This document shows, one piece after another, positions 1-64,000 of a stretch of DNA of 64,000 nucleotides. The position numbers and the translations under genes are program-made. Source of the DNA: Gyromitra esculenta (lineage: Eukaryota; Ascomycota; Pezizomycetes; Pezizales; Discinaceae). The notes beneath the pieces were generated by a model that was given only the letters and a program-made list of their open reading frames with translations, was not told where the DNA came from and searched no databases. How positions within the stretch are numbered: the stretch's first letter is position 1; each line of letters opens with the position of its first letter. The stretch is from assembly GCA_038503075.1 (NCBI GenBank), contig JBCAML010000023.1:310001-374000 (forward strand), given 5' to 3'.

Positions 1-75
1 CTGTGGTTTGGAGATGTAACCGGACCCCTGTTCGCCATCAGACAGGATTCGCCGTCACCCCGTGAGTCATGGCTA
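1..75. repeat. Partial relative of CAGTCG-type MITE
   Basis: The first 75 bases contain CCCCTGTTCGCC followed by GTCACCCCGTGA, which resembles the right arm of the inverted-repeat elements at 43711-43939 and 46197-46362. The left arm would lie outside the window. The match is imperfect, so this may be an old or unrelated copy. Confidence 0.3.
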
Positions 76-979
76 TATGGGTGTATCAGACATAAGGGTG
101 TACGTTATTTAGTGTGCTGCGCTGCCGGTCCTAGCTGGAAGTATTTGAAGCTGGAGATATATTTTTTGCCAATGGATGTCGCCAGAGCTTTGCTGCTGGT
201 ATATGCAATACTGGAAATAATGAGTCTCGATCTGGTAGAGTTATTTTTAGCGGTTACGGCGCATACCACCTGCTTACCATTGCGTATTACCTACTGTTTT
301 ACTTGCCCACGTCGCCCATGCGCCACACACCTATGTGATTTATTGAACGTTTAGCGTATAGCATATACATCTATTTACCTACGATTCCCCTACATATTTT
401 AATAATCCTAGCCTTTCCTGTGAAGACGGGACAGGCCAATTTGTCCAGCGACCCTACGGGGCTGATAACCCCACCGCTCGACCCCCAATTTGAGCACTTA
501 GTTATTGCACATTTAGCATATCACAAATAGAGTTCCACCTACCCACGCTAGCTGCACGTTTAGTATTTAGTCACACCGCTCAACCGCGATACATTAAGGG
601 TGTTTGGATGCGTTAGGGGTGTTTGGATATGCTGAAAAAAGAAACAGTCAGGAGGTTATACTCGGGGCAGCCAAACCACAAGATTTTACTTAATCATCGA
701 ATCAACTAAACCCCTCCAGCAGCTTGCATTTCCGGGTACCTATTTCCTGCCCCGAGTGTGTGTTGACGGAACAAAAAGGGTGGGCAAAGAGATCGATCTA
801 TCGACAAGTTTGCAATGATGAAAATATCGAATGGGGCTGGGCCGAAATTACGGAAATGGTTTGATATCCCCGCAATAGGCTTACAGAGTATCACTCGATT
901 TTGTTGTCAAAATTTATTTAAATAACCAGGAATACCTGAGTAGAAACGGACAAGAAACCAGCTCAAATAAACGATTTAC
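76..979. other. Non-coding stretch, no gene seen
   Basis: Only short ORFs without recognisable features occur here. A short direct duplication of GGTGTTTGGAT lies at about 599-634. The stretch directly upstream of 980 presumably holds the promoter of the next gene, but I could not identify a clear TATA element. Confidence 0.4.
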
Positions 980-2823
980 ATGATGGACCAGTCTCTGCCA
1001 CATTTTAATTTAACCGCCACTCAGTACAAAGAACCCCCTGAAGCCAAACAATCCCCAGACCCAGAAGCTGCTTTAGCTTCGTACTTTCAGCAAGTCTCTC
1101 GTATCGAGCAGAAGATTAGACGTAAATCTCTTGTAAGCCCTTTTCGTGCTCCAGGAGCTAGCGGACACACCTTAGAGCCTTCAATCTTGGTATCGTCTTT
1201 GGGTTTCCCACCGCCAAGGGGTTCCAGGTCTTTAGAAGACTCCTTGCAGAGTAGCCTATATAAAATCGTAGCGGCGGATATTCACGGCTTTCGGCAGTGT
1301 CTCGAAGAGTCAAGCCAAGCTGTAGTGGATGAAGGTGAGAATCAAATTTGCTGCAAGTTTTCCACCTTTTGTGCCCGGGGAACTGGGGAACGTCACCTTC
1401 AGCTAATACTTCTCGCAACGCTTTTCTAGATACTATGGAGGCCCTATATAGCACTACCGTGCTACCAGCAGCCCCAGGACATCTAGATACAGTACCCTTG
1501 TCCCCCGAGATCATACCAGAGGCTGAAGCGCTTCCAGAAAGCCCAATTCTGTCTCCAGAGCTCTTACCGGAAGCCATAGCACTTCTGAACGGACCTTCCC
1601 GCGATGTTTCACACCCAGATGATTTATTTATATCTCCAGAACGCGCTATAGCACCCCTAAATAACTCAACTCCGGGATCCCCGACGGAAGATACAGCACC
1701 CCTGGATGGAACCGGAGCGCATGGTTACTTCGGGGATCTGGGAAGAGAGGCAGATTCAAGTTTCTGTAAGTTCTGTATAAAATCATCTTCATGTTTCGAT
1801 GACTAACAGTACCCTCAGTTGATCCGCGCCCCTCTAATGATACCCGCTGTGGTAGAACCGAGTTTTCAGGGCCTGCGACACCCCCAGAGAGTTCTCCTGT
1901 GTACGATCAGTCGCGGTGTAGTTCCCGGATGGGCTTTAGGAGGGATGAGGAGAGTTATATGGATGAAGAAGAGGGTTGCACGGATGAAGTGGATAACTAT
2001 GTTCCTCGGAACATTAATGAAGAGGAAGAGGAAGAAGAGCTTAGCTCTCATACACCTACTCAGGAGACATTTTACATATCCATGAGCAGGGCTGAATGTA
2101 AGTTCTGTGTAGGGTTCTCTTGCACACCGAAAGCTAATAGCATCCTTAGCATCCACTTCTCGCGCCGTGGTCATAGAAGAAACCAAGAAACTTCAGCAAG
2201 AGGTAGCACAGCTCCGAGAAGAAACAGCACAGCTCCGAGAAGAAGTAGCGGGGCTTGATAGTCGATTTAAGCATTCATGGACCGAAGAGACGCATAAACT
2301 CTATCGTGAATGGAGCGAAATAATCGATATTTTAAGCCCTTCCGTTTCTCTGATCAAGAGTATGTTCCCTACAAATTTCATGCAACAAAATAGGCTAAAA
2401 ATCTTGCTAGCGAAGCTCGACGATGTCTCCAAGCTCAGTAGTGACCGCACCCGTCTAGATAGAATCGAGGGTATGTCCCCCGCAAATTTCATGCAACTGC
2501 ATGTGCTAAAAACCTTGCTAGCGAAGCTCGACGATGTCTCCAAGCTCAGTAGTGACCGCACCCGTCTAGATAGAATCGAGGGTATGTCCCCCGCAAATTT
2601 CATGCAACTGCATGTGCTAAAAACCTTGCTAGAGAAACTCGACAATATCTCCAAGCTTAGTGGTGACCGCACCCATCTCGATAGAATCGAGGGTATGTCC
2701 CCCGCAAATTCCATGCAACTAAATCGGCTAAAACCCTTTCTAGCGAAGCTCAAAGGTGACCGCACTTATCTCAATGCGGTCGAGGGTATGTCCCCTGCAA
2801 ATTTCATGCGATTACATAACTAA
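980..2823 (+). CDS. Four-exon gene, 37-residue tandem-repeat protein of unknown function
   Basis: Predicted exons are 980-1334, 1430-1765, 1819-2097 and 2150-2823. All introns start GTGAGA or GTAAGT and end CAG/TAG, and the exons sum to 1,644 nt, an exact 548 codons, without an internal stop. The N-terminal half is Pro/Ser/Glu rich with an acidic run (EEEEEEEL). From about residue 330 there is a coiled coil (QQEVAQLREETAQLREEVAG), followed by four 37-residue repeats beginning MSPANFMQLHVLKTLLAKLD. A one-base loss relative to the repeat consensus at about 2820 ends the frame. Beyond it another frame continues to a stop at 2988-2990 with a hydrophobic tail (SLASILYIFMFPWF, LCLVVVSCIVMFL), so the ancestral protein was probably a C-terminal membrane-anchored coiled-coil protein of about 600 residues. 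No family recognised. Exon structure is fairly secure; function unknown. Confidence 0.7.
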
Positions 2824-2835
2824 AAAACTTTCTAG
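2362..2835 (+). repeat. Coding 111-bp tandem repeat
   Basis: Units start at 2362, 2473, 2584 and 2695 (period 111 bp). A shortened 93-bp unit follows, and a partial unit begins at 2788. Units two and three are nearly identical, indicating recent duplication. The repeat encodes amphipathic Leu-rich helices within the gene at 980-2823. Confidence 0.9.
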
Positions 2836-2996
2836 CGAAGCTCGACAATTTCGAGGGACTCAACAGAGTCACACTTTCTCTCGCTTCTATCCTTTACATA
2901 TTTATGTTTCCTTGGTTTGACAATTTCAGCATATCCAACAAAGCTGCCCTTTGTCTCGTCGTTGTTTCCTGCATCGTGATGTTTCTCTAGTCCTAG

Positions 2997-3440
2997 CTAT
3001 ATATCTGGAGTGATGTGAACTCGACAGATCGGAAAGGAAGGGATTGAGGGAAAGTTATGCTGTTTTTTGTTATGTTTGAATTTTTTCAATTTTCTTACGT
3101 ATTTCATATGGAACGTGTCTGTTTGTAGTACGAGGGCTGACGTAGACCCAGGTGGTCTGAGCTTGTCCCTCTTTTTAGTTTCTGCAGCTGATTGACTGTA
3201 TCCTGCTTCGTTCGATAAGATTTTAAAATTGATAAAGACCGCCTCGTTCACAGATTTACGTATATCCGATCTCCTTAATAAGTATTGGACTAGACGGTCC
3301 AAACTAGTGCTATGTTTAGAGGGGAAATAACTCCCGGATTCAATCACCCAGTGCACGTGGAGAGGGTGGGGGATTTGAAAGATAGGGATGGTTAGCTGAT
3401 CAGCTGAGTGAGCGCTGTGGGGGTTTGCGGTAACTTGCAA
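2997..3440 (-). CDS. Hypothetical ORF, 147 aa
   Basis: An uninterrupted ORF that starts in the GCAACTTGC repeat zone and runs toward the 3' end of the preceding plus-strand gene. It has a basic C-terminus (KKFKHNKKQHN) and no domain that I recognise. It could equally be chance ORF in the 3' flank of the convergent gene. Confidence 0.22.
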   Translation of the reverse strand: MQVTANPHSAHSADQLTIPIFQIPHPLHVHWVIESGSYFPSKHSTSLDRLVQYLLRRSDIRKSVNEAVFINFKILSNEAGYSQSAAETKKRDKLRPPGSTSALVLQTDTFHMKYVRKLKKFKHNKKQHNFPSIPSFPICRVHITPDI

Positions 3441-3615
3441 CTTGTGTCAAGAAGTGCTTTCGTGCACGTGGGAAACTAGTAAGGTTGAGACTAGTAGGAC
3501 GCTAATTGCGGGGTACTTGCTACTATATATATATTGTGTACTTTGTTCTTTTTCTTGCTCTTTACTCTTAACAATTACTTGGATAGATCAATCAATTCGT
3601 TCTTATCAAACTTCA

Positions 3616-4145
3616 ACAACTTGCAACTTGTAACTTGCGATATGCGATTTGCGGAAGCTGGCGAGGGATGCGGCGCATGAACACGGATCAATCGGCAGCG
3701 TACGTATTGTAGACCGTATTTAGCATGTTACATGTGTTCAGGCGGCGCAGTAGCTGTATTTAGCAAGTCGCAAGTTGCAATTTGTAATTCTTAAATGCTC
3801 GGCGGGGCGGACCAGCCGATCGGTAGCCGTATTTAGCAAAGTCGCAACTACCGATCTGCCTCGCGATCCGTGTTGCAAGTTACAAACTGCAATTTGCAAG
3901 ACGCAGATGGCGGCTGGAGCACATGCCAATCAACAATATCGCAATTTGCAATGTGCAACATGCAACCTGGAATTTCTAGCCGTCGTGGGCTAATCGGTTA
4001 TATTTGCCGCGGGTGGAATTTTCGGCATGGATGACGGCACACCTGAAATATCGCAAATTGCAAATTGCAAATTGCGGAAATTCGGCTGCAGGCTACAGAA
4101 CCTAGTCAGAGGCTGCATTTAGCAAGTCACAAGTTGCAAATCTCA
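3616..4145 (+). repeat. GCAACTTGC/GCAATTTGC word-repeat block, left arm of an inverted pair
   Basis: The block is dense in permutations of GCAACTTGC, GCAATTTGCAA and GATATGCGATTTGCG. About 200 bp (3616-3825) is the reverse complement of 7180-7385, including a shared core CAGGCGGCGCAGTAGCTG and CGGCGGGGCGGACCAGCCGA. Shorter relatives occur at 47660-47760 and 48720-48830. Confidence 0.75.
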
Positions 4146-4448
4146 AACACCAACATACGCACAACATCTCAGGTCACCCACCCTGGAAGGCGCCACTACA
4201 CGAGAGAACTTTTTAGCTAATTCAGCAAAGGGACAAGGCCTCTTAACACAGGATTTAATATTCACTAGAGAATAGCGCGAGATCAGACCTCCAATTAAGA
4301 GAGTGTTTCGCCCAACATGAAATGTTTCTTGTATGTGACCAGAAGGCCGTGTAGGCTTTGCAAAAAACAAATTGCAATTTGTGAAATGCCGCTTTGGCTC
4401 ATATGAGACCTTGAAATAATCACTTCGAAGCTGGGAGGCCGTAGTTGA

Positions 4449-5231
4449 AAGCTGCCTCCAATCCCAATCACATTACAGATAAAGGACCTCAAGTCGTCCC
4501 AGCCTGAAGCCATCCAGACTGAAGCCCCCAGCCGAGAGAGCTCCGAAATGCTCCTCAAACAACCCCGTCACGAACCTTGCCCCGAGCAAACCAGTAACCT
4601 CAAAGAGGCCCTCAGTGCTAAGACAGCATACCTCCGAAAATATTCGTCCAAGTTCCCTCGTCAGCCTAGCCCTCAATTGCCCATCTGCAAGTCGATCAGT
4701 AACCTCCAAAAGACTCTTACGTATCTCCGAGAGAGCTTTCTTATCCCCCACTTATTTGCCTACCATATATTGCCAACTGATCCTTGCACCAACGAGGACA
4801 CGAGCCCTATTATTGTCAATCGCGAGATTTTTGTGTTCTTGAAGGAACTTCAGGGAACCTGGGCGCCCTTCTCGAGGGAATGCAGGGATTCTCGGCTATG
4901 GGTTAAGGTCAATGATCAGGCGATGACGGCGGAACAACAACAACACTATGATTTTCTGAGATCTGTCGAAGAGCGCCTCCTACAGACCGTCAAAATACTC
5001 GAGGCAATTTCCCTGAAAGCCCTTCGCGGTACTATTTTTTGTGAAGACTTTGACCCCGCCGTGAGTTGCCTGGAGCAGGTGATTGGTCTTCTTCCTTCGA
5101 ATTCTCCCCCAAACTTCGAATTCTCCCCCAAATGCATTCTCCCGTCTGTTCAGGAGCCTCGCAAGGTTCTGTTACCCTGTCATCATCAAGAGAGGAGGGG
5201 GAAAGAGCTCGAGAAAGAGTACGGAAGTTAG
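4449..5231 (+). CDS. Hypothetical protein, possibly with downstream membrane segment
   Basis: The frame is open from 4449, with a first ATG at 4548 giving 227 residues. The sequence is polar with a helical middle (VNDQAMTAEQQQHYDFLRSV) and no recognised domain. Near 5095-5130 a TTCGAATTCTCCCCCAAA duplication changes frame. The alternative frame there (5066-5266) reads more like a charged helix (SSREEGERARERVRKLVLG). A separate hydrophobic ORF at 5302-5493 has three likely membrane spans and may be the C-terminal tail of this gene after splicing or frameshift, which would match the membrane-anchored layout of the gene at 980-2823. Product unknown. Confidence 0.45.
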   Translation, partial: KLPPIPITLQIKDLKSSQPEAIQTEAPSRESSEMLLKQPRHEPCPEQTSNLKEALSAKTAYLRKYSSKFPRQPSPQLPICKSISNLQKTLTYLRESFLIPHLFAYHILPTDPCTNEDTSPIIVNREIFVFLKELQGTWAPFSRECRDSRLWVKVNDQAMTAEQQQHYDFLRSVEERLLQTVKILEAISLKALRGTIFCEDFDPAVSCLEQVIGLLPSNSPPNFEFSPKCILPSVQEPRKVLLPCHHQERRGKELEKEYGS

Positions 5232-5301
5232 TCTTGGGAAAGGGGGGCCATCCGACCTCGAAATAACTCCGACAAATAATCACGATGAATTATAATTATA
5301 C

Positions 5302-5493
5302 TTGGTTTCTATCATTGGTCTAATTATTTCTATTTTCGCTTCGTTTGCTTTCTCCCTAAATAGATTCTTAGGGTTTCTCCTAGCGAACTGTATATACTTC
5401 TTGGTGTCTAATTGTTGGGTTCTCCTACAGTGTACTGTGTTCATTACTATTCTAACTTTTCGGCGGAATTTTTATTTTATTTTTAATATATAA
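5302..5493 (+). CDS. Short hydrophobic ORF, 63 aa
   Basis: Almost entirely membrane-like (SIIGLIISIFASFAFSLNRF and later LLQCTVFITILTF). It sits 70 bp after the preceding gene and is most simply read as that gene's lost C-terminal membrane tail rather than an independent gene. Confidence 0.3.
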   Translation: MVSIIGLIISIFASFAFSLNRFLGFLLANCIYFLVSNCWVLLQCTVFITILTFRRNFYFIFNI

Positions 5494-6250
5494 GAGCAAA
5501 TATTCGGGCTGGTGATAAATTGTTTCTCCCTTACGTTGCAACCGGGCGATCTTGATAATTGCTAGAGAATTTATTACGCAAACTGCTTATAGTTACTTAG
5601 GGCGAGTGAAATTTTAGGGTAGCTAGTTAGACGTAGGTTTTTTTTGGCGAGCAAAACCATATTGGTATTACGCGCATAGTCATACTTTAATTAGCAAACT
5701 CGTCGTGCTTTCAACCGTCCAGCTGCCGCTCGATCCTCCGGGTAAGGCTGTTCCATGAATTGATTCTACAATCTCAATTATCCCGATGGTCCTAGGGAGA
5801 TAGAAGTACAGGGCGGGTTCGGCTGTAGATAGTGTGGAATAGTTTGGGTGGCTTCCGCACAAATCCCTGTGGCTTTACCTAGATATCCGTGGCTTTCGCA
5901 TAAAATTTCGGTGCGGTAAATATGCCTGGGAGGTGGGACACCTCCACCCTAGACCTTGTTGCGTAGCGGCAGATGAACGACAGCCAGCTCCTTCTTTCTT
6001 TCAACTTGTCATTTTTTAACTGGGCTACTCATAGAAGTCCTTAGTTATCTACCGGGAGATTTGCTGTGGTACAAGGTTGCTCCACCTGTTTCAGCAGGTA
6101 GAGGAGCTACGAGTATCTGTGTTCAGCTTAGTACCATTCCTGTGCCCTGAGTGTTTGCTCACGGTCGAGGCTACCTGGATCATGGTTTTCTCTTAAAATG
6201 TTTACCCTGACTTTGTTTGCCCGAATAAAAAATGATAAATAGTCCAGCAT
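5494..6250. other. Non-coding stretch, nothing specific seen
   Basis: No ORF with protein-like composition and no clear repeat structure. It contains AT-rich tracts after 5460 and probably the promoter of the gene beginning near 6353. Confidence 0.35.
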
Positions 6251-6352
6251 TTGGCCAGGGTAACGATCCGCTTCCGGGTGTATCACATAACTTTGTTTCA
6301 ATATCACTGCACCTACCCCACTTCTCCTCCACGCCCCAAGATCAACATATCC

Positions 6353-6912
6353 ATGGCTGACGCTGACCCCCCAAACCTCGAAGTCCTGAGCACAGAGCCC
6401 TCGTCTCCAAAGGCCGAAACGCCAGACACAGGCACTCCCACTCCGGACGCCGAGGCGTCAGACGCGAGTGCCCCGACTTCAAACACTCAAACACCAAACG
6501 CAAACCCTTCGACTAAGATTCCAGCACCACAGAACTACCTCACACTGAAAGCAGGGGAATTCGCCGTGGCCCTGCCATATGGGCACAAAGACCATGTCAT
6601 TGCTAATAGGAGTAGGTTCAATGCGACACTTACCCTATGTTACATCGGCTGACTTAGCTGCTGGTAGTCTTCCGGCGGGTCTATAATAAACACTTTGCCG
6701 CGGTTGATGAAAATTGGAGAAAAGTGCCACAGGACATCATAGACAGCGCGGTGGAGGAGCTAGTAGAGACCAACCCACGCTTGTTCAGCATTTTCGAAGA
6801 CAACTGGTACCTGATTTGGGGTTTGAGGAAGCGACACCAAGGGAGGGGGAGGTCACGAAGGTGGGGGGAGGAAGAAGACCAGGTTGCGGGAGAATCTTCT
6901 CGGCAGGAGTAG
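6353..6912 (+). CDS. Probable two-exon small gene, unknown function
   Basis: The first part starts at ATG 6353 (an in-frame upstream start exists at 6251). It is a low-complexity Pro/Thr/Ser/Asp-rich region (PDTGTPTPDAEASDASAPTS) followed by LTLKAGEFAVALPYGHKD. A second open stretch from about 6659, preceded by a GCTGACTTAG acceptor-like site, reads VFRRVYNKHFAAVDENWRKV, later NPRLFSIFEDNWYLIWGL, and ends in a basic Arg/Gly tail at 6912. The exact donor is not resolved because the obvious GTAGGT site is out of phase. Both parts look protein-like, but no family is recognised. Confidence 0.4.
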
Positions 6913-7019
6913 CAGTGGATATGTTTTAACTGCCAGGTTCGTTATAAATGTTAATATAAATACAGACTTATTGTGGAAGATAGAGGTTGATAGGCGCTGG
7001 GAAAGTGGGCGAGGAGGCG

Positions 7020-7400
7020 AAAAACAAAGTAAAATGCGAGGTGCAATATGCGAGATGCAATATGCGAGGTGCTGGTTTAGGCCATTCAGGCTATACGGCT
7101 GTACTGGCGGTTTCCACCTGTCGCAATATGTAACATGCCAACTGCAAAATGTAAAATATCGTTTGAGAGTCTAGGCACCTGCATGGATCGGCTGGTCCGC
7201 CCCGCCGAGCATTTAAGAATTACAAATTGCAACTTGCGACTTGCTAAATACAGCTACTGCGCCGCCTGAACACATGTAACATGCTAAATACATTCATGTG
7301 CCGCAGCCTTCGCTAGCTTCCGCAAATCGCATATCGCATATCGCAAGTTACATGTTGCAAGTTGCAAGTTGCAATGGTTGACGAGCCTTGTTGCAATGTG
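7020..7400 (-). repeat. GCAACTTGC word-repeat block, right arm of the inverted pair
   Basis: 7180-7385 is the reverse complement of about 3616-3825 with few differences. 7020-7170 is a degenerate run of GATGCAATATGCGAGGTG-like words. The two arms enclose about 3.4 kb holding the genes at 4449 and 6353. Confidence 0.75.
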
Positions 7401-7484
7401 AAACATGCTAGTTGTGAAGCGTGAAATGCAGACTTTTACTAGGTACATGTGTCTGTGCTGGTAATACATGTAATTTCGGTTGTA

Positions 7485-8385
7485 TAACAACTGCGGCTCT
7501 AACAGCCTTGTTAAAACATGGCAAGTGTTGCAAGATGTGAAATATAACCTTCCCAATGTAAATAAATAGTTCAGCAAGTCCACACGCATGGCTATCTTGT
7601 ACAAAAATCTCCCCACATTTGCAATGCCTGCTCTTAGTGTGCCAAATCCAAATAAAATTTTCTTTCAGTCTACATCCTTGGTTTCTCGACTACTTAATAA
7701 GAACACTTACACTGATGATGATGGCTCATCCTCCAGTTTTGTTACTGATACTTTCGTCCGTTACGAGGAGCTCTGGCTATTTATCATCATCTTTCCACTC
7801 CTTGTTGGCTCCATACTGGTCATATACTTTAATTGGCAGGTGCGCAACTCGATCTGCCAGGACACAATGGTAGGCTTACTAGAGCCCTTCCTATAAACGT
7901 GCACTTACTGACTAGTATTCCCACCAATAAGCATAAGAAACCGCAGCCAATCTCCATGGATCAGGATACTAAGTCAAGTCACGAAGGGTGAGCCTGCTAA
8001 ATTTTCCATATAAAACATTTCTCTGATAGAATATTTGCTCACTAAAATTCCCACTGGTAAGACAAACAACACCTGTAGACTAGGTTACTCTAGTATAGGA
8101 CCACTTGATAAACTCGAGTGAGCCTAGTGGGGCCAGGAATGGGTACTTTCAATATATGGATAACATTACAGAGGCTATTTTGGATATTTCAGGGAATATG
8201 CTGTTGCGCTTAATTTAATTTCCATACCTCATGTTTTCTTTATTTATCAGACTATCAATATGCGTTTGTAGGGGAAAATAACCGAATCCTGGAATTTATT
8301 TTTATTAAAAGTTAAACCGACTAAAATGATCAACATCCAACATGTAATTTCCAATTCCTCCTCCGTAGTCTTTAAGATTGGTGAG
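7485..8385 (+). repeat. Dispersed repeat, copy 1 (second copy at 48825-49865)
   Basis: This segment aligns over most of its length with 48825-49865, including ACAGCCTT..AAGTGTTGCAAG, AATAAATAGTTCAGCAAG and AAACCGACTAAAATGATCAAC. Copy 2 has about 150 bp extra after the small ORF. Both copies are preceded by GCAACTTGC-type repeats, so the two sequences may belong to one larger element. Confidence 0.7.
7588..7896 (+). CDS. Small putative membrane protein ORF, 102 aa
   Basis: The ORF has one strong membrane span (LWLFIIIFPLLVGSILVIYF) after a polar stretch (DDDGSSSSFVTDTFVRYEEL). The homologous copy near 49040-49195 keeps the same span and flanks (FVTDTFIYYEELWLFIVI), although its upstream frame is broken. 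Conservation of the reading frame around the span suggests that this was once coding. No family is recognised. Confidence 0.4.
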   Translation: MAILYKNLPTFAMPALSVPNPNKIFFQSTSLVSRLLNKNTYTDDDGSSSSFVTDTFVRYEELWLFIIIFPLLVGSILVIYFNWQVRNSICQDTMVGLLEPFL

Positions 8386-8768
8386 AGCTGGAGAAAAGTT
8401 ATTGGGTGATTTTTTTCTCTCTGATTTGGGCTACATACCGGTTTTTCTTTCTCGGTTAGCTGTCTCCGCGGATCTAGGCTGTGCCGGAAGTTTCCACTGA
8501 GGTAAAGCTCGTGAAGACGAGCTTCTGTCTTACTAAGATCAATCCTATGAAGTCTAATATTCATAGCCTATTAGCGACTATATAAACAATAAAAAAGAGA
8601 GAGGCTATAAAACTTGTCTTTGATGTTGAGTTTGTACATCTGGCGAAGAGTACGGGCTCTTGCCTGCACATCACGGTATTCTCAATCCATCAGCTTTATA
8701 ATGTCTCTGTGATAAAGACCACGGGATAGATAAAATAGAAGCCTGCAGTCGTCAAACTGTCTCCAGTG
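8386..8768. other. Non-coding stretch between repeat and LTR
   Basis: No supported gene. An antisense ORF at 8247-8564 has no protein-like features and overlaps the repeat tail. Confidence 0.35.
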
Positions 8769-9179
8769 TCTCAAGGAGCGAGGTTTTCCGACAAGCTCTC
8801 AGGTATCCCCCGAGATGAGCAGTGCTACTTGAATGGAAAACTTGAGCTGCGAGAGTATTCACGAGGTTCCACAGGCTCTACGAGTGGTTCAAGTAAAGAG
8901 GACTTGAAGACGGCGACAGCGTGAGGTTATGAGGTATAACCGAGGTTTGTATTGTGAAATACAAGAGTGTACGATAGAAGACGTTGCTTAAAGAAGGAAG
9001 AAGAAAAAGTACAACAAGAGGGGAAATCCCTTCGCTTATATACTCATAATCCACCTCTCTGATGACAAACGTATGACTCATTGTAAAGGAAACCAAGGGA
9101 AGCATATAGAACGATCAACCAGGCAACGCAACAAAACACCTATTCCGCTAACCGAACAACACAACAACCATCCATGAAA
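8769..9179 (-). mobile_element. Solo LTR, subfamily B
   Basis: 411 bp from TCTCAAGGAG to ATCCATGAAA, flanked by a perfect 5-bp duplication CAGTG (8764-8768 and 9180-9184). It has the family's conserved internal words TAGAAGACGTTGCTTAA and GCTTATATAC. Strand is given relative to the coding orientation of the related chromovirus. Confidence 0.93.
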
Positions 9180-9488
9180 CAGTGTGCCATCTCTAAAACT
9201 ATATTTACGCATATTAACGGGTGGAAATACTTGCTTTATAGTTTCATGATATGAAGCCCTTGGTGAATACACACGCCGGGGTGCTTGGTGAAAATAAGCG
9301 CCTCTAGTTTTTCGCTTTGATAGGACAAAAAAGTCAACGATCGGCAATCTTGCTTGGTGTGGCTGCTTATTTCCTAGTGTAACGTTATTGGTATAGGAAC
9401 CAATTATCTTGGTTTTATCTTATCCTTCCTCTCACATGTACGGTTTGTGACTCAAGACTCTAGCGTATACGTAAGCTTATAAGTGAAC

Positions 9489-9895
9489 TTTCATTGATGG
9501 AGCTTTCGTTGGTTCGTTAGGTGCATGGGTTTACGGCTGCTATGTTCTTGTTGTTATTCTTTGAGTTTCCATTGGGTTCTGTGAAATGAGTCACGTCTTT
9601 GTCATCAAAGAGTTGGAATCTTAGTATATAAGTGAAGGGCTTACCCCTCCAGTTGTACTTTCCTTTCTTCTTGCCTTAAGCAACGTCTTCTGTAGTAACT
9701 TTTTGTATTTTACAATACAAACCTCGGTTACACCTCGTAACCCTTCACCGCTGTTGCCTTTGAGTCATCATAACTCATGGATACGTAAAGCCTGTGGAAT
9801 CTTCTCTCCTACTCTCGCTGTTAGCTTCTCGTTCAAGTAGCACTGCTTATCACGGTGGATACCCGAGAGATTGACAAGAATCTCGCTTCTTGAGA
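9489..9895 (+). mobile_element. Solo LTR, subfamily B
   Basis: Runs from TTTCATTGATGG to TCTTGAGA, opposite in orientation to the LTR at 8769. Flanks TGAAC and CGAAC differ by one base, consistent with an aged 5-bp duplication. Confidence 0.88.
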
Positions 9896-9900
9896 CGAAC

Positions 9901-10072
9901 AAGTTAAGTGGCAACTAGCGCTTGAAAACTTGTGTCTAAGACTTCTCGCGTCATTGATGTGGGCGGTATCTTTTTTTTACCCCTATTCATATTTCCATCG
10001 ATTCCTGGGTATACAAATATCATATGCAGCAAAAGTTATGGCGTGAAAAAACCCTTTGTTTGGGTGGTATCT
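9901..10072. other. Short unassigned segment
   Basis: Sequence between two LTR insertions with no gene. It is the original target DNA of the LTR starting at 10073 and continues at 16339. Confidence 0.4.
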
Positions 10073-10246
10073 TCTCACGGTTCAGTTCCCTGTCAAGCCC
10101 TTCAGTATCCCTGAAGGTGAGCAGTGCTACTTGAGCGAGGTACTAACACGTTCGAAGAATGCAGTGTTTCTACAAGTTCTACGAGAGGGTCTATCTCGAG
10201 GGGATATAAGTGCAGCGATATGGACAGCGACAGCGAGGACTCTGAG
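10073..10246 (-). mobile_element. Solo LTR, subfamily A, first part (interrupted)
   Basis: First 174 bp of an older LTR beginning TCTCACGG. The remainder lies at 16098-16333. The outer duplication TATCT occurs at 10068-10072 and 16334-16338. The chromovirus at 10247-16092 lies inside it with its own duplication CTGAG. Confidence 0.92.
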
Positions 10247-10648
10247 TCTCACGGTTCGGTCCTGTTTAATGTATCCCGTAAGGTGAGCAGAGCTACTCAA
10301 ACAAGAATCGTCGCGATAAGGGTAACGAAGTTTCTACAGGTCCTACGGGGTTTAACTCGGCGAGTTAAGTGTAAGGATGTTTCTTACAGCGACAGCGGCA
10401 GCGAGGATTCGAGGTAGAATCGAGATAGTATTAAAGTAATACAGCAGAAGTAAGGTAAGAACGTTGCTTAAAGAAAGAGAAGAAAACCATCACAACCGTC
10501 TACGATCCGTCCCTTATATACCCCGCACTTTCTCTCATGACTCATAACCGAATACAGCCGAACAACAAAGACATTATAAAGAAATCATCATCCTGTTGCA
10601 ACCATTACTTCCTGAACCCTAACCCATCATTCCGCTTCATCCGTGAAA
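10247..10648 (-). repeat. 3' LTR of chromovirus element 1
   Basis: 402 bp, TCTCACGGTTCG to CATCCGTGAAA as read on the plus strand. Similar to 15685-16092 with small indels. Confidence 0.95.
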
Positions 10649-12560
10649 GTAGCTCCCCCTCTTAAGCGTGAGCTCCTGCGAATACTAGGAGTGGTGGCCG
10701 TCGTGTGGTTCAAGAACATCTCGAGAGCAGAGGTCTCTTGTAGATCTTCCGCAGGCTCCCAGGTGGGATGGGCATATCCGGTCCACTCGACAAGGTATTG
10801 TAGCCGTCCGCGATAGGTTCTTTGTTCGAGAATCTTTTCAATAAAGTATTCTTCTTGTTCGTTAACTATCACGGGTGAAGGAGGGAGTATGACTTGTCCA
10901 GGTAGAGAGTCGTTGGCAACGGGTTTCAGCAATGAAACGTGAAACACAGGGTGATACTTGACCGATACAGGAAGATCAATCTCATAAGCAAAAGGGGATA
11001 CGGTTTTCTTCACCGGATAAGGTCCCATCCATTTCCAGTCCAGTTTTCTGGCATTACGCACGGTCCTAACATTCTTCATGGAAACGAAGACTTGATCGCC
11101 GATTTGATAGTCTGGGGCTGGGGTTCGGTGCTTATTCGTTGCGACCTCTTGGATGTCTTGGGCCGTTCTTATTTGCGTTCGTAGATATTCATATAACTCT
11201 TGCATTTTTTGACTGAACGCAGCAGCATCCAAGCTTTGAGATATATTCCAAGCAGGAAAAAAGGTGGTATCGAAACGAGAGTGGTAACCGTAATTGGCAA
11301 AAAAGGGGGAGACTTTAGTACTGGCTGATTCCTGGTTATTAGCGGAGAACTCGGCCATTGGCAACCATTTACTCCAATCGTCCTGTTGATAGGATACATA
11401 AGAGCGCAAATATTGCTCCATGACCGCGTTCAGCCGTTCCGTTTGTCCATCGGTTTCCGGGTGAAAGGCTGTAGACATCCGAGCTTGAATTCCAAGTCGA
11501 TTACAAAGATCCTTCCAAAAATGAGCCGTGAACTGGGTGCCCCGATCAGAGGTGACATGTGTAGGCAATCCGTGTAGCTTCCAGATATGTTGTAGATAGA
11601 GGTCAGCTACATCTCGGGAATTTACCGTAGTATTGCATGGGATTAGATGTCGCATCTTTGATAATCGGTCGACCACAACCATAATAGCATCATAACCTTT
11701 GGATTCTGGAAGGCCTGTAACGAAGTCCATTGATATCTCTTGCCAGGGACGATTGGGAATTGGTAGGGGGCGAAGGACACCTTGAGTTCGTTGGGTATTC
11801 GGTTTGGCTTTTTGGCAGGTATGGCAGTTTCGTACATACCGACTGACTGATTCTCGCATCTTAGGCCAATAAAAGCTTCGGGCTAGAAGTTCGAAGGTTT
11901 TATCGCGTCCTGGATGACCTGCCGCTGGGGTGTCATGGTGTCTTCGGATAAGTTCAAGTTGGAGAGAATCAAGATTAGGAACGTAAAGACAATCGCGGTA
12001 GCGTAGTAGGTTATTGTCATTACTGCATTCACTTAAGGTAATTTCCTTAGATTGCTGCTCTTTATTCTTCAACGCCGCGAGTATCTTTTCCGGGAATTTA
12101 TCAGTCATATATCCTTCTTGAAAGAGTTTAGAAAGGGGGGCGTCCAATTCAGCGGCTTCATTTGACAAAGAAGCCGACAACAAACTTATCTTAGGGTCGA
12201 TATTCTCCTTTTTTAATACCACTTGGCTTTGATGCGCCAATCTTTCATCCCCTTCCTTGGGGAGATCTCCTGATCTCCTTGTCAGTGCGTCGGGCTTTCC
12301 TCCTTGAGTGCCTGGTCGATACGTAATCACGAAATCGAAGCAAGAGAGGTATTCAGCCCATCGTGCTTGACGGCGATTTAACTGTTTAGTACTCATAAAA
12401 TACTCGAGGTTTTTATGATCGCTGATCACGTCGATGGGGTGCTTAGATCCTTCCAATTCGGGACGCCATTTCTCGAAGACTCGGATGATTGCTAGCAGTT
12501 CCTTATCATAAATCTCGTAATTGCATTCCGCGGGGGAATGTTTTTTGGAGAAGAAGGCTA
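10627..12560 (-). pseudogene. RNase H - integrase - chromodomain part of Pol
   Basis: An open 609-residue stretch (10627-12456), with RNase H sequence extending slightly upstream ([13 protein letters not shown]). Visible features in order: RNase H motif [12 protein letters not shown]; zinc-binding HHCC (HHDTPAAGH ... CHTCQ) near residues 175-225; integrase catalytic Asp in SMDFVTGLPES, Asp in VTSDRGTQF and Glu in GQTERLNAV; a GPY-like region (WKWMGPYPVKK); and a C-terminal chromodomain (EEYFIEKILEQ, YLVEWTGYAHPTWEPAEDL). The chromodomain would be expected to steer insertion toward modified histones. The stop lies just inside the 3' LTR. This is the best-preserved part of the element. Confidence 0.93.
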
Positions 12561-12577
12561 CTGGATGTAAGACGCCA

Positions 12578-13697
12578 TTATCGTCGTATTGGGATAGGAT
12601 TCCTCCGATACAAAATCGGAGCGTCCGTTTCTACGATGATCTTTTTATCGGGATCGAAATGAATAAGGATAGGGGCGGTGGTAAAGGCATATTTGAGGTT
12701 CTCAAACGCAATATCTGCTTCAACCATCCATTCGAAAGTTATCCCCTTTTTTGTGAGTGCTGTAAGGGGTGAGGCAAGCTTGGAGAATCCTAGGATAAAC
12801 CGACGGTAAAAGTTGGCGAAACCTAGGAAGGCTTGAACGTCTTTAACGCTTCTTGGTGTTCCCCATTCTCGGACTGCTTTAAGTTTTTCCTCGTCCATCT
12901 TGATGCCATCGGGGGTAAGGATAAAACCCAAATACTTTGTGGTTTGTACCTCGAATTCGCATTTTTCCGGCTTCAACAGAATATCATTGTTTTTTAGTGT
13001 TTGGAGAATCTTTCGTACATGGATCTGGTGTTCGGCGAAGGTATCGCTATAGATTAGGATATCGTCCAGGTAGGCCGTACAGAAGATGTCCAAATACTCG
13101 GTGAGGCAGTCGTTTACGAAGCGTTGAAATGTACCGGGGCGTTTGTCAGACCGAACGGCATGACTTGATACTCGTATAGACCGTATCGGGTGCGAAAAGC
13201 CGTCTTCTATTCGTCTCCCTTGGCAATGCGTACTTGGTGGTAGCCGTTGCGGAGGTCTAGCTTCGTATACCATTGTGCCTTTGCTAGTTGGTCGAGAGTT
13301 TCCCTGATGAGAGGAGAGGTATACCGGTCTTTAACAGTGATAACATTTAGTCCCCGATAATCTACACATAGCTGGAGAGATCCATCTGCCTTTTTAACGA
13401 ATAGGACTGGAGATCCCGCGAAGAACTAGCGCGGATAAATCCTTTCTCTAGATTGTCTCGATATATTTTTAGGACAATGAGTTCTTCCCGGGACATTCCG
13501 TACAGCGGTCCAAACGGGGCGTCTTTCCCTTCTTGGAGTTGTATCTGGTGGTCGTAAGGTCGGCGAGGTGGTAGGCCTTGGGCTTTGGTTTTATCAAACA
13601 TGTCGAGGAAATCGTGATATTTAACAGGAATACGTGATTTCCATTCTTCCTTGCTGGTTTTGTCGTCTATGATTTTATTGATTTCATAGAGGGACAT
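12578..13697 (-). pseudogene. Reverse transcriptase region of Pol, frameshifted
   Basis: Two open pieces (13362-13697 and 12578-13273) cover the RT domain. Recognisable parts are LPPRRPYDHQIQL at the start, VDYRGLN and [10 protein letters not shown] between the pieces, MPFGLTNAP, the catalytic AYLDDILIYS, and LGFANFYRRFI in the connection region. An in-frame TAG at 13207-13209 replaces the Trp normally found in the EWKTAF motif (a G-to-A change on the coding strand), and frameshifts separate RT from protease and RNase H. Dead as a polymerase. Confidence 0.9.
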
Positions 13698-14287
13698 GGC
13701 ATAGGCTTGGGAGGAACGTTTTCGGGTAGAGTCCTGAAACTGGCAGCACCAATGAATGATAAGTTTAGTCTAGGAGGAGTAGGGATTGAGGGTGTGGATA
13801 TAACGGGCAGGTGGGGAGCACAACGGGTGGTGCAGAGTTTAGAGTTAAACTCAATGCGTTTATCGGCGAAGTGTAGGTGGACGTCATGATGGTTCATCCA
13901 TGGTATTCCCAACACGAGGGGGTAATGCCCGAGTTGGGTTACAAAACAGGGGGCTTGTTCTTGGTGTTGTTTGATGGATAAGTTGATATTGGCGATATGG
14001 GTAATATCTCCTGAAGCAACAGTACGACCGTCGATTACTTCAAGTTGTCGGGGTGTCTTGAGAGGAGAGAGTGGCAGGGAATGGTGACTCGCAAAATTCT
14101 TGTCAATGAATGCAAATCCAGAGGCTCCAGTGTCCAGTAAAGCGTGTGTTTTGATGATTTTATTGCTATGGGAAATATTGCACGAAACTACAAAATGTTC
14201 CCCATCCAACTGATCCTCCACGCTTATACCGGAAACTGAAAACCCAGAAATTGAAAATGCAGACAAAGGAAAAGAAATTGGAACCAA
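13667..14287 (-). pseudogene. Retroviral-type aspartic protease region
   Basis: About 206 codons with the protease motif LLDTGASGFAFIDKNFA and the later hydrophobic YPLVLGIPWMNHHDV flap/helix region typical of fungal Ty3/gypsy proteases. It lies between gag and RT as expected and overlaps the start of the RT frame by 31 bp. The visible part of this domain is open. Confidence 0.85.
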
Positions 14288-14316
14288 GGCAGGGTCACTG
14301 GTCAGCCTTGGTTGGA

Positions 14317-15642
14317 CTAGTTTAAAGCCTCATTTGAGGCGCTTGCAGATTCTAAAGCAAAAAATTGGGGTGGAAGAGGTGGCGGCGGCAGAGAGGAGGC
14401 GGAGGTGTGCGGTTGGTGGGTGGTGCGGTGAGAGCCCCTCTCATCGTCGGTTCTTTGGGGCCGAAGGGCAGTTGGCATAGGAGTGGTCAGGGCGGCACAG
14501 AACATGCACTTGCCCGTGGAGCGGCGCCATTGTTTTTCTTCTTCGGATAGCTTTCTTCTGCCGTTGACTATGGCGTATCGTTGGTCTTGAGGAGGGCGAG
14601 AGGAGTTGCTAGTGCGGCCGAATGAGAGGTCCATAGGAGCGAGGCCTCCGGGTACAAATGATGAGGCCGGGACAAAAGGAGTCATTGCATTGGTTGAGGC
14701 AGTGAACTGTCCCATGTTTTCACGAGTATTTCCCCGTTTTTCTGCCTTGCGGGCTCGAATGCGATTGTCCATTCGGGTGAGAACTTGGACCATGTCGCTG
14801 AGGGTGGTGGGGGTGGCGGCGGCGAAAACCATAGCTTCCTTTAGTTCGTCTGACATACCATGTTCGAGGGCATCCATCTTTGAATTCTCATCAAAGTTTA
14901 GTTGTCCCATGATACGTTGGAAATCAGCCAAGTATGCAGAGAAGTCTCGTTTGCCTTGTCGAAGCTGGTGCAGTTCTCGGCGGGCAGTGCCGGGGGGATT
15001 GGGGTCACCAAAAGCGGTTTCCAGTGCAGAGATGAGGGCAGCGGCGTTGGTCCAGGTAGTAAGGCCTGAGGGGAGGACTGTGTGTCGAACTTGTTCAAGG
15101 CGGCTCCTTGGCGGTTGATGGTGTAAAGAATCATGGTATTCGTCAGCGAATCGGTCTCGGTTGACCGCAAGTTTCGAGCGAAGTTGGAGGATAAACCAGG
15201 GAGCTTTGCTCTGGATCCATCAAATTTCTCTGGATCCGGCATTCGTTCGGAGCGATGAGTGGTGGCTGGTGGCGGTGGAGGAGTGGCAGTAAGGTTTGGT
15301 GGGGCTGGGGGAAGGGAGAGGGCTGCGCGCGGGCTTCGTTTCGTTCACGGCGTAGTCGTTCAATGAGGGCTGAGGCATCACTGACCCGTTGGTCTTGTTG
15401 TTGAGCGTGATGGTTGGCATTGTTCGTCTGGATTTGAGCGGTGTTGAGCTTTATTTCAGCTCCTGCGTCCTTCTTGTAGGACATCGATCTGATCTTCGAG
15501 GGCTTGGTTGAGTTCCGGAGTCGATTATACAACTCAACGGGATCGTCCCGTAGGCTTGGGCAAATGCTTCTTTTGTAGGGAAGCGAGGTGTGGCGACGGC
15601 GGCTCGCTTCAGAGGAGGAGGTGACGGGGGCGGGGAGCTCAT
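14317..15642 (-). pseudogene. Gag, broken by several frameshifts
   Basis: Gag probably starts at the Met near 15642 (MSSPPPSPPPLKRAAV) and runs through a Gln-rich helix, PEKFDGSRAKLPG and FQRIMGQLNFDENS, to a basic linker and a zinc knuckle. The knuckle begins CMFC, but its His and last Cys (HSYANC) fall in another frame, so a one-base indel breaks it. At least three frame changes are needed to read through. The 14317-14931 piece is the longest intact part. Confidence 0.85.
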
Positions 15643-15684
15643 TGTTGCTTTGGCGTAGGAGGTGTAGATGAGGAAGCAACGTAA

Positions 15685-16092
15685 TCTCACGGTTCGGTCC
15701 CTGTTTAAGCCCTTCTGTATCCCAGAAGGTGAGCGAGCTACTCAAACAAGAATCGTCGCGATAAGGGTAACGAAGTTTTCTACAGGTCTACGGGGTTTAA
15801 CTCAAGGCGAGTTAAGTGTAAGGATGTTTCTTACAGCGACAGCGACCGCGAGGATTACGAGGTAGAATCGAGATAGTATTAAAGTAATACAGCAGAAGTA
15901 AGGTAACGTTCTTAAAGAAGAGAAGAAAACCATCACAACCGTCTACGATCCGTCCCTTATATACCCCGCACTTTCTCTCATGACTCATAACCGAAACACA
16001 GCCGAACAACAAAGACATTATAAAAGAAATCATCATCCGTTGCAACCGTTACTCTCTGAACCCTAACCCATCATCCGATCTTATCCGTGAAA
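15685..16092 (-). repeat. 5' LTR of chromovirus element 1
   Basis: 408 bp. The internal sequence directly next to it (reading TTACGTTGCTTCC on the coding strand) does not begin with the usual TGG of a tRNA primer site, so the priming mode is unclear. Confidence 0.95.
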
Positions 16093-16097
16093 CTGAG

Positions 16098-16333
16098 ATA
16101 GAACCGAGATAGTATTAAAGCAATACAGGTAGAAGTAAACGAGAAGGTTGCTTAACGAAAGAAGAAGAAGAAGACACAAGCGAAAGAAATCCATCCTTTA
16201 AATACCCCGCTTTCCAACCATTATGACTCATAACCGATAATTCCCGAAACACAAAGACATTATATTCCTAACCGAGATTCCATCGCAACCCATACAATAT
16301 CCTTGACTCGTTCAACCGTTCTTATCTATGAAA
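16098..16333 (-). mobile_element. Solo LTR, subfamily A, second part (interrupted)
   Basis: Continuation of the LTR begun at 10073, with the chromovirus in between. Joined length is about 410 bp. It ends ATCTATGAAA and is followed by the outer duplication TATCT. Confidence 0.92.
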
Positions 16334-16486
16334 TATCTCTTAAGCAAATTATATATTGTGGGGCACAGCCCACCAGAATATAAATTACATAACATAGTAA
16401 GGTTTCCTGACTAGGATATCTCCGCAAGCCCGAATTTCGGTACTATCTAGATGATATCACTTTAATGTGACTTATAACAATACGGT

Positions 16487-17664
16487 CTAATCAAAAGAAG
16501 AAACAGCCACCGGGAATTCCCTAGAAGGTGAGCAGAAGTGAAGTTTTTCGAATCTAACATTATCTCTCAGCATTTCTCCCACCACATTCCGGATTTTATC
16601 CCCCATGCTGGGGTCCGCACAAACTTTGGAGAAAGATGGTATTAGAAAGGTCTCCATTTTTTGTAAGAGAGTTCTCACATGCGACAACCATACGTCCTTT
16701 CTGTTCTTTAAGCTTGCTTTTCAGGAGGGTCTGGGCGTCAAATACTCCCTAGTACTTCTTAATACGTTTGTGGAGTCCAATATGTAGTGGATTGCCAGCC
16801 CCTATTCCCTCACTGTAGTACTCTCCCAATACCTAAACGGATATATTAAGAATCTAGTTGATATTCATTAGATGTTTATCAGAACCCTTTGGCGGTACTT
16901 ACATAGTAATTGTCCAGCTTTAAAAGTTCATCCATCGATCCCTTCACCCAGTCTTCGTCAGATTCCTTGTCAACTTGCCAAAAGAGTGAAATTCGTCCGG
17001 TTCTAACTTCCCGGTTCCTACGTCCCTCAAGGAGTCTTCTCATATAAGGTAGTTGCCCTGCGATACCAATTCCAGTAGCGAATAGGACAACATTTCCATA
17101 TGATCCAAGGTCCTTCTCAGATCCGTAAGGGCCTTCAATCAACGCCCTCATTGACAAGCTTTGATATCTTTGGAGCTTTCTCTTAAATCCTCTTCGGAGC
17201 TGAATTAGGAGCATTGCTATTGCGCCACCGTTATTGTCTTTCTGCCACCAGGAAATCATGAAAAGGTGATATTGAAGCCAAGCCCAAAAGCTGACTCCAG
17301 GCACACAAATATTTATGTATTGGCCTGCTTTGAAATCCCAAGGTCTCGGGAGCTTGAAGCTTACATGGATTGCGTCGCCTGAGAGCCTTTGAATTTCTAT
17401 TTTGCTTGTAAATGCGCTATGATTGAGATTTTGGTATAGAGTAAGAAAGTTTCGGATAACCACTACCGCACCAAAAGCCGAAACCCCCGTGATGAGATGT
17501 ATTTTTGCGATTTTGGATATAACATGGTACCATAGCGTGACCATGGTTGCTATTGCAAATAAAATATGTGCTTTGAGGAAGGTCTAATAGAATAGACGGC
17601 GGATAAATAGAAACAAGAGGAGTTGAAAGAATAACATCCCACCAGCAGCTTGAAGGGCGTGTTA
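16487..17664 (-). pseudogene. Ferric reductase pseudogene, C-terminal part (FAD/NAD-binding)
   Basis: The sequence reads as the second half of a fungal FRE-type flavocytochrome. It has the end of the heme-membrane domain (FLKAHILFAIATMVTLWYHV), the FAD-binding region (RPWDFKAGQYINICVPGV, MRALIEGPYGS) and the NAD-binding start (VVLFATGIGIAGQLPYMRRL). After a GTAAGT donor near 16900, it continues to a C-terminal VCADPSMGDKIRNVVGEM segment (16487-16687). In-frame stops occur at 17662-17664 (TAA) and 17584-17586 (TAG), and there is a frameshift near 16690. The N-terminal half lies 7.6 kb away at 25302-25879, separated by a transposon with a 6-bp target duplication. The gene would have encoded a plasma-membrane metalloreductase; it is now dead. 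Confidence 0.85.
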
Positions 17665-17670
17665 GTCAAG

Positions 17671-17724
17671 TACGGCGGCTCATAGCTACCAAAGTCCGAT
17701 CTGAAGTTTTCACCGTAGCAACCA
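17671..17724 (+). repeat. Left terminal inverted repeat of the IS3EU-like element
   Basis: Pairs with 25242-25295. About 45 of 54 positions match, with most differences G/A or C/T. Confidence 0.88.
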
Positions 17725-17832
17725 CAACCACATACCAGAAACTCCAAAAAAAAAACTTCTTTAAATGCTACAATTAAAATATATATTACAATTATCAATA
17801 AAAAAATAGAGAAATAATTAAAACTAAAAGGC

Positions 17833-18246
17833 TTACTTCCTAGCACGTAGCCTCATACCCAAACCTTCTACCGCACCCTTTATTTTCTCACGAGAAGCTT
17901 TAGTAGGGCGACTCCTAACCCTTTTCTTAGCGAGAATAGATATTTCTCCACTGTTTTCAATTTCCTCAGCTTCTTCAGCTTCTTCTGCAGCCACTTGTAC
18001 GTCTAAATCCTGTGGCAAATTGCTTTCAGATTCAAAGGATTGAGGAGGAGAGGGGGCAATATTTGTATTTTCCTGGTCGCTATACTCTAGCAATGGGAGA
18101 ACCGGAAGAACTGGGGATGATTCCGGTTCAGAGTCATCCTGTCGATTTCTCTTATTCAGAGGTGAGGATGGAGAGGAGTCATCATACACCTTACGCATTG
18201 ATACTGTTCTTTTAACTGGAGGAAGTAGAGCAGGTGGTGGTGACAT
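17833..18246 (-). CDS. Element ORF X3, basic Pro/Ser-rich protein, 137 aa
   Basis: Starts MSPPPALLPPVKR, has Ser/Pro/Asp/Glu-rich middle regions with an acidic run (AAEEAEEAEEIE), and ends in a basic tail (KKRVRSRPTKASREKIKG, then RLRARK). This composition suggests a disordered nuclear or DNA-associated protein. It ends only 110 bp inside the left TIR. A GTAAGT site lies just before the stop of X2 upstream, so X2 and X3 might be spliced into one product, although the simple junction is out of phase. Function unknown. Confidence 0.6.
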   Translation of the reverse strand: MSPPPALLPPVKRTVSMRKVYDDSSPSSPLNKRNRQDDSEPESSPVLPVLPLLEYSDQENTNIAPSPPQSFESESNLPQDLDVQVAAEEAEEAEEIENSGEISILAKKRVRSRPTKASREKIKGAVEGLGMRLRARK

Positions 18247-18297
18247 AAACGGACTTTAGATAATTAACTAATTAGTTTATTTCCAGTATCCAATAAA

Positions 18298-18789
18298 TTA
18301 TAAAAGAGATTCACTTACTTCTCGTCCTATAAAGAGAGTTTTATGTGTATTTCCTTCTTTCTTCTCTAACTGGCTCTCATTGGTACCAAACCCAAATTCC
18401 TGTTTAATATTTTTTATAAAGGCTTGAGATACCTCTTTTTCCTTCTGACAGCGACCCTTTCTATCCTTTGCTGTCCAACATTTTACAACTATGAATATCT
18501 TAGTCATAGTTCCTCCAGGAAAATCCAACAAAAACTCCCCAACGGTAATCGGATCCCGTCTCACTTCCAAGCGATGAGGGCCTTCTTTAGTACTAAAAAA
18601 AGTTGCCAAAATGATTTGTTGGATATCTAAATAATCCATATTGACCACTTCTGCATCTGTCCAATTCGGTGATAATTTCAGAAGAATTTTGGCAAATTCT
18701 GCAAGGTATAGTATAACCTCGGTAAGGTCCTCAAAAATCTTAGACGAAACTCCTACTTTAGTCAGTATATGTGTTTTGAACCTAAACAT
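18298..18789 (-). CDS. Element ORF X2, 163 aa, unknown function
   Basis: A globular-looking protein (LTEVILYLAEFAKILLKLSP; ITVGEFLLDFPGGTMTKIFI) with a lysine-rich segment (KCWTAKDRKGRCQKEKEV). A TTTAG acceptor-like site overlaps its first codons, so this could be an internal exon of a larger X1-X2-X3 gene. No family recognised. It is intact although neighbouring genes carry stops. Confidence 0.6.
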   Translation of the reverse strand: MFRFKTHILTKVGVSSKIFEDLTEVILYLAEFAKILLKLSPNWTDAEVVNMDYLDIQQIILATFFSTKEGPHRLEVRRDPITVGEFLLDFPGGTMTKIFIVVKCWTAKDRKGRCQKEKEVSQAFIKNIKQEFGFGTNESQLEKKEGNTHKTLFIGREVSESLL

Positions 18790-18893
18790 AATATAAATCT
18801 TATAAAATATTACCTAAATTTTTAATGGAGGATCACTTATCTGAACTAGACCCTACTATAACAACTATTTTCCAAGAGTCTCTTGCTGGAATC

Positions 18894-20078
18894 TGTAACG
18901 GATCCACAATACCGTTACCTGCAGTGAAGCATAATAGTACCTGGCAAACAGAGAGGTAGTAAGGATCAGCATGAGTGGTGTAGCTACCACATGTTAGTGG
19001 ATACCTGCTATCCTGCTGTTCCGATGGAGTGGAACCAGCGAGAATAGCATTAGCTGACGAGCCAATGATATATCTCCGGTGATACCAAACACAGGAAGCT
19101 CCTGTGGTGGCGTTCCCAACCCATCTGTGCATATACTAGCGGCCCAGAGCCATTGGTGCAGCAATAGGGAACTATTAAGTGCAGGACACCTCACATGCAA
19201 CAGTAGACTGATCAGCGCCAATTCCTGCATCCAGCATAGGCATTGCATGCAGCTGGCGGATCGAGAAGGTCTAACTGGACAGAACAACCGAGGAGTGCCG
19301 GAAAGCGCCGAAGTGATCATTAGCTGAATCCTGAGGTGCCCTGCCCGCAATAGCTTGGCATGTTCTCAGGGTCTTGACGGGCCTCCAGCAGAGTAGAACA
19401 GAAAGAGGACGGCGAGTCAGCAGCACTATAAAGATAGTGCATGACCCTGCCACCTGTTGCTCTTCTTCCCAGTCTCATCAGGCAGAATACTACAGAGTAG
19501 AGCCCTTAAGATTATTTAGTACTTTGCAAGATATACTCTTAACATCTCAACCTGATTTCTAGTATTTGCAACGGCCGTATCTCAAGGAGTGAGTTTCCGT
19601 CAAGCTCTTTGGTATCCCCAAAGACGAGCAGTGCTACTTGAACGGAAACTAACAGCGAGAGTTTTGAACGATGGTTCCACAGGCTCTACAATAAGGGGAA
19701 CTTTAGGGTTCCGGCAGCGAGACTACGTTGATGTAGTGGCGTGATAGTTACGAGAAGTATCACGAGATCGACGAAGGAGTCTGAGAGAATCCTGGCTTGT
19801 ATTGTAGTATACAAGTAGAGTGACAATAGAAGACGTTCGAAAGAAGAAGGAAAAGTACAAGATGAGGGGAAATCCCTTCGCTTATATACCATATTCCAAC
19901 CCTTTCGATGACAAAGACATGACTCATAGTGACGAGAAACTCATAGAAACACAAAGAACGACAACGAAATCCGGCAACCATATACCCATACACCCAACCG
20001 ACCAACATAGCATCCATCCATGAAACCGTATTCCTATACCTATTCCCACTACAGAGCAGTAGGACTACCCCCGTTACA
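18894..20078. mobile_element. TGTAACGG element, short copy A (probable LTR-type)
   Basis: Begins TGTAACGG and ends CCGTTACA, flanked by a perfect 5-bp duplication GAATC (18889-18893 and 20079-20083). A subfamily B LTR (19580-20025) is nested inside. Without it the copy is about 734 bp, an internally deleted version of the 1.7-kb copy at 39005-41528. TG...CA ends and 5-bp duplications suggest a solo LTR of another retrotransposon family, but a TIR element is not excluded. Confidence 0.88.
19580..20025 (-). mobile_element. Solo LTR, subfamily B, nested
   Basis: Runs from TCTCAAGGAG to CATCCATGAAA with duplication CCGTA at 19575-19579 and 20026-20030. It sits inside the TGTAACGG element and is therefore younger than it. 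Confidence 0.92.
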
Positions 20079-20550
20079 GAATCATTTTCCTGGTATCGGC
20101 CTCTTTTACGCCAGGAATAACTAAACTGGGTAGTAAACCATATTTGGAACTGCCCTGTTTTCGCAATTTTTTTTCAAATGCACTCCATGTTATTGACCCT
20201 TGTCTATACAATTCAACAATCTCTCGACTAGATAACTGACCTGTTTTGACATGTACAAATTTAGTAGGTGATGTTTCTGGACTAGATATAATAATAGTTT
20301 CCGGTGGTGGTGGGAGGGTACTCTTATTTTTTCCCTTTACATTCAAGTTGACTCCGAGTCCTATAGACCTGCGAGATGGAGCCAATACAGGAGCAGAGGC
20401 AGCAGGTTCAAGGCTCAAGGCTTGAGGAATAAATAAATGTGTAGGTACACGCTCTCCACAGCAACGAAAGACTCTGTCAGACGTTTTGGCATGTAGGGTA
20501 TTTTCTCTTTGGCCGCAATATTCTGATGGGAGTAAACGTGAAGAAGACAT

Positions 20551-21184
20551 ATTCGTAATCGAAGGGAGAAAATAAAATTTATTGGCAAATAAAGGTAAAA
20601 ACAGGATTGTGAGCGGAAAGAGGAATAATGGGGAATAATGGCAATAGAAAAATTAAAGGGAACTTATAAGGTTATAAGTCTCACTGGAGAACGCATAGAG
20701 TTTCCAATTGTAAGTAATAATAAAATGTTGGGCTGATTATGCGGGAACGCAATTGGTATTTGCATCCGATTTACTAAGCAAGTATACACATGCTTATTAT
20801 TACTAAACAGGTATATACATGCGTATTATTACTAAACAGGTATATACATGCGTATTATATAGTAACCAACAAGGTATTATAATACATATACATTAAATAG
20901 CACTAACGTCAACTCACACTAGTATTGCCAGCACTCAACGCCTATGTTATCTATTGTCTAAAAGGTATTCTCAGCTACATTAGCTTATACTAAAATGTCT
21001 AAAGCCGGATATTAGCGGAAATATTGTCATAACTCTAAGTGCTATATATCTTTTCAATTATTCCTTTTACAATACAGATATTAAAGCCTTTCCTTGGAGA
21101 ACTCCTTTCACATTTTACTCCGACCAAAGATATTCACATTTACTTCGCTTTTTATCACCACACCATCAAATATCACTTGTTTTC
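20551..21184. promoter_or_regulatory. Divergent intergenic region of the IS3EU-like element
   Basis: This 634-bp gap separates X1 (minus) from the integrase (plus) and must hold both promoters. It contains three imperfect ~28-bp tandem repeats (about 20775-20862) around the words TATACATG and TATTATTACTAAACAGG, which could be factor- or transposase-binding sites. It is strongly AT rich and otherwise without ORFs. Confidence 0.45.
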
Positions 21185-23415
21185 ATGTCATCTCACGTTA
21201 GCTCTATTCTCCAGCAGTATAAGTATTTTATTTATGATATATATATTGCGCACAACAAAACTATCATGGAAACTCTAGAGGCACTAAAGTTGGAAGGAGT
21301 TAAATGCTCAAGATCTACTTTAACCCTTCGCATGAAAGATTGGGGTTTTACCAAAAACTCCAGGTCTGAAGATACAGCCTCATTACGTGTGGAGTTAGCT
21401 TTTCTTTTCTGGAAGAAATGTTTAAGCGACGAAAAAATCTTAAGGGTATATGCTCATGGTCAAGTCTAGTTATATATAAATAAAGCTAAAGTAATTAGAT
21501 TCTTAAAATCAATGGATATATCATTAAACTTCGATGTTTGATACTCATACGAAAGTCAATGGGAATGCTGCGTCAATTATCAGGCAAAAACATTGATCCG
21601 GATGCAGATCAAAAATTGCAAACAGTAATTGAACAAGAGCTGGAAAAAGGGAATATTACTTTAGCTGGTCGACGCTCAGTTTGGATGTATTTAAGAAATA
21701 TGGGGATATTGGCTTCAGAGTAAGTTTTATGCAACTCTTTTATATTTAATAGATATTAGTATTGACAATAAATAGGCATAGCATTGCGAGAGCATTAAAG
21801 ATAGTAGATCTAATGGGTGTTGAAAACCTTTGGAAAGGAGTAAATAGACACCATACTCAATTTACATGCCCTGGTCCCAACTGGTGTTGGTCTATAGATG
21901 GTCATTTAAAATTACAAATGTTTGGAATAGAGATTTATGCTGCTATTGACTCATATTCCCGCTATATTACCTGGTTTTACTGTGGAGTATCAGGAAAAAC
22001 TGGTATAAGTATATTGAGTCAATTTTTGAATGTCATTGAAGCGCACAATTGTATGCCTTTACACATACGGGCAGACAGAGGAACAGAAACTATGATGGTA
22101 GCAGAAGCGTTTTGGGGATTGCATCAAGGTGAAAATCCAGAGGTTTAATGGATTAATGTTGGGTGTTGGGTCAGGGTTTATTAATAGTTGGTTGCGACGG
22201 ATAGGGGTAGTTGTATAATGTCTTTGTGTTTCGGTTGTTGTCGGGTATTTAAGTGATGGATTTTGGTCCTCTTGTTTTCTCTTTTTCTTCTTTCCTTAAG
22301 CAACGTTCTCGTTATACTTCTCTTGTATCAGTTTTAAATATCACTTCGATTCTACCTCAGAATCCTCACTGTCACTGTGAACCATCACCGATACTTCGCC
22401 TTGAAGTATACTCCCTGTAGGACCTGTAGAAAACCTCGCACTCGTCGAACGAGTTGATACCTCGCTTAAGTAGCACTGTTCACCTTCGGGGATACCGAAG
22501 GGCTTAACTGAGGGACTCGACCATGAGAAGAGGTCACATTCCCTGATGTGTTTTGGTATGAAACATCTACACGGAATATCAGGATTGAGAGTTGGTGGGG
22601 ACAGCTCACGAAAGGTGCAACTGCAGAATGGAAGGTATAATTTTCCCACATATTGAAATAATTTATATTCTAAAAGAAAAATATAGTACCAGTTTATATC
22701 CACTAGCAGAGGCACTTTAGAAAGCTGCAGCAAGATCACTTATTCCACGAAGATAATATGGAAGATAAAATATCTCTTTTATATATCTGTCTTCCTCTCC
22801 TACGAGAGAAACTGCTTCAATTTGTGGAGCGGTGGAATGATCACAAAATCAGAAAGCAGAGCAAGAGACCAAATCTTCCTACCGGCGAGCCATACTACAA
22901 TTATTACTTTCCACCTGATGTTGAACAGAACTATGGCACATATCCTTCGCCTGAATTGATTGATAAATACCGGAATGAGAAACTAAAAAATATAGAAACT
23001 GAAGCTTTATATGGTACCAAACCCCAAACTCAATACAATATAGTAATTATATACTAACGTATGAGACCACAATGAGTATTTACCTGAAACTACTATGGCT
23101 TATTGCTATGCTTTACTTCGAAAGGCAGGATTTCCATTGCTAGTTAAATATGAAGATATAATGCCCAATGGGCAAAAATCTCATTTAATCATGAACTGCT
23201 TTCTACATACCCATCTTTGGAGACATGTGGCAAAAGGAAATAAAGCTCCCCAGATTTCTTTACTCCCAAAACCTCAGGAAAATAAAATAAGACAAAAGTG
23301 GGTATGTACATTGGCAGGTATAAAACCAGTTGAACGAGAGATGGAATTTCCTGGAGAGGACGAAGAAGATGTATCTGATAGTTCAATAGACTGTAATGAC
23401 GAAGATGGAAACTAG
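21185..23415 (+). pseudogene. IS3EU/rve-type DDE integrase-transposase, five exons, LTR-interrupted
   Basis: Exons: 21185-21445, 21499-21719, 21776-22634 (holding a solo LTR at 22144-22528), 22707-23013 and 23066-23415. Removing the LTR with one AGAGG copy gives 1,608 nt, exactly 536 codons, without internal stops. The N-terminus has two helix-turn-helix-like parts (LEALKLEGVKCSRSTLTLRM; then after splicing DEKILR joined to ILKINGYIIKLRC). The rve core follows the CPGPNWCWSIDGHLKLQMFG motif (Asp), then HIRADRGTET (Asp) and RNIRIESWWGQL (Glu), with about 40 residues between the last two. The C-terminal part is LLREKLLQFVERWNDHKIRK and an acidic tail. It would catalyse cutting and joining of the element ends. 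Only the LTR disables it, so it may have been active recently. Confidence 0.88.
22144..22528 (+). mobile_element. Solo LTR, subfamily A, inside the integrase
   Basis: 385 bp from TTTAATGGATTAATG to ACCATGAGA, with a perfect duplication AGAGG (22139-22143 and 22529-22533). It lies between the second catalytic Asp and the catalytic Glu of the integrase. Confidence 0.92.
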
Positions 23416-23489
23416 ACATTTATGTATATAGTAATAAGCCTTTTATTTTAATTTATCTGTATAATATATCTTGTAATTGACTATGCTAA

Positions 23490-23909
23490 TTATGCTGACT
23501 TTGCACGCTTGTTTTCCTCCTTTACATCCAGTTTACCAACTTTTCTAGCCCTAGGCCTGCCCCTTTTCCCTGTTTGAATAGATACAACATGACTTGACGC
23601 TATGGTTAACTCTTTTCTCAATTTGATTTCCTTAATTGTATCCATAAAACTCCCAATCCCAATTTCAGCCTTGTTACCATCTGTACTCAAAAATACTTGT
23701 TTTTTTTCAGCTTCTTCCTGTGTGAGAATCCTACCATTTTTTGCCCCGAACTGGGGAAATATACAGGTATAAGTATATTTAGCTTTACCTTTTTCTTTAA
23801 TGTCCTTACCTTCCAAGTCTGGATCCATCTCTTCTTTTTTTTTACTTCTCAGCTGAATGGTATAAATGAGGACCTTTTTCTTCTCAATATTTCCAGTGCT
23901 CGTTGCCAT
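23490..23909 (-). CDS. Element ORF Y2, 139 aa, lysine-rich with AT-hook-like motif
   Basis: An intact ORF with charged N-terminal region (RSKKKEEMDPDLEGKDIKEK), a middle KYTYTCIFPQFGAKNGRI and a C-terminal GKRGRPRARKVGK that resembles an AT-hook. This suggests a DNA-binding accessory protein. It starts 10 bp after the stop of Y1 on the same strand and is convergent with the integrase, whose stop is 75 bp away. No family recognised. Confidence 0.6.
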   Translation of the reverse strand: MATSTGNIEKKKVLIYTIQLRSKKKEEMDPDLEGKDIKEKGKAKYTYTCIFPQFGAKNGRILTQEEAEKKQVFLSTDGNKAEIGIGSFMDTIKEIKLRKELTIASSHVVSIQTGKRGRPRARKVGKLDVKEENKRAKSA

Positions 23910-23918
23910 ACTCTCCTC

Positions 23919-24932
23919 CTATCCTTCATCCAATGGATCTATATCTGTTGCTAGCAAGCCAGCTTTTTGAAGCCTGTCATAATCTGGAAGGGAAAGTAGT
24001 GTATAGGGCTTTCTGTAGGCTTTGGTGAATTGAGAATTGATGTAACGGGTTACTGACTCTGAAAAATCAAAGGCTTGATTGAAGGTAGAGCCAGCAGGAA
24101 CTCTTTGACAGTATTTTGGAGATTTTGCAATCTCAAAAAAGGACCGAATGGCTGAAAGCAGGTTTTTTCTGAGTTGAGAATTGCTGAAAACATCTTCGAT
24201 ACGGTGCTCAGAATGGATAAAAGCTCTATGGAGGATCTCAACTGCATGGCTAGTCCCGATGCCATTCCACAATGTATTCTTTGAAGAATCTGCCATTTCT
24301 TTATATATCCCACCAGTACGTTTGGTAAGAGAGGATAAAAAAGAAAGTAGATTCTTTTCAAAGGCATCGGGATGTTGAATAGGGCATGGTGCCAGGGTGG
24401 TATCGTATCAGGTATTGGTTGTGGTAAAAACAGGAGTAATAGTTGTGAGTTTATTCCTAATCGCTAGTTAGTACATGGTAGTAGAAAAGAAGACCGTGCC
24501 AGTCTATGAGAAGAAAAACTTGAAGTACCTATCCACTAAAATAACACACATTTCAGGGCCTACAATTGCAGCCAGAATAAATGTATGCTTGCTAGAATCA
24601 TCCTCCTCTTTCCAAGCTTTAATAATGGTATCGTACTCATGCCTGGTACATGGTAAACCATGACCGTGTAGAAGGAAATGAACTCTCAGCCAGATTCCAT
24701 TAGAGAGAGGTATTCCCATTGCTTTGCCATAATATTGAACATTAGACCCCTGGAAAAAAAACTCTTTCTTATCGTAGGCATATTTTTCTAGGAGTTCTCC
24801 ATCTCTTATAGTAGGGATTTTGCTGGTGTTGGCTCGGAACTATTGTTCATGAACATCAAGAGTGTAGGTGCCTGCAGGTACTTGGGCTGCTATCATCCGT
24901 TGCATGTCATAGTATGTGATTCCTTCAGGCAT
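23919..24932 (-). pseudogene. Element ORF Y1, two exons, 313 codons, two internal stops
   Basis: Exon 1 is 24932-24529 and exon 2 is 24456-23919, separated by a 72-nt intron (GTACTT donor, TACTAAC branch, TTAG acceptor). The joined length is 942 nt, a whole number of codons. TAG at 24840-24842 and TGA at 24408-24410 interrupt it. Visible sequence: MPEGITYYDMQRMIAAQVPA at the start, GIPLSNGIWLRVHFLLHGHG in the middle, SLTKRTGGIYKEMADSSKN in exon 2, and a C-terminal PDYDRLQKAGLLATDIDP. No family recognised. It is globular in composition. Its stops contrast with the intact integrase frame. Confidence 0.6.
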
Positions 24933-24944
24933 TGAATGTTTCGC

Positions 24945-25241
24945 TGCGCGAGAATGTGTGGTTGTGCGAGAGGTAAGAGGGGATGTGTGGTTGCGCGAGA
25001 GTGTGTGCGGGGTTGTGAAATACAGCGAGACCGAAGAAAATTCATGCTACTGACTGGAAAAAGCACACAAGTATAGACCCCCCAGCATGACCAGTAAAAT
25101 GTTTAAATTTTATAACAATATTTATCTCCAGCATATGTTTAAACAACTCTATAACATAGCTAGTAAAGCGAAAATATATTCTTGTATTCTCGGTTACAGT
25201 GCTAAAAAGTTGCTAACTCGCTTAGTTGCTAAGTTGCTAAA
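24945..25241. other. Right subterminal region of the IS3EU-like element
   Basis: Contains GT-rich short repeats (GCGCGAGAATGTGTGGTTG words at 24946-25015) and, next to the TIR, four direct copies of GTTGCTAA-like words (25209-25250). Such subterminal repeats often bind transposases; here that is only inference. Confidence 0.45.
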
Positions 25242-25295
25242 TGGTTGCTACAGCTAAAACTCCAGACCGGACCCTGGTAGTTATGAGCCGCTGTA
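25242..25295 (-). repeat. Right terminal inverted repeat of the IS3EU-like element
   Basis: Reverse complement partner of 17671-17724. It is followed at once by the second GTCAAG copy. Confidence 0.88.
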
Positions 25296-25301
25296 GTCAA
25301 G

Positions 25302-25879
25302 TCTAAAGTTAGGATTGAAGAGAACTACCAGCAATCCAGGGAGTGCAGGTTTGGATTTTGTTTCTGTAAACGAGATGGCAGCGTGTATAAGACTTTCGAC
25401 AACAGCCACTCTCACAATCCATCAGTATGTGAGGCTATAAGTATCAGGTGATAAGCCACAGAAATTCGCCACCATAAGACCACACACACACAAGGGTATG
25501 AGATTTATCACTGACACCAGCCCGGATCGTGATTTTAACTCAGCGGAGCTTGTGACTCCAACAGCCAAGAACATAGCGTTCCCTAAAATGTACACGGATA
25601 TAAGAATACAATGGAACCAAGTTATTGTATTTTCGCCCCTCAGAAGCTTGGGGATTTGGGGATAAACTAGATACTTTAGGATAAGGTACGTTCCGAAGGT
25701 ACGTATAGCTGAAAGAATGGCGAGTAACAAACGGTAGATAGATAAAAGAGCTGCTAGCATTCCTAGAGAAATTGCATACCATTGGGTGACTTCCGTTGCT
25801 AACTTTGTACTTTGGAGTATGGATATACAGGATGGCTTTATAGAATTCTACGGAAGGCAGTATTCATGCAGCTAGAAAC
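25302..25879 (-). pseudogene. Ferric reductase pseudogene, N-terminal part (membrane/heme domain)
   Basis: Reads from about 25820 as TQWYAISLGMLAALLSIYRL, an interior hydrophobic span (ITWFHCILISVYILGNAMFL), then RSGLVSVINLIPLCVCGLMV and, beyond a TGA at 25422-25424, WIVRVAVVESLIHAAI. This is the usual order of the ferric-reductase transmembrane domain, in which the last segment carries heme-ligand histidine. The frame then continues directly into 17664 once the transposon is removed. The upstream end is lost at the LTR starting at 25880. With 16487-17664 this makes one dead gene. Confidence 0.82.
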
Positions 25880-26281
25880 TTTCACGGATTAAGATTGGGT
25901 ATTGGGTTAGGGTTCACTTGTAATAGCTAGGATTGAGGAGATAATGTCTTTGTGTTTCGGTTGTACTCGGTTATTAGTTGTGTTTAGGAAAAGCGGGGTA
26001 TTTAAAGACAGAGTTTTGGATATTTTGCGTTTTCTTCTTTTTCTTTCTTTAAGCAACGTTCTCGTTTTACTTCTACCTGTATTGCCTTAATACTATCTCG
26101 GTTCTACCTCAGAACCCTCTCTGTCACTGTCTACCTCGCTGCACTTATCTCTCCTCGAGATAGACCCCTACGTAGAACTTGTAGAAATACTGCACTCCTC
26201 GAACGTGTTAGTACCTCGCTTAAGTAGCACTGTTCACCTTCAGGGATACTGAAGGGCTTAACGAGGGACTGAACCGTGAGA
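25880..26281 (+). mobile_element. Solo LTR, subfamily A
   Basis: 402 bp from TTTCACGGATTAAG to AACCGTGAGA with a perfect duplication GAAAC (25875-25879 and 26282-26286). It contains a TATA-like GTATTTAAAG and the family word AAGCAACGTTCTC. Confidence 0.93.
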
Positions 26282-26459
26282 GAAACGGACATGCACAGTA
26301 GCGCTTATATTCGCAAAGAATTGCATGCCTCCAGGTTTCTCTATTTCTAACTGGTTTATTCGCTGAGAAATCTGGGACCAATTTTCCTTGGCTGTGATAA
26401 CCTGAAACGGATCCGGCCCATGCTTCCTGAGATCCAAAAACGGGCCCTTTCAGGCCTAT
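26282..26459 (-). other. Short coding-like fragment between two LTRs
   Basis: On the minus strand one frame is open through KGPFLDLRKHGPDPFQVITA and ends in a stop after ISATVHVRF. It may be a relic of a gene exon upstream of the ferric reductase, or chance. No family recognised. Confidence 0.25.
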
Positions 26460-26889
26460 TTTCATGGATGGATGGTTCGTTGATCTTGGTGCGTTAGGTT
26501 AGGTCAGGAACAGGGTATATGGTTGTTGCGTGTTGTTGTTTTCTTTGTTCCATATGTTTCCCTTGGTTTCGATGGCAATGAGTCATGCGTTTGTCATCTG
26601 GGGGTTGGATATTTGGTATATAAGCGAGGGGTTTTCCCTCTTATTGTACTTTTCCTTCTTCTTTCTTTAAGCAACGTCTTCTATTGTACGCTCTTTGTAT
26701 TTCACAATACAAACCCTCAGTTACACCTTGTAATCCTTCGCTGTCGCCATCCTCAAGTTCCTATCACTTGAAAAACACGTAAAGCCTGTGGAATCCCCGT
26801 ATATACTCCTGTGATTAGGTTCTCGTTCAAGTAGCACAGCTTATCTCGGGGGATACCTGACAGCTTGATGAAAACCTCGCTCCTTGAGA
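26460..26889 (+). mobile_element. Solo LTR, subfamily B
   Basis: 430 bp from TTTCATGGATGGATGG to CTCCTTGAGA with perfect duplication CCTAT (26455-26459 and 26890-26894). Confidence 0.92.
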
Positions 26890-27144
26890 CCTATAAAGTC
26901 CATCCTTTCGCTAAAAGATGGTGATAATAATTCTTTGCCTGAAAAAAAAAACAACCTCTCCCGTGTATTCACCTATCTTCACTGTCCCTATTTGACTACT
27001 GAATATTCAAATCATGCTTTCTTCATTTCATATTATTATACTACTTTTGGTCTCTGTAGCCTCTGCAGCTCAAATAAGGTCGGGCATTCGGTATTACTCA
27101 ATATCAACCTTTCAAGTGCGGTATTGATCTAGGTTATAGTCGCG

Positions 27145-27563
27145 TTTCATGGATGGAACCAGGTAATGGGTGAAGATAAAGTTGTTGGTAGTAGCGAAGG
27201 ATTGTTTAGGTATAATGACTTTGTTGTTCGGTTGTGTTTCGGTTTGTTGTCAGGTTGTGGGTTGTGTTACATGAAAGCGGGGTATTTAAAGCAGAGGGTT
27301 TTGGTCGTTCCTGTTTTTCTTCTTCTTCTTTCCTTAAGCAACGTTCTCGTTACCTTCTGCTGTAATTGTCGAATAACTATCTCGGTTCTATTTCAGAACC
27401 CTTGCTGTCACTGTCTACTTCGCTGCACTTATCTCGCCTTGAGATAGACCCCCGTAGAACTTGTAGAAACGCTGCACTCTTTGAACGTGTTGTAACCTCG
27501 CTTAAGTAGCACTGCTCACCTTCAGGGATACTGAAGGGCTTAACTCGAGGCACAACCGTGAGA
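27145..27563 (+). mobile_element. Solo LTR, subfamily A
   Basis: 419 bp from TTTCATGGATGGAACC to CAACCGTGAGA. Flanks TCGCG and TCGTG differ by one C-to-T change. Confidence 0.88.
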
Positions 27564-27674
27564 TCGTGATACTTGGGCGAACTTCACGGCGCCAATAAAC
27601 ACAAGCTCTGGGTGTATCGTGGCAGGTACTGGAGGCGTCACTGGAACCGGGCATTTCTGGGAAAACTCCACAGG

Positions 27675-28125
27675 TCTCAAGGAGTGGGATCTCGTCAAGC
27701 CCTTTGGTATCCCCAAAGGTGAGCAGTGCTACTTGAACGAGAACTAACAACAGGAGGTTAAGCGATGATTCCACAGGCTCTACGACAACGAGGAGTTAAG
27801 ATGACTCCGAAGGCAGAACTACGTTGATGTAGTGGCGTGATAAAAGGGGAGATATCACGGAGGCGATGAAGAATTATGTGGGAATCCTGGCTTGTATTGT
27901 AGGATACAAGTAAAGTGACAATAGAAGACGTTGCTTAAAGAAAGAAAAAGAAAAAGTACAACAAGAGGGGAAATCCCTTCGCTTATATACTAAGATTCCA
28001 GCTCTTCCAATGACAAAGACATGACTCATTGTAAATGAACCCAAGGAAACACAAAGAAAGATAACGAGACACAACAACCATGTACCCATGTACCTATCCG
28101 AATAACGAAACAACCATCCATGAAA
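27675..28125 (-). mobile_element. Solo LTR, subfamily B
   Basis: 451 bp from TCTCAAGGAGTGGG to CATCCATGAAA with perfect duplication ACAGG (27670-27674 and 28126-28130). Inserted in the first repeat unit of the secreted-protein gene. Confidence 0.92.
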
Positions 28126-28660
28126 ACAGGCTGGATGGGACAAACAATAACCGGCTCTGGATGCATCCAGACAGGCGTCACTGGGAGCTGGAAAAACTCA
28201 ACAGGCCAGAATGCACCAACAAGCACTGGCCTTGAGTGCATTTGGACGGGTAGTGGTAGTGCCACTGGAACCGGGTATCTCTGGAAAAAGTTTACGGGTC
28301 AGGCCAGGCCAGAAAGCACTCGCCCTGGGTGCGTCTGGGCGGGCACTGGGAGTGTCGCTGGAACCGGGTATTTCTGGAAAAGCCCTACAAGCACTATCAA
28401 TACTTTGGGGGGTGGGGAAAATTTTACGGCAATCTCTCGGCCTATGGCCTCAACTTCTTTCAGCTCAGCTACTTTATACGGGCCTACAGAGCCAGTGGCA
28501 CCCGTGTACAGCCCCATTAGAAGCAGCACTGACACCGCAGGTCAAAGCTCCACCGCAACAACAAACAGAGTTGTCTTTCCCTGGCTTATCAGAACTTATA
28601 TTGTTTTGATGGTGGCTGTTTGGGCTTGGGATTAAGTTGTGTTCTGAACATGTAACTGTA

Positions 28661-29484
28661 TCTCACGGTTCAGTCCCTCGTTAAGCCCTTCAGTATCCTT
28701 GAAGGTGAGCAGTGCTACTTAGACGAGATACTAACACGTTCGAGGAGTGCAAGGTTTCTACAGGTTCTACGTAGGGTCTATCTCATGGCGAGATAAGTGC
28801 AGTGGAAGTGAGCAGCGACAGCGGAGATTCTGAGGTAGAATCGGAGTAGTATTAAAACGTATACAGCAGAAGTAAACGAGAATATTGCTTAAGGGAAGAA
28901 AGAGAAGAGCACAACAAGTAACGAAATCCAGCGTTTAAATACCCCGCTTTTCCCATATCATAACCAATACCTGAGCTTTTAACCGAAACACAAAGGTATT
29001 ATAATAGAAACCCTTATCCGTCGCAATCTACTAAACTAACCCTTACCCTAGAGTTTCACGGATGAACTAGATTGATGGGTTAGGGTTCGGGTGTTAACGG
29101 TTGTAAAGAATGATGGGTTTTATAATGTCTTTGTTGTTCGGCTATGTTTCAGTTATGAGTCACGGGGTGTGAAAGCGGGGTATTTAAGTGATGGATTTCG
29201 GTCGTTATTGTATCCTTTTCTCTTCTTTCTTTAAGCAACGTTCTCATTCACTTCTACCTGTATTACTTTAATACTATCTCGGTTCTACCTCAGAACGCTC
29301 GCTGTCGCTGTCCACTCCGCTGCACTTATCTCCCCTCGAGATAGACCACCTACGTAGGACCTGTAGAAACATTGTGTACCTTATTGTTTGACATGTCGCT
29401 TAAGTAGCACTGCTCACCCTCAGGGATACTGAAGGGCTTATCGAGGATCAAACCGTGAGATAGACCCATTCTTAATCCGTGAAA
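28661..29484 (-). mobile_element. Solo LTR, subfamily A, containing a nested LTR
   Basis: Outer LTR parts 28661-29053 and 29466-29484, with duplication CTGTA (28656-28660 and 29485-29489). It is interrupted 19 bp before its end by an oppositely oriented LTR of the same subfamily (29054-29460). Confidence 0.9.
29054..29460 (+). mobile_element. Solo LTR, subfamily A, nested in another LTR
   Basis: 407 bp from TTTCACGGATGAAC to AAACCGTGAGA. Flanks TAGAG and TAGAC differ at one base. Confidence 0.86.
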
Positions 29485-29489
29485 CTGTA

Positions 29490-30594
29490 ATTTGTGTAGA
29501 AGACTGGCATAATTAGGTTGAGGTGTTTTAAATGAAATTTTTTCTCCCGCTCTACATATCCCATAGTGAAAATGAAATACCATACAAGCTGGGATGGGGG
29601 CTTATGGCCACTTCAAAATTGTTGTTTACGACAGTTTTGCTATGCGAACGGTGCCTATGTCTCATAGCAAAGGTTGTATCAGAAAGCTCCCAAAGGCCAA
29701 TTATATGGGGTCGATCAACAGAACTCTACAGTTTAAATACATTTTGCAATTTCAGCATGGAAGAATTCGGAGGAATTTCGATATGCCTTGCATTGTAGCG
29801 AAGCCTGAAAGATACATGACAACTGCAATAGTCTTGGCCCTAGGAAATCCATGTATCTGCTAAATCCCCTTGTCTCGTACCAGGCTCAATTGGGTTTAGC
29901 GTGGCTGATTTACTTCTTACGGTCCACCTCTCTTCAATCAACGTAACTTAGCTGAACAACAGCCATATAAATTACCTTACGATCTTAAGTTTCTGTGGTT
30001 TAATAGTAATAGGTCTTAATAAAGAGCCTAATTTATTCTGGGTTTTAATTAAACTAACTCTGGAAATCATGTTTGGTACCTTCTAGCCGTAATCCCCTTT
30101 AGAATTTTATTTTCAGAATGGGGATTAGTTTTGAAGAACCGCAACAAATAATATAAAATATTAATATTCAGAGCTAGCTGTTACAAAAATCTCACAATAT
30201 GAAAAAAATCGGTTGAACGAAAAATAAAATTATCCTATCTGAATATAAGCCTGGTGTGGCTACGAGTGGAAAAAAGGTGCAAAATATATTACTCATGAAC
30301 AGATGGAAAAAAAGCAAATTAGCTAGACAAAACAACAAGGCCATATCAGACTGTGATCCAAACGCGAGATCTCAAGATCGTGTAACAGAAACATAAATGT
30401 AGTCCAATAGAGGAGAATTTAACCACAAGCCAGTTGTGGTTATGACCAAAAAACCAATGGAAGCAGAAAAACGAGCAAGCAAATTAGCAGGCGAAGAGGA
30501 TATTTTTCATGAGTTTATTCAATCACATTCTGAGCGGGTATTCCCGGGAAAATCCTCTTTTGACAGAAGGAAAACCTCCTTGAGAATAGTATCC
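29490..30594. other. Non-coding stretch, no supported gene
   Basis: AT-rich with scattered poly-A runs. ORFs at 29532-29863 overlap in two frames and show no domain or conserved features. It probably includes the 3' flank of the minus-strand gene that ends at 30595. Confidence 0.35.
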
Positions 30595-32278
30595 TCATTG
30601 GGGAGGGTACACTTGACGGTGGAATCCATATCCCTCTGGGTACATATTGGAAAGGGGCCCATATTGGGGGAAGAAAGACTGGGTATTAGGGAACAAATTG
30701 TTATCAGAGTCAAGAGGGGACATGAAACGAGTTTTTTTCGGCTCTGGCACTTCGCCTGGGAGAGGCAGTTTTGAAGACGCCTTCTTGGGCTCTGGCGCTT
30801 CGCTGTAGAAAGGCACCTTTGAAGATGTTTTACATCCTGGTGACCTTGGCGATGCTCTCTTAGTCTCGTGTGTTTCAGGCACTTCGCTGTGAAACGAGGA
30901 TCTTGAAAGTGCTCTACCTAGCCCCGGCGATCTCGGGGGTGCTCCCCTAGTCTCCTGGTTTTCCGGCTCCTCACTGTAAAATGGCGACTTTGAAGGTGCT
31001 CTACTCAGCCTAGGTGTTTCGCTGCCAAACGGTGATTTTGGAGGTGCTCCACTTGGCCCTGGTGTTGCGTTGCGAAGCGGATAGCTTGAGGGTAATCCAC
31101 CCCCATTATTTCCTGGATAAACCCAGTATGGCATAAGGGAGCGTTCCCTGTTCAGGTCTCGTTGCCAGCCAGGATTTTTTTTGTTGAACTTGTCCCATAT
31201 CTTTGCGTAATGATTACCTGCGTTGAAGATCTCTTGGTCGGTGGCCTTTTTGTTACCTCTGAATTTTCGAAAATCCGTCCTAGTCTCCCATGTGCTACCA
31301 TGTTCATGCCAAGATATCTTTGGGCATCTTCTTTTGGCTTAGATCCATTGATACCCCAGACCCAGTCTCGTATGCAACCCCAGCGATGCCAAGATAATAC
31401 AAGCGCCAGTGCGGGTCACACAATCTCCTCTCATTTTGGTCACTAGCATCAAAAAACATCCTATCGTCCTTATCCTTTTTCCTGTCTTCATCCACAGCCT
31501 CCTTCCTAAGTGGGTTCATTGATGATGGTACCAGTCTGTACTGGCCGCATCTTTTGGGTCCTAGCTGAATGATAAACCTAAGACCAGTTCCGACCTTTAG
31601 ATATCCTAGTAGGGCACCTCCCTCAAGCTCAGTCTCTTGACCATTGTTGTATGCAGGATTATCATCATCCTCATCGTCTTAACTACCAGAGTAGTCCCGA
31701 GGTGTGTAGTCATTCGAAAGTTCAGAAAGATTGAATTCGCTTCCAGAATGGTTAGAATCGTTATCGGAGTGATCGGATTCGTTGTCAGAGGTCAGGAAGA
31801 GGCTCTGTTGCTGTGCCCGCCCTTTCCCCTTTGCCGATTGATTGGTCTGTTGCTCATCGCCGTGTTTGGTCTCAGCAGCCCTTTGCCATTCAGCTTGTTT
31901 CCTTCGCTCTTCGGCCTCTTGTGCTTCATCTCGTTTCCTCTCTTGGGCCCTTTGCTTTGCGATCTCTTCTTCGTTTGTGCGTTGTTCGGCTTCATCTCGT
32001 TTCTTTTGGTCTTTGGCCCTTTGCTTTGCACTCTCTTCTTCCTTTGTGTGCCGTTCGGCTTCATCTCGTTTCTTTTGGTCTTTGTCTTTTTGCTTTTCCG
32101 CCTCTTCCTCTGCAACTATTTGTCTCTGCAGCTGCCTGTCCCGTTCCTCAACTTCAGCCTTTTCTCTCTTGGCCAAGTTCAGCTCTTTCTCCCATGCATC
32201 TGTAGCCTGCATCTGCTCTATGAGCAGCTGCTTTGACATTTCATCCAGCTCGCTAGACATTGCTTTGAATGCATTCAT
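30595..32278 (-). pseudogene. Coiled-coil Glu/Lys/Arg-rich protein gene with one stop and one frameshift
   Basis: Starts at 32278 (MNAFKAMSSELDEMSKQLLI). A long charged coiled coil follows with 19-20-residue internal repeats (KQRAKDQKKRDEAEQRTNEE), then a Ser/Asp-rich stretch ending at a TAA at 31679-31681. The same frame continues with DDEDDDNPAYNNGQE, LGYLKVGTGLRFIIQLGPKR and DPHWRLYYLGIAGVAYETG to about 31310. There a one-base shift leads into KKATDQEIFNAGNHYAKIWD and a Pro/Ser repeat region (APPKSPFGSE, APSKSPFYSE, SRSSFHSEVPE) ending at 30595. Total about 560 codons. Not recognised; possibly a lineage-specific gene or an element-encoded structural protein. Confidence 0.55.
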
Positions 32279-32849
32279 GGAGGAATTAGTGTAGTTTCTC
32301 GTATACTGGCGCTTTTCTTTTTATTTGCGAGTAGGAGATTGGTATAGTTTCTTGTATACTGGTGCTTTTATTTTTATTTGCGAATAGGGGATTAGTATGA
32401 TTATTTCTTGTTTATTGATGCTCTTCTCTTGAGATGTGAGGAATGTTTGAGTGAGAATGATTTTGTGATGCTCATGTTCTAGTTTATATATTTTTTTCCT
32501 CCTTGTAAGTTTCTTTCTATGGCATCGAGGTGATCCGAAACTGGATCCTTTGCAGGATACACTTTTGGCTCTCTCGATTAGGCGCCTGGATTTAAATTCG
32601 GAGCCCCTATGAGGTTTTTTTTGGGGGGGGGAATATTATTGATATATTATTTAGGCCCCAAAGTATGCACCTTATTATTTCCCAGTGTTGTGCATTTGCT
32701 GTCGTTCAAACTCAGATTCGGCTATCTTAATTCTAGCAAAGCGTTATCTTGTCCCTCGTCCAGAGTTGATCTAGCTGTTCCCCTGCAATAGGCCTTTTTC
32801 TGAAGAGTGAGTTAGGAATAGCGGGGCCATCGTTGGGATATATTCAAAC
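32279..32849. other. Upstream region with short direct repeat
   Basis: TTGGTATAGTTTCTTGTATACTGG-like words are duplicated at about 32290-32310 and 32338-32362, directly upstream of the coiled-coil gene. The rest has no gene. Confidence 0.4.
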
Positions 32850-33173
32850 ATGGCATTGGCCTTTCCAATCATGGGTGTGAACACTGTTCGTAAACAGAGA
32901 AGAGCAGTTGCACACCTATTTCAGAAAGCAGGTACGAATTTAGTTAAAGTCATTGAAGGTTACTGATGGGGAGAAGAGCATAAAGCATATCTCAAGCTTC
33001 AAGATGGTGGAAGAGAGTATTCTCTGCTGCCATTGGGAATGCTCCAAATGAGATTTGATCAGTCTTATGCGGTGGAGGACTTGCGGAGGGCTGTTGGGCA
33101 AAAAAGTTTATTGATTTTAATGCGCGATTTTGAAGCCGAATTATTTTACACGCAGATTGCTAAGGATGTTTGA
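32850..33173 (+). pseudogene. Small unrecognised pseudogene fragment, 107 codons
   Basis: A single frame reads MALAFPIMGVNTVRKQRRAV, later a TGA at 32964-32966, then WGEEHKAYLKLQDGGREYSL and LRRAVGQKSLLILMRDFEAE to a stop at 33171-33173. Amino-acid composition and length of open frame on both sides of one stop suggest former coding. The 3' side is cut by the LTR at 33231. No family recognised. Confidence 0.35.
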
Positions 33174-33230
33174 TTCTATGGAATAAATAAAGTACATAAT
33201 ATAGTTAGAAGGCACATTATGCATTGCTTT

Positions 33231-33638
33231 TCTCAAGGAGCGGGTTTCTTGTCAAGCTCTCGAGTAACCCTCGAGATGAGCAGTGCTAATTGAGTGGGAA
33301 ACCAACAGTGAGAATATGTGCGAAGATTCTACAGGCTCTACGGGGGGTCAAGTTATGATGACTTGAGAACAGAGACAGCAGCGGGTTACGAGGTGTAACC
33401 GAGGGTTGTATTGTAAAATACAAGAGTGAACAATAGAAGACGTTGCTTAAAAAAAGAAGAAGGAAAAGTACAACAAGAGGGAAAAACCCTTCGCTTATAT
33501 ACCATGTTCCAACTCCTTCGATGACAAAGACATGACTCATTGTAAAAGGAAACTCATAAAAACACAAAGAACAATGACGAAACGCAACAACCATGTACCC
33601 ATGTACCTAACCAATCAACGAAACATCCATCCATGAAA
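33231..33638 (-). mobile_element. Solo LTR, subfamily B
   Basis: 408 bp from TCTCAAGGAGCGGG to CATCCATGAAA with perfect duplication GCTTT (33226-33230 and 33639-33643). Confidence 0.93.
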
Positions 33639-33643
33639 GCTTT

Positions 33644-34007
33644 AGAGTGATCTTAGCACACAACCCTTAAATTTCTCATAAAAAGAGTCTCAAGAGCTAG
33701 AAGGTTAGAGATGTATCTCATGGAAAGAGAAGATTGAACGGGTGATTGATGACTTGAGTAGATTGCCTCCTCGCGAGTCTAGTTCCTCAAACCGTTCTTT
33801 TTGATTTGGAAAGCACTTTTAAATGTGGAGCTGCTCCTGGAACTTTTTTAATTTATTTTTGGAATAAGGTGTGAATGAACTTTATTGCCTTGTCCCTAAG
33901 ATCCCCTCACATCATGTCAGAAATGAGCAGGCACTTTAATCTAGCTCCTCCGTACTGGCAGGGGGAAAAAAAAGCACAGAATTCCAGAGTCGCCCTTTAA
34001 AACTCCA
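33644..34007. other. Upstream flank of DDE transposase
   Basis: No gene. It probably includes the left end of the transposon that encodes the next gene, but I could not identify paired inverted repeats by eye. Confidence 0.3.
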
Positions 34008-36395
34008 GTGAAACCAAGAACCTCAAGATGGCGCGAGAGACACAAAGCAGCTGCAGCAGAGCGAGCCCTACACACAGCTGCATTAATCAGAATTCACTTA
34101 GATCTCCCACCAACCATAACCAATAAACCTACTACAAGTCATACAAACAGCAGGCCTTCAACAGCGGGACATATGAGTTTTACAATGTCTAGGCCCTCTA
34201 CTGGCTACCGGAGTATTGCAGCAACCATAGGCAGTAACAATAACAGGTCTACACCCGAAAATAATACTGGTTGGCGCCTTGAGGAGGGGTTAGGAGGGCC
34301 TGTTAGTTGTGTATTGCCAGTGGCGGAAATTGTGAAAGCAATTAGAGAAACAAATGTAGCAGAGTATGAGGATGTTGAGGAGGATCAAGTGATATCAAAT
34401 ATAGAATATGACCAGGCTGTACTTAATTGGCCTCGGGTAGACTCTTTGGTAACAAAAAAACGGGTTTTGGATAAAGGTATGCATTGAGTCCCATAATATA
34501 CAATATATACTAATGGCGTGATGATAAAATATTGGACTAGGCATACTGGACATACAGAAACTACTATCGTCCTCTCATCATCCTACGGGTCAAGATCTTA
34601 AATGGCATCTTCAGGTTTTATATTTTATGAACTGGCAAATAATGTCGATACACAGAAAGAGCAAAGGAAAGCTTATGCTATCGAGAAAAACATGCGCAAT
34701 GAATGTTGCCAACACCTTTCAAAAAGGTCAGCGAGTACAGGAGCGAGTATTAAGGGACGAAAGAGACTGGGTGCAAAAAAGAAAAATTCAGAACAGCGCT
34801 CAGGGGAAAAATGCAAAAATGCTATGCATGTTGCAAGATGAAGGAACAATGATGGTTGTTCAAGAGTGTATAGCGAGTTCTGGGGCAAGTACGTACCCTA
34901 TTCCTTCGTCAGACAGTACCAGAAATCAGCTCATGTTTAACTTCAATTTCTCATAGATCTTCGAGCACATATGATAGCTACTGCAGTAACTACATATTGG
35001 CACTCAACACACCCGGATATAAACAGGCGCCAACAGCTCCACCTTTTTTCAACTTCCTTAGCTGAAATAGAGCGGTCCCATATGAGTACCCCCGCCTTGA
35101 ATAATACTAGTACATCATGCACTGGCAACCCCCAAAAACTCAGTCTCTCAGCACGGACAGCAATAGAATGGCTAAATCAAATGGGGTATAATTGGAAGGA
35201 GGTTAAAAAGGGAGTTTATAAAGATGGCCATGAGCGGCCTAATGTGGTTCAGTATTGACAAGAAATATTTTTGAAAACTTTAAAGGATTTAGAATACCGG
35301 ATGCCATATCCAGTAACAAATAATCAAGAGGTGGATATCGAACTACCATATTTGCCACCAGGAGAACGGCTGTGTATTCCTGTCACCCATGATGAGTGCA
35401 CATGCAATGCAAACGATGGGCCTCATTATCAATGGATCAATGGAGACAACATTCCTATTCGAAAAAAATCTCGAGGCCAAGGACTTCATATCTCTGAATT
35501 CATTACACCTTGGGGTCGTCTCAAAGTCAGTCCTGACGATGTATCAGATGAAGAATTACTTCAACATGGCCTTCATCGCCGCGAGGCAACAGAGATTCTC
35601 CAATGTGGTGGAGATATATGGTGGAACCAGGAGAATATAGTACAACAAACTCTTAATGCTATACTTGTATTTGAGGCTGCCTATCCTGGCTGTCAAGCAT
35701 TGTTTATGTTTGATAATGCTACAAGTCATTGTGCATACGCTGATAATGCATTAAGAGCTTGTAGAATGAATAAGGGATGGGGGGGGCAGCAGCCTCAAAT
35801 GCGTGATGGGTATTATCAAGATAAAGATGAAGAGTTAGTTATACAAACAATGTCTTTTGAGTGCGATGAGAATATACCTAAGGCTATGTGGGGGAAGCCT
35901 AAAGGGCTTCAAGTAATTTTAGAAGAGCGGGGTCTTTGGCCTAAAAGTGGTTTGTATTTAGATTGTAAAACCCGGCAAGGTTTATCCAAACAGCAAAGAA
36001 AACATTCAGAGACTGGACATGACTGCTGTGCCCGCAGGCTCCTATCTCAGCAACCTGACTTCTTGGCTCAAAAAGGAAGGGTACAAGAAGTGGTTGAAGG
36101 TAAGGGACATTTAGTACTATTTTATCCTAAGTTTCATTGTGAACTTAACTGGATAGAATACTTCTGGGCACGGGTTAAACTGTACACCCGTACACACTGT
36201 GAGTATAATCTTAAGTCTCTTCATGAGAATATCCCCATAGCTCTAGATTGGGCCTCCTCATTAATTCCAAAGTGGTGGGGGAAGAGTTCAAGGATTATGG
36301 ATACATATAGAGAAGGAGTAACTTATGGTACCTCAGAATTTAAGACGAGAGCTTATAAAAGCCATAGGCGAGTGGCTGTATGCTCTGAAAGATAA
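34008..36395 (+). pseudogene. Fungal DDE transposase (Tc1/mariner-like DDE_3 type), multi-exon, decayed
   Basis: Parts: 34008-34487 (basic N-terminus, KPRTSRWRERHKAAAAERA), 34602-34956 with a frame change (EQRKAYAIEKNM ... RDERDWVQKRKIQ ... DEGTMMVVQECIASSG), 34971-35258 (SLSARTAIEWLNQMGYNWKE) and a long 3' exon 35271-36395. Catalytic motifs are CIPVTHDECTC (Asp), ALFMFDNATSH (Asp) and FHCELNWIEYFWARVKLYT (Glu). The order matches a common fungal transposase family with the PKFHCELNxIE signature. A TGA at 35256-35258 falls where relatives have Arg. The element ends are not resolved. Non-functional as it stands. Confidence 0.8.
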
Positions 36396-38999
36396 TAAAA
36401 TAGCTATATGATGCAGATAATTAAACAAGTAATTTAAATAGTATTGTTCAGCGGGCAGGACTTGGAGTGTTTATTCTACTAGGACTGCGCACTATTAAAA
36501 TAGGTATTCCTTGGAAATGTATGACAACGAGATGGGAATTTAGTTTAACTGCTATTAAATAGCTTATATCCCAGAAGGCACAATTTTAGGTCTCTTCATT
36601 GCTGAGAAATTCACAAAACTCAATAACTCCGTGATGGTTGAAGTTTATTACATGAAAAATCACTCGGCGCTTAGTAATCTCTTGGCGTTCCAAGGCCAAT
36701 TCTTATTGGTCTACAGTTAAGCCTGCGTGCACCATACCAAGCAAATTAATTTAAACTGACTTCGAATTTTTGAAGCCATCATCTCTTCGATTCTCACTGG
36801 TAACTTCAAGCTCTTTCTTTTGTTCTGCCTCTATTTCCAACTCTTCAACTTCAGGTCATCCTAACCCACTTTTCACAGGTAGTAACGAACTACTTAGGGT
36901 TTAGATCTGTGATCTCGAGGTGTTTTGTGCTCGTAGCGTCCTTGCCTCGTGCTGCCTCGAACAAGATTGCCTCGTAGACCACACGCAGGATATACACGTA
37001 CTCAGGCAGGCATGAAGAACCTGAATATGCAAGTGCGAGTTGATCAGCCAATTCGTTATAGTGTGCCAGCTGAGGACGAATCAAAAATCCCTATCAACAA
37101 AAATTATGTTCAAGTTCTTCATACCTGTCAGCATATACCTATCTAGAACAGCTGCACTTTGTGTTATGCATGAATTTCCACGCTGTCGAATTATCTTTAA
37201 CGAATGTTTTGTTAGTATTGGGGTTAGATTTCTAGGCCTTCTTACTCGCATCAGGTAAGAAGTTTGGAAAAATAAGAGGGATCCTTGAGGGTACCGATTT
37301 GCCTGAAGCCTTCATAATTACGAATTTCACATTTCACATTTCACATTTTCCGCAGGGATTCCAAAATTCTCGCCTTACACGAGTATCTTGTCTGGAGACT
37401 ATCTCTATGAACTCGCTCTTTGTGTATCTTGCATTATCCCCCCGCGCATCTTTCACTGCTTATCTCGAATTCTCAATCTCTTTGATTTTTCGAGGGTTTT
37501 GGACTTCATCGCGATCCCAGAACAAGCTACCCCCTCAGATATGTAACCATGAATTTCCCTTCCTTTGTTTTCTTTCTCCCTGTTTAGTCAGCTGTCTCGA
37601 ATCTTCTTCTGATCTGTTTGAGCTCACCCTTAGTTCTCCGCGATAAGCTATTCCCGTGACATACTTATTAATTCCGAAGCACCGGCTAGAGTATTTTCTC
37701 AAATTCCACGATTCCAAAGCCATATTTCGTGTAATGATGGGATGGGTCTGATATCTTTCTACAACTCAGTCCATGGCTGTAACCCGCCCCTTAGAGGGGG
37801 ATAAATAATGGTTCTCTAGTTCTTTTGATACGTCTGATCCAACAAAATTTTGTCGGCTGGAGAGTCTCTTTACGGACTAGAGCTATCATATCTGCATGTC
37901 AACAACTGACGAAAATAACAAAATTCTACGAAATCTCTGTCAGATCTTACAAAATAGGCTAAGAACGGATTAACTACCACTGATATCTCTAACACTTATC
38001 TGATTCCGATTTGCAGCACCGGGTGTGTGAAGCAAGCCTTTGTCAAAATTAATAGAGATGCAGTGTTGGAACTGTACTAGTTACGTACCGCGTTTGTATT
38101 GTGCTTCAGGTATTTGGATAGCAAGACTGAGAAGCAAACAATGTTGGAGGAGGAGAAAGCTGAATGAAAGAAGAAGGCCAAGAAGAAGAACTCGGTTGAG
38201 ATTGTGCGTGCCTTGGATCGCCTTGTGAGCGGAGAATGGAATAGCTTGATAACACCGAGAACTAAGACAAAAGGCGTTTGTGGATCTGAAATAACAAACT
38301 CAACTTTTCCAAGACCAAATATTTGTTTGTGAGACTCAAAATCCATACTCACGTGCTGGGCGATCTGAGATACTGGTTTGAATATGTTAACATGTTATTG
38401 CTAAGTAATATATCGACTACACATAGTGAAAGTGAACATTTAACTGTGGAACTATATGTTAGCAAGTTTGTCAGTTATGTCGACAATCACATCGTTCTCT
38501 AACCTGAATCCTGCGACCAAAAACAGCACACAACTGGAGAAGATAGAGCGCATAACGGGTTATCCCTTCAACCGTAACCTCGCTGTATCTGGCCTGTACA
38601 GGCCACAAAAAAAACTGACAACCTCTAACTTCACTTCAACCTATTTAATAAATCTACAATCTTTCCTAGAGGGTTATTACTATGTATTTTTTATGACTAG
38701 CATGCTAAATTTAAAATTAGTTGCTTACTACTTTATTAAGTTAGTGTTTCTGAGAGTGTATTTTTAGCCCTGGAAATGACTCTCAACTCCAACTCTAATT
38801 TTTTCCTTTAATAGTTGCGACCATATTCTCAAATTTCTTTTCTGATAAATGGAATAGCTAATAAAGTTTTTATTAGAATCACAAATTTTTGCGCCATTGC
38901 TGGGGCTGACTTTTACAGTGTTGAAAAGTCTTAATTTTGACTGTTTTAAGCAATTGTTAGTAGTTTTTGCTATTATTGATTAGTAAATTTAGTAAGAAT
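36396..38999. other. Long non-coding stretch
   Basis: 2.6 kb without a supported gene. It contains a short TTTCACA microsatellite-like run (37325-37350), AT-rich tracts (38690-38950) and only small overlapping ORFs in mixed frames. It may include degraded transposon remains. Confidence 0.35.
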
Positions 39000-39419
39000 A
39001 AGGCTGTAACGGATCTACAATAACCGTTACCTGCAGTGAAGCATAATAGTACCAGACAAACAGAGAGGTAGTAAGGACCAGCATGAGTGGTGTAGCTACC
39101 ACATGCTAGAGGATACCTGCTACTCTGCTGTTCCAATGGAGCAGAACCAGTGAGAATAGCATTAGCTGACGAGCCAATGATATATCTCCGGTGATACCAA
39201 ACACAGGAAGCTCCTGTGGTGGCATTCCCAATCCATCTGTGCATGTACCAGAGGCCCAGAGCCATTGGCACGGCAATAGGGAATCTATTAAGTGCAGGAC
39301 ACCTCACATGCAACAGTAGACTGATCAGCGCCATTTCCTGCATCTAACATAGGCATAGCATGCAGCTGGCGGATCTAGAAGGTCTAACTGGACAGAACAA
39401 CCAAGGAGTTTTCACAGAT

Positions 39420-39825
39420 TAAGGATTGAATGTAGGGTTAGGTTGTGGTTCGAATGGTTGTTATTGGCTTTAGGTGTTAGGAGGGATAATGTCTTTGTAC
39501 TTCGGGTGTTATTGGTTATTGGGTTTTGATGGGGAAAGCGGGGTATTTAAGCGATGGATTTCGATCGTTCTTTGTCTTCTTCTTCTTCTTTCCTTAAGGA
39601 ACGTTCTCGTTTACCTTCTCCGGTACTGTTCAAATACTATCTCGGTTCTACCTCAGAACCCTCGCAGTCGCTGTTTGCCCACACTGCACTTACCTCGCCT
39701 TGAGGTAGACCCCTCGTAGAACTTGTAGAAACGCTGCACTCTTTGAACGTGTTGTTACCTCGTTTAAGTCGCACTGCTCATCTTCAGGGATACGGAAGAG
39801 CTTAACGAGGAACACAACCGTGAGA
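39420..39825 (+). mobile_element. Solo LTR, subfamily A, nested
   Basis: 406 bp from TTTCACAGATTAAGG to CAACCGTGAGA with perfect duplication GGAGT (39415-39419 and 39826-39830). Confidence 0.92.
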
Positions 39826-41034
39826 GGAGTGCCGGAGAGCACATGTAAGACCGGTACTCCTTACCGCACAGGAAATCTCCAAGAAGCTTTAAATAACAAT
39901 CTAGATGCTATAACCTGCCCGGTTGCTATCCGCAACACAATACACAGGCGCAAGTCCTAACTGCTTCTTATGAACCGCTAAAAGATAACCGTAGGGTTCA
40001 AAGTAGGGATCGAGCAAAGTTCCGTGAAGAACTTCCAATAGTAAGGTTTTAATAACTAACGCTGAAGGGCCAAGGCCTTGCTAAGCGAGATAAAAGTAAT
40101 TCACAAGTAAAAGAGTAAATTGCACGGAAGTGATTTTGCTAGAAACAATATAATATTGATAAGGCTCGTTCTTCGTCGCTAATGATCCGACTCAGAGTTT
40201 ACATCCACTGCGAGAGTATTTATAATGCCTCCTCTCTACTATGTTTGGGTGTAGTGTGGTGTAGAGGCGCTAACTACTATGACAACATGAAACCACTTCG
40301 CCTTATCTCCATACCCGATACCCCATTGAGTTCCCTGGCCCCGATCCACGATTCTCCTAGCAGTATGCATGTCGGTAACACAGGAGTTACGTATTCGTCT
40401 TCATTGCATTCATCTCTTCAAGACGATCATTTCACCTATCCAAATCGTCGCGTAGCATTGCGTTCCCTTATCTTTGTCAGTCTGTAACTCCGCCAGTTTT
40501 GGTCCGATTCGCAATTCGTTTGAACCACAGCGAAGCCAGACACTTCCCCCACATACCCTCCGGGTCCCATTCCGCCGGACGGTTTTGCTTGACGGCCTAA
40601 TGGTTACTTTTGCCCTCGGGGACAGGTCTTTTCTGGTGCTGTCCCCCCTTCTCCAAATACTATACCTACTGGAAGGATTGGAGGCAGGGTAACAGGCTCC
40701 AGTCCCGATCCGGAAGGTGCTAAAGTAGGGTAACTCCAAAGATAGGGTAACTCCAGGGCAAGGAACTCCTTCAAAAGGTACAGGTATAACAGCACAGAAG
40801 TGATCATTAGCTGAATCCGGAGGTGCCCTGCCCGCAATAGCTTGGCATGTTCTCAGGGTCTTGATGGGCCCCCAGGAGAGTAGAACAGAAAGAGGACGGC
40901 GAGTCAGCAGCACTATAAAGATAGTGCATGACCCCGCCACCTGTTGCTCTTCTTCCCAGCCTCATCAGGCGGGATACTACCGAGTAGAGCCCTTAAGATT
41001 ATTGAGTACTTTGCACGAAAATACTCTTAACATC

Positions 41035-41442
41035 TCTCAAGGAGCGAGATTCTTGTCAAGCTCTCAGGTATCCCCCGAGATGAGCAGTGCTACTTGAACA
41101 AGAAACTAACGGCGAGAGTGTATACGAGATTCTACAGGCTCTACGGGCGGATGAAGTTATGATGACTTGAAGACGGCGACTGCGAAGGATTACGAAGTGT
41201 AACCGAGGGTTGTATTGTAGGATACAACGAGTGTACAATAGAAGACGTTGCGTAAGAGAAGAAGAAGAAAAAGTACAACAAGAGGGGAAATCCCTTCGCT
41301 TATATACCACATTCCAACTCTTCCGATGACAAAGACATGACTCATAGTAACGAAAACCCAAAGAAACACAAGGAATAATAATAAGACGCGACAACCATGT
41401 ACCCATATACCTTACCGACCAACGAAACGTCCATCCATGAAA
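41035..41442 (-). mobile_element. Solo LTR, subfamily B, nested
   Basis: 408 bp from TCTCAAGGAGCG to CATCCATGAAA with perfect duplication ACATC (41030-41034 and 41443-41447). Confidence 0.92.
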
Positions 41443-41533
41443 ACATCTCAACCTGATTTTTAGTATTTGCAATGGCCATATTCCTGTACCTATTCCCACT
41501 ATAGAGAAGTAGGACTATCCCCGTTACAAAGGC

Positions 41534-42150
41534 ATCAACACAGCAGTTTGGGCATTCGGGGCCATTTTTCCGCCACCAGTGCCCCTGAAGTTCTAATTAT
41601 TTTTTGACCTAGACTTCCTCTCTTCTTAAAGGTAATACCAGTTTCTATAGGAGTATTATTCACTTTTAAAGGTGTGATTGCTGTTCTAAAAACCTAGGTC
41701 GCTTAATTAGGGTACTTTACAATTTCATTGCTAACAACTTTGGAGTTTGGTCAATAGATTGAAATATTTAATATAATTTTCTTGGGATAGTTGAACCCCA
41801 TTTCCTACTTTATTATCATTTTTAAATTTTTTTTTAGCTTTGGGAGAGATAAAAGTACGGCATAAATACACCTGTTGCTATGGCCGAAAATGCACTACGG
41901 ACGAAGGGATAGGACAATTGATCAGGCCGATAAGGATGTATCCCATAAACTGTTAAAGCTGACTCCTGTCAAGAGAATCGCTTTTATTGAGCATAGATTT
42001 CAGCTAACTCTGACTGAGCTGAACCACAGACATACAGAGAACTCAGCATTTGTTAAAAGTTTATGAGATAAATTCAATCTAGAAGGCTGCTGAGAGTTGT
42101 GGTTATACGAGACGGGTTTGAGGTGTGGTGCCTGAACAAATGCCCTGAAC
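41534..42150. other. Non-coding stretch
   Basis: No supported gene. It contains a poly-T run near 41828. A short ORF at 41875-42066 (RRDRTIDQADKDVSHKLL) lacks support. Confidence 0.3.
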
Positions 42151-42155
42151 GTAAC

Positions 42156-42339
42156 TGTTGGAAGGTGACCCAAAGGCACGTGGTTCTTTAGTGTCATGGG
42201 GCTCCGCAACGAACGAGTGACTGTATATATTTAGTGCTCTCTGCGTTTTCTTCTTCGTTCTTCTTCTCTTATGATCAGACAATATAGAATTCTATTATTG
42301 ATAAACTATTCTCTCGTGTACGTCCTTTGAACGCCAACA
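42156..42339. mobile_element. Short solo LTR, copia-like
   Basis: 184 bp with termini TGTTGG and CCAACA and a perfect 5-bp duplication GTAAC (42151-42155 and 42340-42344). It contains a TATATATTTAG promoter-like word and a pyrimidine-rich stretch. The size and termini resemble Ty1/copia-type LTRs, distinct from subfamilies A and B. Confidence 0.8.
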
Positions 42340-42344
42340 GTAAC

Positions 42345-43320
42345 AAAGGGCTACGGGTGGCAAGCCTAGCAGATTTCTGATTACCTGTCCGATAACCGCC
42401 GGGGTTAAAGAATCGCTGCGAGGCGATCTTCGGGTGAGTGAGGAGGGATAGAACGTTGCGTAGCAGCCTGATCTTCCAATCGCAAGCTTCCCACTTTGTA
42501 CTTCTTCTCCACCATAAAACCCGGAAAACAGGGGTGCATAGCTTTGAATGCTACAGCGCCGTGATCAGAGATGCATTTATTCTTAAGAACTACAACCCGT
42601 TCAATAGCTTAGCGAGCTTCTCTATAATCTACTTTTCTCAGTCACGATACGCTTTGATCGCAGTGCTATATGCCAGTTACCATTTTATATCTATCAGATT
42701 AAATGGACATGTTGCTAGAAGTACACTGCCAGCTATATCTAGCAGATGGTATCTCCCAAAGTACGGTTTTCTGATTGAGGGACAAAGCAAATAGATATGT
42801 ACCATATTACTATTAACCTCCAATCCTTTTGGTATCCTGCTCGCTCATCCGATTTGGACAAAAGAGGAGGAGACAGAAAAGATGGACGTTTGTGTGATAA
42901 TACCCTACTTAGAACAAATCGGACAGTTTCCCTTGTTTCTAAGAAACAGACAGAAATATGAGAATTACATGTATGCCGCACTCTCCTCGTCAGCCCAAGA
43001 CCCCAGCCCTAATTTAGTCAAATTATCCTTTGTAGTCTGAAAGAACTGATCTCTTGATTTCTGGAAGGAGCTCTCTAGCGCTACATACTTCAATTTAGCA
43101 TTTCTTTTCCGTTGCGGTCTTGAGTTCTATAACTTGGAATGGAATAGACCGAAAAGAGTTATAAGCCATAGGTGGAAATTGAACGAGGTATATCGGTCAA
43201 GCGTATAAAAGCGGACATGAGGAGAGTTATTTCGATGAATAAATTAGTTACTTATGGCAATGGGGTATATATATTATTAAGGGAAGCTGCTTGAACAGAG
43301 TACGCAGAACACATTACTTG
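42345..43320. other. Non-coding stretch
   Basis: No supported gene. It contains an AACCCGGAAAACAGGGG word near 42519 that resembles one arm of the MITEs at 44532 and 50321. Confidence 0.35.
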
Positions 43321-43457
43321 TACTCGCAACAGGTATAAAGAACCGGGAAATGAATTTTGCTTGTGATAATTTTTGATTTGTCTTTACTTGCTACACCTAC
43401 AATTTGGCAGGTTAGTTCACATTTACATTTTCGGGTTCTTTATGCCTGCTGCGAGTA
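43321..43457. mobile_element. Small inverted-repeat element (MITE), 137 bp
   Basis: Arms TACTCGCAACAGGTATAAAG and the reverse complement of TTTATGCCTGCTGCGAGTA pair over about 30 bp, leaving a short loop. Confidence 0.7.
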
Positions 43458-43710
43458 TAATAGCTTACAGCAGAGCTGTCAGCCGCTTGGGTTGCTGATC
43501 AACCGCCGCTGACCTGTATAGAGTTAAGTGGCTACATACCTAGAACGTGCTCATTGATCAAGAAACCAAGGTGTTCTCAACTCAAAGAACAAAAGTTTCG
43601 TAACTCTTCGAGGGACTAAATAAAAATGGTAAGAGGTATGGAATTCAAGCGAGTTTGAGCCCATGAAGGGAAAAGCACCGCTACGTGTCATCAGACTTTG
43701 ATCCCCAGAG

Positions 43711-43939
43711 CAGTCGTTCACGGGGTGATAGTGAACACTAAGTGTTGACGAATAAGGAGACTTTGACTAATAACGCACAACTCTTATTCCCATTTGTGAT
43801 GCAGAGATGGTCCGTGTTAAAAGCGTCTTGAGAATACGAATGAATGCTTCTGCCCAAATCCGCGGGTTGACGACTTCTCTTCATGCAAAAAAACCCTGTT
43901 CGTCATCGTCCATATTCGCTATCACCCCACGAACAACTG
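43711..43939. mobile_element. CAGTCG MITE, copy 1, about 229 bp
   Basis: Starts CAGTCGTTCACGGGGTGATA and ends with TATTCGCTATCACCCC then CGAACAACTG. Arms of about 45 bp pair imperfectly. Related to 46197-46362. Confidence 0.65.
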
Positions 43940-43959
43940 TACCCCTAGTATTAAAGTAT

Positions 43960-44531
43960 AAACACTCTCAGTTGCCTAAGCCCATGCAATTTCGGATGCT
44001 GATTCCGATTAAGGGCTTTTTGTCACTACCCTGACAACACATTCATTTGGTAGATCAATACGACCATCAAGAAAAAACAGAGACTCAATCTGAGATCTCT
44101 CGCATATGTAGGACTGATGTTACATACTTTTGACGTCGGAGCTTATCGCTGAAGCCGTAGGTTGCGGTGTCGTGTTGGGGTGGAAACTACCGTAGTTACT
44201 CGAAATGTTAGGTGGCGCACTTTCTTTGAGCTAACTTAGATTGGTTTAGATCCTCGAGTTGATCTCTAATAAATCTTTTCACGGATTAGTGGCGAAGCGA
44301 ATACGCTACCCAATTATTCGAGCAATTACGGTACTACACTACTTGTCTTCCAGGAGTGGTGCACTATATTTTGAGCAAGTCTAACTGTCTAAGAGATAAG
44401 TCACACGAAACCGAAATCTCAAACCACGTTCTCGATCTTGGGATACTTGGCAATACCATTAAGACGGTTGAGAGCTTCTCATCCCTGTCAACTACTCTAT
44501 CGCTACGGTCGCTATCGGCCAGAGTACCAAG
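43960..44531. other. Non-coding stretch
   Basis: No supported gene and no clear repeat arms. Only short mixed-frame ORFs. Confidence 0.3.
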
Positions 44532-44623
44532 AACCCGGAAACAGGGGTGTGACATTAATGTAAATAGAGTTGTATTGGGCACGTTTCCACTACGTATAAA
44601 GCGCTTCCTCCATGTTTCGGGTT
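44532..44623. mobile_element. CCGGAAACAGGGG MITE, 92 bp
   Basis: Left arm AACCCGGAAACAGGGG pairs with right arm CCTCCATGTTTCGGGTT. It shares the internal word CTACGTATAAAGC with the element at 50321-50435 (CTACGTACAAAGC). Confidence 0.65.
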
Positions 44624-45014
44624 AACCTTCTGGAGGACAAGGTACTCGAATAGATCATGGAGAGCCTGAAAACAAGGATATTAGGTTGACTAATCAGTAA
44701 GTTGGTATCCGAGTACTGGTACAAGGTAAAAAGAGCAGGGGTGCGCAGATGGAGCGTTGGGGCTTTTAATTGGATGGGGTAACCAAAGAAATAATGCGAA
44801 ACTGGCTTCATCTTCATCCCACTACCCCGAACACCGTCTGAGCCCAGCAATGATAGTCCCTGCCGTTATCATGGCGTCATACTCGCAGACAGTCATACTG
44901 CACCATGTTATCAATCATACCTTGCTTCCTGTGTCATGCACCAGCGAAGTGATGCTTGTTATCCGTGCCGCATGAAAGATAAAGGGAGAGAAATCGGGAT
45001 CGCCTTGTCTGGTA

Positions 45015-45277
45015 CCGCAGGTTTTGGAGAAAACCGCCCGGGCGGATGCAGAGATCCTGGTAGAAGTGGTGCAAGTGTCTTATGATTTGATTCCCCTCGA
45101 GAACCATACTCTATCCTATATTCTCGACGTATTCAACAGCACTTGGAGCTATTTGCCACTCCCCAAGTGTTGTGGCCCTGGCATCCATCCGGAATGCTCC
45201 AAACCCTCCCTAAACTGGTTAGATTCACCTGCCAGGATCTTTACATCCGCCCGGGCGGTTCTCTCCAAAACCTGCGG
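45015..45277. mobile_element. MITE with ~45-bp arms and TA duplication, 263 bp
   Basis: Arms start CCGCAGGTTTTGGAGA and include ACCGCCCGGGCGGATG. TA flanks both ends, a Tc1/mariner-type target duplication. The middle has no coding potential. Confidence 0.75.
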
Positions 45278-45340
45278 TACTGCACAATGCAAGCACCATA
45301 ATCACCTGGCGATTATGCGTCGTCTTTTCTCGTATTAGAG

Positions 45341-45472
45341 TGTTTTGGCCACTGCGTCGCAACCAAAATTCGAGCTCAAAATATGAATTCTTGGCGGATT
45401 TTCACATAGTAATTATGCCAAGCACTCATATTTTGAGCTCGAATTTGGGTTGTCATGGGGCTGGCCAAAACA
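45341..45472. mobile_element. Palindromic MITE, 132 bp
   Basis: TGTTTTGGCC at the start and GGCCAAAACA at the end, with a second internal inverted pair ATTCGAGCTCAAAATATGA / TCATATTTTGAGCTCGAAT. It can fold almost entirely. Confidence 0.72.
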
Positions 45473-45940
45473 TTCTATTAGGTTAGGAGTCTTGAGAGTC
45501 AAAGGGGACCACTGCAGCGAGTTAGGCTGGGACTTCCTACTCTCAACAATATTATCTGCATTGCAAGCCTTTTTTAGGGTTAGGCAAACATATGGAGATA
45601 ATGCAGGTCTCACAATTTCGGTATGGCGACCTTGCAGAACTGAAAATTTCCATGTTTCATCTCCACACCCATATGTTCTTCGCGGTGGTGCGAGTGCGGA
45701 AAATATCCTAAGCGGGATAGCATTTCCACAGCAGGGGTAGGGAATCAAGACTGGCCTCACATCCTTTCTATAATGGCCAGAATGGAAAACTTCTCCGCAT
45801 CCCGTCACCTTATTTCCAGCATTTTGTCTGACGTGAATAAGGTTATACTTAGCCCCTATCATCAAATTGCCTCAGGCGACTTTATCTTATGACACGTGTG
45901 CAACCTAACCCAAAAATGGGTAAGAGTTATTTCCCATGTT
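45473..45940. other. Non-coding stretch between MITEs
   Basis: Antisense and sense ORFs of similar length (45413-45865 minus and 45450-45740 plus) overlap and neither shows protein-like features. Confidence 0.3.
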
Positions 45941-45996
45941 GTACCAGAGGTAGGGGTGTGAGACCTGTTCGATCTCCATATCCCTGATACCAGTAC
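45941..45996. repeat. Short GTACCAG hairpin element
   Basis: GTACCAGAGGTAGGGGTGTG at one end and CATATCCCTGATACCAGTAC at the other. Related to the longer element at 47542-47649 with GTACTAG ends. Confidence 0.5.
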
Positions 45997-46070
45997 TGTA
46001 TCTTGTTTCTGTCGCCTCTGTCGCCTCTGTCGCCGTCCAAGTTAGTATCCGTGCTCTACATGGAGTACAT

Positions 46071-46191
46071 GTGTACCAGGGTATGAACCTGAAAACATGG
46101 GTGGTGAATTTGTATGGCAAAATATCCGTGCACCACTCCGTCGCATACAAAGCCACACACCCCATGTTTTCAGGTTCATACCCTGGTACAC
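46071..46191. mobile_element. Palindromic MITE, 121 bp
   Basis: Arms GTGTACCAGGGTATGAACCT and its complement pair over about 31 bp. It contains CATACAAAGCCACAC, resembling the interior of the 50321-50435 element. Confidence 0.72.
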
Positions 46192-46196
46192 GAGTA

Positions 46197-46362
46197 CAGT
46201 CGCTCACGGGATGATAGCGAACACTGGATGTTAACGAACAGGGGGACATAGACCAATAGAGTACTGGAAATTTCCGCCCAGATCCGCAACTTGGCAACTT
46301 TCTTCCCCACAGAACCCCTGTTCGTCAACACCCAGTTTTCGCTGTCACCCCGTGAACGACTG
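46197..46362. mobile_element. CAGTCG MITE, copy 2, 166 bp
   Basis: CAGTCGCTCACGGGATGATA at the left and CGCTGTCACCCCGTGAACGACTG at the right, with TA on both sides. About 50-bp imperfect arms. Adjacent to the MITE ending at 46191. Confidence 0.75.
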
Positions 46363-47541
46363 TACCTAATGAATAAGCGACAACAACATCCCGACACATT
46401 GACCCCGCGCCACGTGACCGAGCACGTGATAGTGATTCCTTCCCACACCTGCAGCCTCGCGCTTCACCACTAGCATTGTCAAAATACAGGAAAATATGTT
46501 AATTTACCGTATGGGACCGTATTAGCATTAAAACAGTAAATTACAAGTTGTAAACTATAGCGCTATAGCTATGGTGACGCAATAACAACCTCTAACTCTC
46601 AACCTCCACTCACCACTGTAGCCAGCGTAGCAGAAGGAGCGCATGGTGGTATTTGATATTATATGTAGTGCATGTGGTGTGCTTGGCTTTAGCTCCAAAC
46701 TGTTTTATTATACTTTACATGTTTTAGACGGATACTGTACAGTATGTAAATTACATGTATGTAATTTTACCGATCACATTCCTACTCACCACAGCGCGTC
46801 TAGGTTTTTGGGTTGGTACTGTACGAATGTATCTATATCGCTATACCTATTCGATTGAGTTGCAAACTATAGTAGTATACATACAAGCAAATACAACTTA
46901 TTCCACCTGTAAAAGATTGCTTTAAAGCTTTGAAAAACGTTCCAAATCCATCTCTCGGTCCAGCGAAATTTCCTTGGTGACCATTATTCCCGAGCCTTCG
47001 TGAGTCACCTGTATCTGTATCAGCACGAGCCATACAACCAACCGCTATTATCTTACATATCCATTCGAGCACTGTGTAACGATTTGCAAATTTCTTTCTG
47101 ATCGGCTACCGCTCTTACAATGCTTCTGACTTTTTTCGGAATAGGCAGGATCAACAGCGTTGGAGATATAATCTGGGAAGGGCTTTACAAAACTCCTGTG
47201 TTAAAATCATATAAATAGCTACATTCCTGGCTATACATACCTTTCCGTCTTGTGAAAGAGTATCCGAATTGGTTCGCATATCGCAATTGGGGCTGCCTAG
47301 GAGGGGCTGTAATAGCAAAGTATCGTCAGGAGTGGACTCAGTAAGGCTGGAAATAACGTGCCCACTTTCCATATCTATATAGAGAGATTTGCTGAGTTGT
47401 TTATCACAAAACAAGGCTGAAGCTTGCAGTATATAAATGCTCGAGTCCGCATAGTAATACTGTCATCTCATAATAGGATACACGGCAGATCACGCGTCAC
47501 AAACTGCACCCAGCGCATTGCCAGCGCTGTGGGGGTTTGCT
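46363..47541. other. Non-coding stretch
   Basis: No supported gene. Several small ORFs in mixed frames (for example 47151-47414 minus) lack features. Confidence 0.3.
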
Positions 47542-47649
47542 GTACTAGGTGTAGGGGTGTGAAAGTGGATCATCGTAATTTTCCATTCTGCAAGGTCGTC
47601 ACACAAAAACTATGAGACTTGGTCCATTTCCATATCCCTGGTACTAGTA
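47542..47649. mobile_element. GTACTAG MITE, about 108 bp
   Basis: Ends GTACTAGGTGTAGGGGTGTG and CATATCCCTGGTACTAG are inverted repeats of about 20 bp. Similar to 45941-45996. Confidence 0.55.
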
Positions 47650-47877
47650 TTTTGGGTTAAGCGATGTGCAGAAGCTGGCGAGGGCTACGGCGCAAGAACA
47701 CGGATCAATTGGCACTTAACGTACGTACTGTAGACTGTACAGTGGTAGTCGTTTAATGAAGCGATAACAGCAACAGCATTGTGGACTATTTCTCCATGTC
47801 CACGAGACAATTTAAAGCTATGCTGCAAGATAAAATCATTTCCCATGTAGCTCAACCCACTTGTTTATTTTATACCC

Positions 47878-48344
47878 AACGTGTTTGACGGGGTTCTGGG
47901 TCAGATGGGATAATGGGGCAGTCAAAACCCTATGAAAATTTAGTGACGTTGAAATTGCAGGGCCATCACAAAAGCAGCTCAAGATCAAATCACAAGATTC
48001 ACAACACCCAGATAAAACCAATTATGACCGAAACACTCCAAAAAAAACTACAACTGATTAACCCAATTTTCGGTGGGACTAGTGCTGTAGCCAGTGGTTG
48101 CTATGTAAAAATCTGGAGGGAATTGTGGACCTCATTCACAGCTTTATGAGTTTTAAAGAAAACGTCTCTGTAAAAAGGCTAGAAGACTCTGTATAAAGGG
48201 CTTAGGCTAATAGCAACAATTTTATAACAAACTAAGAGCTTTTGATGTTATATCTGAGTTAGTGATTCCTAAGAATTTGACAATTTTAGCCCGTTGGCAT
48301 CCGACCCACAACCCCATCTGACCCACAACCCAGTCAAATACGTT
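47878..48344. mobile_element. Non-autonomous inverted-repeat element, 467 bp
   Basis: Left arm AACGTGTTTGACGGGGTTCT then GGGTCAGATGGG. The right arm is its complement with few differences (about 33 bp). No coding potential inside. Confidence 0.7.
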
Positions 48345-48426
48345 AAGCCCCACTGTCTGCAAGGTGAAGTTGGTCCTGCTTTTGGGGGTATTAATGTTGC
48401 TATTGCCTCATTAGACAACTACCACC

Positions 48427-48545
48427 GTACTCGTAATTGACTGACGTTTTTGCACCAGGCTGGCTTTGCATACCATACAAAAATGCAGAAATTGTACGGG
48501 GCACGGGCCCAGCCCGGTACACAAACGTCAGTCATTTACGAGTAC
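48427..48545. mobile_element. Palindromic MITE, 119 bp
   Basis: GTACTCGTAATTGACTGACG and CGTCAGTCATTTACGAGTAC are inverted ends. The internal CCAGGCTGG / CCAGCCCGG extends the pairing. Confidence 0.72.
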
Positions 48546-48824
48546 AGAGCCCGGCAGGAATAGTCACAAGGCAGAGAAGGTCGAAAACATGAGGTTGGGG
48601 TTTCAGGTTGTTATTGGCTCCCAGAGTTTTCGAGGAAGGCTCTTGCAGTTGGGTGAATCACAGAGCCCAGCCATAAAGCCCTGGTTCTCAATATTTTTGC
48701 CATATGCTGCATTTCGCACTCGGCATGCGTTCAGGCAGCATGGCAGCTACATTTAGCAAGTCGCAATGTGTAACTCTTAAATTCTCAGCGGAGCGGACCA
48801 GCCGATCGGTATCCGTATGAAAGT

Positions 48825-49865
48825 TACGACTCTAACAGCCTTTTAAGTGTTGCAAGTTGTGAAAATAACCCTCCCGATGTAAATAAATAGTTCAGCAAGC
48901 CCACACGCATAGCGATCTTATACAAAAATCTCTATACCTTTGCAATGCCTACTCTTGGTGCATCAAATCTAAATAAGATTCCCTCTCAGTCTCCGGTCTC
49001 TGCTCCTCAACTTGTTGAGGAGAACGCTTGCACCTAGATGATGGACCATCCTTGAGTTTTGTTACTGATACTTTCATCTATTACGAGGAGCTCTGGTTGT
49101 TTATCGTCATCTCTCCACTCCTCGTTGGCTCCATACTGGTCATATATTTCAATTGGCGGGTGCTCAACTCGATCTGCCAGGAAGAGATGGAATAGTGTGC
49201 GGGGAATTGTAGTACTGAGGCAACAGTACTGGTATTGTTTTTCCTTAAGTACGGGTTAAGGAGTAGTTTAGTTCATCATCAATATCATTCTGTATCTCCC
49301 TCATACCAGCTATCCTGTTTACCCGCTGTCCTGTGCCTATATTTTATTAAAACCTTCTAGAGCGCTTCCTGTAAACGTACACTTACTGACTAGTATTCCC
49401 ACCAATAAGGATAAAGAGCAGCAATTAATCTCCGCCGATCAAGATACTAAATCGAGTCAAGAAGGTTGGGCCTGCTAAACCTTCCATACAAATTATTTAT
49501 CTGATGGAATATATGCTTATTAGAATTCTCACCAGTAGGATAAACAACGCCTGTAGACCGAGTCACTCTATAGATAGCGGAAAATCGCTTGATAAACTCG
49601 AGTTAGCCTAGTGGGGCTAGAAACTAGTACTTTCAGTATATGTGTAACATTATGGAGGCAATCTTGGATATTTCAGAGAATATGCTGTTGTACTTTATTT
49701 TGCTTCCATGCTTTGTGTTTTTCTTTATTTTTCAGACTACCAGTATGCGTTTTTGGGCGGAAATTGTCGAATTCGGGAATTTATTTTTGTTAAAAGTAAG
49801 ACCGACTAAAATGATCAACGTTCCTCGTGCTATTTGCCTATTCCTTCCCCGTAGCCTGTAAGATC
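48825..49865 (+). repeat. Dispersed repeat, copy 2 (first copy at 7485-8385)
   Basis: Aligns with 7485-8385, with about 150 bp extra at roughly 49190-49355. The membrane-span ORF core (49040-49195) is conserved in frame, but the frame upstream is shifted and has stops. Preceded by a short GCAACTTGC-type segment at 48720-48830, as in copy 1. Confidence 0.7.
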
Positions 49866-50320
49866 TGTGGAAGCTTGAGAAGAATTATTAGATGATTTTT
49901 TTCCCTCTGAGTTGAGTAGCGATGTCCACGAGCCTGCTCGAGCTGACTCGGCTTGTGGCTATTACGGCTCGTGGTGTTTGATCGGAACAATTAGGCTTGA
50001 ACCCAAAGAGAGGAGGTGAGAGGGTGCTAAGGAGAGAGTGATTATCTGTGATTGTACGGAAACTCAATAAATCATCCGCTGTATTCATCTTGTTGTTCGA
50101 GTTGCTAGCGAAAGCAAGTTAGGGGCCTGTCTAGAACTGAACCTGAGGTCAGGAGGTCCTGAATTCAAAGCCTCACCATCCACAAGCAAAATCTATCTAT
50201 GATTAGCCATGGCTCGAGCTTCTAAAATTGTGGCTCGAACGGGCTTGGCTCGTGGGCTCTCTGGCTCGTGTTGTTCGAGCTGGCTCGGCTCGTGGCCATC
50301 ATTAATTTGAGCTACTTGTT
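49866..50320. repeat. GCTCGAGCTGGCTCGG direct-repeat segment, possible SINE-like
   Basis: Similar GAGCTGACTCGGCTTGTGGC-type words occur at about 49945 and 50277. Between them GGTCCTGAATTCAAAGCCTC resembles a degenerate pol III B box. Weak evidence only. Confidence 0.25.
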
Positions 50321-50435
50321 TTCCAGGAAAACAACCCGGAAACAGGGGTTTGTGGCTTTAATTCTAATAGTATCGGGCATGGCTCCGCTACGTACAAAGC
50401 CACCTCCCCCATGTTGCCGGGCTCTTCTCCTGGAA
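50321..50435. mobile_element. CCGGAAACAGGGG MITE, 115 bp
   Basis: TTCCAGGAAAACAACCCGGA at the left and GCCGGGCTCTTCTCCTGGAA at the right form imperfect arms. The second pair GGGGTTTGTGGCTTT / AAAGCCACCTCCCC lies inside. Confidence 0.7.
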
Positions 50436-50727
50436 GTCAAGTACGCAAACCTTGCCCCTTCCCTTTATCAAGATCCTTGCATGTTTGACATATCTTATTT
50501 GTAATTTTACGTATTTGCTCTAACCCAGCACTTCGATATGGGGGTGTTTAAAAAATAAGGAGGATTTTTGAGTAGATAACGGTATGCTCACCAGAGCCCT
50601 CAAGGATTTGGTGCGTCTTGGGGTGTGGGAAGTTTTTGCATCAATGGAGTTACCGAGATTTTGACATATCTCGAAATTTCTCTATTTAAGCCTTTCCTCA
50701 GCGATCAATCAATCAACAAAACCTAGA

Positions 50728-51360
50728 ATGTCTCCACCAACCCAAACATCAAATTTGCCCGTCTTCGAGCCCTGCGATATTACGGTTTACTGGGATTGGT
50801 CAGTCTACTACAGTGGTATTCAAGACGAATCATACACAAATGAGGATCAGGTGGGACTCGCTGATGTTCTCGGTGGCTACCCATACTCGAAAGGAGAGCA
50901 TCCTCTTGCCTCTCGAACCCCAACTCCATTTGGACCTAGGAATTCACAGCGTCCTCCAAAGCCGTTAGATTTGTCTCTCGCGGAATCATCGTGCTCGCGT
51001 AAGAGCTCTACGCAAAAACTACTTCCTTTGGTTCCATCTCATGATGTGACGAGCTAGTCTACTGTGGAGTCACCGTACTCGCACGAGAGCTCCACGCAAA
51101 AATGCCAACCAGAACTGACACCCGACCTCCTTAATTCTCAACCATTACTCCCGTTGCCTCCCTCAAATGATTCCTGTCGGCTTTCCCAGATATCACAAAG
51201 CAGAATGAGAAACACGGAGGCAGCGGAAGTGAAGCTTATGCGAAAGAAAAACACAAAGGCCGCGAAAATGAAGTGTAAGCGAGAGGAATATGAATTGAGA
51301 AGTTCTGCACTCAGAATTTCTGAATCAGAGACGAAGCTGGTGAGGCACAGAAGCAGCTAG
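50728..51360 (+). pseudogene. Unrecognised 211-codon gene with one internal stop
   Basis: One frame runs from ATG 50728 to 51360 with a single TAG at 51055-51057. A TATTTAAG box about 40 bp upstream and an adenine-rich leader (CAATCAACAAAACC) give a good core promoter. The protein starts MSPPTQTSNLPVFEPCDITV, is Ser/Pro rich with a duplicated SSCSRKSSTQK / SPYSHESSTQK motif, and ends in a charged Lys/Arg/Glu helix (AAEVKLMRKKNTKAAKMKCK). Function unknown. The stop may be a recent C-to-T change at a Gln codon. Confidence 0.5.
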
Positions 51361-52198
51361 ACCGCTTTTCCACCTCTTCTAACTTCCGCGGCGCTTAAAC
51401 GGCAGGGGCAGTATCGATATGATATATGTTTTATTTTATTCCTATTAGCTTTACTATGCGTTGAGGCCTTGGTCTCTCCTTGTTTGCAGACTTGGGTAGT
51501 TACATGTAATTGCACAAGACCAAGCTCTAATTTTTTAGTTTTTTCCCATCTCGGAAATATTGTGCTACGTGCATGCAGTTTATCCTTACCTTGTTGAAAT
51601 TACTATGAGAGCTAGAGTTTCCATATCCTATTCGATATCCTTATTTTAAGTTGAATTTATGCTGTATTTCTTGTGAGCCCAATGAATAAATAAATAAGCT
51701 AGGGTTTTCGAATTATAACCCCAACTTTATATTGAAAGCACATTCTTAGAACGGCTACAGCAGGGGTATAGGAGTAAAATTGAAACGCCTTTTTTTTTTT
51801 TTTGTTAAATGAGTGCCTTCCCATAAGCCTAAATACTAGTCTAAAGAATAAAACCGGGATCCATGACTTAATTATGAAAAGCCGGGCACCCATGCAAGTT
51901 TTCCAGATACTAGATTTTAAGCCACTAGTAGATGATGTCACTTCATACATCCACATCCACATCCACCCCACCCCGTCACTCCACTCCACTCCACTCCACA
52001 GACACCATCACTGGCTTCATCATCTATCAATTTTCTACTGCCTCACTTCACTGTTACTTTACTCCACAGCTTACCCAGTTTAAGATACACCCGAAACGAA
52101 ACGAAATTCGTAATGTGGTATGTTTCTTAGGCTTATTATTTTACCGTCTATAGGTACACTAGTATTAAATTGAAGATAGTGAGTAAAGCCATACAATG
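51361..52198. other. Non-coding stretch with simple repeats
   Basis: A poly-T run (about 51790-51803) and CCACATCCACATCCACCC / CCACTCCACTCCA simple repeats (51955-52000). No supported gene. Confidence 0.45.
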
Positions 52199-52350
52199 AA
52201 ACATACCTGCAAACGAAACACTTGCCTACCTGCAAACGAAACCTACCCGCAAACGAAACACTTGCCTACCTGCAAACGAAACCTACCCGCAAACGAAACG
52301 CCTGCCTACCCGCAAACGAAACGCTGGCGTACCTGCAAACGAAACAATTT
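52199..52350 (+). repeat. Minisatellite, GCAAACGAAAC core
   Basis: About seven copies of TACCTGCAAACGAAAC or TACCCGCAAACGAAAC, arranged in composite units of about 34 bp with ACTTGCC spacers. It ends just upstream of the PIF transposase start. Confidence 0.85.
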
Positions 52351-52385
52351 CCATAGAAAACACTGGCAAACTACAATCCCGGGCC

Positions 52386-54575
52386 ATGGATGAACAGCAG
52401 GTGGTCTTCTACCTATTACTATACTTTCTTCTAGACAGTGGACATTTCCATAAACATCGACCTTCTCACACTTTCCGAACGCGCGCATCTCTGCTACCCA
52501 ATCCTCATCACTCAACTCCATGGTGGGCACTTTATTTTGGTGGCATGAACTCATGTAATGAGAAATCTATGATAATTTGTACTGGTTTCAACTACGAGGG
52601 GTTTCATACCATTCTTCATAGTGACCGGAAAGTTGGCCAATTCCTCCACATCATCCCTGGAGCTCGCTCCCTACACCTTGATGAACCATTGCACCAACTT
52701 GTTGTACATGGTATCCCTACTTCCATGGAGCCCTCTGCCATTCAACAAGAGCTCTGCAATTTCAACCCCGGACTCACCATGGACACACCTCCAAGATGGT
52801 TTACTCTACCTGAAAAACGAAGAGGGAAAACAGTTTCCTCCATTGTCATCACACTCTCTGGCCCCAAAGCTAATGAGATTGCTAATCGCACACGCCTTTC
52901 TGCCTTTTCCACCACTGTCCGAGCTGAACGCAAACTCCGTTTTGGACCCTCTACCCAGTGTTCCCAATGCCACAAATTTGGACACCACACTAACAAATGT
53001 CCTAACCAACCATGCTGCCGCTGGTGTGTTGGACTTCATCCCACTGCAGCTCATACCTGCCCCACCCTCACTTGCTCAATCAAGGGCCGCCCCTGCTCTC
53101 ACACTCTTGTTAAGTGTGTCAACTGCGACGGACCCCATGAGTCACACCTGAACAGCTGCCCATCATGCCCTTCTAAGGCTTCACCGCCCCCTCCAGCAGA
53201 TGATCAGATGGACCTTTAAAGTCAATTTACCTATACTTCCCCAACCCCTACTAACTTTGATTGGAAACTTCTCTTGGCTACTCTCTGCTTCCGTTGTGGC
53301 TTTACTATGGACTTTCTTCTATAGTTTCTCATTGTTTTTTTTTTTTGGCTGTTGTTTGCAAGTCTCTTTACTTTTATAGGCATACGCTGTCAACTTTCCC
53401 TGCACCCTTAAGTCGTTTTATCGCAGGAACATCGTCTTGTTCTTTTGGAAGTACTTGGTTCGTTTCTCTTTTGTGTTCTCTTTTGTTACCCAGGCGGATA
53501 AGGGTGTCTATTTGATGGGGATAGGTTTTTTGACTTCATAACCTTTGTGTTGCATAAGCGGTTTTGTACCTAGAAACAATAATCAAATGATTTAAACAAA
53601 AAACAAAAACCATTCTTCATAGTGGTATCAAAAAGCGATGGGACTCAAGACCGATTTATCGAAACGATTTGAGGCCAAACGTCAACAGGATTAAGCTTTC
53701 TCGGTGATCACTAGATGCAACAGGAGGCCTAGGGCTGGTACTTCACTATTTGAACTCCACAATGCCCTACAAAAGTTTATGCCAAATTTTTGCATTTCCT
53801 CCTTCAACCTGCTCAAGATATATTACCTTTGGCTTGTTTAACTTGTGTGAGACCCTACGAGATATGCGTGAAGCTAAAATCAGTTGGCCATGCGATACAG
53901 TGAAAGCCAGATATGCAATACTTATTGAGGCAAAACATCCGCTTCTTCCAGGTGCTTTTGGTTTTGATGATGGTGTGCACTTTCCGTTGGAAACATCAGG
54001 CACGCATGAGATTCAAAACGCAAATTACAACTCTTGGGTTGGATGTCACAACATTAACAACTTATTTTATTATGGCTCGGATGGTACAGTCTTGTACTGT
54101 AAACTCAATGTGCCGGGGAGTTATCATGATTTGGTAATGGCTCGGTCGCTATATGATAAGCTAATTCACAATACCGGGAATGGGTTTTTTTTTGATTGCG
54201 GATGATGCATTTTTACGGCAGGGTGATTGTGCTATCCTTGGAGAAAGACTTCGCAAACCATTATCGAAAGGATATCAATGACCCTTGGATATGCCATTGA
54301 TAGAACGGCAAAGGCTATTACAACAAAATCGACAACTTGCACAAGCAAGACAGGCAGCAGAATGGGGTCAACGGAGCATTCAAGGATCGTTTAGCCGTGC
54401 CAAGGTACCATTACCGGTTGGAAGCAACTTTTTCCGATATACTATATTAGAAGTTACCTCACGACTTCATCAACTGAGAGTTAGAATAGTTGGTAGAAAT
54501 TATATTCAGACAACATATATGAGAGCATGGAAGATTATGGGCATGAGCCATTCCGGCAATCAGGACATATGATGT
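52386..54575 (+). pseudogene. PIF/Harbinger transposase, interrupted by LINE fragment
   Basis: The N-terminal part 52386-52623 (CTGFNYEGFHTILHS) joins 53625 onward once the LINE piece is removed, giving KRWDSRPIYRNDLRPN, then GLGLVLHYLNSTMPYKSLCQ, PPSTCSRYITFGL, the DDE_4 region AFGFDDGVHFPLE (Asp), LNVPGSYHDLVMA (Asp) and AAEWGQRSIQGSF (Glu). TGA codons at 53705-53707 and 54279-54281 fall where Arg is expected, and a T-run near 54187-54195 shifts the frame. It is convergent with a Myb-like gene, the standard two-gene layout of this superfamily. Element ends and 3-bp duplication not located. Confidence 0.85.
52624..53608 (+). mobile_element. 5'-truncated LINE fragment with gag-like zinc knuckles
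   Basis: 985 bp flanked by a perfect 16-bp duplication (ACCATTCTTCATAGTG at 52608-52623 and 53609-53624). It ends in an A-rich tail (AAACAAAAAACAAAA). It encodes the C-terminal part of a fungal LINE ORF1: STVRAERKLRFG-type linker, CSQCHKFGHHTNKC, then CCRWCVGLHPTAAHTC and CVNCDGPHESHLNSC knuckles, stop at 53219. The apparent 277-residue ORF beginning at 52386 is therefore a chance fusion of transposase and LINE sequence. Confidence 0.85.
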
Positions 54576-54760
54576 TTCAAGACATAGGAAAACAAGATAG
54601 GCTTGCAAGATACTACAACATAAATTAAAATACATTTTGCTTACTCTTCTAAATTACTAGCACTCCATTGATATCCTTTATCCGATGTTCCAATAGAGTT
54701 TTCAGATTCCTCATCTCTTTCTTTCCCCTTGCCTACCAGAACCCGTTCTCCAATTCTCCT

Positions 54761-55938
54761 CTATTTTGTGGGCGGTCCACTAATCAACCGACGGTTCCTT
54801 TTGCGGCCTTCATTACTAGTAGCTATAGTTAATTCAACCGCAGCTAACTGAGCTTGATGTTCGAGTGCACGGTTTTCCCTTTCCAATCTTTCGATGCGCC
54901 GTTCAAGCTTTTCAATTTTTGTTGACTTTTCTTGGTTTTCTCTCGTTAAAAACATCGCTATAGTTGATTGGACTTCTCTTTCGACTTGGCGGTTTGGATC
55001 CATATAGTGCGCAAGCCCAGCTCTTACTTTTTGCATGTCGTTAATGACTGGAGAACGGCTAGAGTGCGGGATAGCTGATACTTGAAGGCCGGAACAAGAT
55101 CGGCTTGAACTAGTTTGACGGCTACGAGACCACCCTGGATTGTTTTGACTGCTATTTGAAATACGATTTGCAGCTGCTGTTGAATTTTCTGGCTGGGATC
55201 CAGGTAGTGGTGGTGGTAACATTGATTGTGAATCTCTGTTGTGTTCTGGCCTCAATAGGTGTTGTTGGCTACTAGGTGATGGGCTCGCAGGAGATGCACT
55301 TGCAGGTGGTTGATTTTCTTCAATGTGATGCGTATTTAAGGAATCACCTGCCGGTGGTGTTGACCTTAATGACGATAAACGTTTGGTAAGACCAAAATTA
55401 CCTTCATTATATAAAGGATCATTAATGAAATCGGGTGGCATAGAATCATCTATTCCTGCTATGCACACACTTCCTTCGATACTCCGTGCTATTCTTTTAG
55501 CTTCTTTTATGTTCCAAGGGCAACTCGGACCTCCAGTTGGTTTGGTTGAACTGACGCGTTGATTCCTACAAAAACATATAAGTAACCATCCTTATTCTAG
55601 GTATTTTTCTGTTGTTTGACTTTATACTATAAGAGTACTTACCATTGTTTTTTCAAGGAATCATTTCAACGTGTAGGATAATTCTCTCCCTCCGCCCACC
55701 CATTATACTCATAAAATGCCATACCCCACATATCTGGCCCAATTGGATGATATGTATCAATAATTTCCAGTAGCATGGTAATTTCTGGCTCGGTAAAGCT
55801 ACGAGAACTAGGCTGGCGGCCACGCATACGGCGTTGATTAGCAGATGATTGCTGTGAAGCTGATAAAGGGGTACGACTAGAGGTTGAAACTGTAGCTTGA
55901 AACTGACTGCTAAGGGGAATAGATTGAGAGCCAGACAT
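54761..55938 (-). pseudogene. Myb/SANT-like partner protein of the PIF/Harbinger element
   Basis: Exon 1 (55938 to about 55647) is Ser/Gln rich, then has the Myb-like region RSFTEPEITMLLEIIDTYHP and YNGWAEGENYPTR. A TGA at 55666-55668 is followed by NDSLKKQ and a GTAAGT donor. Exon 2 from about 55566 continues with KPTGGPSCPWNIKEAKRIAR, typical of this fungal companion family, a disordered Ser/Pro stretch and a C-terminal coiled coil (KIEKLERRIERLERENRALE), ending at 54761. Such proteins bind element ends and bring the transposase to the nucleus. One stop apart, the gene is intact. Confidence 0.75.
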
Positions 55939-56586
55939 GGTGGATATAAAGGTAGTTTTTAAATTTTTTAGGTGTTTGAATGCTTGACTCAGAGGCTAAT
56001 TTTGCTGTAAGGTTGATTGCTCTAATAGAGGTGCCAGTGGACGCAAAATATAAGTAACAAGTTTGGAATATTTGCACATATATTAATTGACGTCAAGTAC
56101 TTGTAATTCATTATACCAGCCTTCTTCCTTTTTTCTATGACGTTCATAATTATATACGTCATTATAAACTTGAACTTGAATTGCCAGTGTGATTTTCATT
56201 ACTGGTAATCACAAGGTCTGAGTCCTATTGTTCAGAGGTCAAAGCCCACAGCGAACTACTTTGATGAACATGGTAGCCATTCTGAGCAAAATAGTAATTG
56301 AAAGTTACAAATAAGCGACAACCACCACGACAGGACGAATTTTTGGAAATAACTCAACAACCAACAGTCTAAACAACAAACCAGGCATATATTCGAAATC
56401 AGCAGAGAATTCTCTATCAGTATACCCACCCGCGAAAATCCAACTCAACTTTTGCGGTTTTCAGTGTTCCTACCTCAGTATTCTGAGTGGTTACCCCACC
56501 AAAATTGGCCCATTCCCAACCAATTTTCGGGTTTTTAGCAAGTATCTCCACAACCAGATAAGCTATTTATTAGCTTTATGTTCAGA
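55939..56586. other. Non-coding flank of the Harbinger element
   Basis: No supported gene. It should include the right end of the Harbinger element, which I could not delimit. Confidence 0.3.
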
Positions 56587-56591
56587 CCTGA

Positions 56592-57000
56592 TCTCAAGGA
56601 GTGAGATTCTCGTCAAGCTCTCGGGTATCCCCCAAGATGAGCTGTGCTACTTGAACGAGAAACTGACAACGAGAGTGTACATGAAGATTCTACAAGCTCT
56701 ATCAACGGATCAAGTTATGATGACTTGATGGCAGCGACAGCGAAGGATTACGAGGTGTAACCGAGGTGTGTATTGAGAAATACCGAAGTGTACAATAGAA
56801 GACGTTGCTTAAGGAAAAAAGAAGAAAAAGTACAACAAGAGGGGAGGACCCTTCGCTTATATACCCATATTTCATCCTTCTGATGACAAACATATGACTC
56901 ATTGTAAATAAAAACCAAAGAAAACGCAAGGAATAACTGTAGCACCTAACAACCATATACCCACAAGTTTATCCGACTAACGGAACAACCATCCATGAAA
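56592..57000 (-). mobile_element. Solo LTR, subfamily B
   Basis: 409 bp from TCTCAAGGAGTGAG to CATCCATGAAA. Flanks CCTGA and CCTAA differ at one base. Confidence 0.88.
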
Positions 57001-57307
57001 CCTAAAGCCTGGGCCTTTGTCCTTGTTTACTGCTGGGTTATTATTAAAAAAGAGATAGCAGCAATCCTATAACTAGATAAAACCTCGGCAATACCTCGGC
57101 AGAAATTCGAACCCTAACCCATAGAGAGACAGCGCATCACCCTGTTGCCAAGACTTCTAGTACCTTCTGGAAGGTACCAGAGTTAATCAGATAAGCAATA
57201 AAACAACTAGCGAGATCAAGATAAGATAAGGACGATAAGAGAGATTTGATCCTAAATTAGATCTTAAGAATAAGATCTGATAAGAAAGATACGCTATCAA
57301 GGAAAGG

Positions 57308-59325
57308 ATGAAGGCTGAAGGAAGAAACATGCTAGTCGGAGGAAGTGTGAAGGATGTGTATTGGAAGAACGGATGCAAAACATCCACGCCGTACCCAGGA
57401 TATGGACAAACCTCTGCTGGCCCATTGCTTACTCACCTGCTAGGTGCGGGAATTAAGTGGTATGTCTGGGAAGGGAAAACCAGAAGCGGGGAAGTCAGCG
57501 AAATGGTTGAGATCGGAGAAGAGTGTATCATCCCATCTAAGTGGGGTATGGAAATAGGAAGTGAGAAGAAGGAAAGCAATTGTGAAATGGCCGAAATCGA
57601 GAGAACCAAAGACGGAAGTAACGAAGATGAAAAAAAAATGCCAACCCAGTCAATTTACGGTGAAGGCAGTGACTGGCATGAGGGTAACAGCAGAATGGAT
57701 ACACCATCAGTTTTACCAGGTATAGTTAGTATGGAAGCTATGCTAGAGAAAGACTGGATAGCTAAGGAGGACGAGGAATGGCGAGCAAAGATGAAGGAGA
57801 AACGTGATGAGGTGTGGGAAAAAGAGGAGCGAGAAAAGAAGACAGCCGAAATTGTGAAGGAACAAACAGGAGTGATTGGAAAAATGGAGAATGAAGAAAT
57901 GGAGGACGAGTGGATAAATGATATTGAGGAAATGGTATGGGAAAAGATATGTTAACAAAGTGATGGAAGGGTGCAAAAAAGAAGGAGGAAACGTCGGAGG
58001 AATGAAGGAAGTAAGGGAAGCTCTGGAATGCGAAGTTGAAAAAGCTAAAGAGAAAAGGGAAGAAAAAAGGAAAAGGGGCGTGAACGATGTGGGCGAGAAA
58101 GGAGAGGTGAATAACCGGAAGAATGTTGGAGGTGTTAGGATAATCAAAAACACCAAGAAAACGATCATCAGAGCAGTAGTCATGGGACTGCTAGCGAGCA
58201 AATACGCACATGTACCGGCACTCAACAAAGGGAAAGGGAGAGAAGAAATTAGAAGAAAGACGCCGGAGAGAGGCAAACCGTCAGAAAAGAGAAAAATGTC
58301 CTTGGAGGAAAGAATGGAAAGAGCAGAGAAACAAATATACGGACAAGGAAAGAGGATCTACGAGTTGGAATGTGAGGTCAGACACTGGAAGGGGGAAAGC
58401 GAAAGCAGAAGGGAGGCAGGGATACAAGAAAGGGAAACGAAAAAACAAACCAGGTCAACGCCGCCACCACTACTGTTCAAGTACCCAGAACCAAAAGAAC
58501 AAGACAACAGAGGCCCACTTAATTACGCGAAAGCAGTTAAGATAACAGCACCTGCTTTCTCTGCATGGATGATAGTTGCGAGAGAAAAAGAAGCGGCAAG
58601 GAAGGCCAAAGAAGCATATCACCAAAAGATGCTGAAGAATGAGAGAGAAAGGGCTGAGAAAGGGAAAGCAGTTCTGGTTGTGGGAGAAAGGAAAAGCAAG
58701 CAGGAAGGTAAGGAACACACAGTAGGACGAGCTAATGAGTACAGCAGCGGATCTAGGTATCGAGAAAGAAGAGATCAAGGAAGTCAGTACTACGATGAAA
58801 GGCAATCTTAAAATTGTCCTTAAAAAAGAAGAAAGTAAGGAAAGGATCGTCAATGTGCTAGCGGAAAGAAATGTCACAGCCAGATCACTTGATAGATGGG
58901 CAGGAATCATAGTAAATGGATGGAACTTCGATGAATGGAAAGACATTATGGGAGGCATCCAGGAAATTTTGGAAAAAGCATGGGGGGTAAATGTAATGAA
59001 GGAGGCAAGGTGGCTAGCTGATACCCGAGACATGAAACCGAATGGCAGAGCACAGGCAGTTGTTGTACACGTCGCCAAGGCATCAGAACGAGAGGAGATC
59101 CTTAAGAGTGCATGGTTCCGAACCATGGATGAAGAAGGATACGCTGTTAACAAGAAGCAAGAAGGATATGCGATGTGGATGAGGGAATTTACTCAGAATG
59201 GACATACTTCTAACAAGCTCAAGTGCAATAAGTGCCAGGGTGAGAGGCATAGGTGGTGGCAGTGCACGAACGCCAAAAAATGCGGAGAATGCAACAGGAA
59301 CGGACACTCATCATGGCATCATTAA
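57308..59325 (+). pseudogene. LINE ORF1 (gag-like), charged coiled coil and zinc knuckles
   Basis: Three frames cover it (57308-57955, 57918-58811, 58735-59325). The N-terminal thirds are extremely Glu/Lys rich (KEKRDEVWEKEEREKKTAEI). The C-terminal third has an RNA-binding-like fold region (NLKIVLKKEESKERIVNVLA, WAGIIVNGWNFDEWKDIMGG) and two knuckles, CNKCQGERHRWWQC and CGECNRNGHSSWHH. Such proteins package LINE RNA. Frame changes near 57940 and 58790 make it non-functional. Confidence 0.78.
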
Positions 59326-59329
59326 ATGA

Positions 59330-61276
59330 GAGGAGTTCGAGGAGACAACACCCACAAACCCACACGAATGTAATGAATCATTACAACCGGAAAGAAGGAC
59401 TAGGGACACAAGGCGAGGGAGTGAAAATCTCTCACGGATGGCTTCTCGTTAAGCCCTTCGGTATCCCCGAAGGTGAGCAGTGCTACTTAAGCGAGAAACC
59501 AATACGTTCGAAGAGTGCGGTATAGTCTACAGGTCCTACGAAGAGTATACTTCAAGGTGAAGTATCGGCGATGTTTCACAGCGACAGCGAGGATTCTAAG
59601 GTAGAATCGAAGTAGAATTATAACAGATACAGCAGAAGTGAAACGAGAACGTTGCTTAAGAGAAGAAGAAAGAAAGTACGAAGAACAAGCAAAATCCTTC
59701 CCTTAAATACCCCGCTTTTACCCAACACAACCCAATAACCGATAACACCCGAAATACAATAACATTATCTTACAACCGAAAAGCACAACAACCATATCCT
59801 CGAACCCTAATCCCATATCCAATCCTTAATCCGTGAAAAAATCATTCAGCACAACTGCAATAAATCAACCAATGGAATGCAAAACCTAATAGACGACAGT
59901 GGAACGGCAGATATCGTCGCTGTATGGGAACCGTGGATAGGGAGTAGGAATAAGAAAAAGAAAACAGCAGGAGCAGCTGAAGTAGGGAACGGTCAGATAA
60001 CAGTAGGACACAATGGATATGACATTGTGTTCAAGCAAGGAATGGAAGGAAATACAGCAGGGGTAATGTGGATGGTAAGGAAAGACAGTGGACTAAAATG
60101 GACAGTCAGGGATGATATCAGGGACCATTGGGACGCCAGCATCATCGACATACAGCTATTTGAAGATCAAAGAGTCCTACGCATAGTAAATGTATATAAC
60201 CAGAATCACGGGGCGAGAAACGGCTGGTGCTTAAAAGAATGGCCAGGTTCAGTAGGTGAAGGAGTTGACCTCTTGGTAGTTGGTGACTTTAACGCCAGGG
60301 GTGCACTATGAGATACCAAATGAGAAAGTTGCAGAAAAGAAATGGTCATGGAGGTAATACACCATGAAGAGTTAGTTTTGCTAAATGAACTAGACCAAAT
60401 TACAAGAAGAAGAGGAGATGAGGAATCAGTCCTTGATTTAGCATGGGTAGGAGAGAATATGGAAAGGAGATGTAATTGGAGGATAATAGAAGAGGTGGAC
60501 ACCGGATCCGACCATGCGACCATCGAGATCACCTATATTGAAAAGGCCGATAGAATACTCAATCCAATGAGCAAAAGATGGAACATCAAAAAAGTGGACT
60601 GTAAAAAGGTACAGGAAACGGCGGACCAACTAATTGATAATAAGGAACTAGTATGGCAACAAGCCATCGAAGTGAAAGACACCAAACGAATGGCCAAAAT
60701 ACTGGAAGTAACGGTGGTCGCAGCAATGGAAGCTGCAATTCCAGAAGCAAGAATGTCTTGAAGAAGCAAGAAATGGTTCGATTCGGGAATCAAGGAAAAA
60801 AGAAAGATATTGAACAGACATAAGAGGTGGGCAAAAAAAAGAGGAGAGTGGAAGAAAGAGGAGGAAAATGAGTGAAAAAAAGAAAGAAACGAGTTGTTCA
60901 GAGAAATAAGGAAAAAGAAGAAGGAAATGTGGGAGGAATTCATTGGGGAAGCCAAAAGCCCAAAAGAGATGTGGACGGTATGAAGGGCTCTGAATAATAG
61001 AATATACATGAAAATGCTAACCCTAAAAAACCCACAAAACCAAGCGTGAGCTGGAGATTTCCAAGCGAAAGAAAAACTCCTACAAGAAAAACACTTCCCT
61101 AAAGCACCAAAACGAGACCAAGAGCGAGAATGAACAGGGAAACCCAGAGGAAGCATTGCGAATGTAACGAACCAAGAAGTGAAAGAAGCCATCGAAACCC
61201 AGGGGAATAACAAAGCACCAGGACAAGATGGAATCATGCCAAAAGTCCTTAAAAAGTTAGACAACAAGTTTAGGGA
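59330..61276 (+). pseudogene. LINE ORF2: endonuclease and start of reverse transcriptase
   Basis: Removing the LTR at 59430-59838 with one AAATC copy gives the standard endonuclease start VKIIQHNCNKSTNGM, followed by DIVAVWEPWIGSRN, a catalytic VVGDFNARGAL and DTGSDHATIEI at the C-terminal active site. Beyond 60761 several TGA codons interrupt a pre-RT helical region (ELFREIRKKKKEMWEEFIGE) and the RT motif-1 start (NNKAPGQDGIMP). The rest of RT is lost at the chromovirus junction. Confidence 0.8.
59430..59838 (-). mobile_element. Solo LTR, subfamily A, nested in the LINE
   Basis: 409 bp from TCTCACGGATGG to AATCCGTGAAA with perfect duplication AAATC (59425-59429 and 59839-59843). Confidence 0.93.
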
Positions 61277-61684
61277 TCTCACGGATGGTCTCTCTCTAAG
61301 CCCTTCAGTATCCCTGAAGGTGAGCAGTGCTACTTAAGCGAGAAACCAACACGTTCAAGGAGTGCAGTATGGTCTACAGGTCCTACGGGGGGTGTACTTC
61401 AAGGCGAAGTATCGGTGATGTTTTCACAGCGACAGCGAGGATTCTAAGGCAGAATCGAAGTGGAATTATAACAGATACAGTAGAAGTGGAACGAGAACGT
61501 TGCTTAAGGAAAGAAGAAGAAGAGAACCAAACACGATCGAAATCCATCGCTTAAATACCCCGCTTTCCTTAACAAAACTCATAACCGAAAAATAACCGAA
61601 GAACAAAGAGATTGTACAATCCTCCAAATCACAATACAACCGACAACCCAACCACGACTTACTATCCGAGATCAATCCATGAAA
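61277..61684 (-). repeat. 3' LTR of chromovirus element 2
   Basis: 408 bp from TCTCACGGATGG to ATCCATGAAA, followed by the same GTAGCTCCCCTCTT purine/pyrimidine tract as in element 1. Confidence 0.93.
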
Positions 61685-63063
61685 GTAGCTCCCCTCTTCA
61701 AGCGTGAGCTCCTGCGAACACTAGGAGTAGCCAACGTCTGGGTACCCAAAAACTTTTCCAGTGCCGAAGTATCTACAAGGTCCTCCACAGGTTCCCAGGT
61801 AGGATGGGCATAGCCGGTCCATTCGACGAGGTATTGTTGTTTATTGCGATATATACGTTGATCCAAGATTTTCTCGATATAATACTCTTCTTGCTCGTTG
61901 ACAACAATAGGCGCCGGTGGAGGGATAATTTGTCCTGGGAGAGCATCGTGAGCCGCGGGTTTTAACAGAGAAACATGAAATACCGGATGATATTTGACCG
62001 ACGAAGGGAGGTCAATCTCATAGGCAAATGGGGAAACAATTTTCTTCACTGTGTAGGGACCCATCCATTTCCAATCTAATTTCCTGGCGTTACGAGTAGT
62101 TCTAATATTCTTCATGGATACGAAGACTTGGTCGTTGATTTGATACGCCGGGGCTGGAGTTCGGTGTTTATTAACAGCGGTCTCTTGGATGTCTTGAGCG
62201 GTTCTAATCTGTATCCTAAGGTGATCGTACAGCTCCTGCATCTTATTGGCAAAAGTAGCGGCGTCTTGACTCTGAGGGGTGGTCGTCGGGGGAACGAGGG
62301 AAGTATCGAATCGAGGGTGGTATCCGTAATTAGCTAAAAAGGGGGATACTTTCGTACTCGCCGATTCTTGGTTATTAGCCGAGAATTCCGCCATAGGTAG
62401 CCATCTGTTCCAATCTTCTTGTTGATAGGATACGTATGATCGGAGGTACTGTTCCATTACCGCGTTTAATCTCTCTGTTTGCCCGTCTGTTTCTGGGTGG
62501 AAAGCAGTGGACATCCGGGCTCGTATTCCTAAACGTTGGCATAATTCTTTCCAGAAATGGGCAGTGAATTGAGTGCCTCGGTCAGAAGTAATGTGCGTGG
62601 GTAAACCGTGTAGCTTCCAGACGTGTTGTAGATATAGATCAGCTACGTCTCTGGAATTGACGGTGGTATTACAAGGGATAAGGTGACGCATTTTAGACAG
62701 ACGGTCAACCACTACCATAATAGCGTCATAGCCGTTTGATTCAGGTAGGCCGGTAACGAAATCCATAGAGATTTCTTGCCATGGTCGGTTAGGAATAGGT
62801 AGGGGGCGGAGAACTCCTTGCGTGCGTTGGGTGGCTGGTTTTGCTTTCTGGCAGATATGGCAATTTCGGACATATCTACTGATTGACTCCCTCATCTTGG
62901 GCCAATAGAATCCTCTGGTAAGGAGTTCGAAAGTCTTGTCCCGACCTGGGTGGCCAGCGGCGGGGACGTCATGGTGTCTTTTGATCAATTCAAGGCGGAG
63001 GGGAGCAAAGTCTGGAACGTAGATACAATCTCTGTAATAGAGTTTGTTGTTCTCTTTTTGCAC
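61672..63063 (-). pseudogene. Integrase - chromodomain part of Pol, element 2
   Basis: 463 open codons starting in the linker before the zinc domain. It shows HHDVPAAGHPGRDK and CHICQ (HHCC), SMDFVTGLPESNGYD (Asp), ITSDRGTQFTAHF (Asp), GQTERLNAVM (Glu), WKWMGPYTVKK and the chromodomain YLVEWTGYAHPTWEPVEDL. It ends just inside the LTR. Very similar to element 1 in protein but clearly diverged at DNA level. Confidence 0.92.
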
Positions 63064-63596
63064 TCGCTTAAGGTGATCTCCTTGGATTGTTGGTCCTTAT
63101 TTCGTAACGCTAGGAGGATTTTTTCAGGGAATTTATCAGCGGTATATCCTTCTTTAAAGAGTTTTAATAAGGGGGCGTCCAATTCAGCGGCTTCATTTGA
63201 CAAAGAAGCCGACAACAAACTTAGCTTGGGATCTATATTTTCTTTCTTTAGCACCACCTGACTTTGGTGTGCTAGTCTTTCATCCCCTTCCTTGGGGAGA
63301 TCTCCCGATCTCCGAGTTAAAGCGTCCGGTTTCCCTCCTTCTTTGCCTGGTCGGTATGTGATTACGAAATCGAAGCGGGATAGGTACTCAGCCCATCTGG
63401 CTTGACGGCGGTTGAGTTGTTTGGTGCTCATAAAATACTCGAGGTTCTTATGGTCACTGATTACGTCAATAGGATGTTTCGAGCCTTCGAGTTCCGGGCG
63501 CCATTCTTCAAAGACCCGGATAATCGCCAGCAGTTCCTTGTCGTAAATTTCGTAATTACATTCCGCGGGGGAATGTTTCTTCGAAAAGAAGGCCAC
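62985..63596 (-). pseudogene. RNase H part of Pol, element 2
   Basis: [20 protein letters not shown], then [14 protein letters not shown] and [15 protein letters not shown], followed by the connection to the integrase. It overlaps the integrase frame by 79 bp because of a frameshift in the LSEC region near 63060. Confidence 0.9.
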
Positions 63597-64000
63597 CGGG
63601 TGTAGAATGCCATTATCATCGTATTGCGATAGGACTCCTCCGGATACGAAATCTGAAGCATCCGTTTACGATAATTTTCTTATCAGGATCGAAATGGATA
63701 AGAATCGGGGCGGTAGTAAAGGCGTGTTTGAGGTTTTCGAAGGCTACGTCGGCTTCGACCGACCATTCAAAAGTAATACCTTTCCTAGTGAGGGCAGTAA
63801 GAGGGGCAGCTAATTTAGAGAATCCTAGTATGAACCGGCGGTAAAAATTGGCAAAACCCAAAAACGCTTGAACATCTTTTACACTCCTGGGAGTTCCCCA
63901 TTCTCGAACAGCTTTGAGTTTTTCTTCATCCATTTTAATACCATCGGGGGTGAGGATAAGACCAAGGTACTTAGTAGTCTGTACCTCAAACTCGCATTTT
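63597..64000 (-). pseudogene. Reverse transcriptase C-terminal part, element 2 (partial)
   Basis: Reads MDEEKLKAVREWGTPRSVKD, FLGFANFYRRFILGFSKLAA and DPDKKIIV, the RT connection segment. It is separated from RNase H by a frameshift near 63660. The upstream part of RT, including the YLDD motif, lies outside the window. Confidence 0.88.

Follow-up and report, generated by a model that had tools for sequence, protein, structure and literature searches.

The locus under study raises two questions: whether the DNA that separates two parts of a ferric reductase gene in Gyromitra esculenta is a multi-gene transposon of the IS3EU type, and what the genes that accompany its integrase may do. To answer them, we analyzed a window of 64,000 nucleotides containing the element and compared it with related loci retrieved from the rest of the genome. 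Coordinates are collected in Table 1.

Element borders and family copies

The element is bounded by terminal inverted repeats (TIRs) of 54 nt whose arms are 83% complementary, and by a perfect 6-bp target-site duplication (TSD), both as proposed by the sequence-only reading on which this work builds. Its termini, TACGGC...GCTGTA, are of the TA..TA type. A search of the 47.1-Mb genome with a 20-mer TIR pattern, allowing up to two mismatches, retrieved 28 matches (16 forward and 12 reverse), while the reversed control pattern retrieved 0 in the same genome. The TIR matches exceed chance, and the family is multi-copy. Neighboring inward-facing ends with at most five mismatches, counted in the first 20 retrieved regions together with the window's own pair, form ten TIR pairs, seven of which have identical 6-bp flanks. 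A 6-bp TSD is present in all four gene-bearing copies with both ends located. In five of the eight integrase-bearing loci compared (the window, C12, C10, C13 and C18), a DDE integrase gene on the plus strand lies between two minus-strand genes, hereafter A and B.

The sequence-only reading had named two observations that would speak against a coherent element: integrase copies ending at different borders, and TIRs occurring independently of the open reading frames. As to the first, copies C12, C10 and C13 have borders of the same type, each with its own 6-bp TSD, but the TIR-pair search of the retrieved regions did not locate the right end of the C18 copy or the far ends of two C17 loci and of C23:751760. 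As to the second, gene-less TIR pairs do occur (756 bp at C5 and 691 bp at C6), as is usual for non-autonomous derivatives. At C4 and C11, where the integrases are diverged, the 7-8 kb retrieved for each had no gene A or gene B match, and the TIR-pair search revealed only dispersed-repeat ends at C4 and nothing at C11.

Table 1. Positions of the features in the window, and TIR pairs with their flanks.
Feature	Position	Strand	Basis or remark
Host ferric reductase, C-terminal part (FAD_binding_8, NAD_binding_6)	16879..17583	-	Pfam
Left TSD, GTCAAG	17665..17670	.	Sequence read
Left TIR (TACGGCGGCTCATAGCTACC...)	17671..17724	+	Arm comparison, genome TIR pattern search, flank comparison
Gene A, last exon (basic tail)	17833..18255	-	Conserved in C12, C10, C13, C18
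Gene A, C-terminal half	18298..18888	-	58-70% identity to C12, C18, C13, C10 copies
Nested LTR-like insertion (TGTAACGG..CCGTTACA), splits gene A	18894..20078	.	Read by eye; 5-bp duplication GAATC
Gene A, N-terminal half	20084..20652	-	44-49% identity to C12, C10, C13, C18
Integrase 5' part: Clr5-type N-terminus and DDE core with first two catalytic Asp	20984..22141	+	Pfam
Second nested repeat (approximate borders), splits integrase before catalytic Glu	22142..22575	.	Dispersed-repeat match
Integrase 3' part (IESWWGQLTKGAT... onward)	22576..23415	+	Copy comparison
Gene B, C-terminal part with basic GRP-containing tail	23490..23918	-	Continuous with H2TH part in C12 (P0002) and C10; stop between them in window copy
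Gene B, H2TH part of Fpg/Nei-like domain	23919..24407	-	Profile, hhalign, Foldseek matches
Gene B, predicted N-terminal-domain exon with GK lysine	24504..24839	-	Copy comparison, hhalign
Gene B, N-terminus MPEGITYYDMQRM, stop codon next in window copy	24843..24932	-	Start-Met inspection
Right TIR	25242..25295	-	Arm comparison, genome TIR pattern search
Right TSD, GTCAAG	25296..25301	.	Sequence read
Probable N-terminal part of host ferric reductase	25422..25847	-	Position and frame, no profile
TIR pair, window			GTCAAG, identical
TIR pair, C12			CCCGAA, identical
TIR pair, C10			GGCCTC, identical
TIR pair, C13			CCCACC, identical
TIR pair, C5			GCCTGA, identical
TIR pair, C6			ATTGTT, identical
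TIR pair	C1:2883299-2884239		GGCGGG, identical; one end with 5 mismatches
TIR pair	C1:2908765-2909551		GTTGCG/TTTACG, not identical
TIR pair	C1:1953932-1954301		TCCCGA/GCCGCC, not identical; one end with 4 mismatches
TIR pair	C14:1149049-1149532		TATATA/TACTAC, not identical; one end with 3 mismatches

Removal of the element had been expected to rejoin the ferric reductase in frame. The two halves do share a frame once the element and one GTCAAG are removed, but no frame is open across the junction (the three frames give open stretches of 42, 47 and 1 aa), and restoration of the reductase as an open frame is ruled out. Because of this, either the ferric reductase has decayed or the junction lies within an intron.

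The transposon had also been described as complete. This does not hold, since gene A and the integrase gene are each split by inserted repeats and gene B contains in-frame stops; the window copy is broken and inactive. The insertion in gene A is 1185 bp long, and its part at 19579-20025 matches, at ~75%, both LTR-like ends of an element nested in copy C10. Within the second repeat, positions 22243-22528 resemble dispersed repeats in other retrieved loci. RIP indices (product 0.86-1.07, substrate 1.05-1.17) are similar to those of the flanking window and not clearly RIP-like.

Integrase and gene content

The gene read as an rve-type integrase is an integrase-core gene, with matches to Pfam rva_4 (E 2.9e-15) and, in its N-terminal piece, to Clr5 (E 5.7e-6). 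Identity of its 3' part to the C12, C10, C13 and C18 copies is 69-74% in the middle and 56-58% at the end. Residues D156, D215 and E256 of homologue P0023 are invariant across 14 aligned relatives, and no zinc-binding integrase (HHCC) domain was found in P0023 by Pfam, which returned rva_4, rve, HTH_21 and one weak unrelated model. The IS3EU/GingerRoot superfamily is characterized by TA..TA ends, a 6-bp TSD and a DDE integrase without HHCC (PMC10045372), all of which the window element shares. The IS3EU-like placement is thus supported by ends, TSD and domain content, on which it was set. Unlike the window element, the superfamily as described in that source comes with no mention of an Fpg/Nei-like gene.

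Comparison with the copies and with homologues revealed that what had been counted as at least five other open reading frames are exons and fragments of two genes, A and B; five separate extra genes are ruled out. The basic tail, initially taken for a frame of its own, is the last exon of gene A, and in homologues P0019 and P0022 a comparable tail is fused with gene A in a single protein. No convincing family was found for gene A (the best Pfam match, at E 0.0096, is a viral model; NCBIfam gave none; the best PDB profile match has E 0.52). Its predicted structure is poor (mean pLDDT 40.5) and had no Foldseek match at E <= 0.001; the weak Foldseek matches include several ubiquitin-like or beta-grasp chains. 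Gene A, a conserved partner, is perhaps DNA-binding, a guess made from its basic tail.

Compared across the window, C12 and C10/C13 lineages, gene B has pS of 0.67-0.84 and dN of 0.18-0.29, with omega of 0.08-0.16 where computable; omega of the C-terminal part of gene A is 0.08-0.12. Synonymous sites are near saturation. At the level of coding sequence, purifying selection on the element genes between lineages is shown by these comparisons.

Relationship of gene B to Fpg/Nei proteins

Fpg/Nei glycosylases cut altered bases out of DNA. A gene B profile compared with PDB sequences matched only NEIL1/Fpg (23 of 23 matches at E <= 1, best E 0.029). Thirteen gene B members were scanned singly: they matched four NCBIfam families, all Fpg (best E 0.0016), and five of them matched Pfam H2TH (best E 0.0063). 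An H2TH search of the whole genome at E <= 10 returned the host Fpg and gene B only, and all seven genome matches to the 162-residue H2TH piece lie inside the window, C12, C10, C13 and C18 copies. With hhalign, gene B aligned to Fpg/Nei over 187 columns (E 9.5e-7, probability 91%) and the H2TH part alone at E 1.1e-6, compared with 0.03 for the best of 60 column shuffles. The same procedure gave E 0.19 for gene B against the integrase alignment and E 0.53 for gene A against Fpg, from which it follows that the signal is specific. The 50 Foldseek matches listed for a modest gene B model were all MutM/Nei/NEIL (best E 2.1e-6).

One can ask whether the family is an ordinary IS3EU one, its additional genes being unrelated fungal genes that contain an H2TH-like motif by chance. 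The single-sequence Pfam and NCBIfam matches do fall below curated cut-offs, and the N-terminal domain of gene B alone stays within the shuffle range in hhalign and is not significant. Against this stand the agreement of the PDB profile, NCBIfam, genome H2TH, hhalign and Foldseek results on Fpg/Nei, an H2TH score of 47.5 where shuffles reach at most 20.5, and the purifying selection and gene linkage across five copies, which make a chance motif very improbable. Profile and alignment comparisons thus show the H2TH part to be related to Fpg/Nei, and we infer that gene B has the full Fpg/Nei fold.

Two other readings of gene B were considered. GIY-YIG homing endonuclease, the UniRef name of P0007, was rejected: at E <= 10 the 13 members hit ten Pfam families, none of which is GIY-YIG. 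Recent derivation from the host Fpg was rejected as well, since the best pairwise alignment of the two covers 43 residues at 30% (E 0.033). Relatives of gene B were not found in viral contigs.

Gene B resembles Fpg/Nei glycosylases (MutM, Nei, NEIL1-3, plant and fungal FPG) in its MPE N-terminus, H2TH motif, order of parts and, as aligned, lysine position. It differs in being far diverged and transposon-borne, in the replacement of N168, in a long extension of the C-terminus that bears a basic GRP tail, and in that no zinc finger was seen in it. The protein may be a relative of Fpg/Nei that serves as a non-catalytic DNA-binding accessory, aiding integrase assembly on the TIRs or handling the excision site. 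Consistent with such a role, the position equivalent to the H2TH asparagine N168 is Thr in 11 and Met in one (P0005) of the 12 sequences that cover it; a zinc finger was not seen; H2TH is the sole part significant by itself; the GRP-containing basic C-terminus is present in all nine homologues reaching that end (RGRP in three); and the structural matches include two topoisomerase VI chains, matched over the H2TH region only. On the other side, the N-terminus of catalytic type is retained where reached: MPE[GA] stands at the first in-frame Met in the window, C12, C10 and C13 and, in P0010, at the start as annotated; it was not located in C18 gene B. The GK lysine, which aligns with E. coli K56 of the N-terminal beta-sandwich within a domain that by itself is in the shuffle range, is present in 4/4 sequences reaching it. 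We regard an accessory role as a real possibility.

Known multi-gene elements and a possible anti-silencing role

IS3EU members had been said to be usually described by the integrase alone, and a multi-gene fungal member to be possibly undescribed. This is not supported, as two published accounts describe multi-gene fungal members. Styx of Zymoseptoria, an IS3EU-related DNA transposon of 7927 bp with four ORFs and a 6-bp TSD (PMC10853768), is similar to the window element in its ~8 kb size, DDE transposase, TSD and several genes; compared by description only, its other ORFs differ (two with GATA and CCHC motifs, one with DUF3577), and the passages on it in that paper mention no glycosylase. 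Fungal TET+ IS3EU elements, with families in rusts and Tuber indicum, carry transposase, TET/JBP and alpha-kinase genes and have TAYGG..CCRTA ends with TIRs >30 bp (PMC12730594). The window element is like them in TIR length, type of ends, 6-bp TSD and an accessory gene for a DNA-base enzyme, here a predicted one. Its right end, TACAG, departs from their pattern; copies C12, C10 and C13 have TACGG at both termini. It also differs from them, as described there, in its accessory genes: the proteins of the element had no Pfam match to TET/JBP or alpha-kinase, and the sole Tet_JBP match in the genome, at C17:1015945, lies outside the copies studied. Among the papers listed in literature searches of open-licence PMC articles, none reports a transposon-borne Fpg/Nei gene, and gene B appears to be new in this respect.

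The reading that we prefer, with a probability of roughly 0.4, is that of a three-gene IS3EU-like cut-and-paste transposon whose divergent Fpg/Nei-type gene B blunts methylation-based silencing. The integrase would bind the TIRs and move the element, generating the 6-bp duplications, with gene A as a conserved partner. The gene B product, predicted to be a divergent DNA glycosylase/AP lyase of the Fpg/Nei family (MutM/NEIL-like), would target altered or methylated bases on the element's own DNA, most likely altered cytosines (products of 5-methylcytosine, of deamination or of oxidation), and loss of these bases would weaken silencing of the element. Catalysis, substrate and anti-silencing role are suggested by analogy, since a role against methylation has been proposed for TET/JBP on fungal transposons (PMC12730594, section 4.2) and NEIL1 excises 5-carboxylcytosine (PMC5566547). 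Genes of cytosine-methyltransferase type are present in the host genome.

Fpg/Nei enzymes canonically serve ordinary base repair, and gene B might guard the element in just this way, acting on oxidized or deaminated bases, AP sites or excision gaps rather than removing silencing marks. Since it does not derive recently from the host Fpg, gene B may have been kept for repair over a long time. Yet the H2TH search found an Fpg in the host genome, so general repair would need no transposon copy, and we consider this role rather unlikely.

Returning to the anti-silencing reading, we hold as doubtful its broader form, in which a eukaryotic DNA transposon would encode an Fpg/Nei-type base-excision enzyme of its own to evade silencing. 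Such an enzyme would be a second reply to methylation-based defence, independent of transposon-borne TET/JBP, and would act at the excision and not the oxidation step. If true, gene B could provide the base-removing step downstream of TET/JBP oxidation. An Fpg/Nei-type enzyme could help a transposon escape silencing, and a selected Fpg/Nei-like protein carried by the transposon itself would allow the contest between transposon and DNA-methylation silencing to be tested directly by means of a single purified protein.

Ends and copies of the element

The terminal inverted repeats (TIRs) and GTCAAG duplication of the sequence-only reading were borne out (see table). The 47.1-Mb genome containing the window (23 contigs) was searched with a TIR 20-mer allowing up to two mismatches, which retrieved 28 matches (16 forward, 12 reverse), compared with none for the reversed control pattern. 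Twenty regions, and later three more, were fetched and inspected, and about half of the TIR matches were traced to the far end. The first 20 regions and the window held ten neighbouring inward-facing pairs of ends (at most five mismatches), seven with identical 6-bp flanks and three with non-identical ones. Four of the seven are gene-bearing copies (the window and C12, C10 and C13, named after their contigs), two are short gene-less elements (756 and 691 bp) and one, of 941 bp, has a degenerate end. The predicted multi-copy family with its own 6-bp duplications was recovered. TIR pairs also occur apart from the genes, in the two gene-less elements with perfect target-site duplications (TSDs), which is normal for non-autonomous derivatives. 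These two are MITE-like derivatives of the family. C18 is a fifth copy with genes; its left end (flank ATTGAG) was located, but a right end was not found. The C12 and C10 copies hold nested retroelement open frames, Gypsy-like as judged by eye.

The element interrupts a host ferric reductase gene. With the element removed, the two halves share a frame, as proposed, but no open frame crosses the joined junction; either the gene has decayed or the junction lies within an intron.

Features of the element and related loci
Feature	Position	Strand	Remarks
Ferric reductase parts (the second probable)	window 16879-17583, 25422-25847
Inverted arms	window 17671-17724 / 25242-25295		54 nt, 83%; GTCAAG on both flanks
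Gene A, last exon	window 17833-18255	-	tail fused to gene A in P0019, P0022
Gene A, two halves	window 18298-18813, 20074-20652	-	separated by LTR-like insertion
LTR-like insertion	window 18894-20078		TGTAACGG..CCGTTACA; 5-bp duplication GAATC; read by eye
Integrase break	window ~22142-22575	+
Gene B parts	window 23490-23918, 23919-24407, 24504-24839, start at 24932	-
Gene-bearing copies			window 7625 bp; C12 12,623 bp; C10 11,974 bp; C13 6,469 bp
Gene-less element L027	C5:1361043-1361798		same TIRs, perfect 6-bp TSD
Gene-less element L028	C6:705001-705691		same TIRs, perfect 6-bp TSD
Gene A homologue, diverged	C23:715265-716634 (L120 3765-5134)		adjoins the B-side end below
B-side (right) TIR end	C23:718007-718706 (L120 6507-7206)		carries B exon

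Integrase and partner genes

Comparison of open frames across copies revealed a common layout, with gene A (a conserved gene without an assigned fold) on the left in minus orientation, the integrase in the middle (plus) and gene B (a divergent Fpg/Nei-like protein with an H2TH part) on the right (minus). What had been counted as at least five other ORFs are pieces of A and B. The leftmost ORF is the last exon of gene A: Morchella conica P0019 and P0022 each carry a tail of this type within the same protein as gene A. In C12, the equivalents of the first two B ORFs run as one 321-aa frame. With its integrase split, the window copy has lost the capacity for an intact transposase; gene A is also split by the insertion, and the copy is not the complete element first described. 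In C10, LTR-like ends related to this insertion enclose a nested element that contains a long retroelement open frame. In each of C12, C10, C13 and C18, one or more genes are interrupted by frame breaks or nested inserts.

The integrase matches Pfam rva_4 (2.9e-15 for the window piece, 4.1e-28 for P0001 of C12) and, more weakly, rve; its N-terminal piece is Clr5-type. Residues D156, D215 and E256 (DD40E, P0023 numbering) are unchanged throughout 14 aligned relatives. Among named relatives, Morchella importuna LAJ45_08978 comes closest (71% identity), and its locus-tag neighbour, LAJ45_08977, is a gene A homologue; the 41 integrase matches also include Tuber, Penicillium, Talaromyces, Kalaharituber and a scallop. 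The TA..TA ends, 6-bp TSDs and absence of an HHCC domain fit IS3EU as described in PMC10045372, an assignment by description that supports the IS3EU-like placement. C4 (L119) and C11 (L121) carry integrases of this kind that are more diverged (~32-47% identity), with neither A nor B found within the 7-8 kb fetched.

Genes A and B accompany the integrase at five of eight loci compared; they were not found in the stretches fetched at two C17 loci and C23:751760, where the integrases are broken. The B H2TH piece gave seven matches at five places, all within the window, C12, C10, C13 and C18 copies. The A homologue and B-side end on C23 may represent a further subfamily. Named gene B homologues come from Maublancomyces and Choiromyces, and P0004 (B) and P0022 (A), each recorded on a 14,376-bp contig, probably share that contig.

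When the window, C12 and C10/C13 lineages are compared, gene B is almost saturated at synonymous sites (pS 0.67-0.84), with dN of 0.18-0.29 and, where it could be computed, omega of 0.08-0.16. In gene A, omega is 0.08-0.12 in the C-terminal part and 0.12-0.31 in the N-terminal part; integrase comparisons (dN 0.11-0.21) are too saturated for omega. The C10-C13 and C18-C13 pairs are 97-98% identical in protein, which suggests recent movement. Omega is not low among such pairs (integrase 0.44 at dS 0.02; gene A 2.87 at dS near 0), as expected for decaying new copies, and gives no evidence for selection.

Gene B and a possible anti-silencing role

The element is a transposon with TIRs and TSDs whose DDE integrase is accompanied by two conserved partner genes; one of these has an H2TH region of Fpg/Nei type. 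Multi-gene fungal IS3EU elements, which the sequence-only reading suggested may be undescribed, are already reported in PMC10853768 (Styx) and PMC12730594 (TET+ IS3EU). Among the literature matches listed, no paper joins an Fpg/Nei gene to a transposon, and it is this gene that appears to be without precedent there.

Host cytosine-methyltransferase-type genes gave six matches at four places, one containing stops. The sole Tet_JBP match listed in the genome (C17:1015945-1016316) has four internal stops, is either decayed or intron-bearing, and may be what is left of a TET-bearing transposon.

Fungal transposon TET/JBP genes, including those of IS3EU, are argued in Kojima 2025 (PMC12730594) to oppose methylation-based silencing, and mammalian NEIL1 excises 5-carboxylcytosine according to PMC5566547. 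By analogy, we tentatively favour gene B as an anti-silencing glycosylase, at a probability of about 0.4; a role in DNA binding only ranks next. The favoured reading was set lower, and its rivals slightly higher, in view of the N-terminal-domain result, the low TM-scores and the three loci at which neither A nor B was found. As a glycosylase, the B protein would act on DNA bases and may thereby counter methylation-based silencing of the element.
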